From: Alphaproteobacteria bacterium
GTDB lineage: Bacteria; Pseudomonadota; Alphaproteobacteria; Rs-D84
Length of the DNA: 58,212 bases
Assembly (NCBI GenBank): GCA_015062545.1
Contig: SUUL01000007.1
Location: forward strand, 1 to 58,212
Direction of reading: 5' to 3'
Part shown: piece after piece, positions 1 to 58,212 of the stretch
How positions within the stretch are numbered: the first letter of the stretch is position 1
Layout of the letters: the number at the start of each line of letters is the position of its first letter
Notes under the pieces: generated by a model
Seen by the model: the letters and a program-made list of their open reading frames with translations, nothing else
What the model was told of the DNA's origin: nothing
Databases searched by the model: none
Position numbers and translations under genes: made by a program

Positions 1-574
1 TTACCCAATTATTTGCAGCAAAATAATATAAATCTGCACCTGGTGCGGTTCCGGTGGTTTTGCCAACAGAACAACCTGCGACTAAACTGCCATGATAATC
101 AGATGTGTCTTTGTCGCCATTTGGCCATATTCCAACTGTTTCATAGTGTTTTATTCTATCTGCGTATTCGGGGTGTTCGCAATTAAGACGTTGGTCAATA
201 ATCGCAATACCAATGTTTTTCCCGGTAAATCCATTACTATGTAAAGCATCCATTTCATCTGGATGTTTAGCATCATTTAGCATCTTTTCTGGATTTATGG
301 TTTCTACAACAGACTGTGGCCATTTTACATTATCGGTCCAAGCAATCAATTTTCCAGGTGTCAGTTCCCCAAGCATATATTCTTCGTACGGTATGTCTAT
401 GTCAGACATATCTAAATTCGTGATTTTTTGTCCCTTTATCAAAAGTAGCAGTGCATCAATAGTCTCTAGGTTTGGTATATCCTTGGGGTCAAAATCATTG
501 TATGATGGTGCCGTATTATTCTTTATATGTTCCAGACATATATCAATGAATTTTTGTGTCGGCTTAACTTGCAT
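1..574 (-). CDS. Subtilisin-like (S8) serine peptidase, 3' part missing at window edge
   Basis: The 191 visible residues start at an ATG (complement of 572-574) seven bases after a TAAGGAG ribosome-binding site. An N-terminal region of about 115 residues without signal peptide is followed by the S8 landmarks: the Asp motif GIAIID (D127) in the context GFTGKNIGIAIID, and the His motif DYHGSLVAG (H161) followed by GTAPGADLY. The catalytic Ser lies beyond the window edge. The lack of a signal peptide suggests a cytosolic or non-classically exported enzyme. It is the last visible gene of a minus-strand run that also holds an HExxH protein, an S41 peptidase and an ABC exporter. S8 membership is firm; the substrate is unknown. 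Confidence 0.85.
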   Translation of the reverse strand, partial: MQVKPTQKFIDICLEHIKNNTAPSYNDFDPKDIPNLETIDALLLLIKGQKITNLDMSDIDIPYEEYMLGELTPGKLIAWTDNVKWPQSVVETINPEKMLNDAKHPDEMDALHSNGFTGKNIGIAIIDQRLNCEHPEYADRIKHYETVGIWPNGDKDTSDYHGSLVAGCSVGKTTGTAPGADLYYFAANNWV

Positions 575-710
575 TTTTTACTCCTTATATAAAACCATAT
601 ACCCTTTGTGTGAATTATACCATAAAAAATCAGGAATTTGTTTGTTTCGTGTTTTCTGCGGTTTGTTGTGGCATGCTGTTGTTTGTGGGGCACCCTTGGG
701 TCTTAGTTTT

Positions 711-1481
711 TTATTTCTCTGCCGCGGCTATCTTGGCACGCAGTTCCGGTTCGTTTTTACGAATCCAATCGTATGCCGTTTCCATAAAGTCTTGGATTGA
801 TGTACGGTTTATATACATTTCACGCAGCGTGTCAAAAATCGGTTTCCCATCTATATCCATACTGTAAAAATAATTATATGCGATATATTCCGGTGGTGGG
901 GTCAGTTTTGCAATGTCGGAATTTCGTATAATTGTTTCAACCACCAATTCAGACAACAACCATTTCAGGTGTGGGAAATTATATTCCGCCACATCGTCCT
1001 TGAAATGTTGTTGCCATACATAAAACCATACAAAGTGCGTTATTTCATGTAATGCCGTTGCCACCGCGTAATTCGGGTCAAAGTAATAATAAACGGAAAA
1101 ACTGTTGTCGGACAAATCACGCGGACAAATTGGGTTCAGTCCGACCAGCCCCACCATATCGTTTAATATTTCCGAACAGTCCATATCAAACGCAGACGAA
1201 TACGCATCGTTTAATTTACTGGCGATTGGTTCCCACGCGTTTTCAAACGTATGAATTGAATTTTCTATATCTGCCTGTTTGTCGTTTCTGATTTTGCGCA
1301 GGTTGTCTGTCAGGTATTCAAATCGTTCTTCCTGGGTCAGCGATTGCGCATAATCAAAATCCAATGATGGATGCGCCCGATATAGTTCCGATTTCCACCA
1401 CATTGGCGTATCGTCTGTCTGATGAAACAGAATAAAATCTATATCCGATTCAAAATCTTTCTGTCGCCAGTTCAGTTTCAT
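711..1481 (-). CDS. Putative zinc metallopeptidase with HEITH motif
   Basis: This 256-residue protein has no signal peptide or membrane segment. Residues 145-149 are HEITH in a hydrophobic context (ATALHEITHFVWF), the HExxH pattern of zincin peptidases; E178 or E182 in LLSELVVE, about 30 residues on, could be the third ligand of a gluzincin. I do not recognise the family otherwise. It is rich in Trp, Asp and Asn. It has a ribosome-binding site (AAGGC) and starts 10 bases after the S41 peptidase stop, so the two are probably co-transcribed; the S8 peptidase follows after 136 bases. The peptidase activity is inferred from the motif alone. Confidence 0.6.
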   Translation of the reverse strand: MKLNWRQKDFESDIDFILFHQTDDTPMWWKSELYRAHPSLDFDYAQSLTQEERFEYLTDNLRKIRNDKQADIENSIHTFENAWEPIASKLNDAYSSAFDMDCSEILNDMVGLVGLNPICPRDLSDNSFSVYYYFDPNYAVATALHEITHFVWFYVWQQHFKDDVAEYNFPHLKWLLSELVVETIIRNSDIAKLTPPPEYIAYNYFYSMDIDGKPIFDTLREMYINRTSIQDFMETAYDWIRKNEPELRAKIAAAEK

Positions 1482-1491
1482 ATTTGTTGCC

Positions 1492-2589
1492 TTATCTTTC
1501 GGGTGTCTGCGATTGTAATGTTTTGGATTTTTTAATCTCGGTCATTGCAACGGTTAGCGCATCGGTGCCATCTGGACATTTGATATCGGGGGTATAACCG
1601 TTCAGTTCGAAATCTTCTTGTAATAATTTGCGATAGTTCATACCGACTGCAACGGTTATTTGGCTGTGTGGCAGGAAACTGTTTGCCATATTGCCGTATT
1701 CTTCCATTCCGGCTGAATTGTCGCCAACAACATGAACACATGGGTGGTGAATCATGCGCAACAGGAACATTTCCGCACTGGACCCGGTCTGGTCATCGGT
1801 CAGAATATATATCGGTTTCATATACGCTTTCTCTGGATTGGCAGTATAGTTTTTGCCTGTTTTCCATAATGTCAGTTCTTCTGATTCCGGCACATCTTTC
1901 CAGCCGGCATTTGGTTGTGCGGCATGTTGCAGTTTTTTTGCCTCTGGGGTGGCCCTGACATATACTTCTTTCATGCTGTCAATCCATGTGCCACACAGAT
2001 GTTCTGCGAACAGGTCTGAATAAAAACTGTTTCCGCCGCCATTGCCACGCAGGTCTATTATCAATGCGGTGGATTTGGGCAGTGTGTTTTTTGCAAATTC
2101 AAGAATTGTGTTGGCAAAATCATCATTGCGCAACATGCGTGTAAAGCCGATTATGGCAATGTCATTTTTCACCTGTGTGGCAATTTGTTTGTCGCCAGCA
2201 ATATTTCGACCCACATTGACTGCCTTGCGTGTCTGGTGTGTTCCAACGCGTTGCTTATTAAAACGCAGCGATATGTGATTGTCTGGGATATATGACAGGA
2301 CCGGTTTCAGTTGTTCAAAAAACTCCATCGCCGTCATATCGTGGGCATTGTTATAAATATCAACCAGGTTTTTAAGAACCTTTCTTTTTATTATCTCGCT
2401 GTGAACCGGCCATCCAACATACGCCCGAATTAGCAATCGTGCCAAGACCGAGACATCGTGTTTTACATCTGCTGCGGTCATTTGTTTTTCAGGTATGTGT
2501 TTATCGGGCATGCCCGGCATAAAATCATCTGTTGTGGAATCACGCAGTAATAATTCTTCCATTTCACTGACTGTTGGTATCTTGGTCAT
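1492..2589 (-). CDS. S41-family peptidase (C-terminal/tail-specific protease type)
   Basis: The 365-residue protein carries the S41 core: DNHISLR near residue 103, the loop IIDLRGNGGGNS at 177-188, and TGSSAEMF at 268-275 with the likely catalytic Ser at 270 or 271. It then has VVGDNSAGMEEYGN and a C-terminal GYTPDIKCPDG typical of S41 enzymes. There is no N-terminal signal peptide and no visible PDZ domain, so it is more like stand-alone cytosolic S41 proteins than periplasmic Prc/CtpA. It has an AAGGAT ribosome-binding site, lies 15 bases downstream of the ABC exporter gene and 10 bases upstream of the HExxH gene. The substrate is unknown. Confidence 0.82.
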   Translation of the reverse strand: MTKIPTVSEMEELLLRDSTTDDFMPGMPDKHIPEKQMTAADVKHDVSVLARLLIRAYVGWPVHSEIIKRKVLKNLVDIYNNAHDMTAMEFFEQLKPVLSYIPDNHISLRFNKQRVGTHQTRKAVNVGRNIAGDKQIATQVKNDIAIIGFTRMLRNDDFANTILEFAKNTLPKSTALIIDLRGNGGGNSFYSDLFAEHLCGTWIDSMKEVYVRATPEAKKLQHAAQPNAGWKDVPESEELTLWKTGKNYTANPEKAYMKPIYILTDDQTGSSAEMFLLRMIHHPCVHVVGDNSAGMEEYGNMANSFLPHSQITVAVGMNYRKLLQEDFELNGYTPDIKCPDGTDALTVAMTEIKKSKTLQSQTPER

Positions 2590-2604
2590 AAATTATCCTT
2601 TTTA

Positions 2605-4392
2605 TTATTCCTGTAAGAATCCACCAGACTGCATTTTCCACAGGCGTGCATATTCGCCACGCTTGCGCAACAGCGATTGGTGGCTGCCTTGTTCAATTAC
2701 GTGGCAATCCTTGATTACAATAATGCGGTCCATATTACGCAGGGTGGACAGGCGGTGTGCAATCGCAACCGTTGTGCGCCCGGCCGCCAGTTCGTCAAAT
2801 GAGCTCTGAATTGCGACTTCGGTTTCGCTGTCCAGGGCAGATGTAGCCTCGTCCAGGACCAGGATTGGGGCATCTTTCAAGAAAGCACGTGCAATGGCAA
2901 TGCGCTGTCTTTGGCCACCTGATAATTTGATGCCGCGTTCACCAACCAGGGAATCATATTTCTTCTCGGTTTCCATAATAAAGTCATGTGCGGTGGCGCG
3001 CTTTGCTGCACGGCGGATTTCCGCATCCGTTGCATTTGCTTTGCCATACCCGATGTTTTCGCGCAGGGTGCGGTTAAACATAGTTGGGTCTTGTGGAATA
3101 AATGCGATATTTTCGCGCAGTGAATCCTGGGTGTATTCTTTGATGTCCTGGCCGTCAATCAGGATTTGACCGTGTGTTGGATCCCAAAACCGCATCAGCA
3201 GGTGTACCAATGTTGTCTTACCCGCACCCGATGGGCCAACAATACCAACCCGTTCGCCACATTTGATTTTCAAATTCAAATCACGCAGAACCCATTTGCG
3301 TTTGTATTTGAATGATACATTGCGGAATTCAATTGTGCCACATGTGACCTGCAGCTCTGGGGCATTTGGCGCATCTGTTATGGATACAGGCACAACCAGT
3401 TCGGTATATGCTTTTGATGCACTGCCCAATGTTTCAACAATCGGTGGAATACTGTTAATAATTTGTGCAATCATGCCCATTACATTAAAAAATACAGATG
3501 TCGAAAAAACAATTTCAGAAACAGCAATCTCGCCACGCATATATAATACAATACACAGATACAGCGTAAAACCAAATGCAACATCCCAAACCATATTTGG
3601 AACAGTCGAAAACATTCGATTTAATAAGAATGAACGTTTGCGATTTTTAATGTTTTCTTGGCGTGGTTGTTCCAGATGTTTGCGTTCTTTGTTTGCACCA
3701 GCGAATAATTTAACAACTGCAAAATTAGAAATACTATCCACAATCTTGCCCGACAAAGCACTTGATGAAGCACTGGCCGCTTTGGATGCGGCTTTCATCG
3801 GTTTCATCATGTACAATCCGTACACCAGACGGAAAACAAATACACATGCAAATATCAATGCAACCCAAGTATTTACCTGTAAAATCAGGCCAACGTTTAC
3901 AGCCATTACAACAATCGCAAAAATTATACGTAAAAAATGTTCAACAACATTTAATCCTTGGGCCACATAGTTTATTTGGGAATTTACAGAACCCGACATA
4001 CGACCTGTCCAAAATGACATGGATTGATGATGTGTATAGTCTGTCAATATTTCAGATATTTGATTTGATGTCTGAGGTTGCCAATTTGCACGTGCAGTAC
4101 CACGTAAAAACAATACGATATCAAAAACAACAAATAATCCCACGAACCATAATATTGTTGGCATCGCATACTGAACAAATGTTATGCCAGACGGCACGTC
4201 TTGTTCGAACAAGGCGATAAAATTTCGTTGCATTATTGGATACCATATAGATTCCGACATGGTGCAAGCAAAAAACAAAACATATCCTATCAATGGCAAC
4301 CAATATCCCCGAAAGGCGTATCTAAAATAAAATCCCCACAATGTTTTTGGCAATGTTGTGATTTTGTCGCTAGTCTGTTTTATGTTTTTCAT
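2605..4392 (-). CDS. ABC exporter, fused permease and ATP-binding domains
   Basis: This 595-residue half-transporter has about six membrane segments in residues 25-310 followed by a complete nucleotide-binding domain. The Walker A GPSGAGKTT is at 386-394, the Q-loop is in FIPQDPTMF, the signature LSGGQ at 490-494, Walker B ILVLDEA at 510-516 and the H-loop His at 546. It would act as a homodimer in the inner membrane. There is no N-terminal peptidase C39 domain, so it is not a self-processing bacteriocin exporter. It is the first gene of an apparent operon with three peptidase-like genes; its ATG follows AAGGGA and an extended -10 box (4416-4424). The substrate cannot be told from sequence; lipid, peptide and drug exporters share this layout. 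Confidence 0.92.
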   Translation of the reverse strand: MKNIKQTSDKITTLPKTLWGFYFRYAFRGYWLPLIGYVLFFACTMSESIWYPIMQRNFIALFEQDVPSGITFVQYAMPTILWFVGLFVVFDIVLFLRGTARANWQPQTSNQISEILTDYTHHQSMSFWTGRMSGSVNSQINYVAQGLNVVEHFLRIIFAIVVMAVNVGLILQVNTWVALIFACVFVFRLVYGLYMMKPMKAASKAASASSSALSGKIVDSISNFAVVKLFAGANKERKHLEQPRQENIKNRKRSFLLNRMFSTVPNMVWDVAFGFTLYLCIVLYMRGEIAVSEIVFSTSVFFNVMGMIAQIINSIPPIVETLGSASKAYTELVVPVSITDAPNAPELQVTCGTIEFRNVSFKYKRKWVLRDLNLKIKCGERVGIVGPSGAGKTTLVHLLMRFWDPTHGQILIDGQDIKEYTQDSLRENIAFIPQDPTMFNRTLRENIGYGKANATDAEIRRAAKRATAHDFIMETEKKYDSLVGERGIKLSGGQRQRIAIARAFLKDAPILVLDEATSALDSETEVAIQSSFDELAAGRTTVAIAHRLSTLRNMDRIIVIKDCHVIEQGSHQSLLRKRGEYARLWKMQSGGFLQE

Positions 4393-4415
4393 TATTTATC
4401 CCTTATTTCCCACAA

Positions 4416-4424
4416 ATTATAGCA
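4416..4424 (-). promoter_or_regulatory. Extended -10 promoter of the ABC-exporter/peptidase operon
   Basis: Read on the minus strand the site is TGCTATAAT, a perfect extended -10. It would start transcription about 15 bases upstream of the ATG at 4392. No good -35 is visible, as expected for an extended -10 promoter. Confidence 0.55.
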
Positions 4425-4479
4425 CATCGCATCACACATTGCATCACAGTTTTTGGTGTTTTGGGGTAGGGGAGAAACA

Positions 4480-4506
4480 AAAAACGCACCAAACGGTGCG
4501 TTTTGA
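4480..4506 (-). terminator. Rho-independent terminator after tRNA-Thr
   Basis: An AAAACGCACC / GGTGCGTTTT hairpin with a four-base loop lies directly 3' of tRNA-Thr and is followed on the minus strand by a T tract. It is symmetrical enough to work in both directions. Confidence 0.7.
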
Positions 4507-4509
4507 AAC

Positions 4510-4585
4510 TGGTGCCGGTTGTCGGACTTGAACCAACGACCTACTGATTACAAATCAGCCGCTCTACCAGCTGAGCTAAACCGGC
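4510..4585 (-). tRNA. tRNA-Thr (anticodon UGU)
   Basis: This is a complete 76-base cloverleaf with acceptor arm GCCGGTT/AACCGGC, D-arm AGCTCAGCTGGTAGAGC, anticodon loop TTTGTAA (anticodon TGT), T-arm with GGTTCAAGTCC and an encoded CCA. It lies alone between divergent genes with its own terminator. Confidence 0.95.
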
Positions 4586-4717
4586 AATGCCACCCAATTA
4601 TACATATCTGTGCGCCGAACGCAAGTAAAAAAATCATAAAAATATTTTTCGGATAAATAAGGTTGATAATTAGAGGGGGGTATAGTAAAATAACAAGGAA
4701 AAGCTAGGGGACTAACT

Positions 4718-5155
4718 ATGATTTTAATGTTTAATAAGCAATACCGTGAAGAATCAAAATTGATTTCTGAATTGGTAAAAAAAATTAAAAAATCAAAATC
4801 TTTGACCAAAGAATGCAGGGGAAACAGCGAGATATATATACTTGATACCATCTGTATTGAGTTTGAAATTATAAAAAGTAGAATCACAGTCAAAGATAAA
4901 TTGGACAATATTATTGTAAAAATGGATTGTTCATGGGCGCAAGATGCTCTGCAGGAAGCGCGTTTTTATATGTTTTCGCACTTGCTGAATATTGCACGTA
5001 GTACCCATGACAAAAGGCTTGATAAAGCCAAACAGTTTGAACTGTCCAAGAAAGAAATAGCTGCAAAACAAAAGGAACTGGATAAAGCGGCTGCAGATAA
5101 AGCAACCGCAGAGGCAGCAATCTTTAATGCAAGACAACGTTTGAAAAGCTTATAA
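4718..5155 (+). CDS. Hypothetical protein with C-terminal coiled coil
   Basis: The protein has 145 residues and no signal peptide. Its first 90 residues are mixed, with a basic stretch (KKIKKSKSLTK) near residue 20, and residues about 100-145 form a charged Ala/Lys/Glu/Gln helix (ELSKKEIAAKQKELDKAAAD) that should be a coiled coil. A GGGG ribosome-binding site precedes the ATG, and a strong terminator follows within ten bases of the stop, so it appears to be a single-gene unit. I recognise no family; one possibility is a small cytosolic scaffold or structural protein. Confidence 0.7.
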   Translation: MILMFNKQYREESKLISELVKKIKKSKSLTKECRGNSEIYILDTICIEFEIIKSRITVKDKLDNIIVKMDCSWAQDALQEARFYMFSHLLNIARSTHDKRLDKAKQFELSKKEIAAKQKELDKAAADKATAEAAIFNARQRLKSL

Positions 5156-5183
5156 AAAAAACGGGGAATTCCCCGTTTTTTAT
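5153..5183. terminator. Bidirectional terminator
   Basis: The perfect palindrome ACGGGGAATTCCCCGT (5161-5176) is flanked by an A run and a T run. It lies between the convergent 145-residue and 80-residue genes and can serve both. Confidence 0.8.
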
Positions 5184-5422
5184 TTTGTTTTGTAGTGTTG
5201 GCATCGCATCGCGGATTGGCGTGCCTGTGCAACGGCAGATTCTTTGGTAAGAAAGTCGGTGTTTATTATTTTGACCATGTTGCCTTTGCCATCTGGGATA
5301 TGGGTTATCAAGGTGGCTTCAACGGTTGGATACCAACACAAATTTATTTCAACCGCGCCCAGTTGACATTGTGCATCGCAACCATCACATACTGTCAAAT
5401 TTTTTTGCATATCTTGTGACAT
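5180..5422 (-). CDS. Small Cys-rich protein, paralogue of the next gene
   Basis: This 80-residue protein starts with QKNLTVCDGCDAQCQLGA, a CxxCxxxC cluster, and ends with a single Cys in CQHYKTK. The neighbouring 112-residue gene begins and ends the same way (QKNLKVCQGCNEHCHLGA ... CDNYKTR), and both share YPT, LIT and a G-x4-I-x-N core. The pair arose by tandem duplication; the genes are three bases apart. The Cys set could bind zinc or a metal cluster, or be oxidised in pairs. No signal peptide is visible, so it is probably cytosolic. I do not recognise the family. Confidence 0.75.
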   Translation of the reverse strand: MSQDMQKNLTVCDGCDAQCQLGAVEINLCWYPTVEATLITHIPDGKGNMVKIINTDFLTKESAVAQARQSAMRCQHYKTK

Positions 5423-5425
5423 TTT

Positions 5426-5764
5426 TTACCTTGTTTTATAGTTGTCGCACAACTTGGCGATTTTATAAGCCCTTTCTTGTTGTTGTTCCAGCATAAATTG
5501 TTTCATTTCATTTGTAACTTTATATCCAGTGGCAACAAAGATTCCATTAACAATTTCCAGTACTGTGTCGCGTTTTTTTCCAAATCTGTCGATATATGAT
5601 GTTATCAGGTGTCCATTTAATGTTGGGTAAATGCGTTCATATATTGTGGTTTTATTATTGGTATCGATAACATTTTCTTTTTCTATTCTTGCGCCAAGGT
5701 GACAATGCTCGTTACAGCCTTGGCATACTTTCAAGTTTTTTTGGTTGTCTTGTGTAAAAGGCAT
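5426..5764 (-). CDS. Small Cys-rich protein, upstream paralogue
   Basis: The 112-residue protein carries the CxxCxxxC motif VCQGCNEHC at residues 14-22 and a C-terminal CDNYKTR, as in the following gene. It is longer through an insert after the Cys cluster and a polar helix (QFMLEQQQERAYKIAKL) before the last Cys. The ATG follows a GGGGGG ribosome-binding site, and the stop lies three bases from the next ATG, indicating a two-gene operon. The function is unknown; metal binding is an inference from Cys spacing. Confidence 0.75.
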   Translation of the reverse strand: MPFTQDNQKNLKVCQGCNEHCHLGARIEKENVIDTNNKTTIYERIYPTLNGHLITSYIDRFGKKRDTVLEIVNGIFVATGYKVTNEMKQFMLEQQQERAYKIAKLCDNYKTR

Positions 5765-5883
5765 GCGCGCCCCCCTTTTTTTTGGGTTATACGTTCAATA
5801 TCAAGCATATCACAAACGGTCTTCTTTGCAAGCAAGATGATAAAATCCCTTGCCTTTGATTTTATTTGGGGCAAAATATACAC

Positions 5884-7143
5884 ATGACAAAGATAAAATT
5901 ACCAGAATTATTGGCACCTGCGGGTACGTTGGATGCCTTCAAGACAGCCATACTTTATGGCGCGGATGCAATTTATGCGGGGCTGCCTGGGTTTTCAATG
6001 CGCGCGCGCGCAAAAATCAATACCGAAGAAGTAAAGCAGGGCATAGAATTGGCGCATGCCGCGGGTAAAAAAGTTTATTTGGCGTTTAACCTGTTTGCGC
6101 ATGATCATGAATATGTCAATATGCCGCGGGTCAGTGAAACAATAAATTATCTGCACCCAGATGCGCTGATTGTATCTGACCCTGGTATTGTAATGTGGGT
6201 GCGTGAACATCATCCCGACATTCCGATTCATATTTCAACCCAGGCGAACATTTGTTCCGCGCATACTGTAAAGTTTTGGCAGAATGCGGGCGCAAAATTA
6301 TGTGTTTTGGCACGTGAAGTTTCGCATAAAGAATTCCGTACCATTCGCGAAAGTTGCCCCGATGTTGGACTTGAAATTTTCGTGCATGGTGCGATGTGTA
6401 TGTCTTATTCTGGACGTTGTTTGTTGTCTAATTTTATAACGGGTCGTCCGGCAAATCGTGGTGCGTGTGCGCAGTTGTGTCGTTGGAAGTACGATGTTGT
6501 TTTGCGTGAAAAAGAAACCGGTGTTGAAATGCCCGTGACGGAAGACGAACGTGGCGCATACATTATGAATTCCAAAGATTTGTGCTTGATGCCACGTCTG
6601 GCAGAGGTTGTGTCTGCAAACCCAGATAGTCTGAAAATCGAAGGGCGCAATCGCAGCGAATATTATGTTGGTTCGGTTGTTCATGCATATCGTTGTGCGT
6701 TGGATGCGTATGCGCGCGACCCAGAAAACTTTGATCCTGCGCCATTTATGGAAAATCTTAATCGTTTGGAAACGCGTGGATATACAACGGCATTTTTTGA
6801 TGGGCCGGTTACCCCAGATGCGCACAATTATGAAACAACACGTTCAACATCTGATTATCACGCGGCAGGTGTTATAACCGCAGCGGATGATAAAAATATC
6901 ACATTTGAATTGCGTAACGAAACGCGTACGGGTGACGAAATAACGTTTATTCTGCCAGGGACAATGGAATCGGTATCTGTTAAGTTGCCAGAATTAATAA
7001 ATGCCAAAAATGGTGAAACGGTGGAAAAATTGGCCGCCGGTATGGGCAACAGTATCTTGATACCGCGCGCGTGGTTGGGTGACAAATACGCAGATAAATT
7101 TGTTCCGTATGTCTTGGCGTACAAGAAAAAGAATCGTGAATAA
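5884..7143 (+). CDS. Peptidase U32 family protein (TrhP/YegQ-like tRNA hydroxylation type)
   Basis: The protein has 419 residues from the ATG at 5884, chosen because family members begin with PELLAPAG close to the N-terminus; an in-frame TTG 18 bases upstream is the alternative. The U32 signature EIFVHGAMCMSYSGRCLLS lies at about residues 164-182. Four cysteines (C172, C179, C195, C199) match those that hold a 4Fe-4S cluster in characterised U32 proteins. Despite the family name, members act in prephenate-dependent tRNA uridine hydroxylation (TrhP), 23S rRNA hydroxylation (RlhA) or O2-independent ubiquinone hydroxylation (UbiU/UbiV). The length and domain layout favour TrhP. It stands alone with a terminator directly after it. 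Confidence 0.88.
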   Translation: MTKIKLPELLAPAGTLDAFKTAILYGADAIYAGLPGFSMRARAKINTEEVKQGIELAHAAGKKVYLAFNLFAHDHEYVNMPRVSETINYLHPDALIVSDPGIVMWVREHHPDIPIHISTQANICSAHTVKFWQNAGAKLCVLAREVSHKEFRTIRESCPDVGLEIFVHGAMCMSYSGRCLLSNFITGRPANRGACAQLCRWKYDVVLREKETGVEMPVTEDERGAYIMNSKDLCLMPRLAEVVSANPDSLKIEGRNRSEYYVGSVVHAYRCALDAYARDPENFDPAPFMENLNRLETRGYTTAFFDGPVTPDAHNYETTRSTSDYHAAGVITAADDKNITFELRNETRTGDEITFILPGTMESVSVKLPELINAKNGETVEKLAAGMGNSILIPRAWLGDKYADKFVPYVLAYKKKNRE

Positions 7144-7145
7144 AG

Positions 7146-7171
7146 AAATCCCCAAAACGGGGATTCTTTTA
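7146..7171. terminator. Bidirectional terminator
   Basis: AATCCCC-AAAAC-GGGGATT (7147-7165) with flanking A and T runs separates the convergent U32 gene and the 176-residue gene. Confidence 0.75.
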
Positions 7172-7699
7172 TTTTTCGCGTTCGCGCACGTGTTCATTTT
7201 CGCGTGTTAACTGTATTTCTTTCCATATAATATTTTCTGTGGCTTTTTTCGTATTGCGTTGCGCGGCATCTGCAGTTTCAAATTCAGTAATTTTATGTTG
7301 CAACATATCCAGTCCATTTTGGATTTTTGTTGCGGCATTTTGTGCCCATTCGTCACGTTTGTTTTCCGGGCAAGATATGGTTTCATTTGCATGTGTTGCG
7401 TACATTATCTTTACATGCCATTTGCGCCTGTGAAAAAAGACAGCTTCGCGTGCATAACTGGTTGCTGGGTTGTTGATTTGAATTTCAAAGATGGTGGCGC
7501 GCACAACATCCAATGCGCTTTCCCATGCATCGCGCAAGATTCCTCCGCGCAGCCATTTCTGTAATGCTAAACCAGAAAACAATATTTCTATTGCATCATC
7601 GATTTGCTGACGGTCTGCATCCTGCAAACGACTTTTTGTGAATTCGTTGGGCGATTGACCGCCCAACATAGCCAGTGTTTTTTCAAAATCCATATCCAT
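7169..7699 (-). CDS. Hypothetical protein sharing a domain with the next gene
   Basis: The 176-residue soluble protein has a central segment (about residues 40-130) that aligns with residues 40-135 of the upstream 378-residue protein. Shared features in order are LFxGxAxxKW, RxAWxS, an aligned Ala/Ile helix, Nx2AxxY, THx3ET and a downstream amphipathic helix. The C-terminal 40 residues are charged and helical. The ATG follows AGGAA and lies 20 bases after the upstream gene's stop, so the two are co-transcribed. No known family was recognised; the conserved His, Trp and Thr could form a binding site. Confidence 0.7.
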   Translation of the reverse strand: MDMDFEKTLAMLGGQSPNEFTKSRLQDADRQQIDDAIEILFSGLALQKWLRGGILRDAWESALDVVRATIFEIQINNPATSYAREAVFFHRRKWHVKIMYATHANETISCPENKRDEWAQNAATKIQNGLDMLQHKITEFETADAAQRNTKKATENIIWKEIQLTRENEHVREREK

Positions 7700-7719
7700 G
7701 TGCGTTTCCTATATTTTAT

Positions 7720-8856
7720 CTAAGCAACTTTTTGTTGTGATTGTGTTATTGTAAAGATGTTAATCCGTCTTTGGATTTGTAATCTTTCATTTGCTTGCTT
7801 GATTGCAATACGATTTGCGCCGACTTCAAAAACGTTTGCACGTTCTTTGATTGTTGGGGCTTCATAAGGCTTTTGTGCTTTTGCCACAGGCGCAACGTTT
7901 CGCGTATGCGATTTAACATCGTTCACAGCAATTTGTGGTGCCGAATAAGTGCGTTTTGCCACCGCCGGTCTTGCCACTTCTGGCATGGCGACCGCAGGTT
8001 TTGCCACCGCCGGTCTTGCTACTTCTGGCATGGCGACCACGGGTTTTGCCACCGCCGGTCTTGCCACTTCTGGTGTGGCGACCACGGGTTTTGCCACCGC
8101 AGGTCTTGCCACTTCTGGCATGGCAACCGCAGGTTTTGCCACCGCCGGTCTTACAACTTCTGGTATTGTGACCGCAGGTTTTGCCGCCGCCGGTCTTGCA
8201 ACTTCTGGCATGGCGACTGCAGGTTTTGCCGCCGCCGGTGCCGCTGCAGACTGTGTTGCCCCCATCACAGGTTGCGCCTGTGGTACAGGTGTTGCAGGTT
8301 GCGCCTGATGTTCTGGCGCGTTGCTGTCTTGTGTCTGTGCCTGTTCGGGTTGTTTTTGCTTTGTGCTGGCCTGTTGTTTTTCTGCCATTTGTTCAATGAC
8401 CATTTCTTTCAAGCGTTCATTATATTTACGCAAGATATCCATAATGGCATTTGTGGCATCGTTAATCATGCGTACCGCATGCGCGTGCATTTTTTTCAAG
8501 TTTTTATCTGATGCGATTGTTTTAGTTTCGCGTTCTGGGTGTGTCATTGCCATTTTTGACCAATGCTTTTTATATGCGGCATGTACGTTTTCCAGATACT
8601 TTACGGCTTGATTATTCGGTGTCATAATTTTTTTTGCAATCATAATCATCGCACCGTTCAAGTTTATTCCGCTTTGCCATGCGCGCCCCCAAGAATGTTT
8701 CTTGGCCCATTTTGCCCATGCGAATCCAGCAAATAATTTTCTGTATTGCTTGACCAATTCTTCGCGAACTTTTTTATCAACACGTTTGGAAATTTGTGGT
8801 GTTAACGCAATTACGACTTTTTCTTGCGTTTGTGCGGTTTGTGTTTGATTTGTCAT
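7720..8856 (-). CDS. Hypothetical protein with a conserved N-terminal domain and 15-residue Ala/Pro repeats
   Basis: The protein has 378 residues and no signal peptide. Residues about 40-150 form the domain shared with the next gene (LFAGFAWAKW, RAWQS, THPERET). Residues 150-207 are Gln/Ala-rich. Residues about 208-300 are six tandem copies of a 15-residue unit of the form VAKPAVAMPEVARPA, a flexible Pro/Ala/Val linker. The C-terminal 75 residues are basic with a helix ending in QRRINIF. The GGGAG ribosome-binding site and the divergent promoter region at 8908-8973 support the start. The layout suggests a protein that anchors a small domain through a long spacer; the partner is unknown. Confidence 0.7.
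   Translation of the reverse strand: MTNQTQTAQTQEKVVIALTPQISKRVDKKVREELVKQYRKLFAGFAWAKWAKKHSWGRAWQSGINLNGAMIMIAKKIMTPNNQAVKYLENVHAAYKKHWSKMAMTHPERETKTIASDKNLKKMHAHAVRMINDATNAIMDILRKYNERLKEMVIEQMAEKQQASTKQKQPEQAQTQDSNAPEHQAQPATPVPQAQPVMGATQSAAAPAAAKPAVAMPEVARPAAAKPAVTIPEVVRPAVAKPAVAMPEVARPAVAKPVVATPEVARPAVAKPVVAMPEVARPAVAKPAVAMPEVARPAVAKRTYSAPQIAVNDVKSHTRNVAPVAKAQKPYEAPTIKERANVFEVGANRIAIKQANERLQIQRRINIFTITQSQQKVA
7957..8235 (-). repeat. 45-bp in-frame tandem repeat, about six copies
   Basis: The DNA unit is 45 bases and encodes the 15-residue VAKPAVAMPEVARPA unit of the 378-residue protein. Copies differ by a few bases. This is a coding minisatellite, prone to copy-number change, and not a CRISPR array. 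Confidence 0.9.
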
Positions 8857-8907
8857 ATCGAACTCCCTTGGTTAAAATCGAAGTTCTGTGGTCCCCCACA
8901 GCAATTA

Positions 8908-8935
8908 CATATAGGGACGTTTTTTAGAATGTCAA
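8908..8935 (-). promoter_or_regulatory. Sigma70-type promoter for the 378-residue gene
   Basis: On the minus strand TTGACA (8930-8935) is followed after 16 bases by TATATG (8908-8913). It would drive the 7720-8856 gene and its downstream partner. Confidence 0.5.
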
Positions 8936-8973
8936 CCCCTGTCAAGAAAAAAATGTTTTTGACAAGGGTTGTC
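8931..8973. promoter_or_regulatory. Imperfect inverted repeat between divergent genes
   Basis: The arms at 8931-8945 and 8959-8973 are complementary at 13 of 15 positions and each contains a TTGACA-like -35 element, one per direction. This could be a shared operator or simply two overlapping promoters back to back. Confidence 0.4.
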
Positions 8974-9102
8974 TGATGGTGCAACAATGAATTTGTTCTT
9001 ATCATAACAACGTGCTGTTGCCAAGAATGGGCGGCATGGGTAAGGACCCGCATCTTGCCAATAATGGGGGTGTGGAATTCATCGAAACCAAGGAGTTAAA
9101 AG

Positions 9103-10182
9103 ATGAAAAAAACTTTTAGTGCGGCAGTTGCATTGTCCGTTTTGGCGGCACCTGCGATTGCGGCCAACTTGGAAAATCCACTGTATATGCCTAAACAGGG
9201 CGCGGTTTATTCCAAAACATCTGCGGGTGTTATGTACAAAATCGCAGATGATTCGAACGCACATCAGAAAAAAAATCATGATGGCGCAACAGAATTCCCA
9301 ATCTGGCGTATTCACGAAGAATTGGGCTATGGTATTTTGGATAACCTGGAAGCGTATGCGAAGTTCGGTTATACGCATGACGGGGACATTGACCGCAAGG
9401 GTATGCACCTGGGTCGTGCCGGTTTGAAATACCGTGCCTTTGAATCGACAGATGGTTTTGTATGGGATGTTTACGCAGATGCCCAGTTGGGTGGTATCAG
9501 CGAAATGTCCGGTGCATACACAGACAAAGGCTTTAACTATGACAACTATTCAAACGGTCGTTGGGGCTTTCATGTTGGAACCCAGGTCGGCAAAACATGG
9601 TCAAAGTTAAGCGTTGCCGGATTTGCAGAAGTTCTGCGTACATTTGGTAACGACAACAACAGTATTGATATAACGCAATTCCATGTTGCCGAGGTTGGTG
9701 GTTTGCCAATCACAGCATTGGGATTCCCAGATGAAATTTCGGTTGATTTGAAATCTGCAACCGAAGTTAACGCCGGGTTAAAAGCATTTTATCAGTTGGA
9801 TGATCGCTGGTCATTTGGTGCGGGCTTTACATTCAAACATCACGCCGACAACGGTGTAGAAGGCTTGGCATCAGACTTGGAAGCTGTACCTGCAAATGTT
9901 GCGACACAATTAGCAACGATGATGGGGTATCCTGCAGCGGCTGCACCAATCGTTGGTGCCCAGGTTCAGGAACAAGTCTTAAATGGCTTGTTGGCCGAAG
10001 TCGAAGATATGGAAGACGGCTTTGACGAATATATCTTGTCATTGTCTGCGGCATATCAGATGACAGACGCGATGCAGGTTGCTGTATACGGCGAATATAC
10101 ATTTGACGAATCACACCCAAAATCTCAGAACGGAACAGATGTGAAGGCTGAATTGGGTGTTCGTTTGAATGTTCAGTTCTAA
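9103..10182 (+). CDS. Outer-membrane beta-barrel protein, porin-like
   Basis: The 359-residue protein starts with the signal peptide MKKTFSAAVALSVLAAPAIAA and ends in LGVRLNVQF, with the terminal Phe typical of BAM-assembled barrels. Between them alternating strands rich in Gly, Tyr and Asp are visible (AYAKFGYTHDG, FHVGTQVGKTWSKLSVAGFAE, WSFGAGFTFKHH). A loop of about 50 residues near residue 260-310 is Ala/Val/Glu-rich and predicted extracellular or plug-like. The AAGGAG ribosome-binding site is strong, the 5' leader is long (about 110 bases or more), and a terminator follows. It is probably a porin or other transport barrel; substrate unknown. Confidence 0.8.
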   Translation: MKKTFSAAVALSVLAAPAIAANLENPLYMPKQGAVYSKTSAGVMYKIADDSNAHQKKNHDGATEFPIWRIHEELGYGILDNLEAYAKFGYTHDGDIDRKGMHLGRAGLKYRAFESTDGFVWDVYADAQLGGISEMSGAYTDKGFNYDNYSNGRWGFHVGTQVGKTWSKLSVAGFAEVLRTFGNDNNSIDITQFHVAEVGGLPITALGFPDEISVDLKSATEVNAGLKAFYQLDDRWSFGAGFTFKHHADNGVEGLASDLEAVPANVATQLATMMGYPAAAAPIVGAQVQEQVLNGLLAEVEDMEDGFDEYILSLSAAYQMTDAMQVAVYGEYTFDESHPKSQNGTDVKAELGVRLNVQF

Positions 10183-10225
10183 GAATTGGATAGAACAAAA
10201 ATAAAAAACTAACATATATTGGACA

Positions 10226-10256
10226 AATTCCCACCGGCAACGGTGGGATTTTTTTG
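10226..10256 (+). terminator. Terminator of the porin-like gene
   Basis: CCCACCG-GCAA-CGGTGGG (10230-10247) is followed by a run of seven or more T. Confidence 0.85.
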
Positions 10257-10295
10257 TTTGGCAAATAAAAATATTTTTTTGATGTTCACAAATGC

Positions 10296-10325
10296 TTGCG
10301 CTGGGGGCGGGTTGTGTGATATAAT
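10296..10325 (+). promoter_or_regulatory. Promoter of the 364-residue barrel gene
   Basis: TTGCGC (10296-10301), an 18-base spacer and TATAAT (10320-10325) preceded by TGA make an extended -10 promoter. The start point would be about 18 bases before the ATG. Confidence 0.65.
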
Positions 10326-10349
10326 AACCCCAAAGGAATATCAAAGGGA

Positions 10350-11444
10350 ATGAGAAAGTTCAGCATTTCTGCCGTTTTGACCGGTGTTTTGTTGGGGCTG
10401 CCTGGGGTGGCCGGTGCCGCATATCCGATGTATCCGGCATATCAACAAATGCCACAAAATGGTCAAATGATGTATTTGCCATCTGCCAACAGTCGTGTTG
10501 TGTCTGGTAATACGTACAATATGCCATATAATTCTGTTGTTGCGGCCCAACCAACCCGTGTAACGGGGGCTTTGCCACGTGTTGGTTCGTCACAGACCAA
10601 TGCAGGTCGTCAGTATTATCAGCCTGCAGATTATGACCGCCTGGCGGACAGTGGGCTGTATGTCGGATTGTCGGTGGGGTACAGTGCATCTGTAATCGGG
10701 TCTATCAGTTCGGATTATACCGGCGAGGAAGATGCTTATACGGTTCCTGGTGCGTTCCAGGCTGCCGATTTCAAATCTGACACGGTTATCCCATTTCAGG
10801 TTTCTGTTGGTGCGGCGATTAATAACGACATTCGTGTTGATTTTTCTTATTTGCGTTATTCAAATTTATCTTATCCACGAACGGTTCAAACGTCTGATGG
10901 TGCGGGTGATTATGTCACGGCCCAGGTTGACGGTGGTGCGATTACATCCAATGCGACAATGTTGAATATCTATTACAATATAGATTCGTTTACTGGATAT
11001 TTGGCGGGCGGTTCATTGCGGCCATATATTGGTGCGGGTGTTGGTGTATCATTGAATACAATCGCGGACTATGTTGTTTATGATAATACGTTTTATTCTG
11101 TAATGGAACCTGGTGCGGCCGGTGCGGGTCAGTTGACGGGGATTTCTGATATTTATGCATATCACAATGGTGGCACAACGGAACAAATTGCCTTTATGCT
11201 AGAAGGTGGGCTAAGCACAGAAATGGAAGGTGGAATCAAATTGGATTTCTTTGTGCGTTACGCCAATCTGGGCAAGGTAAAAACATCTGGCAGCATTGTT
11301 TTAAGTCAGATTGAATGGCTTGGCGATGGTGCCGGTGGCGAGTACGAAGCCCCATATGACAGTGTTTTCCACTACACCAACTGGTATGAAAGTGGCAGAT
11401 TGGGTATGGTCGACATGGGTGTCAGATTAAGATTACAGTTCTAA
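10350..11444 (+). CDS. Outer-membrane beta-barrel protein with Tyr/Gln-rich N-terminal segment
   Basis: The protein has 364 residues with a signal peptide (MRKFSISAVLTGVLLGLPGVAGA). Residues 24-90 are rich in Tyr, Pro, Met, Gln and Asn and are probably disordered. From LYVGLSVGYSASVIG onward it has the alternating strands of an eight-stranded OmpA/OmpW-type or surface-antigen barrel (VDFSYLRYSNLSY, YLAGGSLRPYIGAGVGVSLN) and ends in DMGVRLRLQF. The next gene follows at once, so they may be co-transcribed. The function is unknown; adhesin, surface antigen and small-molecule porin are all possible. Confidence 0.78.
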   Translation: MRKFSISAVLTGVLLGLPGVAGAAYPMYPAYQQMPQNGQMMYLPSANSRVVSGNTYNMPYNSVVAAQPTRVTGALPRVGSSQTNAGRQYYQPADYDRLADSGLYVGLSVGYSASVIGSISSDYTGEEDAYTVPGAFQAADFKSDTVIPFQVSVGAAINNDIRVDFSYLRYSNLSYPRTVQTSDGAGDYVTAQVDGGAITSNATMLNIYYNIDSFTGYLAGGSLRPYIGAGVGVSLNTIADYVVYDNTFYSVMEPGAAGAGQLTGISDIYAYHNGGTTEQIAFMLEGGLSTEMEGGIKLDFFVRYANLGKVKTSGSIVLSQIEWLGDGAGGEYEAPYDSVFHYTNWYESGRLGMVDMGVRLRLQF

Positions 11445-11494
11445 AACTTATGCCGGTTTTGCCGGCATATGCGCAGTTCATGCAAGAGGGGGAC

Positions 11495-13162
11495 ATGAAA
11501 TATACAAAATCCAGCGTTTATTGTTTGTTGTTTGCATTATCTGCCGTACCTGTTGCATCAATGGCGGCGATACGTGTTGGAAATTTGTCGCGCAATAATG
11601 CAGATGCCTATCAACAGGTTAATAATACGCGTTATCAGAATGTGGCACCGGTTGCACCCGTACAACAAGTGGCGGCCGCCACCCCACAGGGCGTTGTGTC
11701 TGTAACACCTGCACCGGTGGTAAACACACAAACCGAAACCGAACAAGTTGATGCATGTACATTAATTTATCCAGATGGTGAATTTGAACGCGCCCGCCCA
11801 ACATCTGGTGTTGGTGCTGGTGGCGCAGAAACATGTACGGCGGTTGTTGAAATGCGTGCGATTGGTGCCGGCCAAGGTGGTTCGGATGCGGTTTTGTTGC
11901 GTGCAAATCTGGCGGCGGGTGAAAGTTTTCGTTGTAATATCGGCGATTTTCATGAATCAACATATTTGCCAGCCGCGGGCGAAATTACCTTCCCTGGTGA
12001 CCAAGAACCATCTATGCAGGATGTTATTAACGTGATGAACCAAGAACAAAAACAAAACGCGGCCATGAAGATTATCAGTACCGCAGTTGTTGGCGCATTG
12101 GGTGGTAATATTGCAGGTGCAAATGAACCAGGTCAAGACAGTCTGTTGGGTGGTGGCAAAGATAAAATCAAAGGTACAGTTATTGGCGCGTTGGGCGGTG
12201 CTGCCCTGGGGGCGGGCGGTGCATACAGCGGCAAGGTTGCCGGTGATATGATTATGTCTGCAGGTATAAATGCTGCCGCGGGCAGTGTGGTTGGCAATAT
12301 TTCTGCAACGGGTAAATCTGTATTGCGCATAGAAGATTGCGAGATTGATGGTCGTCAAACAAAGTGTTTATGGGGAATTCTGGAACAAAAAAGCGATTTG
12401 GGTGGCGGTACGGCCTATGTGTCTGCAAAAACAGGCACACGTTCTTTCAGATTATGTACCGAAGAAAAATGTGAAATTGTTGATTTAACAGACATCAAAG
12501 TTCCCGGTTATGATAATCAAAAATCCACAACAAAAACACAGAATAAAAGCACAGGGCAAAATACCACAACCAAACAATTAACCCAAATGCAACAAGAAGA
12601 ATTTGTGCTTACACCAGCTGAACATAAATTCTGTTTGGTTAACGGCAAAATGCAATCACTCGAGGTTGGAAATTGTACGGATGGCCCATGGATAAAACTT
12701 TTATCTGCCAGCAAGGTTTCAAAGCGTGTTCCTGCGATGTTGGTTGACGTAGAAGACAAGGCTTTTGGATGGAAACAAGAAGACTGGCTTGACAAGTTTG
12801 TTCCATTGTACGGCAACAATAAAATCGTTGGTCGTGTTGGGGCCGGTGTTGCATCAAATTTACCCGCGGATTCAAAACCCGAAATTACGAACTTTACCCC
12901 TGTATATCTGGATTCCGAAGATGGTGGTGTCATAGATATGGATAACAAGGCGCGTCTGGGTGGCACATTAACAGGTGCCGGTGTTGGTGGCGCGGCGGGT
13001 GCGTTTTCCGCATACCAGGGTGCCCAGTCAGAGATAGAAATGCGTTGGGTTACAGCGGTTCGCGAATACAAGGATTCCTTGCAAAAGGTTTATTGTGTCA
13101 CGGGCAAGCGTTTCTTGGGTTACTATAATGACACGATTATTATACCTGCGCCAACAGAATAA
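11495..13162 (+). CDS. Exported glycine-zipper protein, function unknown
   Basis: The 555-residue protein starts at the ATG at 11495, which follows AGAGGGGG and opens a signal peptide (MKYTKSSVYCLLFALSAVPVASMAA). Two Gly/Ala-rich segments look like glycine zippers that could insert in or oligomerise at membranes: about residues 190-255 (VVGALGGNIAG ... GALGGAALGAGGAYSG) and about 490-515 (GGTLTGAGVGGAAGAFSAYQGA). Between them are Cys pairs (for example CEIDG-KCLWG, CTEEKCEIV) suited to disulfides, and a Thr/Gln/Lys linker. It sits directly after a barrel gene, which suggests a periplasmic or outer-membrane partner. No family was recognised. Confidence 0.72.
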   Translation: MKYTKSSVYCLLFALSAVPVASMAAIRVGNLSRNNADAYQQVNNTRYQNVAPVAPVQQVAAATPQGVVSVTPAPVVNTQTETEQVDACTLIYPDGEFERARPTSGVGAGGAETCTAVVEMRAIGAGQGGSDAVLLRANLAAGESFRCNIGDFHESTYLPAAGEITFPGDQEPSMQDVINVMNQEQKQNAAMKIISTAVVGALGGNIAGANEPGQDSLLGGGKDKIKGTVIGALGGAALGAGGAYSGKVAGDMIMSAGINAAAGSVVGNISATGKSVLRIEDCEIDGRQTKCLWGILEQKSDLGGGTAYVSAKTGTRSFRLCTEEKCEIVDLTDIKVPGYDNQKSTTKTQNKSTGQNTTTKQLTQMQQEEFVLTPAEHKFCLVNGKMQSLEVGNCTDGPWIKLLSASKVSKRVPAMLVDVEDKAFGWKQEDWLDKFVPLYGNNKIVGRVGAGVASNLPADSKPEITNFTPVYLDSEDGGVIDMDNKARLGGTLTGAGVGGAAGAFSAYQGAQSEIEMRWVTAVREYKDSLQKVYCVTGKRFLGYYNDTIIIPAPTE

Positions 13163-13163
13163 G

Positions 13164-13190
13164 ATATCCCGCGATTGCGGGATTTTTATT
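13164..13190 (+). terminator. Terminator of the glycine-zipper gene
   Basis: ATCCCGC-GATT-GCGGGAT (13166-13183) followed by a T-rich run. Confidence 0.85.
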
Positions 13191-13208
13191 TAATTGATCC
13201 GAAATACA

Positions 13209-13217
13209 TGATATAAT
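13209..13217 (+). promoter_or_regulatory. Extended -10 promoter of the NagZ-like gene
   Basis: TGATATAAT lies 22 bases before the ATG at 13239. No convincing -35 is visible. Confidence 0.55.
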
Positions 13218-13238
13218 ACTGATATATGGGGGTGTGTT

Positions 13239-14357
13239 ATGCGTATGTCTGTACCTGTTACTTTTATTTCTGCGTTATTAACGATTTCGGTTGCCGCGTA
13301 CTTTTTAAGTCGTAATACATTGGAACAAATGGTCGGGCAAATGATAATGACGGGGTTTCATGGTAATGGCGCAGATATATTCCCAAAAGATTTTGAAGCT
13401 ATTTCTGACCAGGTTCGGCGCGGTCAAATTGGTGGTGTTATTTTATTTGATGTTGAAACATCTGGTAATATTCAAAACTTGAAACAAGTACGCAAAATGA
13501 CAAAAAAATTGGCTTCTTTGGCACCGAATAAATTGTTAATTGCCGTTGACCAAGAAGGTGGCCATGTCCAACGTCTAAAACCCGCCCATGGCTTTATTGC
13601 ATATCCTTCGGCGGCGGGCTTGGCCGATGGAACACCCGCAGATACGTATAGTGTTGCGTATGATATGGGGATGGGCTTGGCAGATTTGGGCATAAATGTT
13701 AATTTTGCCCCTGTTTTGGATGTAAATGTTAATCCAGAATCGCCTGCCATTGGCGCGCATGGTCGCAGTTTTTCTGATAATCCTGATACTGTTTTTGCGT
13801 ATGCAGATGCCTTTGCGCATGGTTTAAGTGATGCGGGCTTGGCATATTCATTCAAGCATTTCCCAGGCCATGGCAGCGCGGGCACAGATTCTCATCTTGG
13901 CTTGACTGATGTTACTGAAACATATCAGGGATACGAACTGGAACCATGGCAAAAATCTGTGTCAAACATGCACCCAAATGGTACGGTTATGGTCGCGCAT
14001 ATTATTAATCGGAACATTGATGATGTGCCTGCATCATTATCCGCCAAGCATATTCAGATGTTGCGTGATATGGGGTTTGATGGTGTGATATTTTCTGATG
14101 ATATGGATATGGGTGCAATATCACGCGAATATGGTCTGGAAAATGCTGTCAAGATGGCAATAAATGCAGGAAATGATATATTGATATTTGGCAATAATCT
14201 GATTTTCAGTCGTACCCGTGGACGTGATATCAATGCGATGATTACAGATATGGTACGTCGTGGTGAAATACCGGAATCCAGAATCCGTGAATCATATCGG
14301 CGCATAATGCGACTGAAACGCAATATGGGGCATCGCAAGCCCAAAGGGGGAATGTAA
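13239..14357 (+). CDS. nagZ: Glycoside hydrolase family 3 beta-N-acetylhexosaminidase (NagZ-like)
   Basis: The 372-residue protein shows the GH3 signatures of NagZ: AVDQEGGHVQRL near residue 102, KHFPGHG at 206-212, the Asp-His catalytic pair in TDSHLG (D217/H219), and the nucleophile in IFSDDMDMGAI (D287). NagZ removes GlcNAc from 1,6-anhydromuropeptides in cell-wall recycling. Unusually, an N-terminal hydrophobic stretch (residues 6-24) could be a signal peptide or anchor, whereas the classical enzyme is cytosolic. The stop overlaps the start of the next gene (TAATG), so the two are translationally coupled. It could alternatively hydrolyse dietary or host beta-glucosides, but the D-x-H pair favours NagZ. 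Confidence 0.88.
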   Translation: MRMSVPVTFISALLTISVAAYFLSRNTLEQMVGQMIMTGFHGNGADIFPKDFEAISDQVRRGQIGGVILFDVETSGNIQNLKQVRKMTKKLASLAPNKLLIAVDQEGGHVQRLKPAHGFIAYPSAAGLADGTPADTYSVAYDMGMGLADLGINVNFAPVLDVNVNPESPAIGAHGRSFSDNPDTVFAYADAFAHGLSDAGLAYSFKHFPGHGSAGTDSHLGLTDVTETYQGYELEPWQKSVSNMHPNGTVMVAHIINRNIDDVPASLSAKHIQMLRDMGFDGVIFSDDMDMGAISREYGLENAVKMAINAGNDILIFGNNLIFSRTRGRDINAMITDMVRRGEIPESRIRESYRRIMRLKRNMGHRKPKGGM

Positions 14358-14764
14358 TGACAAACAACACAGATTCATTTAGTGCAGCCGAACGCAAGGT
14401 TGTTACGTATGGTGCGGTAATGGCAGATTTGAATTATATCGCCAAAACATCCGGTGATGATACCGCATATTTTGATAATAAATTAAAGGGGTTGGACGGC
14501 AAAACCGTATGCGGTTTTGTGGTAAACGGTATTGCGACCAAGTTAAAATTAAGCCAACTATTATCAAAATTGGGGTTCAGATTTACATCTGTGCATACAG
14601 AACCTTCGCCAAACAAAGCGGAATTACAAATACACCCAGAATATGCAGAACGCGCGCGTGACCTGTTTTCAAATTGGTCGTCATGGATTATTATAGAACA
14701 GCGCCTGACGGGCAACAAGGAACTGGATGCCAAGTGGTCACAGGTTGTTGCCAAAAGTCGTTAA
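14357..14764 (+). CDS. Hypothetical protein coupled to nagZ
   Basis: The 135-residue soluble protein starts within the nagZ stop (TAATG). It has an N-terminal segment with YGAVMADLNYIAKTSGDD, a central GLDGKTVCGFVVNGIATKLKLSQLLSKLGF and a C-terminal helix with WSSWIIIEQRL. There are no transmembrane segments or metal motifs. Coupling to nagZ suggests a role near cell-wall recycling, but this rests on context alone. A strong terminator follows. Confidence 0.65.
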   Translation: MTNNTDSFSAAERKVVTYGAVMADLNYIAKTSGDDTAYFDNKLKGLDGKTVCGFVVNGIATKLKLSQLLSKLGFRFTSVHTEPSPNKAELQIHPEYAERARDLFSNWSSWIIIEQRLTGNKELDAKWSQVVAKSR

Positions 14765-14772
14765 GGTAAAGA

Positions 14773-14805
14773 AAAAAACAGTGTCTGTGGACACTGTTTT
14801 TTTTA
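14773..14805. terminator. Bidirectional terminator between the nagZ and nrd operons
   Basis: ACAGTGTC-TGTG-GACACTGT (14778-14797) is flanked by A and T runs; it sits between convergent operons. Confidence 0.85.
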
Positions 14806-15504
14806 TTCACGCCATATAACAGATGAAAATTTTGAATTTATTTCTTGTCGCAATTCGTCATCTACAAAGAACTGATTGCGTTGTGCATCAGTCGTTGTGT
14901 CGTCCTCGTCTTCATGGTGTGGGATATATTTTTGTATGGCAATATTTTGAACATGTCTGCCGTTCAGTATATCTGCAATTTCCAACAAGTCTTCTTTGGT
15001 TATGAATCGCGGGTCACAGGTTATGCGTACCTCAAAATCCTTGCCGGTTTCAATCCAAGTGTCCAAACTGCACAGCATATTATCATAAGCAATATATTGT
15101 CCGGTTAAATCCGGATATTTTTCGCGTGTTGCCTTGAAATCAAGTCCTATCCAGTCGATTATATCTGCGGCCCGGGCCAGCAGATTCGGATAGAAACCAT
15201 TTGTATGCAACCCGATTTTGAAACCCAAATCGCGTACGCGCCGCATATAATCGATCGCCGCATCGCCTTGCATTAATGCTTCACCACCTGAAAATACGAT
15301 TGCTTCTAATTTCCCAACGCGCGATTTCAGCCAATCAAATATTTTTTCAGGGGCATATTCCCCATCGCGCAGGTCAAGTAAATGGGGATTGGAACAATAC
15401 GTACACCGCAATGGACAACCAACCAAGAACAAGACAGCTGCTAACTTGCCTGGATAGTCAATAGTGGTGAACGATACCAACCCCCCAATTTGAATGTCAC
15501 GCAT
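14803..15504 (-). CDS. nrdG: Anaerobic ribonucleoside-triphosphate reductase activating protein
   Basis: The 233-residue radical-SAM protein carries CPLRCTYC (C30, C34, C37), the CxxxCxxC motif that binds the 4Fe-4S cluster, then the SAM-binding FSGGEALMQ and LHTNGF. NrdG uses S-adenosylmethionine to generate the glycyl radical on NrdD. The gene follows the small glycyl-radical ORF by four bases, which itself follows nrdD, so the three form one operon. The long TrmG/pyruvate-formate-lyase-activase alternative is excluded by context. The C-terminal DDTTTDAQRN region is typical of this NrdG subgroup. Confidence 0.92.
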   Translation of the reverse strand: MRDIQIGGLVSFTTIDYPGKLAAVLFLVGCPLRCTYCSNPHLLDLRDGEYAPEKIFDWLKSRVGKLEAIVFSGGEALMQGDAAIDYMRRVRDLGFKIGLHTNGFYPNLLARAADIIDWIGLDFKATREKYPDLTGQYIAYDNMLCSLDTWIETGKDFEVRITCDPRFITKEDLLEIADILNGRHVQNIAIQKYIPHHEDEDDTTTDAQRNQFFVDDELRQEINSKFSSVIWRE

Positions 15505-15508
15505 ATTA

Positions 15509-15691
15509 TTACGCCGCCATTTTCATCAGGTCACTATGACGTTGTCCTGCAGACAGACAATTTGTTTCTGTAAAGGTCTTGCGTTCGCAGAATTCAGAAT
15601 ATTTCCCAATATTAAAGTTAGACACTGGTCTGATAAATCCCATTGAACGTGAAAAGACTTCGCATTGTGTTCTGTTACAGTGTGTTGTCAT
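15509..15691 (-). CDS. Separately encoded glycyl-radical domain of class III ribonucleotide reductase
   Basis: The 60-residue protein reads like the extreme C-terminus of NrdD: HCNRTQCEVFSRSMGFIRPV then SNFNIGKYSEFCERK. Gly18 in SRSMGFIRP corresponds to the radical glycine of NrdD (SRVxGYxRP in canonical enzymes). Two Cys (C5, C10) lie where the zinc knuckle of full-length NrdD ends. It is not an accidental fragment: it has its own ATG, a strong AAAGGGAGG ribosome-binding site eight bases upstream and a spacer of 40 bases from the nrdD stop. It is followed four bases later by nrdG. I infer that it works in trans with the nrdD product, much as GrcA/YfiD can replace the damaged domain of pyruvate formate-lyase. 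A longer upstream ATG at 15811 overlaps nrdD and is unlikely. Confidence 0.85.
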   Translation of the reverse strand: MTTHCNRTQCEVFSRSMGFIRPVSNFNIGKYSEFCERKTFTETNCLSAGQRHSDLMKMAA

Positions 15692-15731
15692 AATGATATC
15701 CTCCCTTTCTGATTTATGTTTTATGACGTTA

Positions 15732-17765
15732 TTATTGTTCGTTATTTTGATTTGCGCCCATTTCTGCATCGCATTTTGGACAGAATTCATGTTTGCCCGG
15801 CAAATAACCATGCTTTGGACAGATTGAAAATGTTGGTGTCAGTGTCATATATGGCACCTTGTAATTTTCAAATATTGTTCGCACGATTTTCTGTGCTGCA
15901 TCCCCGCTGGACACAGGTTCGCCCATATACAGATGCAACATTGTACCACCTGTATATTTACGCTGTAATTCTTCTTGGTGTTCCAACGCAACGAATGGGT
16001 CATCTGTAAAGTTCACTGGTAATTGCGTTGAATTCGTATAGTATGGCGCGTCTTTTGTCCCCGCTGTAATAATATCTGGGAAGTTTTTAACGTCTGTTTT
16101 TGCAAAGCGATATGAACAACCTTCGGCAGGTGTCGCTTCCAGATTATACAGGTTACCAGTTTGTTCCTGGAATGTTGCCAAATTGTCGCGGATAAAGTCC
16201 ATAACATCCAAGACCAACTTCTTGCCCATTGGTGTTGCGATATTTTCACGGTCGCCGGTAAAGTTGCGTACCATTTCATTCGCGCCATTTACCCCAATGG
16301 TCGAGAAGTGATGATTCCAATCACCCAGATAACGTTTTGTAAATGGATACAAGCCACGTTCCATGTTCTTGGATATAATCTGACGCTTGATTTCCAACGC
16401 ATCGCGTCCCAAATCCAGCAAGCGTTTCAGTTCTGTAAACAGACCTTCGCGGTTGCCGCGGTGGATATACCCCAGACGCGCCAAGTTAATGGTTATAACA
16501 CCGATTGAGCCGGTCTTTTCTGCAGAACCAAACAAACCGCCACCACGTTTCAGCAATTCACGCACATCCAAGCGCAAGCGACAGCACATAGAACGAACAT
16601 CTGTCGGATTCAAATCAGAATTCAAGAAATTCTGGAAATTAGGAATTCCATATTTTGCCGCCAAATCAAACAATGGTTTCACATTTGGATGTTCCCATGG
16701 GAAATCAGGTGTAATATTGTATGTTGGAATTGGGAAAGTAAATGGACGACCCAACGCATCCCCTTCGGTCATAACTTCCAAGAATGCCTTGTTGATAATA
16801 TCCATTTCCGCCTGCAGTTCACCGTATGTAAAGTCAACTTGCTTGCGTCCAACAAATGGTCTTTGATTTTTCAAATCGGTTGGGCATGTCCAGTCAAATG
16901 TGAAATTAATAAATGGTGTTTGTGTTCCCCAACGACATGGCACAGCGCAATTAAAGATTAATGTCTGCATTGCATTTTTGACATCTTCGTATGACAGATT
17001 ATCAATACGTACGTATGGTGCCAAATACGTATCCACAGACGAGAACGCCTGCGCCCCTGCAAACTCATTTTGCAATGTACCCAAGAAATTCACCATGTGT
17101 GAAATCGCCGTTGCCATGTGTTTGGCAGGTTCACAGTGCAAATATCCCGGTACACCGTTAAATCCTTCGTACAATAACTCGCGCAAGGACCATCCTGCAC
17201 AATATCCTGTCAGCCATCCCAAATCATGCACATGGATTGCGGCCATCTTGTGCGCTTCGGCGACCGCGCGCGGATACAGGTTCAACCAATATTCCGCGGT
17301 AACGCGTTCGCTGGTACGCAAAATCAGGCCACCGATGGAATAGCCCACATTTGCATTCTCTTTGATACGCCAGTTTGAACCACCGACATATCCTTCGATA
17401 ACTTCTACGGCATCAACCATAGATTCACGAATTTCCGTACGTTTTTGGCGATATATAATATATGCTTCGGCTGTTTTGTATGCACGTGCATCCATTAATG
17501 CCTGGATAACAACATCTTGGATATTTTCAACATTTGGCGTTTTGTCGGCATATTTTTCATCCAGACGCTTTAATACGTCTTGTGTAATCTTGACGATTTC
17601 CACATCAGATATTTCTGTTGTAACCGCAACAGCCTTTTTAATGGCATCATAAATTTTCTTGGAATCAAAAGGCACAGTTTCCCCGCTGCGCTTTTGTACC
17701 GCGACCAAGCGCGTTTTTAACGTTGGTGTAATTTGAATAGTAATTTCGTTTTGTGTTTCTGACAT
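15732..17765 (-). CDS. nrdD: Anaerobic ribonucleoside-triphosphate reductase, large part lacking the glycyl-radical domain
   Basis: The 677-residue protein starts with an ATP-cone (VQKRSGETVPFDSKKIYDAI, about residues 23-105) that senses ATP/dATP. It continues with the class III catalytic barrel (HVHDLGW, FINFTFDWTCP, GGGLFGSAEKTGSIGVITINLARLGY, VNGANEMVRNF) and ends with the zinc-binding FSICPKHGYLPGKHEFCPKCDAE. In canonical NrdD this zinc site is followed directly by the radical-glycine loop; here the chain stops after GANQNNEQ. The missing loop is encoded by the next ORF. The enzyme makes dNTPs under anoxia. Its ATG follows GGAG, and two NrdR boxes lie just upstream. Confidence 0.93.
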   Translation of the reverse strand: MSETQNEITIQITPTLKTRLVAVQKRSGETVPFDSKKIYDAIKKAVAVTTEISDVEIVKITQDVLKRLDEKYADKTPNVENIQDVVIQALMDARAYKTAEAYIIYRQKRTEIRESMVDAVEVIEGYVGGSNWRIKENANVGYSIGGLILRTSERVTAEYWLNLYPRAVAEAHKMAAIHVHDLGWLTGYCAGWSLRELLYEGFNGVPGYLHCEPAKHMATAISHMVNFLGTLQNEFAGAQAFSSVDTYLAPYVRIDNLSYEDVKNAMQTLIFNCAVPCRWGTQTPFINFTFDWTCPTDLKNQRPFVGRKQVDFTYGELQAEMDIINKAFLEVMTEGDALGRPFTFPIPTYNITPDFPWEHPNVKPLFDLAAKYGIPNFQNFLNSDLNPTDVRSMCCRLRLDVRELLKRGGGLFGSAEKTGSIGVITINLARLGYIHRGNREGLFTELKRLLDLGRDALEIKRQIISKNMERGLYPFTKRYLGDWNHHFSTIGVNGANEMVRNFTGDRENIATPMGKKLVLDVMDFIRDNLATFQEQTGNLYNLEATPAEGCSYRFAKTDVKNFPDIITAGTKDAPYYTNSTQLPVNFTDDPFVALEHQEELQRKYTGGTMLHLYMGEPVSSGDAAQKIVRTIFENYKVPYMTLTPTFSICPKHGYLPGKHEFCPKCDAEMGANQNNEQ

Positions 17766-17790
17766 TTGACAACTCCGATTTTTTGTAAAA

Positions 17791-17839
17791 ACACAATATA
17801 TAGTATTTGTTTGCCTTATTTGATTACAATATATAGTTT
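17791..17839 (-). promoter_or_regulatory. Pair of NrdR boxes upstream of nrdD
   Basis: Two 16-mers, centred on CAATATATAG at 17794-17803 and 17827-17836, match every conserved position of the NrdR consensus (acaCwAtATaTwGtgt). They are 33 bases apart, about three helical turns, as expected for cooperative NrdR binding. They lie 26-74 bases before the nrdD ATG and should repress the operon when dATP is plentiful. Confidence 0.8.
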
Positions 17840-18019
17840 TCAGAAAAGACTATCAATACAGAAAAAATTTTTTTTATGCATTTTTTACTTTACTTTTCAG
17901 AAAGGGGATTTTCTGCCCATTACAGCGCGAAAACAGAATCGGTTTTTTTACGATGTTTAATACGAATATGTATTTTGTGTCAAAAAAAGTTGTTTTTTTG
18001 GATGGGAAACGAATCGTTT

Positions 18020-18067
18020 TTACAAAATATAGTAAGAAAGTGTGTTTTTGTTGTCTATATATTGTAT
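18020..18067. promoter_or_regulatory. Second pair of NrdR-like boxes
   Basis: The cores CAAAATATAG (18023-18032) and CTATATATTG (18055-18064) match the invariant NrdR positions and are 32 bases apart. They lie about 120 bases before the acyl-ligase ATG and about 260 bases from nrdD, so either gene could be the target. The stretch from 17840 to 18184 is otherwise AT-rich with no convincing gene. Confidence 0.5.
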
Positions 18068-18184
18068 TTTTTTATCGGGTCGTATTTTTAATTATAGGTT
18101 GTTTTTCCTGTGAAAACTTTGTATATTCAACATGTCGTAGTTATGGTGATTACGGCAAAGTTTAACCTAAACAAGAGCATTATT

Positions 18185-19777
18185 ATGATTGCTAAGAATA
18201 TCTATGAAATGCTGCAGGATGTATGTTTGCGGAACAAAGACAGTATTTTCTTTGTCAGACAGAATGAAACGTATGCAGATTTGTTAAAAAAGGTGAAACA
18301 ACGCGCCGTGTTATTGGCGAAACGTTTTAAGATTAAAAAGGGCGATACTGTCGCAATTTTATCTGGTAATACGCCGGACTTTTTGCGTACGTATTTTGCA
18401 GCGGCATCCCAAGGTGCGCGCGTATTGATGTTGGACACGGGTTTACAAACAACCGAACACATTAATATGCTTAAACGTACCGATTGCAAATTGGTTTTGG
18501 CGCAACAGCATTACTTTATAGATGATGCGCCTGCCAAGATGTTTGATATTGAAAATATTGATGATACCGATGAAAATGAATTTGTAATGGCGGACACGGA
18601 ACGCAGTGATATTGCACAATTATCATTTACATCTGGGTCAACCGGCAATCCCAAGGTTGTGGGATTAACCCATGAAAACCTGTTGTCATTGGTTGATGGT
18701 GCATATTTTTACAAAGACGTTATTTTACCGGGCTATACTTTTTATGGGTTCTTGCCGTTGTATCACATATATGGTGTGGTAATTAATATTATCGTACCAA
18801 TCGCATTACAGGGTAAACTGTTGTTGCAACCGGTATTAAAACCACAAGAATTTATCAAAGACTTCAAGCAGTACAAGCCCGAAGTTATCCCTGCGGTTCC
18901 ACGTATTTGGGAAGTGTTCTATAAGAAGATTGCGGATTCTGCCCGTGAAAAACACGTTTGGACATTAATGCGCGTGATTGTATCTTTGCGCAAAGTATTG
19001 CGTGCAATCGGTCTGGGTGGTTTGGTGGACAAGGTGACCAAACCTGTACATGATGCGTTTGGCGGCAATACCAAGGTTTTGGTATCTGCGGGTGCAACAT
19101 TAAAGCCATCAATTCGTAAATTCTATGAAAAGATGGGATTTGTTGTTGGTGACTGTTATGGTCTGACGGAAACAACGGGGCCTGCGAATTTCAACTTTGC
19201 GTTCCGCCGTGCAAATGGATCTATGTATTATGCGGGACCATTATTGGGTAATGAAATCCAAATTCATAATCCGAACAAAGAAGGCATTGGTGAAATTTGG
19301 GTTCGTGGTAATATGGTTATGCCGGGATACTTGGAAAATGACGAAGCAAATGCAGAAGCATTTGAAGACGGTTGGTTCAAGACGGGTGACATTGGTCGCT
19401 TGGATAAACTGGGCCGCCTAGAGGTCAAAGGTCGTCAAAAACAAGTTATCGTTTTGGACAGTGGTAAAAATGTGTATCCAGATGAATTGGAAGATCTGTA
19501 TATGCAAAACGAAGAAATCTTGAATGCGGCGGTCTTTGAATATGTTATCAAAGGCAAGACAGTTCCTTTTGCGGTATTCCAGGTAAAACCAGGTACCAGC
19601 ATTGAACGCGTATCAATGTTGTTAAAGAAATCTAATTTGGCGATTGCGCAATACAAATGGGTACGTCATTTTGCAATCACCGAAGAAGAATTACCATCAA
19701 CATCTGCGAAAAAGGTAAAACATTTTGCCGTTCGTGATTTGTTGGACCATGGTGCATTTACACGTGGTCAATGGTAA
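18185..19777 (+). CDS. AMP-binding acyl-CoA ligase/acyl-ACP synthetase family protein
   Basis: The 530-residue protein starts at the ATG at 18185, seven bases after AAGAG; an upstream ATG at 18110 lacks a ribosome-binding site. It has the adenylate-forming P-loop LSFTSGSTGNPKVVGLTH at about 146-163, CYGLTETTGP at about 325, GWFKTGDIGRLD near 400 and the hinge region GRQKQVIVLDSGKNVYPDELE. The C-terminal Lys (SAKKVKH) is the usual catalytic lysine position. The best match in layout is long-chain fatty-acid-CoA ligase (FadD/LC-FACS type) that activates fatty acids with ATP. The substrate is not certain. A terminator follows. Confidence 0.87.
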   Translation: MIAKNIYEMLQDVCLRNKDSIFFVRQNETYADLLKKVKQRAVLLAKRFKIKKGDTVAILSGNTPDFLRTYFAAASQGARVLMLDTGLQTTEHINMLKRTDCKLVLAQQHYFIDDAPAKMFDIENIDDTDENEFVMADTERSDIAQLSFTSGSTGNPKVVGLTHENLLSLVDGAYFYKDVILPGYTFYGFLPLYHIYGVVINIIVPIALQGKLLLQPVLKPQEFIKDFKQYKPEVIPAVPRIWEVFYKKIADSAREKHVWTLMRVIVSLRKVLRAIGLGGLVDKVTKPVHDAFGGNTKVLVSAGATLKPSIRKFYEKMGFVVGDCYGLTETTGPANFNFAFRRANGSMYYAGPLLGNEIQIHNPNKEGIGEIWVRGNMVMPGYLENDEANAEAFEDGWFKTGDIGRLDKLGRLEVKGRQKQVIVLDSGKNVYPDELEDLYMQNEEILNAAVFEYVIKGKTVPFAVFQVKPGTSIERVSMLLKKSNLAIAQYKWVRHFAITEEELPSTSAKKVKHFAVRDLLDHGAFTRGQW

Positions 19778-19795
19778 AAGTGACTGTTCTATAAC

Positions 19796-19825
19796 AAACA
19801 GGGGTTTCGTGCCCCTGTTTTTTTG
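19796..19825 (+). terminator. Terminator of the acyl-ligase gene
   Basis: ACAGGGG-TTTCGTG-CCCCTGT (19798-19818) with a following T run. Confidence 0.85.
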
Positions 19826-19894
19826 TGTTCTTGCGAATTGTATGTTTTTAAGTTACAATAGTACTATCAACATAAAAATAAAATGGTGTATGTT

Positions 19895-20305
19895 ATGACA
19901 AAGTATAATTCTATTGATGAAGAAATTGACGCATTGAACGATGAAATAGATTCTTTGGAAAATACGCTCTTGGACGATGACGATTGGCGTTCTGTCAAAG
20001 AAACGGAAAATGAAATCCATAATCTGCGCAGAGAGATTGCGCGTCTGGAAGAGCTACGTGCCACGCGCGCTGCCGCATCTTCGCGCGAGAAATCGGAATT
20101 GCAAGCCAAACGTTCTGAACTGATAAGCGCGATAGAACGTCTGGAAAAACGTATGGAAAGTTGCGAACACGATATGGATGTGCCGGGGCATGATGCTGAA
20201 TTTTATGCACAGGCTGAACGCGAACTTAACAGCCTAAGTCAGCAGAGTCAGTCCAAAGAACAAGATTTGGCACACATAGAAAGAATGTTGCAGAATATGA
20301 AATAA
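19895..20305 (+). CDS. Hypothetical coiled-coil protein
   Basis: The protein has 136 residues from the ATG at 19895 (an in-frame ATG at 19883 is equally possible; neither has a good ribosome-binding site). Almost the whole chain is a charged heptad-rich helix: DEEIDALNDEIDSLENTL, then REIARLEELRATRAAASSREK and ISAIERLEKRMESCEHD. A short break at MDVPGHDAEFYAQ separates a second helix. It has no signal peptide. It is likely an elongated dimeric scaffold; no family was recognised. Confidence 0.68.
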   Translation: MTKYNSIDEEIDALNDEIDSLENTLLDDDDWRSVKETENEIHNLRREIARLEELRATRAAASSREKSELQAKRSELISAIERLEKRMESCEHDMDVPGHDAEFYAQAERELNSLSQQSQSKEQDLAHIERMLQNMK

Positions 20306-20333
20306 GAAAACCGCCATTTGGCGGTTTCTTTAT
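20305..20333. terminator. Bidirectional terminator
   Basis: AAACCGCC-ATTT-GGCGGTTT (20308-20327) between the convergent coiled-coil and ferredoxin genes. Confidence 0.85.
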
Positions 20334-20512
20334 TGCGCGTCTGGTGCGATTGCTGCCACCGGACAAATTGCGGCGCATGTCCCGCATGAAATGCATTTAC
20401 TTGGGTCAATCACGCATTTGCCATCTGCCCCTGTTGATATTGCCATAACAGGACATGCGCCCATACATGTGTGACATCCAATACATTTATTTGGGTCAAT
20501 TTTATATGCCAT
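20330..20512 (-). CDS. 2[4Fe-4S] ferredoxin
   Basis: This 60-residue protein has two CxxCxxCxxxCP motifs: CIGCHTCMGACP at 10-21 and CISCGTCAAICP at 40-51. It is a clostridial-type low-potential ferredoxin that carries electrons between anaerobic redox enzymes. The GGAG ribosome-binding site supports the start. It lies 22 bases downstream of the Bax-inhibitor-like gene, with which it may be co-transcribed. Likely partners here include oxygen-sensitive Fe-S enzymes such as NrdG, but this is not shown. Confidence 0.95.
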   Translation of the reverse strand: MAYKIDPNKCIGCHTCMGACPVMAISTGADGKCVIDPSKCISCGTCAAICPVAAIAPDAQ

Positions 20513-20534
20513 TTTTCTTCTCCATTACCTTATT

Positions 20535-21269
20535 TTATTCACGATTAAACAAACTTAACAAATATTGGAACATCGCAACAAAAGATATATACAGGTGCAA
20601 CGCGCCCAATACAGCCAACTGGTTCTTTTGATAATCATCACCCACAACCGCATACGCGCGTTTCAGGTTTTGCATATCGTATGCTGTAAACAATGCGAAC
20701 ACCAACACACCGATAAAGCAAACAAATGTACCAAATGCACCGCCCATTATTGCAGGCCAGATTAAAGACAGTAATCCAACCAACAACAAACCAATCATGC
20801 CAATAAACAAGAACACACCCATCGCAGACAGGTTTTTAACAGTTTTATATCCAAACAGTGCCATACACGCGAACATCAATGCCGCGACAATAAATGCCAT
20901 TAATATTGATGCAGGATTAACAGACAATGCCACAGCAATCAAAGGTGTCATTGTAACGCCAATTATAATCGCATACAATGCTAATAACAGTGCAGCTGTT
21001 GCGGGCTTCATACTGAATACGCGCACCTGTGCCCATATTGATACGGCCAATCCGCCAAATAACAACACGTAATACAGCCCCGACATACCGCCTGTGGTCA
21101 GATTAAACAAGTACTGTAAACCACCGCCCCATATTGTCATATATGCGGCAACTGCGGTCAATCCAACTGCCCCGAACATTAACGCAAAAATACGCTTCAA
21201 GTACCCGTCAATCCCCGAATTTTTGGCAGAAACGCGGGTTGCTTTTACTGTCTTTTTCTTTGTTGGCAT
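20535..21269 (-). CDS. Bax inhibitor-1 / YccA-family membrane protein
   Basis: The 244-residue protein starts at the ATG at 21269, which follows AAGGAG; a longer start at 21326 is not supported. After a basic N-terminus (MPTKKKTVKATR) there are seven hydrophobic segments. The family signature is visible in FTAYDMQNLKRAY near residue 205 and VLGALHLYISFVAMFQYLLSLFN at the end. Family members are inner-membrane proteins that bind or leak Ca2+ or modulate the FtsH protease; the role in this organism is unknown. The conserved pH-sensing Asp pair is partly visible (TAYD, plus GDDY). Confidence 0.88.
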   Translation of the reverse strand: MPTKKKTVKATRVSAKNSGIDGYLKRIFALMFGAVGLTAVAAYMTIWGGGLQYLFNLTTGGMSGLYYVLLFGGLAVSIWAQVRVFSMKPATAALLLALYAIIIGVTMTPLIAVALSVNPASILMAFIVAALMFACMALFGYKTVKNLSAMGVFLFIGMIGLLLVGLLSLIWPAIMGGAFGTFVCFIGVLVFALFTAYDMQNLKRAYAVVGDDYQKNQLAVLGALHLYISFVAMFQYLLSLFNRE

Positions 21270-21344
21270 TTGTTTTTTCTCCTTGTTATTCAAGAAATAT
21301 ATAATACAATGCCCAAATAAATTCAAGATTAAAAGGACAAAAAA

Positions 21345-21590
21345 ATGAAATCACAAATCAGTCCAATGTGTGTACGTTCTTCCAAAATGGCACTTATCAC
21401 AATTTTAGAACATAAATTAACACAGTTGCATCAGCATTTAGCCACTGCGCAGCAACAGTTTGAGAAATATACCCGTCTGGGCAATAAAGAAATGGCAAAA
21501 CAATATGAACGTACGGTTGCGTGTTGTGCAGAAAGAATAGATGCCGTTCGTGATACAATTATGCGCCAGAAGCAATTAGTAAGGAAATAA
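21345..21590 (+). CDS. Small hypothetical helical protein
   Basis: The 81-residue protein follows AAGGAC at a good distance. After a short N-terminus with Ser, Met and one Cys, residues 15-78 form an amphipathic helix rich in Gln, Lys and Glu (LEHKLTQLHQHLATAQQQFEK) with a CC pair at about 60-61. The next gene starts two bases after its stop, so the pair is co-transcribed and probably leads into lgt. No family was recognised. Confidence 0.68.
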   Translation: MKSQISPMCVRSSKMALITILEHKLTQLHQHLATAQQQFEKYTRLGNKEMAKQYERTVACCAERIDAVRDTIMRQKQLVRK

Positions 21591-21591
21591 T

Positions 21592-21864
21592 ATGATAGTG
21601 CATGGTAAAAAATTAAGTTTTTCATCTGCAAGAATTACCAACAACTCTTTTGGTTACGAGGTAAGCACAAATCATGACGTGTTGCATGCGCGTGCAGAAC
21701 GTAATAAAGCATTAGACGCGTTACGCGCCAAGAAAGAAATGTTCGAACAAGAAGTGGCAGAATTGGCATCTTGCGAACGGTTGACAGTCGCACAGCAAAA
21801 GCTTATGCAAAGTTTGAAAAAACGTATTGCCTTGTTGTCAGAAACATTGGTTAACGTACGCTAA
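21592..21864 (+). CDS. Small hypothetical coiled-coil protein
   Basis: The 90-residue protein has an AAGGA ribosome-binding site inside the end of the previous gene. Residues 30-90 are helical and charged (RAERNKALDALRAKKEMFEQEV, then QKLMQSLKKRIALLSETL). It lies 30 bases upstream of lgt on the same strand. The two small proteins may form a hetero-coiled-coil; their function is unknown. Confidence 0.68.
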   Translation: MIVHGKKLSFSSARITNNSFGYEVSTNHDVLHARAERNKALDALRAKKEMFEQEVAELASCERLTVAQQKLMQSLKKRIALLSETLVNVR

Positions 21865-21894
21865 TATTTTCTAGATAAGCGGGGGGAATAAAAT

Positions 21895-22698
21895 ATGGCA
21901 ATTATATTGGAACCAATTTCACCGGTTGCATTTTCGTTTTTTGGACTGGATGTGCGTTGGTATGCGTTGGCATATATTGCCGCGTTTGTGGTTGGATATT
22001 ATGTTTTTCGCCGTTTAATAAATCACCCTACATCTATGGTAAAGATGTCGCGTTCCCAATTAGATGATTTTTTGACTGCGATTGTCCTTGGGGTTATATT
22101 GGGTGGCCGCTTGGGTTATGTGCTGTTTTATAATTTGGGATATTTTTTGCATCATCCACTGGAAATATTCGCCGTATGGCATGGCGGAATGAGCTTTCAT
22201 GGTGGTTTGCTGGGGGTTATTGTGGCGGTCTTTTTATTTTCGCGCCGTAACAAGATAAATCCATGGTCTGTATTGGATGTTACATCTGTTGTTGCACCGA
22301 TTGGTTTGTTTTTTGGTCGTATTGCGAACTTTATAAATCGTGAAGTTATGGGGCGCGAATCAGATGTGCCTTGGGCGGTTGTGTTTAATGGCGATTCCCC
22401 TGTGCCACGTCACCCCAGTCCATTGTACGAAGCTGCCACCGAAGGTGTATTGTTATTTATTATTATGTATTGTTTATATCGTTTTACCAAGTTACGTACG
22501 CGCCCTGGGGCATTGGGTGGTATAATGGGAATGGGGTATGCCACGTTTCGCATCTTATGTGAACAGTTTCGCGCCCCAGACGTACATATCGGCTTCTTAA
22601 CATCGTGGGGATTGACCATGGGGCAACTGTTATCAGGATTAATGTTCATTGCGGGCGCACTAATATTTATATCTGCGATGCGTAAAAAGCATTTATAA
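21895..22698 (+). CDS. lgt: Phosphatidylglycerol-prolipoprotein diacylglyceryl transferase
   Basis: The 267-residue inner-membrane enzyme has about seven membrane segments. Signature elements are GGRLGYVLFYN near residue 71, HGGMSFHGGLLG at 96-107 with the essential His at 102, and FGRIANFINREVMGR at about 140-154 (R142, N145). PRHPSPLYEA follows. Lgt adds the diacylglyceryl group to the lipobox Cys of prolipoproteins; this window encodes at least three such lipoproteins (LptE, META, LptM-like). The ribosome-binding site is GGGGGG. Length is normal for the family. Confidence 0.97.
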   Translation: MAIILEPISPVAFSFFGLDVRWYALAYIAAFVVGYYVFRRLINHPTSMVKMSRSQLDDFLTAIVLGVILGGRLGYVLFYNLGYFLHHPLEIFAVWHGGMSFHGGLLGVIVAVFLFSRRNKINPWSVLDVTSVVAPIGLFFGRIANFINREVMGRESDVPWAVVFNGDSPVPRHPSPLYEAATEGVLLFIIMYCLYRFTKLRTRPGALGGIMGMGYATFRILCEQFRAPDVHIGFLTSWGLTMGQLLSGLMFIAGALIFISAMRKKHL

Positions 22699-22699
22699 A

Positions 22700-22732
22700 A
22701 ACAATCGCCCAATACGGGCGATTATTTTGTTA
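22700..22732. terminator. Bidirectional terminator
   Basis: AATCGCCC-AATAC-GGGCGATT (22703-22723) between convergent lgt and the PBP gene. Confidence 0.8.
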
Positions 22733-24491
22733 TAATTTCTTTGAATATTTCTGCGGGTATTGTGCCACCTGTAATTTTTGAATCCATGGGTGTAAAGTCA
22801 TCTTTACCCATCCACACACCGATAATCATATCATCTGTTGCGCCAACAAACCAGGCATCGCGATTTTCGTTACTGGTCCCGGTTTTTCCACCCAAGACAC
22901 CGTTTGCGCGTGCGCGCCCACCCGTTCCGCCAACGGCGACCACGTCTGCCAACAGGGCGTGCATATATTCAACGGTCTGTGGTTGCAATATTTGGATTGG
23001 ATCTGATGGGTTGCGTTCATATACGGTATTCCCCTGCATGTCTGTAACACGTGATATTGAATAGGGGCGAACAGAATAACCATTATTCCAAATAACGGCA
23101 TATATATTGCTTAAATCCAGCAAACTCATTTCCGAAGACCCCAATACGGTTGAATATTCGCGGCGTAATTTTGTGCCAACGCCCAATCGCCCCGCCATAG
23201 ATAATACAGAATCAATACCGAATTGTTCGGTTAATTTTAATGGCACAGAATTAACACTTTTTGCAAACGCGGTTGCCAATGTAATGTCGCCATAGTATTT
23301 TTCATTATAGTTTTTGGGGCTGTAATCACCGATAGCAAATGGGGAATCGTTTACGTATGCATCTGGTGTCAGTCCATTTTCCAATGCCACCAAATACACC
23401 ACAGGCTTAAAAGCACTGCCGGGCTGACGTGGTGCAGTTGCGCGATTAAATTGACTGGTTTGATAATTTGCACCACCCGACATTGCGCGAATTGCGCCAT
23501 CTGGGGTCATTGCGACAACCGCCCCTTGATATTCGCCAACGCGCTTAGTCAATGTTTGGGCGACATCTGATTGCAGTTCAGAATCCATCGTTGTATAAAC
23601 ATACATATCAGATTCAAATTCCCCAATTCGCGAACGTAATTCTTCCATTACAAAGTCTGTCCAGTACCTGTACAAATTTGTATCAGCAGCAGGAATTGCC
23701 GCCGTCAAGTTTTGTGCCGCGATGCGTGCTTGTGTAATTGTTATATATCCTTGACGTACCATTTCTTGCAAGATAACACGTGCGCGTTGGATGTTTTTTT
23801 CTGGGTTGCGCAGGGGGCTGTATGTTGTTGGTGCTTTCAGCATGGCTGCAATTTGTGCTGCCTGACCGATGTTCAGTTGTGTTGCGGGTACTTGGAACAT
23901 CATACGCGCTGCGGCATCAATTCCGCGCATCCCACCCACCAATGACACGCGATTCATATACAAATCCAAGACTTGGTTTTTATTAAACCTGTTTTCCAGC
24001 CAGTATGATAAAATCAGTTCTTGTACCTTGCGTGAAATTTTCTTTTCGCGTGACAAGAAAATATTTTTTGCGGTCTGCTGTGTGATTGTAGAACCGCCTG
24101 ATGCGGCGCGTCCTTTGATTGTGTTTGATACGATGGCGCGACTGATACCGCGTATGTCTATTGGACCGTGTTCAAAGAATCGTTTGTCTTCGATTGCAAC
24201 GATTGCCTGCCACACATGTGGTGGCAGTGTTTCCACGGACACAGGTGTTCCCATTATACGATTTGCGCTGCGAATTTCATTGCCATTTTTATCCAAGAAT
24301 ACAACCGTTGCAGTTCTGGTTTCGTGCAATATTGCATCCAACGATGGCATGCGTAAGTATATGTACCCGACATACCCAGCAATAGCAACCCAGCCCAATA
24401 ACATTAAATTAATTGCCCACACAAATAATCGCCGTCCCACAGATGGCTGTTGGTCTTCATTTGCGCGTTTTCGTTGGGTGTTTTTTTGCAT
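22722..24491 (-). CDS. Bifunctional penicillin-binding protein 1A-type
   Basis: The 589-residue protein (start at 24491 after AGGAAGA) has a cytosolic basic tail and one membrane segment at about 21-46. A GT51 glycosyltransferase domain follows, with catalytic Glu in AIEDKRFFEHGPID (E101) and GGSTITQQTAKN near 131-143. The transpeptidase domain has SxxK in QPGSAFKP (S359/K362), SVN at 412-414 and KTG at 536-538. It polymerises and cross-links peptidoglycan in the periplasm. It is shorter than E. coli PBP1A (850 residues) because it lacks the OB insert; it is closer to PBP1C/PbpC-like or compact alphaproteobacterial PBP1 forms. Confidence 0.93.
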   Translation of the reverse strand: MQKNTQRKRANEDQQPSVGRRLFVWAINLMLLGWVAIAGYVGYIYLRMPSLDAILHETRTATVVFLDKNGNEIRSANRIMGTPVSVETLPPHVWQAIVAIEDKRFFEHGPIDIRGISRAIVSNTIKGRAASGGSTITQQTAKNIFLSREKKISRKVQELILSYWLENRFNKNQVLDLYMNRVSLVGGMRGIDAAARMMFQVPATQLNIGQAAQIAAMLKAPTTYSPLRNPEKNIQRARVILQEMVRQGYITITQARIAAQNLTAAIPAADTNLYRYWTDFVMEELRSRIGEFESDMYVYTTMDSELQSDVAQTLTKRVGEYQGAVVAMTPDGAIRAMSGGANYQTSQFNRATAPRQPGSAFKPVVYLVALENGLTPDAYVNDSPFAIGDYSPKNYNEKYYGDITLATAFAKSVNSVPLKLTEQFGIDSVLSMAGRLGVGTKLRREYSTVLGSSEMSLLDLSNIYAVIWNNGYSVRPYSISRVTDMQGNTVYERNPSDPIQILQPQTVEYMHALLADVVAVGGTGGRARANGVLGGKTGTSNENRDAWFVGATDDMIIGVWMGKDDFTPMDSKITGGTIPAEIFKEIITK

Positions 24492-24589
24492 CTTTTCTTC
24501 CTGTCTTATGTGCATATTAGCATAAATATCTTGCCTTTTGCCAGCATTTATAATTATAATCACAGGCATAGCACAAGGAAAACAATCAC

Positions 24590-27316
<2,727 letters not shown>

Positions 27317-27336
27317 CATGAAACTGTTGCGGAACA

Positions 27337-27552
27337 TTAACGGTCGTTGCGCGAAACCGGTCTATCTATGAACATCCATATCAGCCAAATCAGTGCGGCG
27401 ATACCGATAATTGCATAAACAATATTGCTGGCCAGTGTTGCAGGGCCGAACAAGAACGCGACCAAGTCAAAACCAAAGATACCAACCAACCCCCAGTTCA
27501 GGGCGCCGATAAATGTCAATGGTATCAGAACGTAATTAGTAAGTCCTCTCAT
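27337..27552 (-). CDS. DUF378 family small membrane protein
   Basis: The 71-residue protein starts at 27552, five bases after AGGAGAG; an upstream ATG would translate the ribosome-binding site itself. It has two hydrophobic segments separated by a short turn: LIPLTFIGALNWGLVGIFGFDLVAFLFG and IVYAIIGIAALIWLIWMFI. The LNWGLVG motif is diagnostic for DUF378. The function of the family is unknown. It is a single-gene unit in the inner membrane. Confidence 0.88.
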   Translation of the reverse strand: MRGLTNYVLIPLTFIGALNWGLVGIFGFDLVAFLFGPATLASNIVYAIIGIAALIWLIWMFIDRPVSRNDR

Positions 27553-27721
27553 CTTTTCTCTCCTTTTCAAGGTTTACTTTGTCTTGTTTCAAGACACAGA
27601 TATTATAACCCCTTTTAATTTTTTGTGCAATCATAATACAGACGTTGGGAAAAGGTTCTTATGTTCGGAAAATATACCTTGTTCGGGTTTGTATTGCCGC
27701 AAAATATTGCGTATAATGGGC

Positions 27722-27755
27722 AATAAAAAATCCCCAAAACGGGGGATTTTTTGTT
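27722..27755 (-). terminator. Terminator of the glycyl-tRNA synthetase gene
   Basis: AATCCCC-AAAAC-GGGGGATT with T runs on both sides, directly 3' of the synthetase on the minus strand. The 27570-27720 interval shows no gene. Confidence 0.8.
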
Positions 27756-29115
27756 ACTTGTTAATAATTTCCAGTAATCGCGATGGTACGTCATCAATCG
27801 CGACACGTTCTTGTGCCATTGTATCGCGGTGACGCAGTGTTACTGTATTGTCTTCCATTGTTTGATGGTCAACGGTTATGCATACGGGTGTACCGATTTC
27901 ATCGTGCCGGCGATAATTCTTACCGATGTTGCCGGAATTTTCCAATTCAATACGTCCAATACCCATTTTGCGCAGTTTTGCAACAATGTCATTGGATATA
28001 TTTAATAATTCTGGAACGTTTCGTGCCAGTGGGATAACTGCAGCCTTGACCGGTGACAGGGCAGGTTTCATTTTCAATACGGTACGTGTTTTTCCATCGC
28101 CCAAATCTTCTTCGGTATATGCCTCCAGCATAACAACCAGCATTGCGCGGTTCATACCCATTGCGGTTTCAATTACATATGGGATAAAGTTTGCGCCACT
28201 TTGTGGGTCGGAATAAGACAGTTTTGTTGTGCTGTCCTTGTTTTCCATAACGTTTGCGTTTATCTTGAAGTCTGCTTGTGATTTTGTGTGTGATCCCAAG
28301 TCAAAATCTTGACGATTATGTATTCCTTCTACTTCGTCAAAGCCATCTGGAAATTCGTATTCAATATCATACGCAGCCTTGGCATAGTGTGCCAACTTGT
28401 CGTGTGGTTGAAAGCGCAACTTTTCTGCGGGGATACCCAATACGTTAATCCACCATGCCATACGTTCTTCCATCCACATTTTATGGAATTGTTCGTCATC
28501 GGATGGGTTTACAAAGTATTGCATTTCCGCCTGTTCAAATTCGCGCATACGGAAAACGAATCCGCGTGGTGAGATTTCATTACGGAATGCCTTGCCGATT
28601 TGTGCGATACCAAAAGGTAACTTGTGTGGTTTTGCATCCAATACGTTCTTGAAGTTTGTGTATGTTGTTGTTGCGGTTTCTGGACGCAAATATGCATTGA
28701 TTGCCCCGTCTGCGGTTGCGCCAATGGACAGTCCCATCATTAACTGATATGCGCGCGGTTCTGTAATATCTGTACTGCCACAGTTATCACACTTGGATAA
28801 ATCTTTCATTTTATCTTGGCGCATACGTGTTCCGCACTTTTTACATTCCACCAATGGGTCAGAAAATCCTGCTTCGTGACCGGAATATTTCCACAATAAT
28901 CTGTTTGTGATTAACGCCGCATCCAGACCTTCAATATCATCGCGTGAATAAATCATGGAATTCCACCATGCGTTGCGGATATTTTTCATCAATTCTACAC
29001 CGTATGGACCATAGTCATACGTTCCGCCCAATCCACCATAGATTTCAGAACCTGTAAAAATAAATCCGCGTCTTTTGCATAGTGCGACAATATCGTTAAC
29101 TGTTTTTGCTGGCAT
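27754..29115 (-). CDS. glyS: Glycyl-tRNA synthetase, dimeric (alpha2) type
   Basis: The 453-residue class IIa synthetase charges tRNA-Gly. It has the alpha2-type hallmarks: FIFTGSEIYGGLGGTYDYGPYG at the N-terminus, a zinc-like Cys set (CKKCGTRMRQDK ... CDNCGS), LRPETA near 143, IGKAFRNEISPRGFVFRMREFEQAE (motif 2) and ETAMGMNRAML (motif 3). A C-terminal anticodon-binding domain follows. Most Proteobacteria use the unrelated alpha2-beta2 GlyQ/GlyS enzyme, so this form is a notable replacement. The ribosome-binding site is GGGG. It is a single-gene unit with its own terminator. Confidence 0.94.
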   Translation of the reverse strand: MPAKTVNDIVALCKRRGFIFTGSEIYGGLGGTYDYGPYGVELMKNIRNAWWNSMIYSRDDIEGLDAALITNRLLWKYSGHEAGFSDPLVECKKCGTRMRQDKMKDLSKCDNCGSTDITEPRAYQLMMGLSIGATADGAINAYLRPETATTTYTNFKNVLDAKPHKLPFGIAQIGKAFRNEISPRGFVFRMREFEQAEMQYFVNPSDDEQFHKMWMEERMAWWINVLGIPAEKLRFQPHDKLAHYAKAAYDIEYEFPDGFDEVEGIHNRQDFDLGSHTKSQADFKINANVMENKDSTTKLSYSDPQSGANFIPYVIETAMGMNRAMLVVMLEAYTEEDLGDGKTRTVLKMKPALSPVKAAVIPLARNVPELLNISNDIVAKLRKMGIGRIELENSGNIGKNYRRHDEIGTPVCITVDHQTMEDNTVTLRHRDTMAQERVAIDDVPSRLLEIINK

Positions 29116-29202
29116 AATTAACCCCTATAATCTCTATAAATATAACACGCCTGTATTTTATACCGATTTTACCAATTTGCAAGATTGAATTTTGGTAAAA
29201 GA

Positions 29203-29232
29203 TTAAAAAACCCGCCGATTGGCGGGTTTTAT
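29203..29232 (-). terminator. Terminator of the rplU-rpmA operon
   Basis: AAACCCGCC-GATT-GGCGGGTTT, with the T tract on the minus strand, directly after rpmA. Confidence 0.85.
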
Positions 29233-29498
29233 TATTTTGCTTCGTCTTCTGGGACAACGGAAACCGTTCTGCGGTCACCATTACCTTTCTTAAACTTCAC
29301 AATACCCGCAATCTTTGCAAAGATTGTGTGGTCTTTACCCATGCCAACATTCAAGCCAGGGTGCACAGATGTGCCGCGCTGACGGATGATGATGTTGCCT
29401 GGGATAACGCGACTGCCACCAGATTTTTTTATACCCAGTCTTCTTCCTTCTGAGTCGCGTCCGTTCATTGATGCCGAACCAGCTTTTTTATGTGCCAT
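29232..29498 (-). CDS. rpmA: 50S ribosomal protein L27
   Basis: The 88-residue protein has the L27 N-terminus [17 protein letters not shown] and the core [24 protein letters not shown] and [12 protein letters not shown]27 reaches the peptidyl-transferase centre. It follows rplU by 12 bases in the usual two-gene operon. There is no N-terminal extension of the kind cleaved in Firmicutes. Confidence 0.98.
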
Positions 29499-29510
29499 AG
29501 TTCTGCCTCC

Positions 29511-29810
29511 TTATGCCTTGATTTCTTTGATTTTCAAAACAGTAATGAACTGACGATGACCGGCTGTGCGGCGATAGTTCTGACGGCGTTTCTTTTTGAA
29601 CACCAGAACTTTGTCAGCGCGTTTCTGTTCAACAACTTCTGCGACAATTTTGGCACCATCAACAAATGGAGTGCCGATTTTGTCACCGACCATTAATACT
29701 TGGTCAAATTCAACCGTACCTTCGGCATTCAGTTTTTCAACCTTGATAATATCGCCAGTTGCCACGCGATATTGTTTGCCACCGGTTTGAAAGATTGCAA
29801 ATTCGCTCAT
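29511..29810 (-). CDS. rplU: 50S ribosomal protein L21
   Basis: The 99-residue protein starts at 29810 ([16 protein letters not shown]), after AAGAG; the longer ORF start is not supported. It has the L21 signatures [11 protein letters not shown] near the start and [16 protein letters not shown] near the end. L21 binds 23S rRNA. The normal rplU-rpmA order is kept. Confidence 0.97.
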
Positions 29811-29941
29811 TTTCTTTCTCTTGTTATTTATTTTGTTTATCGTTTTTACGTCATTTGACGAAAAGTTTATGCAAATTCTATTCTTTTTTATATAAAAGTC
29901 AAGTGTTTTGTAGAAAAAAATATGCAAATATATATTTTTTA

Positions 29942-29975
29942 CAAAAAAAATCCCGCCATTTTGGCGGGATTTTTA
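29942..29975 (-). terminator. Terminator of the 1367-residue gene
   Basis: ATCCCGCC-ATTTT-GGCGGGAT with A/T tracts; directly 3' of the stop at 29978. Confidence 0.85.
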
Positions 29976-29977
29976 CC

Positions 29978-32900
29978 TTAGTTTGCCAAATTACTTTGGA
30001 TTTCTTGAATCAGCTTACGTTTTTGTGCTTCTGTTAACGTTTTGTCTTCACTTATTGCCTTGATGCGTTTCGAGGCTTCTTTTATTTTTGTATTCTTAAC
30101 GTCTGCCGATGTTTTATCTGTCAGACCACGTATTGCATTGCCGATTTTTTGACCAAAGCTGCGTGCTTTGTCAGCATTGGTTTTGGCTATTTTTGCCTTG
30201 GATTCGGCATTGTTTTGTTCTGTTTCGCGTTCTGCTTTTCTTGTTTTTTCTTTTTGTACGGCAATTTTTGTTTTTACTTTTTCTTTTTCATAAGAATCCA
30301 CCAATGCTTCCAAAGGTTTGCTTAATGCGCCCCAGAACTTTGCCATTTTGGCTTGTCCGCGATAGTAATTTGTGCTGACTTGCCCTTTGGCTTGTTCCTT
30401 GTCTATCTTGGCTTGGATTCTGGTCATGGCCAGTTCTAATTTCTTTTCTGCCATCAAGTCATCCGCAGCGGCGGATGCGGCTTGTGCATGTTTTATGTTT
30501 TGTTTCAATACTTCCAATGCGTGCTTGGCTTGTTTCAGTTCTTCGGCACGTTCGTGGTCGTTTTTGACAGAATCTTTTTTCAATTCTGCATTCAATTTTG
30601 CGATTTCAGCATCTATCTGTCCCTGCAGTTTGATTGCTTTTTCTTTATTCTTTTGTTCTAAATCTTGTTGTTTTGTCATTCCTTCTTCCTTTTTCCTCTT
30701 GCGTTTTTCACGCTCTTGTTTAGTTTTTGCTTTTTCCAGTTTGGCTTCTTCTTCGGCCAATTCAGCAGCATTTCGTATTTTGCGTCGTCTGGCATCGTGT
30801 ACAATTTGTTGCGATTTACGTACAATACGATCAATCGCGTTACCGCTGGCGCGCATAACATCAAAAATACCATCTTTTAATGTGCCAAAAAATCCACGTT
30901 TTTCCGGTTCGGGCACTGGCACTGGCTCTGGTTTCGGTTCAGGTTCCGGCTGTGGCACAGGATCTGGCTCTGGTTCTGGTTTTGGTTCAGGTTCCGGCTG
31001 TGGCTCTGGTTTTGGTTCTGGCAGAGGTGTGTCTTCAAAAGGAATCTCCAGATCCTGTTCACCTGTTGTTGTTTTTCTTTTGCGTTTTCTGCGTTTCCAG
31101 TCTAATGGGCCATGTTCGCCCCCGTGTCCGCGCTCTTCTTCGTTGCTTGGCACTGGCTTCGGTTCAGGGTCCGGCTCTGGTTCTGGTTTCGGTTCAGGTT
31201 CCGGCTGTGGCACAGGCTGTGGCTCTGGTTTCGGCTCTGGCTCTGGCAGAGGTTTTGGTTCCGGTTGCGGATTGTTTTCGCCCCCGTGTTCATGTTCTTC
31301 TTCTGTTTCGTGCGGTTTTATATCTTCTGCCTGGTTTTTGCGTTTTGCACGTTTTACAATGTCTGCCAATGCGCCCGCGCGTTCTTTCAGGCCCCTGTAA
31401 TATCCCTGTGGTATTACGCGTGGTTCGTATATTCCCATTGTGCCGATGCCCGCAGGAAATGCCAGTTCGTTTGGTGTAAAGATACTGGTCGTATCTGTTA
31501 TTTGTACAGGTGTAGATACATCAACGTGTGTAAATACGGGGGTATCGTGGTTTACAAATGTTGAATATACATCGTTTCCTGGTACCAGTTGCCCACTGGC
31601 ATCGTATGCTGCATTTGCTGGCAAACTGTCAAGGACAGGTGCGCCCGGAACGTATCCAACTGTATTTGTTGCAGATATGTGCGGATTAAAGTGTTCAAAC
31701 GCGGCCAAACTTTCTGGGGTCAAGTTGACTTCATTTCCGCTGATGGAACCACGCAGTGCAGCCAATGCATCATCTGACATTCCGATCGAGTTAAAATAAG
31801 CAGGTCCCAGATTGTGATCTGTTGCGTCATGGTATGCCATTAAATACCTGATGGAATCATCGCGGCTCAGTCCTGCGTCCATCAGTCCGTCTATACGTGC
31901 ATCCAGTTGTTCTGGTGATTCCCACATGTTTAATATGCGTTCATTATTTTCAATTACGCCATCAGAATATACACGTTCTTGATGTGTTTCGTATTCTGTG
32001 CGAGTTGTTTCTATGGTTTGTTCGGTTTTGAACAATGTTGAATCTGTGTTATTGTTTACATAGTTTACGATACCGTTCATTGCGGCATTGCCGGCCATTG
32101 CACCTAATGCGCCAGATATACCGACCCCCAACGCCCCCGCCAGTGCCTGTCCGCGCGAATATCCTGCGGCGACTGCATCTTTATATGTTGCGGTGGCGGT
32201 TGTTCCTGCGCCAACGGCCATTGCACCCATTCCAAAGGCTGCGGACAATTCAGGGTTTCCTGTTGCCATGCTTATAACGGCGGCGGTTGCCAGTCCTGTT
32301 GTAACGGCGGGGCCCCAATTCCGTTTGTCGGACAGAAAGTCTTTGATACCGTGTGGTTTACCTAATTTCTTTTGTTCTTGCCGCCACTTGTACCCTTGGT
32401 AAATCATGTTTCCGATACCGATTGTGGTACCAATGGCGGCCCCCATATATGCAACGCCGGTCGCTTTGCCAATAAAAGTCAGGCCTGCGGCCACAGCTGC
32501 GCCCATGCCAAAGTTTTTCAGCATTCTTTTAAAGAATCCGACTTTCTTTTTACGGTTGTCTGCACCGGCATGTTCACTGCGTGTTTCTGCCAATCTGTCA
32601 ATGTCTTGGATTGTGTTCAGTGGTTCATATACAACATCTTTGTCTGCACCGACTTTCTGTGCCAAGCGATATGAATATCCTGCAATATCGTTTGTGTGTG
32701 CATCCAATGCGTCCTGATATCCCTGGTCAGATATTTCTGCACCATTTGTTTTAATATTATCCCACAGCTGTTTTACTTGTTCATCATCGCGGTATTTTTC
32801 TGGGTCTGATACGATACGTTGTGTAATTTGGTCAGGAATACCGATTTCTGCGAACGTAAAAGGAACCTCTTCATCCAGTTCTTGTTGCAGGTTCATATCT

Positions 32901-34081
32901 GCCACAGGCACATCTAATTTCCCCACATTATGTATTGCCACGTCATTTTTTGACAGCTTTATAACCTGTGCCAATCGTCCATGTGGGTTAATTTTATATC
33001 CCGGCATGTAATCCAAAGCCGGCTTTCCGTCTTTGTCCAAGAACTGTGGAATCGGCTTTCCATTTTCGTCCAAGAACTTATATTGTGCTGTGACCGCCAC
33101 TACGTCATCAGATACATTAATTTCTGACAAGCGTTGCGTTAAGTCTTGCCAACGTTCTTTCAGTTGGTCTGCGTGTTCTGGGTTCAGCTTTGTCAGATTA
33201 TACAGTTGGTCGTATTCTGCAATCAAAGATTCCAGGGTTGCGCGCGCCTGATCGATTTCTTGGTTCAGTTTTTTGTTATATTTTTGTGTTGTTGTGTTCT
33301 GGTCGGGTGTAATAATTGCATCTTTTTGGCGTTCGTCCATCATTTTGATGTATCCGTCATGGATATCAATTACTTTGAATGGGTCCATAAACCAGTTTTT
33401 TGATGTTGCATTAAATTCTGCGATTAATGCATCCATACGTGTTGCCAATGTGCTGAAACGGTTATACAGATGTGCTTTTTCCTGTTCTGATGCCGTGGCC
33501 AGAGAATTTTTTACATGTATATATGCGTTGGTTAATATTGCTGGGGGGACACTGTCAAACAATTCCTTGTTATCCATTATTGCATCAACAAAGCGCATGG
33601 CGTATTCTTGCTGCTGTTTTTCATTCATTTTTACGCCATCAATGGTTTTGGCAACTGCCGCCGGCGACATGTTGTTAAAGTCCATGTTCTTATCAATCAA
33701 CCCCATCGTCTGATAAACTTTCAGTGTAATCTGATTAAATTTTATCTGGTTTTCATCGGATGTATTGGCATAGACGATATTTTTATCCGCATTTGCAATT
33801 TGATTTTCCAATTTATTAATAAGGCTTTCATAATTTGCGGTTGCGCGCGCCCCTATTTCGGTCAGAACATGTCTGCCTTGTTCATCTGTTTGGGTACCGA
33901 AAGTCTGCAAAAAATCGCCAAAGATATCCAGTGCAACCCCATCAATATCTGCCTTGTTGTCGGCAAAATCCGACAAAATTTCATTTGCTTTGTTCTGTAT
34001 ATCTGTGCGTTCTTGGTCGTTTTTTGCGTTATGAAAATCATGCATTAGTTGTTCCAAGTCGGCCTTGCTTAATATTTTCAT
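29978..34081 (-). CDS. Very large protein with a glycine-rich hydrophobic core, two Pro-Glu-Pro-Lys spacers and a C-terminal coiled coil
   Basis: The 1367-residue protein has no signal peptide. Residues 1-510 are mostly helical and polar. Residues about 520-690 hold Gly/Ala-rich hydrophobic helices ([53 protein letters not shown]) that could insert in a membrane. Residues about 700-930 form another domain. Two blocks of alternating Pro with Glu/Lys (coded near 31150-31270 and 30900-31030) flank a basic segment (KRRKRKRK). The last 300 residues are a long charged coiled coil. The AAGGAA ribosome-binding site and an extended -10 support the start. The layout is like secreted effectors or large structural proteins, but no family was recognised. 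Confidence 0.8.
30898..31275 (-). repeat. Two low-complexity blocks coding Pro-Glu/Lys repeats
   Basis: Near 30900-31030 and 31150-31275 the DNA is built from tandem TGG/TTC-type hexamers that encode PEPKPEPEP-like stretches of the large protein. The two blocks are near-copies and could recombine. Confidence 0.8.
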
Positions 34082-34184
34082 TATAAAATTCCTTTCTTTC
34101 TGATGCCGTCAGATGCGCATAGTATGACAAATGCAAAATGGAACATCGGTCAACTGTGCAAAATATGTTCCTCTCTCGTGGTGA

Positions 34185-34193
34185 ATTATATCA
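34185..34193 (-). promoter_or_regulatory. Extended -10 promoter of the 1367-residue gene
   Basis: On the minus strand TGATATAAT lies about 100 bases upstream of the ATG, giving a leader of roughly 97 bases. The rest of 34082-34248 shows no gene. Confidence 0.55.
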
Positions 34194-34248
34194 TAGAAAA
34201 CAGTGCAAAAAAACAAAAATATCTGGGGTGGCCGGAATAAAAAATTGT

Positions 34249-34282
34249 AAAAAAGAAGCCCCCCAATCGGGGAACTTTCTTT
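34249..34282 (-). terminator. Terminator of rpmG
   Basis: CCCC-GATT-GGGG stem (complement of 34262-34273) followed on the minus strand by a GGCTTC and T run. Confidence 0.65.
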
Positions 34283-34309
34283 CAATACCTTATAAATGCC
34301 TAAAATAAA

Positions 34310-34489
34310 CTAGTGAGGCATTTTTGCTTCTGTGAACACGACATGCTTGCGCAATTTTTTGTCGTATTTACGGAATTTCATTTTGCCTGCTGTGTTTTCA
34401 GACTTAGTATTTTTAGTTGTGATATAGAACACCCCTGTTTCAGGATTTCTTAACTGTACAACTTCTTTGCTGCCTTTTTTAGATGCCAT
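34310..34489 (-). CDS. rpmG: 50S ribosomal protein L33
   Basis: This 59-residue protein reads MASKKGSKEVVQLRNPETG then VFYITTKNTKS, KFRKYDKKLRKHVVFTEAKMPH, which is the L33 pattern without Cys, as in Alphaproteobacteria. It lies on the minus strand, has AAAGGCG upstream and a terminator downstream. It is a single-gene unit. Confidence 0.93.
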   Translation of the reverse strand: MASKKGSKEVVQLRNPETGVFYITTKNTKSENTAGKMKFRKYDKKLRKHVVFTEAKMPH

Positions 34490-34623
34490 TTTATTTCGCC
34501 TTTATATTATTCTGCGCCAGATTGTAGGTTAAATTTTACTGGAAATCAAGTTTTTTTTATCATAAAATATGAAAACTGTTAAAAAAACAGAAAATATAAT
34601 GCGGGGGGCGACCACGAAGTGCC

Positions 34624-34650
34624 GCCATACCCGCGGAACGCGGGTATGGC
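34624..34650. repeat. Perfect inverted repeat overlapping the 5' end of tRNA-Leu
   Basis: Eleven-base arms (GCCATACCCGC at 34624-34634 and GCGGGTATGGC at 34640-34650) flank a five-base loop. The right arm is the first 11 bases of the tRNA, so the leader can pair with the acceptor arm. Confidence 0.8.
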
Positions 34651-34724
34651 GAAACTGGTAGACGCGCTGGATTTAGGTTCCAGTGGGGCAACCCATAGGA
34701 GTTCGAGTCTCCTTACCCGCACCA
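34640..34724 (+). tRNA. tRNA-Leu (anticodon UAG)
   Basis: This is an 85-base class II tRNA with acceptor GCGGGTA/TACCCGC, anticodon loop TTTAGGT (anticodon TAG), a variable arm (TGGGGCAACCCATA), the T-arm GAGTTCGAGTCTC and an encoded CCA. Confidence 0.95.
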
Positions 34725-34896
34725 CCAAAATCCATAATTTTTCGCGGATACCTGTTGAGCCATAGGCGACTACGTAGCGCAGCGCGCGTTGAAAATTTGA
34801 GTGTCTCGGCTGTGCGGATGCACAGACGGACGGAAAGCCCCAGCGATGATTTTTTCTGTTGTTATTTTTTTTCAAATGTTCTAAATTTTTATCACT
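34725..34896 (+). other. Non-coding stretch between tRNA-Leu and parC
   Basis: The 172 bases hold a G+C-rich part (34750-34850) with several short inverted repeats (for example GCGCAGCGCGCG, GTGCGGATGCAC) and then an AT-rich part ahead of parC. An ORF on the opposite strand runs through the tRNA and is not a gene. The CTACGTAGCG word recurs downstream of tRNA-Glu. No terminator of clear quality was seen. Confidence 0.5.
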
Positions 34897-37128
34897 ATGA
34901 GTAAAGAAATTATTGAAAATATTGATTCACAACAGTTGTCAGACGCGTTGTCTGAACGTTATCTGTCTTACGCGGTCAGTACGATTGTATCCCGCGCATT
35001 ACCTGATGTTCGTGATGGGTTAAAGCCTGTACATCGCCGCATTTTATATTCCATGTTGCGTCAGAAATTGGCACCGCATGCCGCGTTTCGTAAATGTGCG
35101 ACCGTTGTTGGTGATGTGTTGGGGCACTATCACCCGCACGGGGACAGTTCTGTTTATGACGCGATGGTGCGACTGGCTCAGGATTTTTCTGTGCGTTATC
35201 CGTTGATTGATGGTCAGGGTAACTTTGGTAATATTGACGGTGACCCCCAGGCTGCATACCGATATACGGAATCTAAGATGACCGAAGCCGCCATGTTGAT
35301 TATGGAAGGGTTGGACGAAGACAGTGTTGATATGATGCCAAACTTTGATGGCACAACTGTTGAACCGGTCGTGATGCCGGGGGCGTTTCCGAATCTGTTG
35401 GCAAACGGTGGTATGGGTATTGCGGTTGGTATGGCGACCAATATACCGACCCACAACGTGGCCGAAGTTTGTGATGCGTTAAATCTGGTTGTTGATAAAC
35501 CTGATGCGACAACGGCCCAGATTATGAAGAAAATGATTGGACCTGACTTTCCAACGGGTGGCGTTTTAATTGATGGTTTTGACACCATTGTAAAAAATTA
35601 TGAAACAGGTCGTGGCGCGTTCCGTATTCGTGCGCGTTGGGAAATTGAAAATTTGGAACGTGGTGGTTGGCAGGTTGTAATTTCTGAAATCCCATACGGG
35701 ATTGTAAAATCTAAATTGGTTGAACAAATTGCGACATTGATTGATTCCAAGAAATTACCCTTGGTTGATGATATTATTGATGAATCTACAACGGATGTTC
35801 GTATTGTAATCACGCCAAAGTCGCGCAATATTCCTGCGGATAAAATGATGGCGCATTTATTTGCGATGTCTGATTTGGAATACCGCTTCAATATGAACTT
35901 TAACGTCATTGATTCCAAGGGTGCGCCACGTGTTATGCCGATTGGTGATGTGCTGCGTGAATTTATTGCGCATCAAAAAACGGTTCTGCAACGCCGTACA
36001 AATTGGCGATTGGCGAACATTGCGCGCCGGTTGGAAATTTTGGGTGGTTTATTGGTTGTATATCTGAATCTGGACAGGGTGATTGAGATAATTCGCAACG
36101 AAGACGATGCCAAGGCTGTCTTGATGGCGGAATTTAATCTGACAGAAATTCAGGTAGAGGCAATCTTGAATACCCGCCTGCGTTCTTTGCGCAAACTGGA
36201 AGAAATGGAAATCAAGCGCGAAGATGCGGCCCTGCGTGAAGAGCAGGCACAACTGCAGACCCTGTTGGCCAGCGAAGATGCCCAGAATGAACAGTTAAAG
36301 GCATGGTTTAATGATATTAAAAAGACCTATGACAAGAAGACGAAGTTGGGTCGCCGCCGCACAACATGGGCGGAACAAACCGAAGAGATTGTTGTAAATG
36401 CGGATGAATTTATTGAAAAAGAACCACTGACCATCATCTTGTCTAATATGGGTTGGATACGTGCCGCCAAGGGGCATTTGGATCTGAATTCATTGGATTT
36501 GAAATTCAAGGAAGGCGATGAACTGCACAGCGCATTCCATGCGATGTCCACGGATAAAATCAATTTGTTTGGTGCGTCCGGCAAAATGTTTACGTTGTCC
36601 GCGAACGAATTGCCGTCTGCGCGTGGCTTTGGTGAATCTGTTCGTATGATGGCGGATATTGGTGCAGACGAAGATATTGTCCGTGCGTTTGTGTTGGATA
36701 TAAATGCCAAGTATTTATTGGTGTCACGTCATGGAAACGGATTTGTGATTTCAGGTGATAATTGCTTGGCACAAACCAAAAACGGCAAGCAAGTTATGAA
36801 TGTTGATGCAAAGAATCCTGCGCATATGTGTGTGCCTGTGACTGGTGATATGATTGCGATGTCTGGGTCAAATGACAAGTTGTTGATATTCGCAACGGAT
36901 GAAATTCCACAGATGTCACGCGGCAAGGGGGTTATTTTGCAGAAGTATAATGCAGAACGAACCTATGTTCTGGATATTATGTTCTTTAATGAATCTGACG
37001 GATTTGGTTGGACAACAGGTCGTGGTACAACCAAGATGGAAAACTGGTCACCGTGGCGTGGCCGGCGCGCTTCCCAAGGGCGTACAGTTCCTGTTGGATT
37101 CCCGCGCAGCGGAAAGTTTGGAAAATAA
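34897..37128 (+). CDS. parC: DNA topoisomerase IV subunit A
   Basis: The 743-residue protein has the type IIA topoisomerase core: [28 protein letters not shown] at about 25-51, [17 protein letters not shown] at 79-95, [18 protein letters not shown] with catalytic Tyr about 123, and the coiled coil near 360-460. ParC with ParE decatenates daughter chromosomes. It is ParC rather than GyrA because it is shorter and its C-terminal beta-propeller lacks a GyrA-box (QRRGGKG). S84 and D88 are at the quinolone-resistance positions and look wild-type. The ATG has no strong ribosome-binding site. Confidence 0.93.
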
Positions 37129-37155
37129 AAATCGCCCGTTTGGGCGATTTTTTAT
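37125..37155 (+). terminator. Terminator of parC
   Basis: ATCGCCC-GTTT-GGGCGAT (37131-37148) with a T run; directly after parC. Confidence 0.85.
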
Positions 37156-37170
37156 AAATTGTATAAATCT

Positions 37171-37449
37171 TTATTGTGATATTTTATGCTTGATTTCGCG
37201 GATGCGCGCCAAGATTTCTTTCAAATCGGCCTCGCTTGCGGCGGGGGCAGGGCGATTGTGCAATTCGTCTGCCAACACAATACACAGTGTTGCCAACAAA
37301 GAACTTTCTGGCAATGGTCCAATCTTGTCCAGGATTTCGCGTGCGCGCAAATCAACCATACGCCCCAGTTCAATCAAGCGAGATTCCTGACCGTCTTCGC
37401 ATCCCATTGGATAATTTTTATTAACAATCGGTATGGATACAACACTCAT
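37171..37449 (-). CDS. zapA: Cell division protein ZapA
   Basis: The 92-residue protein shows the ZapA pattern: VSIPIVNKNYPMGCEDGQESRLIELGRMVDLRAREI, then LLATLCIVLADEL and a C-terminal helix. ZapA cross-links FtsZ filaments at the division site. Its ATG overlaps the stop of the upstream small coiled-coil gene (ATGA), so the two are translationally coupled. Confidence 0.9.
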   Translation of the reverse strand: MSVVSIPIVNKNYPMGCEDGQESRLIELGRMVDLRAREILDKIGPLPESSLLATLCIVLADELHNRPAPAASEADLKEILARIREIKHKISQ

Positions 37450-37658
37450 TTCTTTAACTTCTTTAGTATGGACAGTGATTTATCAATCATTTCATTTGCG
37501 CGCGAATTCTTGTCCCGCAGGGTTCTTACCTGTTGGGTCAAGATTGCAACTTCTAAATCTGTTTGTTTGCCTGCATGAATTGCGGTGCCACGTAACTTAG
37601 CGGCGGCTTCTTCTAAATTGGATAATTCTTGAAAAATTTGTTGTTTTATATCTGCCAT
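37446..37658 (-). CDS. Small coiled-coil protein upstream of zapA
   Basis: The 70-residue protein is one long helix with heptads (IFQELSNLEEAAAKLRG, LEVAILTQQVRTLRDKN). It overlaps zapA by four bases. In many Alphaproteobacteria zapA is preceded by a small coiled-coil gene of the ZapB/DUF4164 type, and this fits that slot. The role in division is inferred from context. Confidence 0.72.
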   Translation of the reverse strand: MADIKQQIFQELSNLEEAAAKLRGTAIHAGKQTDLEVAILTQQVRTLRDKNSRANEMIDKSLSILKKLKK

Positions 37659-37703
37659 ACATTCAGTTTAAGATATTTTTTGTGTGCGTTCAACCTTAAA
37701 ATG

Positions 37704-37712
37704 TGATATAAT
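37704..37712 (+). promoter_or_regulatory. Extended -10 promoter
   Basis: TGATATAAT lies 29 bases before the ATG at 37741 and opens the three-gene envelope cluster. Confidence 0.55.
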
Positions 37713-37740
37713 GCGGTCATAATTGTGGGGGATTGGTTAT

Positions 37741-38757
37741 ATGAAAACAAAAATAATTTATATTTCTGGTGGTGAAACGTTTGAAATGGCGCAAATTCGT
37801 ACCGCTTTTGACGAGGTGCGCGCAACACTGGGGTTGGACTCAGACACAGTCTTGTTTGGTGTCCCGGTTGATTGTGATGATGCGTTGGCGGAAACCGAAT
37901 CAAATAATGTTTCGTCCATCATGGCAGAACCTGTTGCAGAACCAACCGATTCTGTAATTGAATCATCAGAAGTTATACCAACCCCAATTAGTTCTGAAAT
38001 TCCCACAGATATTACCCCCATAATAGAAGATACCCCTAAAAAGAAGGGGCGTGCACGCAAAGAAATTGTGATTGAAGAACCAATGAACGCATCTGCCGAA
38101 GAAGTGGCGGATGTGGATGACACTGCCAAGGTTATTCCAATCTTGTCAATTTTGGCGACAAAATCCGAAGGCGCGACAGAAAATGTCACAGAAACACCTG
38201 CTGTGGATACTGTGGAAGAAGTGATTCCTGAATCTGTTGATAATGTTGTGACAGAATCAGAAACAGTTACAATATCGGATATCGGTTTGGACACGCCCCT
38301 GATGGCACCTGTGTCAGATTCATCGGATGATGTTGAAAAAATAACAATCGGTGACATGATTGATGATGCTGCGCCATCTGCGCCCGTTGAAAAAACATTG
38401 GAACAGTTATTGGAACGCATGACACCATTACGCGAAGATGTTAATTCTGATACGGATATGTCGTCTGCAGATGAAACGATGGATGAAATTGTTGATTTTA
38501 CAGATTCTGACACAGATGCCACATTGGCACAGTTGGCATCAGAATTTGTACAAAACGAAGATAAAATTATCAGCGCCCCAAAATCAGAATCCCAAGGTAA
38601 AATTGGTAAATTGAAAAACATATTGCCGTTCAAAAAAGCGAAACGTGATGATAACAGTTTAATGGGCGACTTGTTTGGTTGGGCAGGTATTGCGGCCAAT
38701 GACGAAGAATTTTCTATGCCGGGATTTTTTACACCCGCTCGCAAACAAGGCTCATAA
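37741..38757 (+). CDS. Acidic, mostly disordered protein; first gene of a three-gene cluster
   Basis: The 338-residue protein begins with a compact 45-residue segment (KIIYISGGETFEMAQIRTAF ... TVLFGVPVD). Residues 50-285 are a highly acidic Glu/Asp/Ser/Thr/Val-rich stretch, probably disordered, with one basic patch (KKKGRARK). The C-terminus has a basic helix (IGKLKNILPFKKAKRD) and GDLFGWAGIAANDEEF. No signal peptide is present. It starts at the ATG at 37741 after GGGGG. A 335-residue ORF on the opposite strand is a compositional shadow. The function is unknown. Confidence 0.7.
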   Translation: MKTKIIYISGGETFEMAQIRTAFDEVRATLGLDSDTVLFGVPVDCDDALAETESNNVSSIMAEPVAEPTDSVIESSEVIPTPISSEIPTDITPIIEDTPKKKGRARKEIVIEEPMNASAEEVADVDDTAKVIPILSILATKSEGATENVTETPAVDTVEEVIPESVDNVVTESETVTISDIGLDTPLMAPVSDSSDDVEKITIGDMIDDAAPSAPVEKTLEQLLERMTPLREDVNSDTDMSSADETMDEIVDFTDSDTDATLAQLASEFVQNEDKIISAPKSESQGKIGKLKNILPFKKAKRDDNSLMGDLFGWAGIAANDEEFSMPGFFTPARKQGS

Positions 38758-38767
38758 ATGACCATAA

Positions 38768-39778
38768 ATGAATACTGCGACCGCTCTTAGATTGTTGAAA
38801 AATGCTGGGTTCCACGGACTGCGTGCCGATTCCCAGTATATATATATGGAAGATCCGTCTTGTATTTTACGCAGTTTTGAAACATTTCTGGAATATGTTT
38901 GGATTGCGATTACGGTTATCACAGGCTTTTTATTAGTTGGGTGGGCTATTTCTTTGATACGTGGCGCAAAATATCAGAATATTTTTATAAATCTCAAGAA
39001 TTTATTGGTATTGTTTTTGACTTTGACATTGGTGCGCCCTGTGGTAAATCTGATTTATGATGGCGATTTATTTGCACATGGTTGCAAGACCATATCAATA
39101 TCGATTCAAGAGATGAACGAATTATTGGATTTGCGTAAACAAAATTTATCTGCATACAACGAATTTAATATCTATGAAAATATAGAAATCCATGATTCTG
39201 GCGCATCTGAAAATATTGCGGACACATTTTCAGAACAAGTTGTCGCCACAAACGATACGCCATCAAATGCCCCAGATACAACATCTGGTGCTTTGTCAGA
39301 TAATATCCCATCTTCACGTGTTGATGCCGCGTCTTTGCCGCGTTCTGCGATGTCATCTGGTCGTGATGTTGTGTATGAAATGCCTGATGGTGGTCGCGTC
39401 AAGCGTACTGGGGGTACGCGTGCATGGCGTAATAATAATCCAGGGAATATCAGATATTCTGATTTTTCGCGCCGTGTTGGTGCCATTGGCCAGGCGGGCG
39501 GTTTTGCGGTATTCCCAGACGAAGCCACAGGTATGTACGCAATCGAGGCATTATTACGCACAGACAGTTATAACAAATTAACTATTGCTGGGGCTGTGTC
39601 CAGGTATGCGCCGCCATCTGAAAATAATACTACGGCATACTATCGCCGTCTGTCGCAATTAACAGGATTGTCAATAAACAAACGTATGTCGGATTTAACC
39701 CAATCGGAATTAACCAGTGTTGCCAAAGCTATCCGTGCAATCGAAGGTTGGCAGGCCGGTACAGAACAAAGGATATAA
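38768..39778 (+). CDS. Membrane protein with C-terminal muramidase-like (P5-type) domain
   Basis: The 336-residue protein has two membrane segments near 42-65 and 76-97, then a Ser/Asp/Ala-rich linker to residue about 205. The C-terminal domain carries RAWRNNNPGNIRYSDF, GGFAVFPDEATGMYAIEALL and DLTQSELTSVAKAIRAIEGW. This NPGNIRY...F..G..A pattern is that of P5-like lytic or structural proteins found in phage PRD1 and in conjugative and secretion systems. It could locally open peptidoglycan from the inner membrane. Its gene follows the acidic protein by ten bases and is followed at once by the next gene. No other secretion genes are in the window. Confidence 0.7.
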   Translation: MNTATALRLLKNAGFHGLRADSQYIYMEDPSCILRSFETFLEYVWIAITVITGFLLVGWAISLIRGAKYQNIFINLKNLLVLFLTLTLVRPVVNLIYDGDLFAHGCKTISISIQEMNELLDLRKQNLSAYNEFNIYENIEIHDSGASENIADTFSEQVVATNDTPSNAPDTTSGALSDNIPSSRVDAASLPRSAMSSGRDVVYEMPDGGRVKRTGGTRAWRNNNPGNIRYSDFSRRVGAIGQAGGFAVFPDEATGMYAIEALLRTDSYNKLTIAGAVSRYAPPSENNTTAYYRRLSQLTGLSINKRMSDLTQSELTSVAKAIRAIEGWQAGTEQRI

Positions 39779-39780
39779 AC

Positions 39781-40410
39781 GTGGAATCAAAACGTACAGT
39801 TCCATTTTGGTTAATAATCGCCTTGATGATATTAGTCATTGGTGGGATGATATATTTGTTATTTGGCAGCCCACAAAAAACAGAAAAGATTATGCCTGTG
39901 GGTGCGCCTGCAATCCGTTTGGATGAAAATGTTGCCCGTGTTCGGCGCGCGCCTGCAAATTTTACAGATGGTTTGCACAATCCAAATGAAACGTCAACAT
40001 ATCAACTGGATGAAACAGGGGCGGGTATATCTAATCAAACGATTTATTACCGCGACATAAATGGTGATGGCATATCCGACAGAATTACGCGTTCACATTA
40101 TGAAAACGGCACCAGTCATTATTGGGATTCTTATACCATTGAATTGGTACAGAATGGTAAATATCGTGATATTACCCCCGAAAATTTTCGTACAACCCAT
40201 GGTGCAGAATGTTCTTTGACCCAGATTCAGTTTTCTTTTGCACCGAAATTTCAGATTGTAAAAATATCACGTCCATGGCATGAAACTTGGAACAGCCCCA
40301 GTGTTGCTACCCGCACCATATACGAGTTATCAGATAATAAATTAGTTATTTCATCACAGAAAAAATTACAATCCGTATGTGATGTTACCGAATTATTCTT
40401 GGCTGAATGA
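39781..40410 (+). CDS. Single-pass membrane protein with Asp/Asn calcium-like loop
   Basis: The 209-residue protein starts at GTG 39781, seven bases after AAAGGA; this GTG is two bases past the previous stop. One membrane segment (VPFWLIIALMILVIGGMIYLLF) is followed by an exported domain. Residues around 90 hold DINGDGISD, which matches a Ca2+-binding loop of the dockerin/EF-like type. The rest is rich in aromatic and Thr residues with one Cys pair (C-terminal SVCDV). It belongs to the envelope cluster with the muramidase-like gene and overlaps by its 3' end the convergent radC-like gene. Function unknown. Confidence 0.68.
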   Translation: MESKRTVPFWLIIALMILVIGGMIYLLFGSPQKTEKIMPVGAPAIRLDENVARVRRAPANFTDGLHNPNETSTYQLDETGAGISNQTIYYRDINGDGISDRITRSHYENGTSHYWDSYTIELVQNGKYRDITPENFRTTHGAECSLTQIQFSFAPKFQIVKISRPWHETWNSPSVATRTIYELSDNKLVISSQKKLQSVCDVTELFLAE

Positions 40411-41097
40411 AGATTTATATAACATCATTGTTTCGCTAAGCGTATGAACGATTCCGGTGGATGCCACCAAATAATGGTCAATATATGCGACATTAATTTT
40501 TGCCAATTCGTCACGAATAACTTGTGTCAATGCAACATCGGGTTCTGAAAAAGAATTGTCAGATTGTGGATGATTATGTGCCAAGATTACTGCATAAGCA
40601 TTTAACAAGTGTGCGCGTCTGCATATTTCGCGTGGATATGCGGCAGATTCATCAACTGTACCGCGACTGTGCATTTCATCTTGGATTAATCTAAATTTTG
40701 TATCCAGATATAGCACATGAAATTCTTCTACAGTTTTTCCGATTAACATCTTTCTGCAATATTCTTTGATTATCCCAGGATCCACCAAGACATCACCATC
40801 TTCCATTTGTTCACGGTATGAAATCATCATTAATTCATGCACCAAATGTATCAACAGTGCTGTATTACGTCCGACACCTGGGACTGTCTCTAAATCTTCG
40901 ATGGTTGCGTTCAGCACGCAGTACACGCTGCGAAATCGCTTAAGCAAAGTGCGTGCCACAGGTCTGACATCGCGGCGCGGAATTGCGTATGTCAACAACA
41001 GTTCAAGTTTTTCATAACTTGTTAATTTGTTGTCCAGTAACTTTTCTTTTAATCTTTCGCGATGTCCTGCATGGAACAGCGGATCTGATTTTATCAT
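40393..41097 (-). CDS. radC: RadC/JAMM-domain protein
   Basis: The 234-residue protein (start at 41097) has an N-terminal helix-hairpin-helix region (LETVPGVGRNTALLIHL) and a C-terminal JAMM metalloprotease fold. The JAMM motif is ILAHNHPQSDNSFSEPD with H174, H176 and D187, and the upstream Glu is in VEEFHVLYLD. RadC proteins were once thought to act in DNA repair; their real role is unclear. The start has no good ribosome-binding site and lies five bases after the map stop. A longer ORF upstream is out of frame with map and is rejected. Confidence 0.85.
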   Translation of the reverse strand: MIKSDPLFHAGHRERLKEKLLDNKLTSYEKLELLLTYAIPRRDVRPVARTLLKRFRSVYCVLNATIEDLETVPGVGRNTALLIHLVHELMMISYREQMEDGDVLVDPGIIKEYCRKMLIGKTVEEFHVLYLDTKFRLIQDEMHSRGTVDESAAYPREICRRAHLLNAYAVILAHNHPQSDNSFSEPDVALTQVIRDELAKINVAYIDHYLVASTGIVHTLSETMMLYKSSFSQE

Positions 41098-41102
41098 GAT
41101 GT

Positions 41103-41867
41103 TTATTGTATCATTTTTTCTGTAAAGATAACTGCGCCATCTTCTGTAATACCAATGGTGTGTTCCCATTGTGCAGACAGTCCGCCATCGATGGTACGTG
41201 CGGTCCAACCATCTGCATCAATTTTACATTCTGGTGCGCCCGTATTAATCATTGGTTCGATGGTAAACACCAACCCCGGCACCATTTTGACTTTATCCCA
41301 ATGTTTGTCATAGAAATGAAAGATTTGAGGTTCATCATGCATTACTTTTCCGATTCCATGACCGACAAAGTCACGTGATATTGAAAAACCGTGTGGCAGA
41401 ACAACTTGTTCGATGGTTTTTCCGATTTCGGACAGTGGTACCCCCGGTGCGCATATTGAAATTGCCGCGTTCAGCGCATCTTGGCAGACTTGTACCAGTT
41501 TATGTGCCTGGTGCGTGACATTTCCAATCATAAACATACGTGATGCATCACCATGGAATCCCTTGTATTCGGCGGTCAAGTCAATATTGACAATATCGCC
41601 ATCTTTCAAGATGCAATCATCACTGGGGATGCCATGCACGATAACGTCATTAACAGACGTGCAAATGTGTTTTGGATACCCTTGGTAACCCAAATCCGAA
41701 GAACGTGCCCCATTTTCTTTCAAGAATTGCGCCACCATTCTGTCTATTTCGCCCGTAGAAATACCGGCTTTGACGTATGGTGATATATAATCAAAGCAGC
41801 GTGCCACAATGTCGCCAACCGCACGCAGTCTTTTGAAGTCTTTTGGTGCATAAACAGATGCAAGCAT
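41103..41867 (-). CDS. map: Methionine aminopeptidase, type I
   Basis: The 254-residue enzyme has all five metal ligands: D96 (NIDLTAE), D107 (FHGDASR), H170 (FVGHGIG), E204 (FTIEP) and E235 (QWEHT). It removes the initiator Met from nascent proteins in the cytosol. It has an AAGGAA ribosome-binding site, follows holA by five bases and precedes radC. Confidence 0.96.
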   Translation of the reverse strand: MLASVYAPKDFKRLRAVGDIVARCFDYISPYVKAGISTGEIDRMVAQFLKENGARSSDLGYQGYPKHICTSVNDVIVHGIPSDDCILKDGDIVNIDLTAEYKGFHGDASRMFMIGNVTHQAHKLVQVCQDALNAAISICAPGVPLSEIGKTIEQVVLPHGFSISRDFVGHGIGKVMHDEPQIFHFYDKHWDKVKMVPGLVFTIEPMINTGAPECKIDADGWTARTIDGGLSAQWEHTIGITEDGAVIFTEKMIQ

Positions 41868-41872
41868 ATTTG

Positions 41873-42865
41873 TTAATTCCTTCTTTTTTTGATTGCCAAC
41901 CGTGCCGCACGCACCGCCAGTTTTAATGCGAAATCACGCAACAGGATTTCCCCTGGCATACCTGTGGTTCGCAGTTGGCGTTCCAGTTCATTTAACCTGA
42001 CCAGTACTGCGGTTATTTCAGATTCTGGCCATATTCTAATTGCTTGTTTGAATTTTTCTTCCACCTTCCAGAACAGTTTGGGCAGCTGTCCATTTACAAC
42101 GGCGTTTTGTAATTTTTTGAAATGTGTATCCAACATTCTTATCAGCATATTTGGTTCTTTATTGTCGTACAACAACCTGTCTAAGGCCATCATTGTTTGC
42201 TGAATATGCCCTGCGGTCAAAGAATACAAGAAATCATCAGAATCTGCCGCCCCTGTATCGGGCAGGCATTTTTCTACATCAGATAATTCTATGATACGTT
42301 TATCATCAACATACAGTGCGATTTTTGTCAGGAATCCACGTGTAATTCCACGGTCGCCCCCCAGATGGCTGGTCATATATGCCATTGCATCGGGGGTAAT
42401 TTGTTGGATGCCCGCCGCCGCTGATAATTCGCTGCGTATCAGCGCGGCCAGTGTTTTTGCATCATCTGTATAACATGGCAGGGCCGCCATATTATCCGCC
42501 CCTTCGAACAGGGTGCGTAATCCGCCCCCGGCACGCAGATCACCCCCGGCAACAATAACAGTTGCGCATAACCCGGGATGTTCCACCAACGCGGCAATTT
42601 GTTTTGCGGATGCATCGCCTGCATTTGATATTATTACCATTTTGTTTCCGCCGAACATGGACGGACTGCAACTTTCTGCGAACAAGGCATCTTGTTTTTC
42701 AGACATTTCATTTGCATCCAGTGCAAACAAGTTGTCTTTTTCAATCTGCAAGATTTCAATGGCGCGGTCACAATACTCGTCCACCTGACCGGCATCTGGG
42801 CCGTAAATCAGTATTGCACGAATATTTGCGATACCTGCCTTAAAATCAGCATCTTTCCATTTCAT
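41873..42865 (-). CDS. holA: DNA polymerase III subunit delta
   Basis: The 330-residue protein has the HolA layout: MKWKDADFKAG start, ILIYGPDAGQVDEYCDRA near residue 20, FGGNKMVIIS, and C-terminal helical repeats ending in LALRDFALKL-like RDFALKLAVRAARLAI. It loads the beta clamp as part of the clamp loader. Its ATG overlaps the lptE stop (TAATG). Confidence 0.88.
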   Translation of the reverse strand: MKWKDADFKAGIANIRAILIYGPDAGQVDEYCDRAIEILQIEKDNLFALDANEMSEKQDALFAESCSPSMFGGNKMVIISNAGDASAKQIAALVEHPGLCATVIVAGGDLRAGGGLRTLFEGADNMAALPCYTDDAKTLAALIRSELSAAAGIQQITPDAMAYMTSHLGGDRGITRGFLTKIALYVDDKRIIELSDVEKCLPDTGAADSDDFLYSLTAGHIQQTMMALDRLLYDNKEPNMLIRMLDTHFKKLQNAVVNGQLPKLFWKVEEKFKQAIRIWPESEITAVLVRLNELERQLRTTGMPGEILLRDFALKLAVRAARLAIKKRRN

Positions 42866-43344
42866 TATTTTTTTGCGCCTGCATTTGAATGTTGATACGT
42901 TTCTGTAATTACACGTGCGCTGATTTTATCTGCCAACACGCGAATCGCATTTTGCACTGCGTTGTTATACGATGCGTTTGAAGCCACCAAATATCGTACC
43001 AACGTATAAGATTCTGCAGTTGTTTCTGTGCCACGTGCAATTACTTTGTCATTTTGTTTTAACACGTATGACGCAGTCATAGAAATTTCCTGCCATGTTG
43101 CAGATCCTGTCCTTTCCAAGGCTTTGTATCGTGTTGTTGGATTGCGCAGTGTCACAACCAATGTATATTGTGCGTTTGCGTCTTTTTGACCGCCAAATTC
43201 CGCCCACAGCGCATTTCGCAAATCAATACCATTAATGCCACTGATTGGTGGAACATAGATGTCCATATCTTGACCGGCGAACATTGGTTTGAATCCACAT
43301 GCGGCGGTTAATAACAAAGTAATAATTAATAAAATTTTTTTCAT
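42865..43344 (-). CDS. lptE: LPS-assembly lipoprotein LptE
   Basis: The 159-residue protein has a type II signal peptide with lipobox LTAAC (Cys at about 18-20) and then GFKPMF, the typical LptE start. Beta-strand-rich sequence follows (TLVVTLRNPTTRYKALERTG). LptE plugs the LptD barrel that inserts LPS in the outer membrane. The lptE-holA overlap is the usual alphaproteobacterial order. The start was set at MKKILLII (43344). Confidence 0.85.
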   Translation of the reverse strand: MKKILLIITLLLTAACGFKPMFAGQDMDIYVPPISGINGIDLRNALWAEFGGQKDANAQYTLVVTLRNPTTRYKALERTGSATWQEISMTASYVLKQNDKVIARGTETTAESYTLVRYLVASNASYNNAVQNAIRVLADKISARVITETYQHSNAGAKK

Positions 43345-43416
43345 GGCGTAATTAGATTTCCTGTTGCAATTTATTTGTATATTACCTAGACTTTTTATAA
43401 ATCGCAAGGGGGAATG

Positions 43417-44658
43417 ATGAATATTTTTATCATGATATTGGTTGCACTGTTTATGGCGGGCTATTATATGATGGACAGCCCCAGTCAACAGGTATTAGAT
43501 CATGATACTGAATATGCTGTGACTTTATCCGATTTGCGTACTGTGGCCCAGTGTGCAACGGCCTTGCACAATGCGCAAATCAATGGTTTGGAATTTACGG
43601 ATACCTGTGTTGACACGTACGGTATAACCAGTCGTTTTGTTTGTCTGGACAGTCGTTACAAGATAATGTCCTGTTCTGCCGAAGGGACCAAGAAACCCGC
43701 GTTCAGTTATATTGTAACCGTATCTGCGCCATTGGAATCAGACGATCACAATGACATTATGGAAATACTAGAGAAATATTATTCTGAATCTGGCACATTT
43801 GGCTTGTTCCAAGATGGCAAGATTATGTCTGGTGGCACATCGAACAAGCGTATTGTTCCTGCGGCGATTGTCCAAGAAATGAAAATGACGGATGGGCAAC
43901 TGGTCTATTTTACCCAGTACGAGGTTCCAGATATGGGCACCCAGATTGGTGGTGCGGCAACTGTTGCGGACGTTGTATGTCCGGTTGGTACGGCAAAAAC
44001 ATATCGTTTTGGTCGGTGGCAATGTATTCCATACAATGTTAAAATTGATTGTGGTGGTGACCTGATATGGGATTCCGATTTATATGCATGTGTGGCGGAT
44101 GAAACGCGCCGTCCGCTGTGTGCAGGTATCCAGACTGCGGTTATGGTGGATGATGTCTGGGAATGTGTCAGTCCTTTTCCGGACAGGGTTTGTCCTGCGA
44201 AAATGATTGCGCGTTTGAATTATAATACGATGGAATGGGAATGTGTTGCCGATCCCACGATTGAAACAACTTCCAAGAAATGCTCTAATTTTATTGGAAA
44301 TGTGGTTTATGGTGCCTTGGGAACAACATTACGGATTCAGCATACATCTTGTACGGATTGCGAACGCATGATAACAGACCCCGAAACGTGTGCAACGACA
44401 TGTGTGCCCGACCCGACCAAGGTCACAGATTCGCGCTGTTATCCGGGGGTGGTTGACGAATGTAGTGGCCCCAGTCGCGCATTTTATTTTGGTTTTCCAA
44501 ATCGTACATATGTATCTGGGGTGACGGATGTGTCGGATATTGCGGTTCCATTGGATGCATCTCATTCCCAGAATCGCAAGTTTAATTGCCTGGATTGTGG
44601 CGCGGGGGAAATAGACGCATCGCGTTCTCGTCCGCCCTTTGTTGCGGTGTGCAAATAA
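43417..44658 (+). CDS. Cys-rich membrane-anchored exported protein
   Basis: The 413-residue protein starts at the second of two adjacent ATGs (43417), which is four bases after GGGGG. One N-terminal hydrophobic helix (IFIMILVALFMAGYYMM) anchors it. About 26 Cys residues follow, mostly after residue 190, in units such as CGGDLIWDSDLYACVAD and CVSPFPDRVCPAKMIARL, and in CTDCERMITDPETCATTC. These units resemble Cys-knot, disulfide-stabilised extracellular modules. The first domain (about 40-150) resembles minor pilin-like sequences, but no GFxLxE prepilin motif is present. It lies divergent to lptE. Function unknown. Confidence 0.72.
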   Translation: MNIFIMILVALFMAGYYMMDSPSQQVLDHDTEYAVTLSDLRTVAQCATALHNAQINGLEFTDTCVDTYGITSRFVCLDSRYKIMSCSAEGTKKPAFSYIVTVSAPLESDDHNDIMEILEKYYSESGTFGLFQDGKIMSGGTSNKRIVPAAIVQEMKMTDGQLVYFTQYEVPDMGTQIGGAATVADVVCPVGTAKTYRFGRWQCIPYNVKIDCGGDLIWDSDLYACVADETRRPLCAGIQTAVMVDDVWECVSPFPDRVCPAKMIARLNYNTMEWECVADPTIETTSKKCSNFIGNVVYGALGTTLRIQHTSCTDCERMITDPETCATTCVPDPTKVTDSRCYPGVVDECSGPSRAFYFGFPNRTYVSGVTDVSDIAVPLDASHSQNRKFNCLDCGAGEIDASRSRPPFVAVCK

Positions 44659-44665
44659 GGTTTAT

Positions 44666-44884
44666 TTACGGCTTGTATTTTGGGTCATTCAGCACCGATT
44701 CAAACCCGTGTTCCATTAATTCTGTCAGCATAATCAGCTGCATTACACTAGGGGAAAATCGGTTGTGTATCAAGTCATCATATTCACGTTCTGATTTCAG
44801 ATTCATTACATTGCATATACACCAAATTGGGATTTTTTTCTGTTTTCTGACCTGTTCTATTTCGCGCCCCAGTGAAATTGTCAT
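44666..44884 (-). CDS. Small HTH-like protein downstream of the structured RNA
   Basis: The 72-residue protein begins with MTISLGREIEQVRKQKKIPIW, a pattern seen in small XRE/Cro-type helix-turn-helix proteins, and then ICNVMNLKSEREYDDLIHN. It has a GGGGG ribosome-binding site six bases before the ATG. The gene starts about 20 bases 3' of the RNA terminator at 44900-44932 and may be expressed by readthrough. The HTH call is tentative; DNA binding is an inference. Confidence 0.6.
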   Translation of the reverse strand: MTISLGREIEQVRKQKKIPIWCICNVMNLKSEREYDDLIHNRFSPSVMQLIMLTELMEHGFESVLNDPKYKP

Positions 44885-44899
44885 TGCATACCCCCACTG

Positions 44900-44934
44900 T
44901 AAAAAAATAAAACCGCCAATGAATAAAGGCGGTC
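44900..44934 (-). terminator. Terminator of the structured RNA
   Basis: ACCGCC/GGCGGT hairpin (44912-44917 with 44928-44933) with a T tract on the minus strand. It lies between the RNA and the 72-residue gene. Its stem overlaps the base of the rod. Confidence 0.75.
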
Positions 44935-45008
44935 GGGGAGTTAGTAAATCATGTATATCAATGACTCTATTGCATTTTCGGTTACCCGTATTTTATATTG
45001 CAACAGCT

Positions 45009-45026
45009 CCCCGACCATGGTCGGGG
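45009..45026. repeat. Perfect 18-bp palindrome
   Basis: CCCCGACCATGGTCGGGG is fully self-complementary and forms the apical hairpin of the structured RNA. Confidence 0.9.
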
Positions 45027-45106
45027 GACTTAACGATGCATTTGTTGCACCGGATATACATGGGGTTACTACACCCCGAACCCAAAACCCATTGGATTCA
45101 ATTCAG

Positions 45107-45134
45107 ATTATATCAATTTATACAAAATATTCAA
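45107..45134 (-). promoter_or_regulatory. Promoter of the structured RNA
   Basis: On the minus strand TTGAAT (45129-45134), a 16-base spacer and an extended -10 TGATATAAT (hexamer 45107-45112). Start point about 45100. Confidence 0.6.
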
Positions 45135-45203
45135 ATAAATATTATTTTATAAAAAAAAGACTTGCATTTATTCCACGGACAGTATATCATGCATAACGCT
45201 TTA

Positions 45204-45280
45204 GGGGTTGTAGCTCAGCTGGTTAGAGCGTCTGCCTGTCACGCAGAAGGTCGCGGGTTCGAGCCCCGTCAATCCCGCCA
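45204..45280 (+). tRNA. tRNA-Asp (anticodon GUC)
   Basis: This is a 77-base cloverleaf with acceptor GGGGTTG/CAATCCC (one G-U), D-arm AGCTCAGCTGGTTAGAGC, anticodon loop CTGTCAC (GTC), T-arm GGGTTCGAGCCCC and encoded CCA. Confidence 0.95.
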
Positions 45281-45286
45281 GTATTT

Positions 45287-45314
45287 ACACCATCGTTAGA
45301 TGGTGTTTTTTTTT
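45287..45314 (+). terminator. Terminator of tRNA-Asp
   Basis: ACACCATC-GTTA-GATGGTGT followed by nine T. Confidence 0.9.
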
Positions 45315-45373
45315 ATTAAGTAACACGTGGCGAAGAACCCGCAGGGCATATTGTGTGTTTTTTCTTGTTTATT

Positions 45374-45407
45374 ATTGATAAATATGTTCTATAATGAACT
45401 TATCAAT
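45374..45407 (+). promoter_or_regulatory. -10 element flanked by an inverted repeat
   Basis: TATAAT at 45390-45395 is flanked by the arms ATTGATAA (45374-45381) and TTATCAAT (45400-45407). This could be an operator over the promoter of the META lipoprotein gene. Confidence 0.4.
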
Positions 45408-45426
45408 ATAACCCAAAGGAGAAAAC

Positions 45427-45867
45427 ATGAACTTGAAATTTGTTGCAACTGGTCTTTGTGCATTGGCATTGGCGGCATGTGGTGACAATGCCCAAAACCC
45501 AGAACTGTTAAAGGGCGCAAACTTTGTATCTGCACAACCTGGGGCGGACATTACATTATCATTTGATCCGGCTGAAATGCGTGTCTATGGCAAGATTGTA
45601 AACCTGTATAACGGTGGCTATACGGTCACATCAGACGAGATTAAATTTGAACCATTTGCGTCAACCATGATGATGGGGCCGACCGAAGCCATGGAAACAG
45701 AACAAGAATATTTTGAATTCATGCCGACTGTTGAACGTTATGAATTGTCGGATGGTAAATTGACATTAATCGCGACCGATGGCAAAGAAATCGTCTTTAC
45801 CCAGGTTGAAACATTACCTGGCGAAGAAACCGCCACCACCGAAGTCGCGGAAGAGGTAGCCGAATAA
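45427..45867 (+). CDS. META-domain lipoprotein
   Basis: The 146-residue protein has a type II signal peptide with lipobox LALAAC (Cys at about 19). The mature part matches the META/HslJ fold: ADITLSFDPAEMRVYGKIVNLYNGGYTV, FEPFASTMMMGPTEAMETEQEYFEFM, and YELSDGKLTLIATDGKEIVF. A Thr/Glu-rich tail ends it. META proteins are envelope lipoproteins linked to stress and drug resistance. It has an AAGGAG ribosome-binding site and lies between tRNA-Asp and tRNA-Glu. Confidence 0.85.
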   Translation: MNLKFVATGLCALALAACGDNAQNPELLKGANFVSAQPGADITLSFDPAEMRVYGKIVNLYNGGYTVTSDEIKFEPFASTMMMGPTEAMETEQEYFEFMPTVERYELSDGKLTLIATDGKEIVFTQVETLPGEETATTEVAEEVAE

Positions 45868-45944
45868 AATCATTTATATTTGCTTGACAATGGGGCAAAA
45901 GACATGTATAATTTGCCAGCGTTCAATATGAACACGGCAGTTTT

Positions 45945-46020
45945 GGCCCCATCGTCTAGAGGCCCAGGACACCGCCCTTTCAAGGCGAGAACACCGGTTC
46001 GAATCCGGTTGGGGCTGCCA
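45945..46020 (+). tRNA. tRNA-Glu (anticodon UUC)
   Basis: This is a 76-base cloverleaf with acceptor GGCCCCA/TGGGGCT, anticodon loop CTTTCAA (TTC), T-arm CCGGTTCGAATCCGG and encoded CCA. Its 3' end is repeated further downstream, so it appears to be an integration target. Confidence 0.95.
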
Positions 46021-46024
46021 AAAT
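46002..46024 (+). repeat. att-like repeat, copy 1 (tRNA-Glu 3' end)
   Basis: The last 19 bases of tRNA-Glu plus four following bases. The same 23-base string recurs at 46183-46205 and its last part at 47088-47105. Confidence 0.85.
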
Positions 46025-46182
46025 TATAACCGACCCTTGTGGTCGGTTTTAATTTTGCCTGTTCCCACCGAGATGAGAACCGCAGGTTCGGGGCGTAAGT
46101 TGGTGAAAACAAGTGCAAACGAAGTTTGAACCTTACGTAGCGAAAGGGGCCCATGGAGTGAAAATGAACATGGGAATCAGAC
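46025..46182 (+). other. Non-coding segment between att-like copies 1 and 2
   Basis: It starts with a terminator (AACCGACC-CTTGT-GGTCGGTT, 46028-46048). The rest holds further inverted repeats: GCGTAAG/CTTACG around 46085-46135 and CCCATG/CATGGG around 46150-46173. No gene is supported; an ORF on the other strand runs through the tRNA. Confidence 0.6.
46027..46050 (+). terminator. Terminator of tRNA-Glu
   Basis: AACCGACC-CTTGT-GGTCGGTT followed by TTT. Confidence 0.75.
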
Positions 46183-46206
46183 AATCCGGTTGGGGCTGCC
46201 AAAATA
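46183..46206 (+). repeat. att-like repeat, copy 2
   Basis: Identical over 23 bases to the 3' end of tRNA-Glu plus flank. It is followed by another small terminator (AATCGGGT/ACCCGATT, 46211-46229). Confidence 0.85.
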
Positions 46207-46245
46207 AACAAATCGGGTTTTACCCGATTTTTTTATTTTGAAACA

Positions 46246-46260
46246 GCAGCCCCAACCGGA
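46246..46260 (-). repeat. Inverted copy of the tRNA-Glu 3' end
   Basis: GCAGCCCCAACCGGA is the exact reverse complement of the 3' end of the tRNA and lies 40 bases after copy 2. Confidence 0.8.
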
Positions 46261-46282
46261 TCGGTCAGAGCGCCGACATTAT

Positions 46283-46326
46283 TTTGCGGTTTTTTCTTTG
46301 TTTTCTAATAGTTTCACGAGTTCGTA
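46283..46326 (+). repeat. Direct repeat, left copy (with 47119-47163)
   Basis: About 44 bases starting TTTTGCGGTTTTTTCTTTG and ending with a TTTCACGAGTTCGTA-like part recur at 47119-47163 with a few mismatches. The two copies flank the bPH2 gene. Confidence 0.7.
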
Positions 46327-46375
46327 AGTTAGGTGTTAAAAACTATACCCGTTTCACACATTTACGAACTTTTGT

Positions 46376-46951
46376 TTATTTTTTTCTGTTTTTGATAATA
46401 ATTTCTCGTATTTTTTTAAAATCATTCACGGAATCTATGCTTAATTCGTCTACTGAATATATAGAACCATTACCACCTGAAACCGAACCTGCAACATTCC
46501 CGCTCGCTGTACCAACGCCAACCGAACCGCAACCAAAAAGACTTTGTATAGGTCCCTTATGAATGCTTACATCTGTAATTTGGTTATATGCAACAAATTT
46601 TGTGCTTTTAAAAATCAACCCACTAATTCCATAAATTCCATGATTGGTTAAAACATATCTCGCTGAGAGTTGACTATTATAAATCAACAAAACAAGTAAT
46701 GGATAGCCACATATAAGAATGATAGCACCAATCGTTAAAGCAACAGAAAAATTAGGTTCGCCAGTATTACTGATAAATCCACTAATAACTATACTAAATA
46801 TCATCATAAAAAATGTTAGAAATAATGAATAGAACAAAGATAATGTTATACTTGACCATCGACAAAATTTATCGTTTTTACGCACATCAACAATAACTTT
46901 TTCTTTTTTATCTATGTAATCAGATAAATTATTATTAAACCAATCTGCCAT
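46376..46951 (-). CDS. Membrane protein with bacterial PH (bPH2/YdbT-like) domain
   Basis: The 191-residue protein has a cytosolic N-terminus, two membrane segments at about 33-60 and 68-92, and then the bPH2-type domain (SARYVLTNHGIYGISGLIFKSTKFVAYNQITDVSIHKGP). The motif Y-x-L-T-x-x-G-I and F-x-x-x-T-x-x-V/A-Y-x-x-I-x-D is typical of DUF304. Glycines follow in CGSVGVGTASGN. The gene is markedly more AT-rich than its neighbours. It lies between att-like copies 2 and 3 and between the direct-repeat copies, so it is probably acquired cargo. The AAGGAT ribosome-binding site supports the start. Function unknown. Confidence 0.8.
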   Translation of the reverse strand: MADWFNNNLSDYIDKKEKVIVDVRKNDKFCRWSSITLSLFYSLFLTFFMMIFSIVISGFISNTGEPNFSVALTIGAIILICGYPLLVLLIYNSQLSARYVLTNHGIYGISGLIFKSTKFVAYNQITDVSIHKGPIQSLFGCGSVGVGTASGNVAGSVSGGNGSIYSVDELSIDSVNDFKKIREIIIKNRKK

Positions 46952-47087
46952 TTATTATCCTTTTTTATTAATTTTGAATATATTCTTATTATAACATAAA
47001 AATTTATTTAACAAAATTTCTTGAAAAACACCTTAACATCTTTCCCAAACAACAATTCATGAACAAAATCAACTCGTGATTTGCACA

Positions 47088-47105
47088 GTTGGGGCTGCCA
47101 AAATA
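47088..47105 (+). repeat. att-like repeat, copy 3 (shorter)
   Basis: Eighteen bases identical to the end of copy 2, followed by a terminator hairpin (AAACCGCA/TGCGGTTT, 47110-47128). The 46952-47201 stretch has no gene. Confidence 0.8.
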
Positions 47106-47106
47106 G

Positions 47107-47134
47107 ATAAAACCGCATTTTGCGGTTTTTTTCT
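47107..47134. terminator. Terminator hairpin after att-like copy 3
   Basis: AAACCGCA-TTT-TGCGGTTT followed by T. Confidence 0.7.
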
Positions 47135-47163
47135 TTGTTTTCTAATGCTTTCACGGGTTCGTA
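47119..47163 (+). repeat. Direct repeat, right copy
   Basis: Matches 46283-46326 with a few substitutions and ends in TTTCACGGGTTCGTA. Confidence 0.7.
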
Positions 47164-47201
47164 TACATTGTGGGTATTTTATAGGAAATCTATTAAACTC
47201 T

Positions 47202-47852
47202 TCATTTATCTTCCCTGTCATGCACCAAGCGATTAATCATATTTGTAAATCTATTGATTACTCGCTGTTTACCTTCGGTAAAAATGTTTGTCTTTTGTGG
47301 TTTGATTGTAAATGCAGAATTATTCATATCACCACTGGAATACAAATTACTTAATTGTTGGTATGTATTCATTTTTGCAAATTCATCACCCGGTACAACT
47401 GCTGTAACAATATACTCTTTTTTCCCGCTGTCGATTGCATCAATAAATTCCCCGCTTTCTAACTTGGTATCAATAAACACCAAATCTTTTCGTCCCGGAT
47501 CAAAAACACTCATTTTCCCATCGATTTCAACAGCTATTATTTGATGTCCGTTAATATGATTTGCTTTGCCATCATGCGTTGCTTTCCAATCGTTATATTT
47601 TGCGGTACAAACCACAAAACTTTTTATTCCCTTTTCAGCTGCCAACTTGCAAAACAGCTTTGCGCGCCCTGTACATCCCACAACATTTGCGGGTATTTTA
47701 TCTTTTATAATATCATCTGCAGAAAGCCCAAAATGCCAGTCTCTGCCAGAAACACCGCGTTCTTGCATGTAATCTGGGCGCGAACGTGGTCCGACAGCAT
47801 CATGAAACATGGTGTGCATCTGGGCCATTATAGATTTTATTTTTTCTTCCAT
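47202..47852 (-). CDS. Transglutaminase-like cysteine-peptidase-fold protein
   Basis: The 216-residue protein has no signal peptide. The transglutaminase-like triad is visible: Cys60 in NVVGCTGRAKLFCKLAAEKGI, His103 in NGHQIIAVEIDG and Asp118 in SVFDPGRKDL. The C-terminal 80 residues are polar with a basic helix (EGKQRVINRFTNMINRLVHD). Family members cleave or cross-link amide bonds. AT-rich composition and the position next to the att-like repeats suggest horizontal gain. The ribosome-binding site is AAGGAA. The substrate is unknown. Confidence 0.75.
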   Translation of the reverse strand: MEEKIKSIMAQMHTMFHDAVGPRSRPDYMQERGVSGRDWHFGLSADDIIKDKIPANVVGCTGRAKLFCKLAAEKGIKSFVVCTAKYNDWKATHDGKANHINGHQIIAVEIDGKMSVFDPGRKDLVFIDTKLESGEFIDAIDSGKKEYIVTAVVPGDEFAKMNTYQQLSNLYSSGDMNNSAFTIKPQKTNIFTEGKQRVINRFTNMINRLVHDREDK

Positions 47853-47950
47853 GCTTTTCCTTTATTCATGAATAATTATATCACAAAATCTGCAAAAATG
47901 TTTTAATTTCTCTCCCAAACGCCAACATATCGTGCATATCATCGGTTTGT

Positions 47951-47959
47951 CCCCCCCCC
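47951..47959. repeat. Nine-base C homopolymer in a divergent intergenic region
   Basis: A run of nine C lies between the divergent transglutaminase-like and HExxH genes. Such runs can vary in length by slippage. Confidence 0.7.
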
Positions 47960-48021
47960 TTAAACCAAATAAGAAAGTTGACAAAATGCAAAATGTGTAC
48001 TATATGTAGTGTGTGGCAAAA

Positions 48022-48813
48022 ATGAAACTGATAGAACCTAAAATCTTATACAAAGATATTATCATCAATAATAGCAATATTGATGATTTTCTGCATACCA
48101 AACACGCAGGCGCATATTGTTATGACACAAATACGATAGTCTTGTATAATTATATTATATCCGATGATGTATCAGACCCGGCAAAAGCCGCAGAAGCAAA
48201 AGACGTTGCGCAATATACACTAGAAACTCGCCCAAGCACAATTGTACACGAAATGCGACATTGGCATAACCGAACAATCGTACCGCGTTTCCAAGACTTT
48301 TGTTTGATGAACTATTATCAAGAAGTATCGCTGATGTGCTTGGATGAAATTTCTGCTATTACGGCCGATATCCTGTACACAACGCCAAAATACAAGGAAC
48401 TGGGGGTGTGTCAGGCAACCGTGATTTGTTCAATGTTAGAAGCCACAGACAGATTCAAGGATTATTGTATTGAAGAATATGTGACACGTTTTCTGGGGAG
48501 TATATCGTCCGGCTATCATTTGGATGTGCAGGCCATGACACCCAACAAGGCATACGCATATCTGCAACAGTTGCAACGCGAATATGAACATGCCCCGCAG
48601 AAATTGTTTGACAAGCATTTTCAAGATGCGGTCAAGGGGTATTTTACATTTGACGGATATTGTGTTTTGGATGATAAAATATCTGCAAATGCACAAGATG
48701 CATGGAAACTTGTGCAACAAAATTTTGCACAAATTAAGCAAAAAAGTATTGCAGATACACACAATATGATAAACACGATGTTGAAATCAGATATCTTCCA
48801 AAAGCGCATGTAA
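48022..48813 (+). CDS. Putative zinc metallopeptidase with HEMRH motif
   Basis: The 263-residue protein starts at ATG 48022; the GTG at 48013 is an alternative. Neither has a strong ribosome-binding site. HEMRH is at 76-80 in STIVHEMRHWHNR, and E101 or E109 in QEVSLMCLDEIS would be the third ligand, as in gluzincins. There is no signal peptide. It is divergent from the transglutaminase-like gene across a C9 tract. Sequence outside the motif is unlike the HEITH protein at 711-1481. Peptidase activity is inferred. Confidence 0.62.
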   Translation: MKLIEPKILYKDIIINNSNIDDFLHTKHAGAYCYDTNTIVLYNYIISDDVSDPAKAAEAKDVAQYTLETRPSTIVHEMRHWHNRTIVPRFQDFCLMNYYQEVSLMCLDEISAITADILYTTPKYKELGVCQATVICSMLEATDRFKDYCIEEYVTRFLGSISSGYHLDVQAMTPNKAYAYLQQLQREYEHAPQKLFDKHFQDAVKGYFTFDGYCVLDDKISANAQDAWKLVQQNFAQIKQKSIADTHNMINTMLKSDIFQKRM

Positions 48814-48863
48814 TTTTGTTGTTTTTTACGACACAAATGCAACGGGGCGCAATATATTGATGC

Positions 48864-50072
48864 TTATTTGTTCTTGTTACGTAACAGGCTGTACGAAGAC
48901 AGGCCTGATATCATCACCGCCACCAACAGTAACGCCAAGTACCAACGCAAAGATTCATAACCCCCAAACATGCCAAAGTAAATCAATGCCAAACAACTGC
49001 CCCAGCGCCCCAGTAACAAGGCGTTTTCACAAAAGCACAGATATTCAACGCGATGATTTGATGTTACGCATTTAGAATTAGATAAACGATACATGTTAAA
49101 TACACCAATCTGATCTGACAAGATGTACGCTGTGGAATAAACAAAGTTGTATATCAAGAATGTCACAGGTGTTACCTGATATATAAACAATGCGATTGCA
49201 ATAAATGTTGCGATTAAGCATATCAGCAACACGCGTGCATAGTCTTTGATTTGCACATACTTACCCAATGCCCAAGATGATACAATGGAAAACAATGCAA
49301 ACACGGTTGTCAGAATCCCCAAATTCAGGTCTGATTTGAACATAAATACGGTGTACATAGTAATAACTGTTGCCAACATTCCAACACTGAAACCGCGTGA
49401 TATTTCCATTACAAATAATCTACGAATAACCGGAAAGCGAAACATGCATCGTGTAAAGCCCACTAAATCTGCGGGTTTTTTGCTGCGGTGTCGTGATGGG
49501 GTTAAAAATGCGCACAGTATCAATTCTATTACGGATAATACCAACAACACATTTGCCACTTGGGCAAAAGAACCTGTATCAATAAAGAAGCCCAATATAA
49601 CAGGAACAATCAAACGTACTGTATAGTTAATAGATGTCTTGGCCCCCATATACAGTTTCAGTGTTTGATCGTTTGTTTTTTCGCTGACCATTGTGGACAT
49701 GGGCAGGTGATACATGGCCTCGCCAATGCCGTATAATATACCTAATGGAATTATATATTCTGTTGCCTGATCGCCCAACAATGTCAACGCAGTTAATAAT
49801 GCGATTTTTGGAATTTGGTTTAATGCGAAAACTACGGTCTTGCTGTATCTTTTACACAAATTTGCAATAGATACTGTTGCCAAGAATAATGCAATATATT
49901 CAAACATGCGATACATACCAACAGATATGATTTCGCTGGATGAAATGTGCATAATAAATGAAATTAAAAATGTTCCCAAAAACAGGTCTGTGATATTACG
50001 CATTGCAGAAAATACTAATAATAATTTAATATCACGCGTTAATTTTTTTGGGGTGTTTGACTTTTGCTTCAT
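48864..50072 (-). CDS. Major facilitator superfamily transporter
   Basis: The 402-residue protein has about 11-12 membrane segments with the typical pseudo-two-fold layout and a basic cytosolic loop near residue 200 (PSRHRSKKPADLVG). The N-terminus is basic (MKQKSNTPKKLTRD). YGIGEAMYHLPMSTMVSEKT near residue 115 resembles the motif-B region. The substrate is unknown; drug or metabolite efflux is the common role of this type. It has an AGAG ribosome-binding site. Confidence 0.8.
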   Translation of the reverse strand: MKQKSNTPKKLTRDIKLLLVFSAMRNITDLFLGTFLISFIMHISSSEIISVGMYRMFEYIALFLATVSIANLCKRYSKTVVFALNQIPKIALLTALTLLGDQATEYIIPLGILYGIGEAMYHLPMSTMVSEKTNDQTLKLYMGAKTSINYTVRLIVPVILGFFIDTGSFAQVANVLLVLSVIELILCAFLTPSRHRSKKPADLVGFTRCMFRFPVIRRLFVMEISRGFSVGMLATVITMYTVFMFKSDLNLGILTTVFALFSIVSSWALGKYVQIKDYARVLLICLIATFIAIALFIYQVTPVTFLIYNFVYSTAYILSDQIGVFNMYRLSNSKCVTSNHRVEYLCFCENALLLGRWGSCLALIYFGMFGGYESLRWYLALLLVAVMISGLSSYSLLRNKNK

Positions 50073-50150
50073 GTTATATTTCTCTCTCTGGCAATATTTT
50101 GTTGTGATTATAACACAAAAGATATGTGATACAAATCATAAATTAAAAAA

Positions 50151-50180
50151 TTGACTTTTTTGTGGGGGCGTGTTTATAAT
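50151..50180 (+). promoter_or_regulatory. Promoter of the small lipoprotein gene, apparently leaderless
   Basis: TTGACT (50151-50156), an 18-base spacer and TATAAT (50175-50180) only six bases before the ATG at 50187, as at ligA. Confidence 0.6.
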
Positions 50181-50186
50181 CACGGT

Positions 50187-50306
50187 ATGAAAAAGATAAT
50201 TTTAAGTTTATTAATTGTTTCTGCATTCGCAATCGCAGGGTGCGGTGTAAAGTCTGATTTGGTTCGTCCAAATGATACATTCCCACGAAATTATCCAGTG
50301 TATTAA
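50187..50306 (+). CDS. Small LptM/YifL-like lipoprotein
   Basis: This 39-residue protein has a type II signal peptide (MKKIILSLLIVSAFAIAGC) with lipobox AIAGC and a 20-residue mature part starting CGVKSDLVRP and ending FPRNYPVY. The C-G-x-K-x-x-L-x-x-P pattern with a C-terminal YP is that of LptM, a small lipoprotein that promotes maturation of the LptDE translocon. It lies convergent to lpxI, another LPS gene. A terminator overlaps its stop codon. Confidence 0.72.
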   Translation: MKKIILSLLIVSAFAIAGCGVKSDLVRPNDTFPRNYPVY

Positions 50307-50334
50307 AAAAACCGCGAATGCGGTTTTTTATTCG
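50304..50334. terminator. Bidirectional terminator
   Basis: AAAACCGC-GAAT-GCGGTTTT between convergent small-lipoprotein gene and lpxI. Confidence 0.85.
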
Positions 50335-51155
50335 TCTAATGCCAGTATAAAAATTCCCAATTCATTGGCGCGCTTTATGACCGCTGGTTTGTTCACCACA
50401 AAGCATGTCTTGGTGTTCACGACAATGCCACGCAGATGTGCCGCGCTGACGGCATCAACCGTATCAACCCCAATCGCAGGTATATCAATCCTTAAATCTT
50501 GACCGGGTTTGGTCATTTTTGCAAAAACACCACTGGTCTTCTTTTTGTTTTTTCGCATATCAACAACGCGTTCCAACATTTTGGCGGTGCCTTCGGCCGC
50601 TTCGACCGCAATCACTTGTTTATCAACAACCACAGATGCGCCGATGTCTGCAATACCGATTGTGTGTGAAACCTCAATCGCGCGTTCTATATTTTGCATG
50701 TCTGATTTTGTTGGTTTGGCGCGCGTTTGTACGCCCGCAGTTTCAAAAGCCAATTCTGGTGCCAAATCCTGGGCCGCCAAGATTTCAAACCCCTGTTTTT
50801 CCAATACTTTATTCAGTGCAACCGCCATAGAATCATACCCCCGTTGATGCTTCATAATTTTTAATAACGTCATAAAAGTCCATAAATCTGGGCGCAGGTC
50901 AGATAGATTTGGGTGCCCCAGTGAACCGACAAATACTAACTTGTGAATTCCGCGGCGGCGAAATTCGCGAATTGCGCGTCCTGCGCCACCCAACCGAACC
51001 GTTAGGTCAGGATTTAATTTGGGGTTTACAAAGTTTTTCAATCCCACAATAAAAACATCCCACCCGGCGCGGCGTAACGCATCGCGCGTAAAGAACGGCA
51101 GGTCTAACGCCCCCGCCACCAATGCAATCTTGTTATCTGTATTTTTATTATGCAT
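50328..51155 (-). CDS. lpxI: UDP-2,3-diacylglucosamine pyrophosphatase LpxI
   Basis: The 275-residue protein (start at 51155, MHNKNTDNK) matches LpxI/DUF1009: IALVAGALDLPFFTRDALRRAG, GGAGRAIREFRRRGI and VFVGSLGHPNL, RGYDSMAVAL, AIEVSHTIGIADIGASVVVD and PAIGVDTVDAV. It makes lipid X from UDP-diacylglucosamine in the cytosolic part of lipid A synthesis. LpxI replaces LpxH in most Alphaproteobacteria. The start is set by family length. Confidence 0.9.
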   Translation of the reverse strand: MHNKNTDNKIALVAGALDLPFFTRDALRRAGWDVFIVGLKNFVNPKLNPDLTVRLGGAGRAIREFRRRGIHKLVFVGSLGHPNLSDLRPDLWTFMTLLKIMKHQRGYDSMAVALNKVLEKQGFEILAAQDLAPELAFETAGVQTRAKPTKSDMQNIERAIEVSHTIGIADIGASVVVDKQVIAVEAAEGTAKMLERVVDMRKNKKKTSGVFAKMTKPGQDLRIDIPAIGVDTVDAVSAAHLRGIVVNTKTCFVVNKPAVIKRANELGIFILALDE

Positions 51156-51242
51156 ATCTGTATGGTACGAATAAATCGCACTGGAATCAAGTCGCAATTT
51201 ATGATAAAATTTATACATCAGTTATACATAGGTTACAAAAAA

Positions 51243-52010
51243 ATGAAAAAAATATCAATTTTGGCGATTGTGCTGTCGGCATTTTCTGGCATGTCCGCAA
51301 GTGCTGCGTACGAATCCGGTGAATTTCAAGGCGAAATTACACGTGGCTTGGACATAGTCAGTGCATACGAAATATTCCAAGATGTTCCTGTTGTGGCACC
51401 CGGTGCCTTGGGGGCCGAAGTTTATGAAACCGTATCTGAACCTGATGACACCGTTCAGATGTTTATTCCAACAGATATGTACATGCGTATGGGGGGCGGA
51501 TTAAACTTGGGGTTTGCCACAGATTATGCAGAATACGATGGGGGCGAATATGAAAGCTCGGGCAGTTATACAACCCAAGTTGGTCTGGGATGGAATTTGT
51601 CATCTTATGTTCGCACAGAACTGGATTTCCAAAATTCTGTATTAAAATTCTCGGATTTGGATAATCATCAGGCAACATATCAAACATTGGGTGGGGCGTT
51701 ATACTTTGACTTGGCACGCAGATACGTGCAACGTGGTGACATTACGCGCGTTCGCACATTTGTTCCATTTGTTGGTGTTGGGGCGGCGGTCGGTATATAT
51801 GATTTCCAGGGCGCAAATGGTGCAGATGGCATGGTTATTGCGGCACCGCGTGCCATGATTGGTATAAACATTATGCTGGGTGATTTGATTGGCCTTGATA
51901 TCGCATATCAGTATCAAATGATGATAGGTAATGGATTTGGTTGGGGCGGAAATAACGGTGGCGTAAATAATATCAGCAATCTGGTGGCATCAATTCGTGC
52001 CAACTTCTAA
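51243..52010 (+). CDS. Outer-membrane beta-barrel protein
   Basis: The 255-residue protein starts at the ATG at 51243; an earlier ATG would overlap lpxI. The signal peptide is MKKISILAIVLSAFSGMSASAA. Strands such as MYMRMGGGLNLGFATDYAEYDGG, VGLGWNLSSYVRTELDFQNSV and VGVGAAVGIYDFQG, and an ending VASIRANF with the terminal Phe, indicate a small barrel. It is followed 20 bases later by another barrel gene and then by the methyltransferase gene. Confidence 0.78.
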   Translation: MKKISILAIVLSAFSGMSASAAYESGEFQGEITRGLDIVSAYEIFQDVPVVAPGALGAEVYETVSEPDDTVQMFIPTDMYMRMGGGLNLGFATDYAEYDGGEYESSGSYTTQVGLGWNLSSYVRTELDFQNSVLKFSDLDNHQATYQTLGGALYFDLARRYVQRGDITRVRTFVPFVGVGAAVGIYDFQGANGADGMVIAAPRAMIGINIMLGDLIGLDIAYQYQMMIGNGFGWGGNNGGVNNISNLVASIRANF

Positions 52011-52030
52011 CAGACGAATAGGGGATACAG

Positions 52031-52666
52031 ATGAAAACAAAAATTCTTTTTATTGCAATGTGTATGATGCCAGTTGTGTCAAATGCCGCAATCCCATACC
52101 GGGTAGAGCAGGTCAAGATGCCGGTTGGTGATTCTGAAACGTATGCCAGTGAACATCGTTTTTATATCGGTGGTGCTTACAATTTTTCCATGTGGCAGAA
52201 TTTCACTGATGAAAATAATATCAGTATTTCTGGCGATAATTCATCGGGGTATGATGCCAACATTGGTTTACGCATTACCGATATTTTTCGTCTAGAGGCA
52301 TCTTATATTCATTCTGATGCCAAATGGAATCAGTTTTCATTTTCATCAGATTCTGCGATGTTAAATATGATAATTGATGCCCGTATAAACAGTATATATC
52401 AAATGTTCCACACTCAGATGATATTGCCGTATGTTGGTATTGGTGCGGGCGCATCATGGAATTCTGCAGATGATGGTGTTCATCTGGATACCAAGATGTC
52501 GCCAACATTATCTGCGCTGGCGGGTATCAGTGTTGAATTTAACCCAATCTTTGCGTTGGATTTTGGGTACAGATATTTTTACGTGTTTGACCCAGAAACA
52601 GATATTGTTACTGATTTTAATCCATCTGCACATCAGTTCCGCGCGGGGGTGCGCATTGGTTTCTGA
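52031..52666 (+). CDS. Outer-membrane beta-barrel protein
   Basis: The 211-residue protein has a signal peptide (MKTKILFIAMCMMPVVSNAA), strands such as RFYIGGAYNFSMWQN, NIGLRITDIFRLEASYIHS and LPYVGIGAGASWN, and ends in GVRIGF. It resembles the preceding gene in layout; the two are probably co-transcribed. The stop overlaps the start of the methyltransferase gene (TGATG). Confidence 0.78.
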   Translation: MKTKILFIAMCMMPVVSNAAIPYRVEQVKMPVGDSETYASEHRFYIGGAYNFSMWQNFTDENNISISGDNSSGYDANIGLRITDIFRLEASYIHSDAKWNQFSFSSDSAMLNMIIDARINSIYQMFHTQMILPYVGIGAGASWNSADDGVHLDTKMSPTLSALAGISVEFNPIFALDFGYRYFYVFDPETDIVTDFNPSAHQFRAGVRIGF

Positions 52667-53595
52667 TGGTAAATAAATGTCCATTTTTTGGAAAATGCGG
52701 CGGTTGCAAGTATGATTTTACAGCCGCCGATTATCATGCGTCTAAGCGGGCAGAACTGTGCGATATTCCAATTACAGGTGAACCATTATGGACATTACCT
52801 GGGGGGCGCAGACGGGCCGATTTTGCGTTTGCGGGTTCTGAATTTGGTTTTTATGAATCTGGCACCAAGAACATAATATCAATAGATTCTTGTCCAAATT
52901 TATTGCCAGAAATAAATCAGTTAATTCCATATTTGTCTGCACTGCCATGGGGTGGGGCGGGTTCGTGTTTGGTAACGGCATGTGATAATGGTATTGATGT
53001 TGCGATTACGTCATCTGTTCCATATTTTACACCGGATTTTCGCGATGCGGCAATGAAATTACCTGTTATCAGGATTACATGGAACGATAAAGTCATCAAA
53101 CAAATTGTTCAGCCCCTGGTCAGTTTTGGTGACGTATCTGTTCCATATCCATCTGGTGCGTTTTTACAGCCAACTGTGCACAGTGCAGATACCATGCGTG
53201 ATTTGGTTGTGTCGCGTGCCAGTGGTTCCAAGCGTATTGCAGATTTATTTTGTGGCTTGGGGAATTTTACGTATGCCTTGGACGCGGATGGTTTTGATAT
53301 TGTTGGAACGGGTGTGTCGCGTGATTTGTTCAAGAAGCCTTTAACCGTTGGTATGCTAAATCAGTATGATTGTGTTGTAATGGACCCGCCACGTGCGGGT
53401 GCGTTGGCACAATGTAATGAATTGGTACGCAGTAATGTTCCGCGCGTAATATATATTTCATGTAATCCCAAGACATTCATGCGTGATTCCCAGATTTTAA
53501 CGCGTGGCGGATATAAGATTCAGGAATTAATTCCCATTGATCAATTCGTGGGCAGTCATCATTGGGAATTATTCTGTGTTTTTGAACGCAAATAA
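52666..53595 (+). CDS. Compact RlmD/TrmA-type RNA m5U methyltransferase
   Basis: The 309-residue protein has an Fe-S motif CPFFGKCGGC (C5, C11, C14, with C76 as the likely fourth ligand), the SAM motif DLFCGLGNFTYAL near 194-206, DPPRAG at 240-245 and the catalytic Cys in YISCNPKTF (C266). RlmC, RlmD and TrmA methylate uridine C5 in rRNA or tRNA. It is shorter than usual (about 400 or more): it has no N-terminal TRAM domain, and between the SAM motif and DPPRAG about 30-35 residues are missing. This region normally holds the second SAM contacts. It may still be active or have changed role. Its ATG overlaps the stop of the barrel gene. Confidence 0.82.
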   Translation: MVNKCPFFGKCGGCKYDFTAADYHASKRAELCDIPITGEPLWTLPGGRRRADFAFAGSEFGFYESGTKNIISIDSCPNLLPEINQLIPYLSALPWGGAGSCLVTACDNGIDVAITSSVPYFTPDFRDAAMKLPVIRITWNDKVIKQIVQPLVSFGDVSVPYPSGAFLQPTVHSADTMRDLVVSRASGSKRIADLFCGLGNFTYALDADGFDIVGTGVSRDLFKKPLTVGMLNQYDCVVMDPPRAGALAQCNELVRSNVPRVIYISCNPKTFMRDSQILTRGGYKIQELIPIDQFVGSHHWELFCVFERK

Positions 53596-53623
53596 AAATC
53601 CCCCAAAACGGGGGATTTTTTTG
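53594..53623. terminator. Bidirectional terminator
   Basis: ATCCCCC-AAAAC-GGGGGAT with A and T tracts between convergent genes. Confidence 0.85.
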
Positions 53624-53625
53624 AT

Positions 53626-54144
53626 TTAGTTCATTTGTGGTGCAGGTACTGGTTCCACTGTTTTGCCATGACGTGGGCCACGTGGTTTACGGCCTGCAGG
53701 TCTTTCTGATTTTTTGAATTGCTTGAATTCTTCCATGCTGATGCAACCATCTGCATTTGTATCAATTTTTGGTGCCATTTCTGCCAATTTTGGGCATTTT
53801 ACGACCAAGCAACCATTTTCAAATTCTGGTTTTGGCATCATATTACCGCGTTTGCAGGTGTACATCTGTGCCGCGGCAAATCCCAACGCAAAAACAATCA
53901 CCAACAAGATGAATTTCTTGAAGAAACCGCACTTTTTGCATTTACATGCACCACCGCATTTGCAATCGTGACCGCAACCACAACCGCATGTGTGTGATTC
54001 CACCACTGGTTCTGCAACTGCAACAGGTGCGACTTTTTGCACAGCGACTTTTTTCACAGGTGCTTTTTTCACTGCAGGTTTAGCTGCGACTTTTTTTGCA
54101 ACAGTTTTTTTAGCTGTTGTCTTTTTAGTTGTTTTTTCTGGCAT
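53626..54144 (-). CDS. Lys/Ala tail + Cys cluster + membrane helix + EF-hand protein
   Basis: The 172-residue protein has four parts. Residues 1-38 are a histone-H1-like Lys/Ala/Thr/Val tail (KKTTAKKTVAKKVAAK). Residues 52-72 form a dense Cys cluster (CGCGCGHDCKCGG then ACKCKKCG). Residues 76-92 are one membrane helix (FILLVIVFALGFAAAQ). The rest holds an EF-hand loop with DTNADGCISMEEF (about 127-139) and a basic Pro/Arg end. If the tail is cytosolic, it could bind DNA or polyanions while the EF-hand is outside. The AAGGAAGGG ribosome-binding site supports the start. No known family has this order. Confidence 0.78.
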   Translation of the reverse strand: MPEKTTKKTTAKKTVAKKVAAKPAVKKAPVKKVAVQKVAPVAVAEPVVESHTCGCGCGHDCKCGGACKCKKCGFFKKFILLVIVFALGFAAAQMYTCKRGNMMPKPEFENGCLVVKCPKLAEMAPKIDTNADGCISMEEFKQFKKSERPAGRKPRGPRHGKTVEPVPAPQMN

Positions 54145-54308
54145 GTATCCCTTCCTTTTTTGAATTACACCTTGATTGTATTAGATAAAAAAATAGTTGT
54201 AAAGAAAATTTTTTTGCCCCCCTTATTCATCCCCCAGATTACGGTTGAAATCCATAAATTCCTTTGCTATGCTGTGCCCCGAAGAGAAACAACGAAAAAG
54301 GATTTCAA

Positions 54309-55568
54309 ATGTATATACTTGCACTGAATTGTGGTTCTTCATCATTGAAGTATCAGGTATTTGACGCAGACACAAAAAAAGTTGTTGTCAGTGGTAATGT
54401 TGAAAAGATTGGTTTGCCAGATTCTTTTATAACCCAGAAATATCCAGACGGTAAAAAAGAGCGCAAAGATACATCTATGCAAAATCATGACGAAGCATTA
54501 AACGTGGTTTTGTTCATGTTGCGTGGTGCGTCCATTGATTTGAATGAAATCAAGGGGGTTGGTCACCGTGTTGTTATGGGTGGCGACAAATTTGCATCAT
54601 CTGTTGAAATCACAGACGAAGTTATCAACACAATTAATAAATTGTCACCATTGGCACCATTACACAACCCACCTGCATTGCGCGGTATTATGACAGCAAA
54701 GCAGTTGTTGCCAAATGCAAAACAGGTTGCGGTATTTGATACTGCGTTCCATCAGACAATGCCTGACTATTCATATCGTTATGCTGTTCCACATGCATGG
54801 TACAAAGAATTGGGTGTTCGCAAATATGGTTTCCATGGCACCAGCCACCTGTACGTTTCAAAACGTGCGGCAGAAATGTTGGGCAAAGACCCAAAAGATT
54901 GTAATTTAATTACATTGCACATTGGTTCTGGGGCATCTGCAACTGCAATTCGCAACGGTATTTCTGTTGATACATCTTTGGGTATGACCCCATTGGCGGG
55001 CTTGACCATGGGTACACGTCCAGGTGATTTGGACCCAGGTGTTGTTCTGTATGTAATGGAACAGTTGAAATTGTCACCTGCCCAGATGCAAACACACCTC
55101 AGCAAGGATTCCGGATTAAAGGGTCTGACAGAATGTTTTGCGGACCGTCGTGACGTAGAAGAAAACAAAGACACAAATGACAAATGTCGTTTGGCGATTG
55201 AGATGGAAGTGCACAATGTCAAGAAATACATTGGTGCATTCATGGCAGCATTGGGTCGTGTTGATGCGGTTGTCTTTACTGCGGGCGTTGGTGAAAATGA
55301 CGAATACCTGCGTGAAAAGTTCTGCACAGGTTTGGAAAACTTGGGTATCAAGTTGGATGTTAAAAAGAATGCAGAAACATTGGCACGCAAGGGCTGTGGT
55401 GAAACAGTTATCAGCACCCCTGACAGTCCGGTCAAGGTATTCATGATTCCGACAAACGAAGAATTGGTAATCGTAGAAGACACCTTGGCGATTATGAATG
55501 GCAAATATAATCCAAATCACTTGTTGATGAATTACAGTTTTGCCAAACAAAATCAAAAACAGAAATAA
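54309..55568 (+). CDS. ackA: Acetate kinase
   Basis: The 419-residue protein starts at ATG 54309 after AAGGA; a longer ORF upstream lacks support. Family motifs are ALNCGSSSLKYQVF at 5-18, GHRVVMGG near 90, KYGFHGTSHLYVS near 175, HIGSGASATAIRNG, TRPGDLDPG and FTAGVGEND. It converts acetyl phosphate and ADP to acetate and ATP, giving ATP in fermentation. No pta is adjacent, so acetyl phosphate must come from elsewhere in the genome. A terminator follows. Confidence 0.96.
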   Translation: MYILALNCGSSSLKYQVFDADTKKVVVSGNVEKIGLPDSFITQKYPDGKKERKDTSMQNHDEALNVVLFMLRGASIDLNEIKGVGHRVVMGGDKFASSVEITDEVINTINKLSPLAPLHNPPALRGIMTAKQLLPNAKQVAVFDTAFHQTMPDYSYRYAVPHAWYKELGVRKYGFHGTSHLYVSKRAAEMLGKDPKDCNLITLHIGSGASATAIRNGISVDTSLGMTPLAGLTMGTRPGDLDPGVVLYVMEQLKLSPAQMQTHLSKDSGLKGLTECFADRRDVEENKDTNDKCRLAIEMEVHNVKKYIGAFMAALGRVDAVVFTAGVGENDEYLREKFCTGLENLGIKLDVKKNAETLARKGCGETVISTPDSPVKVFMIPTNEELVIVEDTLAIMNGKYNPNHLLMNYSFAKQNQKQK

Positions 55569-55597
55569 AAATTCCCCCGTTTGGGGGATTTTTTATT
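55566..55597. terminator. Bidirectional terminator
   Basis: TTCCCCC-GTTT-GGGGGAT with flanking A and T; between ackA and the convergent Cys-rich gene. Confidence 0.8.
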
Positions 55598-55632
55598 ATC
55601 ATACATTTGTCACCAAGTTCATTATTGCTATT

Positions 55633-58212
55633 TTAGTTTTCCGGAATACACGTAAGAGAAACCAGCTCCGTATGGGTATTAAAAAGTTTATACCCATCGG
55701 GACAACGACATTGTTTGGTTGTTTCATCGCGTCCCAAATCCGAACATTTATACCATTGTACATGACCGGTATCCTTTTGAGTATTTTGCGCATTAAGGGC
55801 GGCATCTAAGTATACCTGAAGTGTGCTTCCCAGTTCGTTTGCTTTTGTTCCCCAAAATTGATCGATATTCGTCATAAATACTCGCAGCATTACAATATTT
55901 TCGAAATTTTGTTCGCTTATATATCGATATCTGTTTTCATTATCAGCTGTGATTAACGAGCCTGAACATGTTAAACTGGTCAATGTACACACATCGTTAG
56001 TATTAACATATGTAACAGACCCTGGGGTATTTCTGTCGCTTGCTGTATTAAAATAACATAAATCATTGGTTCCTGTGGCCTTGTCCAACAATGGATCATC
56101 TTTGGAATTTCTCAGTTCTCCACCATTATGTTTGCATCGACTGACAAAGTCTTTATCTGCGTTCAGTACATAATAAAAATATGTTTCGCCATCCTGTGTC
56201 ACGGTGCATTTTTGTTCGTTTGCATCATATTGTCCATAAAGCTGATTTTCACATTCTTGTTCTGCATAAGTTGTATCATTGATGTTATTCATGATTTCCA
56301 TAACGTATGACAAATCAAAACACGCACTCAGAGTGTTTTGGATGCTACCGTATGCAGCAATTGGCACCATATCTGTCGGGCAAATACATGTTGTGTCATT
56401 ACCAAATGTCATCATATCCAGCGATACAGGTTCTCCATATTGATTGATAACACTTGTTTTACAACCGCATTGCCCAATTTTTGGATCGTAAAAGCTAGAC
56501 GTGCTGCGCGAAGACTGGTTGAAAGTATAACATTGTCGCATGATATCTTTGGTTGTGGCTGTGTTGTTATATGAATTACCTGTCATGGGTACTTCTATAC
56601 CGGTGAGCGCGATTGTGTTGGTAAAGGTTTGTGCATATATTTTATCAGCAACATTAGCATTGTCTTTATTGTCTGTATTGTTATGATACTCTAACACATC
56701 GTAACATACATTTCGGTCTGGAACATCAACATGATATTTGTCATCGCCATCGCCACATTCCCAAACCCTGATAAAGGGATAATTTGCGTATTCGGGCTGA
56801 TATGTCTCTTGACAACGGTTTGAGTCTTCATCGGTATATTCGTGATAATCATTTTTGGCATACTGATTCACGCCACATGCGCAATACGCTTCTGCATTTT
56901 TGAATTGATTTTGTATATATCCATACACATCCCCGCTCGACGAATATATTGTATATTCAGATGTCTCACAATAAGCCTTGGAGTAATCTGTTGCATCGCA
57001 TCCACCGGAATTATTCTTAAAGTACCCATTATTTTCATCGCATGCAAAATCCGTTAAACCTGATTTATCACAGATGCTGTTTTCCGGACATGGAATACAC
57101 GATGTCTGTCTTGTGTTGGGTTGATACGTTCCGCTTTCGCATAGTGTTCTTCCGTTAACAGTGGATTGTCCTTTTGTCGCGGTTGTCGTTTTATCACAAT
57201 AGTAACCTGCAGGACAGTCTTGGCAGTCTTTGGTCGCAGGTTCATAATATGTTCCTTCATAACAAGTTACTGTGTCATATTGCGTACAACCAACATTCAA
57301 ACCGTTTTCAGTTATTACATCCCCATAACAAGGTTTGCAAGATGAAGCGCCTTCAGCTGAATACTGGTTCGAAGTGCATTTTGTCATCCCATTATTAACC
57401 GCACCACTGCACGCATAACCGGCAGGACATAACGTGCAATTACCATTATCCAAATAATACCCAGACTTGCATCCACCTGTACCTGTTGACGGGGTGTCAT
57501 TTGTACCCGGTGTCAGGTTTTCTTTTACGCATGTCAGTTTGTCTTCGCTCTGTGTATAACCTGATTCTGTGCATGAACATGTAGTGCCATCCCACGTACC
57601 ATGGCTGTCCGTACATAATTGTTGTTTATTTATGCATATTATCTTATCTGTCGATTGCGCTAAATCACTTTCGGTGCATGTACATTCTGCTTTTTCTTCG
57701 TCCCACTCGCCGCCCGAATTTTCGCACGCAATAAGACGTTTATCCATTATCTTTGCAACCCATGATTTCTGATCTACCGTTTCCCCCAATGCAGACATAC
57801 AGGTCGTTATCACAGATGCGCATGATTTTACCGCGCTGTCGCTGATGTTGTCGTTTGTGCTGTAACGATTATTTTCATTCACACATTCAATCACGTCTGA
57901 TATACATTCACTGCGGAACTCTGCAATTACTTCGTCATGACGTTTCTTTATCTGGGGAATGACACGTGTCAGGTATTCATCAATAACACGATTGGTTTCG
58001 GTGAACACGCCATCCACGTACGTATAGTCCTGACACAGATTCATCGGTTCCGCACATGGACCAAACGCCTTGCCATCACGCGGATCATCCAACATTTTGT
58101 CCGTTAGTAATTTTTTTGTCTCGTCCGTCTTAAACTCGCCAATTTCACTGCCCAATACAACTTCGCCAGCAACAATGTATTTACCTTCGTAATCCAGGCA
58201 GTATTCATAATC
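55633..58212 (-). CDS. Large Cys-rich surface protein, 5' end beyond the window
   Basis: The frame is open to the right edge (859 codons plus stop visible); the TTG that could be read as a start is internal. The chain is rich in Cys, Asn, Thr and Tyr. Two adjacent units near the visible N-terminus repeat as GGEWDEEKAECTCTESDLAQS and HGTWDGTTCSCTESGYTQS-like. A series of CPAGYACSG, CPAGYYCDK and CIPCPENSICD units follows, similar to GCC2/GCC3 or EGF-like modules of eukaryotic surface proteins. Later parts have paired Cys in other arrangements, and the end is CRCPDGYKLFNT. It is most likely an exported adhesin or structural protein. Export signals would be in the missing part. Confidence 0.82.
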   Translation of the reverse strand, partial: DYEYCLDYEGKYIVAGEVVLGSEIGEFKTDETKKLLTDKMLDDPRDGKAFGPCAEPMNLCQDYTYVDGVFTETNRVIDEYLTRVIPQIKKRHDEVIAEFRSECISDVIECVNENNRYSTNDNISDSAVKSCASVITTCMSALGETVDQKSWVAKIMDKRLIACENSGGEWDEEKAECTCTESDLAQSTDKIICINKQQLCTDSHGTWDGTTCSCTESGYTQSEDKLTCVKENLTPGTNDTPSTGTGGCKSGYYLDNGNCTLCPAGYACSGAVNNGMTKCTSNQYSAEGASSCKPCYGDVITENGLNVGCTQYDTVTCYEGTYYEPATKDCQDCPAGYYCDKTTTATKGQSTVNGRTLCESGTYQPNTRQTSCIPCPENSICDKSGLTDFACDENNGYFKNNSGGCDATDYSKAYCETSEYTIYSSSGDVYGYIQNQFKNAEAYCACGVNQYAKNDYHEYTDEDSNRCQETYQPEYANYPFIRVWECGDGDDKYHVDVPDRNVCYDVLEYHNNTDNKDNANVADKIYAQTFTNTIALTGIEVPMTGNSYNNTATTKDIMRQCYTFNQSSRSTSSFYDPKIGQCGCKTSVINQYGEPVSLDMMTFGNDTTCICPTDMVPIAAYGSIQNTLSACFDLSYVMEIMNNINDTTYAEQECENQLYGQYDANEQKCTVTQDGETYFYYVLNADKDFVSRCKHNGGELRNSKDDPLLDKATGTNDLCYFNTASDRNTPGSVTYVNTNDVCTLTSLTCSGSLITADNENRYRYISEQNFENIVMLRVFMTNIDQFWGTKANELGSTLQVYLDAALNAQNTQKDTGHVQWYKCSDLGRDETTKQCRCPDGYKLFNTHTELVSLTCIPEN

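Follow-up and report, generated by a model that had tools for sequence, protein, structure and literature searches.

The systems that most closely resemble the RNA described here are the C4 RNA of phages P1 and P7, the CI RNA of the satellite phage P4 and the bacterial RNA sRNA-Xcc1. RNase P processes the precursors of C4 at a GGW motif, and 21 C4-like sRNAs have been reported in Acinetobacter baumannii (PMC5320573). Both C4 and a “c4-a1b1” motif were listed by Weinberg et al. (PMC2864571). The P1 record NC_005856 annotates a1, b1, C4, a2, b2 and icd in that order. P4 CI RNA acts on transcription termination via the sequences seqA and seqC (PMC4825925). The third system, sRNA-Xcc1, was described as an 88-nt sRNA (PMC2996969) and is located upstream of symE in Xanthomonas integron cassettes (PMC12444791), a size and position that would fit a processed leader.

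We analyzed a window of 58,212 nucleotides, positions 1 to 58,212 of contig SUUL01000007.1 (assembly GCA_015062545.1), from an alphaproteobacterium of the Rs-D84 lineage. The original prediction placed on its minus strand a rod-shaped structured RNA of nearly 200 bases, flanked by a promoter and a terminator, and suggested that it might be 6S RNA. The 271-nt fold had an energy of -84.4 kcal/mol compared to -64.6 ± 4.9 kcal/mol for dinucleotide shuffles (z = -4.06), and none of 200 shuffles folded as well. The structured RNA on this strand is therefore real, and the length of its predicted transcript, ~195 nt, agrees with the one first proposed. Read along the minus strand from 45134 to 44885, the locus consists of a promoter, P1, P2, b1, P3, P5, a core of ~85 nt, a terminator, a ribosome site and a start codon (Table 1).

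Table 1. Predicted parts of the leader in the window and of the gene that follows it.
Feature	Position	Strand	Description
Promoter, sigma-70-like, TTGAAT-16-TATAAT	45107..45134	-	-35 TTGAAT at 45134-45129; -10 TATAAT at 45112-45107; TG before the -10
Hairpin P1 (GAATCCAA...TTGGGTTC)	45078..45099	-	Extreme 5' end of the RNA; from sequence
Hairpin P2 (GGGG/CCCC)	45062..45077	-	Loop holds a1 (TAGTA, 45071-45067)
b1 (CATGTATATC)	45053..45062	-	5' strand of long-range helix PX; 10-bp complement of b'
Hairpin P3 (CGGTGCA/TGCATCG)	45034..45052	-	From the fold and the copy sequences
Hairpin P5 (CCCCGAC/GTCGGGG)	45009..45026	-	Perfect 18-nt palindrome CCCCGACCATGGTCGGGG, the apical palindrome of the original prediction; excludes P8
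P8, 5' strand (GGTCGGGGAG)	45007..45016	-	sRNA-Xcc1-like core begins here, at the GGW motif
Hairpin P6	44967..45006	-	Conserved internal loop (AUAAAAUAC/GAAAA) and GNRA-like loop
Hairpin P7 (AGTCA/TGATT)	44947..44966	-	Loop holds b' (GATATACATG, 44959-44950); covariation
a' (TACTA)	44942..44946	-	P7-P8 joint (J7/8); partner of a1
P8, 3' strand (CTCCCCGACC)	44931..44940	-	Proposed antiterminator strand; last bases also in the terminator stem
Intrinsic terminator (ACCGCC...GGCGGT)	44901..44933	-	10-nt loop; T-tract 44912-44901; from sequence
Shine-Dalgarno GGGGG	44891..44895	-	From sequence
Gene of the 72-residue small HTH-like protein, putatively regulated	44666..44884	-	Member of a genus-wide family

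The promoter was found as described, with TG before its -10. Two matches of the promoter type were found where 1.7 were expected, so that the promoter taken alone is within chance. Across copies, however, the -10 hexamer mostly lay 12-13 nt 5' of hairpin P1 wherever a good hexamer was present, and at least 5 of its 6 positions matched in 37 of 58 copies compared to 7 of 58 at a control position. At this distance from the -10, transcription would be expected to begin at P1. Immediately 5' of P2, a P1 hairpin with 4 bp or more was found in 56 of the 58 anchored copies, and the P3 stretch differed in length among copies. The predicted terminator was likewise found, with its stem and T-tract following the RNA. 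It was read from the sequence, since an automated scan with a loop limit of 8 passed over the 10-nt loop of the window copy, and it ends a few bases 5' of the ribosome site of the 72-residue gene. Near this junction we observed a two-codon frame, ATGCAATGA (ATG CAA TGA, 44889-44881 on the minus strand), whose stop overlaps the start codon of that gene.

6S RNA is widespread among bacteria and usually occupies one or two loci per genome. The length of almost 200 nt, the rod-like fold and the RNA's own promoter are all consistent with this identity. An Rfam scan of the window at gathering scores, on the other hand, matched only tRNAs, and the 6S model (RF00013) gave no match in the region even at E ≤ 10 and none in the whole genome (938,825 bases, 97% complete), so that no 6S gene was found elsewhere in it either. 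The same search succeeded in the Caulobacter, E. coli and B. subtilis controls. The 6S RNA of this organism may be divergent, or absent from its reduced genome. Nor does the arrangement resemble 6S RNA, as there are 14 copies in the genome, each typically 5' of a gene, and the rod has to compete with an alternative fold, with pseudoknots present. We therefore rejected the 6S identity, which we regard as extremely improbable, in favor of a multicopy 5' leader.

Related copies were detected by blastn in 46 of the 99 genomes searched. A covariance model that we built from 34 copies (R1) matched the core in the window at 45016-44906 with 110 bits; it gave 14 matches in this genome and 42 in a sister genome (G048). 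Elsewhere in the genus, 55 of 58 genomes had at least one copy; so did 12 of 18 genomes from the rest of the order and, at E ≤ 1e-5, 31 of 385 genomes sampled from the class Alphaproteobacteria. The relatives recovered by protein search were gut and rumen metagenome-assembled Alphaproteobacteria, including Candidatus Enterousia, a lineage of the order Rs-D84 with reduced genomes (PMC12306168). A second class of leaders (L238-L248) has a GGTTGGAGG core and a conserved GAATATATTGAATAAG loop in P6, and precedes a multi-member family of small HTH-like proteins. Because R1 scores this class weakly, the copy numbers per genome are probably underestimates.

At the corresponding loci of 80 relatives we found only 5 R1 matches. 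Synteny with 72 relatives stops at ~44660, right after the open reading frame at 43414-44658, and the leader, the 72-residue gene and the adjacent tRNA-Asp (44660-45280 of the window) are not at this place in those 72. We therefore rejected the idea that the leader is conserved at the same locus, and the window copy is a local placement. A further copy came from a viral-collection contig (L236:4878-5110, IMGVR_UViG_3300029904_000303), where one full leader stands before the gene of a secreted-type protein and downstream of serine-recombinase-like, HTH and reverse-transcriptase-like (YVDD motif) genes. This region may be a mobile island.

A multicopy, dispersed sequence whose copy in the window sits at a synteny break could also be a mobile or recombination element acting at the level of DNA, either a folded site like integron attC or a dispersed repeat, in which the palindromes work in the DNA itself; the occurrence of sRNA-Xcc1 in integron cassettes (PMC12444791) would be in line with this. 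Such an element would not account for the G-U pairs in P5 and P8, for the strand-specific conservation of promoter, terminator and ribosome site, or for the narrow spacing to start codons, and the copies seen do not lie in cassette arrays. We consider a DNA element very unlikely, and we rejected the attC form of it in view of the dispersal of the copies and the conservation of RNA-type pairs.

Covariation among relatives, one of the checks suggested with the original prediction, gave a very strong signal in the core and in the long-range helices. In the core alignment (A1), 16 of 28 pairs changed on both sides while 98.1% of cells were paired, and none of 500 shuffles reached both values. The signal collapsed once the partners were slid by one column. 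In P6, covariation extended over all 8 stem pairs and the two inner pairs, and P8 had covariation of its own at inner pairs that lie outside the nucleotides it has in common with the terminator.

Two long-range pseudoknots, a1·a' and b1·b', were both important and were missing from the helices originally listed. We tested them on the 58 copies in which P1 and P2 provide an independent anchor. For b1·b' (PX), a copy's own segments formed 8.3 of 9 pairs compared to 5.5 when segments were swapped between copies, a count that tolerates a register shift of up to 2 nt and gives the swapped controls equal freedom; none of 20,000 permutations did as well, and several PX columns contained all four Watson-Crick pairs in numbers. 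For a1·a', the mean run was 5.0 in a copy's own segments and 2.6 in swapped ones, again with 0 of 20,000 permutations. In a joint test of a1 and b1 on 102 distinct copies, divergent subfamilies included, the signal exceeded the 95th percentile of swapped pairs in 86 (0 of 20,000). Complementary runs of 7-15 nt occurred in twenty loci from other alphaproteobacterial families, where a test of this kind again gave 0 of 20,000. The own-versus-swapped signal was weaker in the 11 HTH-gene leaders (95 of 20,000 permutations).

The P6 internal loop (AUAMAAYA/GAAA) is conserved among the gut copies while PX and PY drift freely. Cross-complementarity above threshold occurred in 4.0% of comparisons within a genome versus 5% between genomes, which is a weak tendency only, and we do not claim selection for orthogonality among the copies of one genome.

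The rod was confirmed, but not as a single nested structure, as it competes with a second fold. With the 5' sequence CCCCGAC the strand GGTCGGGG can form P5, and with the 3' sequence CTCCCCGACC it can form P8; because this strand is common to both, P5 and P8 exclude each other. A P5 of at least 6 bp was present in 80 of 102 copies and was not found in the other 22. The base of the rod, which is the 3' strand of P8, does overlap the terminator stem (GACCGCC), as had been noted. Since P8 shares nucleotides with this stem, P8 and the terminator exclude each other as well. The overlap amounted to 2 nucleotides or more in 90 of 100 copies, and to 3 or more in 78. All four inner stem pairs of the terminator were intact in 88 of 100.

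Similar results were obtained outside the genus and in the second leader class. At the class level, 17 of 20 loci possessed a T-rich terminator having 3-5 nt in common with P8, and in all 11 of the HTH-gene family leaders 4-5 nt were common to the two. The shared strands also co-vary: they read GGTC/GACC/GGTC in most copies and GGTT/AACC/GGTT in L062, L064 and most HTH-gene leaders. The original prediction had raised the possibility that the rod and the terminator exclude each other in the manner of an attenuator for the 72-residue gene. The sharing of P8 and terminator nucleotides in most copies, and their joint change between subfamilies, speak strongly for this arrangement. With pseudoknots ignored, the median advantage of the fold with P5 and the terminator over 73 copies was 10 kcal/mol; in the window copy it was 8.4 kcal/mol. 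These energies, which leave out both pseudoknots and co-transcriptional folding, suggest that the default state is off.

The position of the leader relative to genes is regular. A start codon followed the end of the R1 model in 98 of 102 copies, at a median distance of 21 nt. The target genes are accessory. By a simple N-terminal criterion, about half of them encode surface or secreted proteins with a signal peptide or lipoprotein-like start. Others encode glycosyltransferases, RgpF-like proteins, EcoRI-type and type III methyltransferases, UzuA-like GIY-YIG proteins, PLD-like and Imm_superinfect proteins, an OMP beta-barrel and XRE HTH proteins, without an evident common pathway. PADLOC models matched the EcoRI-type and type III methyltransferases and two UzuA-like GIY-YIG proteins; most targets had no such match, and we rejected an anti-phage role for all of them.

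Homologues of the 72-residue protein were found in 23 of 98 relatives. The protein had no Pfam match and could be aligned only weakly with XRE-like small proteins (10-15% identity). An R1-type leader stood directly 5' of this gene family at all 12 loci examined, the window locus included, so the leader and the 72-residue gene belong together. This lends further weight to the proposal of an attenuator acting on that gene.

These data also bear on whether the RNA is a trans-acting antisense sRNA of the C4 type, whose terminator would simply be its 3' end and whose processed core would act elsewhere, with read-through into the next gene incidental. Discrete short RNAs have indeed been seen for sRNA-Xcc1 and for the 21 C4-like RNAs of A. 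baumannii (PMC2996969, PMC5320573), and the GGW motif is retained in most copies: GGT occupies its position in the 5' strand of P8 in the window copy and in 70 of 102 copies. However, the closely spaced start codons and the constant association with the 72-residue gene family would be unexpected for such an RNA. A plain 3' end would not need the conserved sharing of strands among P5, P8 and the terminator either. We judge this explanation improbable, although less so than a DNA element.

The explanation that we favor, and think probable, is attenuation of transcription in cis by a 5' leader of ~195 nt built on the plan of C4/CI and sRNA-Xcc1 and coupled to a terminator. Sequence and covariation show that the architecture and its wiring are conserved, the position is gene-proximal and the copy number is large. 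The core, made of P8, P6 and P7, displays the recognition segments a' and b', whose pairing partners a1 and b1 lie nearer the 5' end of that leader. P8 and the terminator need the same GACC, and P8 thus has the form of an antiterminator and P5 that of an anti-antiterminator. In the proposed mechanism P5 and the terminator would form by default, the gene would be off and a short RNA would be released; if P8 formed instead, the downstream gene would be transcribed. The switch might be set by pairing of a1 and b1 with a' and b' in cis, or by their capture by a second copy of the RNA in trans. Each gene would thereby be subject to a self-specific negative feedback of its own, comparable to the immunity of P4 and P1. 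Within the genus, this module has been multiplied before dozens of accessory genes.

The trigger is the weak point of the attenuator model. On paper, both states of the switch can be made to fit a1/b1 pairing, and in a model based on antisense pairing alone the conserved P6 internal loop is superfluous. This loop could bind a ligand or a protein. One could then suppose a riboswitch that senses a ligand or protein, in which the P6 loop binds a common signal, a1·a' and b1·b' close the aptamer and all copies respond together. It would explain why the P6 loop is conserved in the gut copies and has a counterpart in sRNA-Xcc1 across the Pseudomonadota while PX and PY drift. Many copies per genome before surface and defense genes would suit a regulon, and the output has the form of a riboswitch. 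On the other hand, both the a1/b1 and a'/b' segments and the order in which they stand agree with C4, which is known to work by antisense pairing. In sRNA-Xcc1 loci these segments recur at the ribosome site, a repetition for which a ligand aptamer has no need, and the targets have no evident common pathway. We therefore consider a riboswitch unlikely, but a more serious alternative than a trans-acting sRNA.

A broader reading may be offered tentatively, and we hold it with less confidence than the attenuator model itself. The Rs-D84 gut lineage, including Candidatus Enterousia and relatives, may use dozens of independent, self-recognizing RNA attenuators, related to phage-type immunity RNAs, to run much of its accessory genome, with surface, glycan, restriction-modification and small HTH genes among those controlled. 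Each would have its own a1/b1 code, and each gene would be silenced by its own RNA, bursting on only in a naive cell or upon escape from feedback. Were the feedback self-specific, a single cell would naturally contain dozens of RNA regulators that are orthogonal to one another. The terminator-coupled output and the genus-wide expansion were not found described in our literature search. No Rfam 15 family matched the leader at gathering score, and the leaders are therefore likely to be unannotated in public genomes.

Compared to the described systems, the leaders are related to sRNA-Xcc1 and C4/CI-like on paper, yet they are members of neither by the tests that we used. At a permissive threshold, the sRNA-Xcc1 model (RF02221) matched the window at 44924-45015 with 41.8 bits (E = 7.4e-6), below its gathering score of 53, and the best match genome-wide reached 42 bits, also below that score, with E = 1.8e-6 for a sister copy. 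Reciprocally, R1 matched sRNA-Xcc1 loci with E values down to 2e-10. The leader core and sRNA-Xcc1 share a homologous core structure and are distantly related. Both have the basal helix P8, a P6 with an internal loop (of the AAUACAA/GAAUA type in sRNA-Xcc1) and a P7 with a recognition loop, and an upstream copy resembling a1/b1 was present in the sRNA-Xcc1 loci examined. The two differ in that the gut copies have a strong P5 and a terminator overlapping the P8 strands, whereas sRNA-Xcc1 loci carry a second copy, a2/b2, at the ribosome site that the gut copies lack.

Matches to sRNA-Xcc1 occurred in 58 of 398 genomes of the phylum. In 28 of its loci together with P1, the P7/joint segment was complementary to copies on both sides, one lying upstream and the other downstream, close to the ribosome site (0 of 20,000 permutations for each), with L130, L131, L141 and L148 as examples that have both. 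Among the 102 gut copies tested, no downstream a2/b2 complementarity rose above the swapped controls, and we rejected for them the a2/b2 at the ribosome site that C4 would lead one to expect. By eye, the downstream genes at sRNA-Xcc1 loci L125, L130, L132 and L133 resemble those of phage antirepressor-type proteins, as in P1. These comparisons suggest that sRNA-Xcc1, instead of being a free-standing sRNA, forms the core of a leader switch.

The C4 model (RF01695) had no match in the genome at E ≤ 1, and direct membership of that family was rejected on this basis. The likeness to C4 lies in the plan: a promoter, then a1 and b1 complementary to a' and b', then a three-stem RNA that contains a' and b' and bears GGW at the 5' edge of its core, and then a gene. 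In contrast to the gut leaders, C4 has a2/b2 at the ribosome site, where the leaders have the terminator; the C4 sequence of P1 lacks their conserved P6 loop, and C4 controls a phage antirepressor operon. The 21 Group 1 C4-like RNAs of A. baumannii are similar in their chromosomal expansion and variable recognition loops, but they were reported as sRNAs with undefined targets (PMC5320573), whereas the gut RNAs are leaders of defined genes and have a terminator as well as covariation of a1·a' and b1·b'.

The P4 CI system (seqA-CI-seqC), which we compared by description only, offers a parallel for control. Its processed RNA pairs with complements upstream and downstream in the leader and causes premature termination (PMC4825925), and the gut leaders have upstream complementarity and an overlapping terminator, which may serve control of this type. 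Unlike P4, they are chromosomal and multicopy, and their dedicated terminator overlaps a core helix. With terminator-type riboswitches and attenuators they share a mutually exclusive antiterminator and terminator together with an anti-antiterminator; they differ in having no known ligand class and recognition segments that are hypervariable between copies. Taken together, these comparisons unite RNAs that had been described separately, namely sRNA-Xcc1, phage C4 and, as known from the literature, P4 CI, in a common architecture whose covariation can be measured; an alphaproteobacterial branch of it has a terminator in place of the ribosome-site target.
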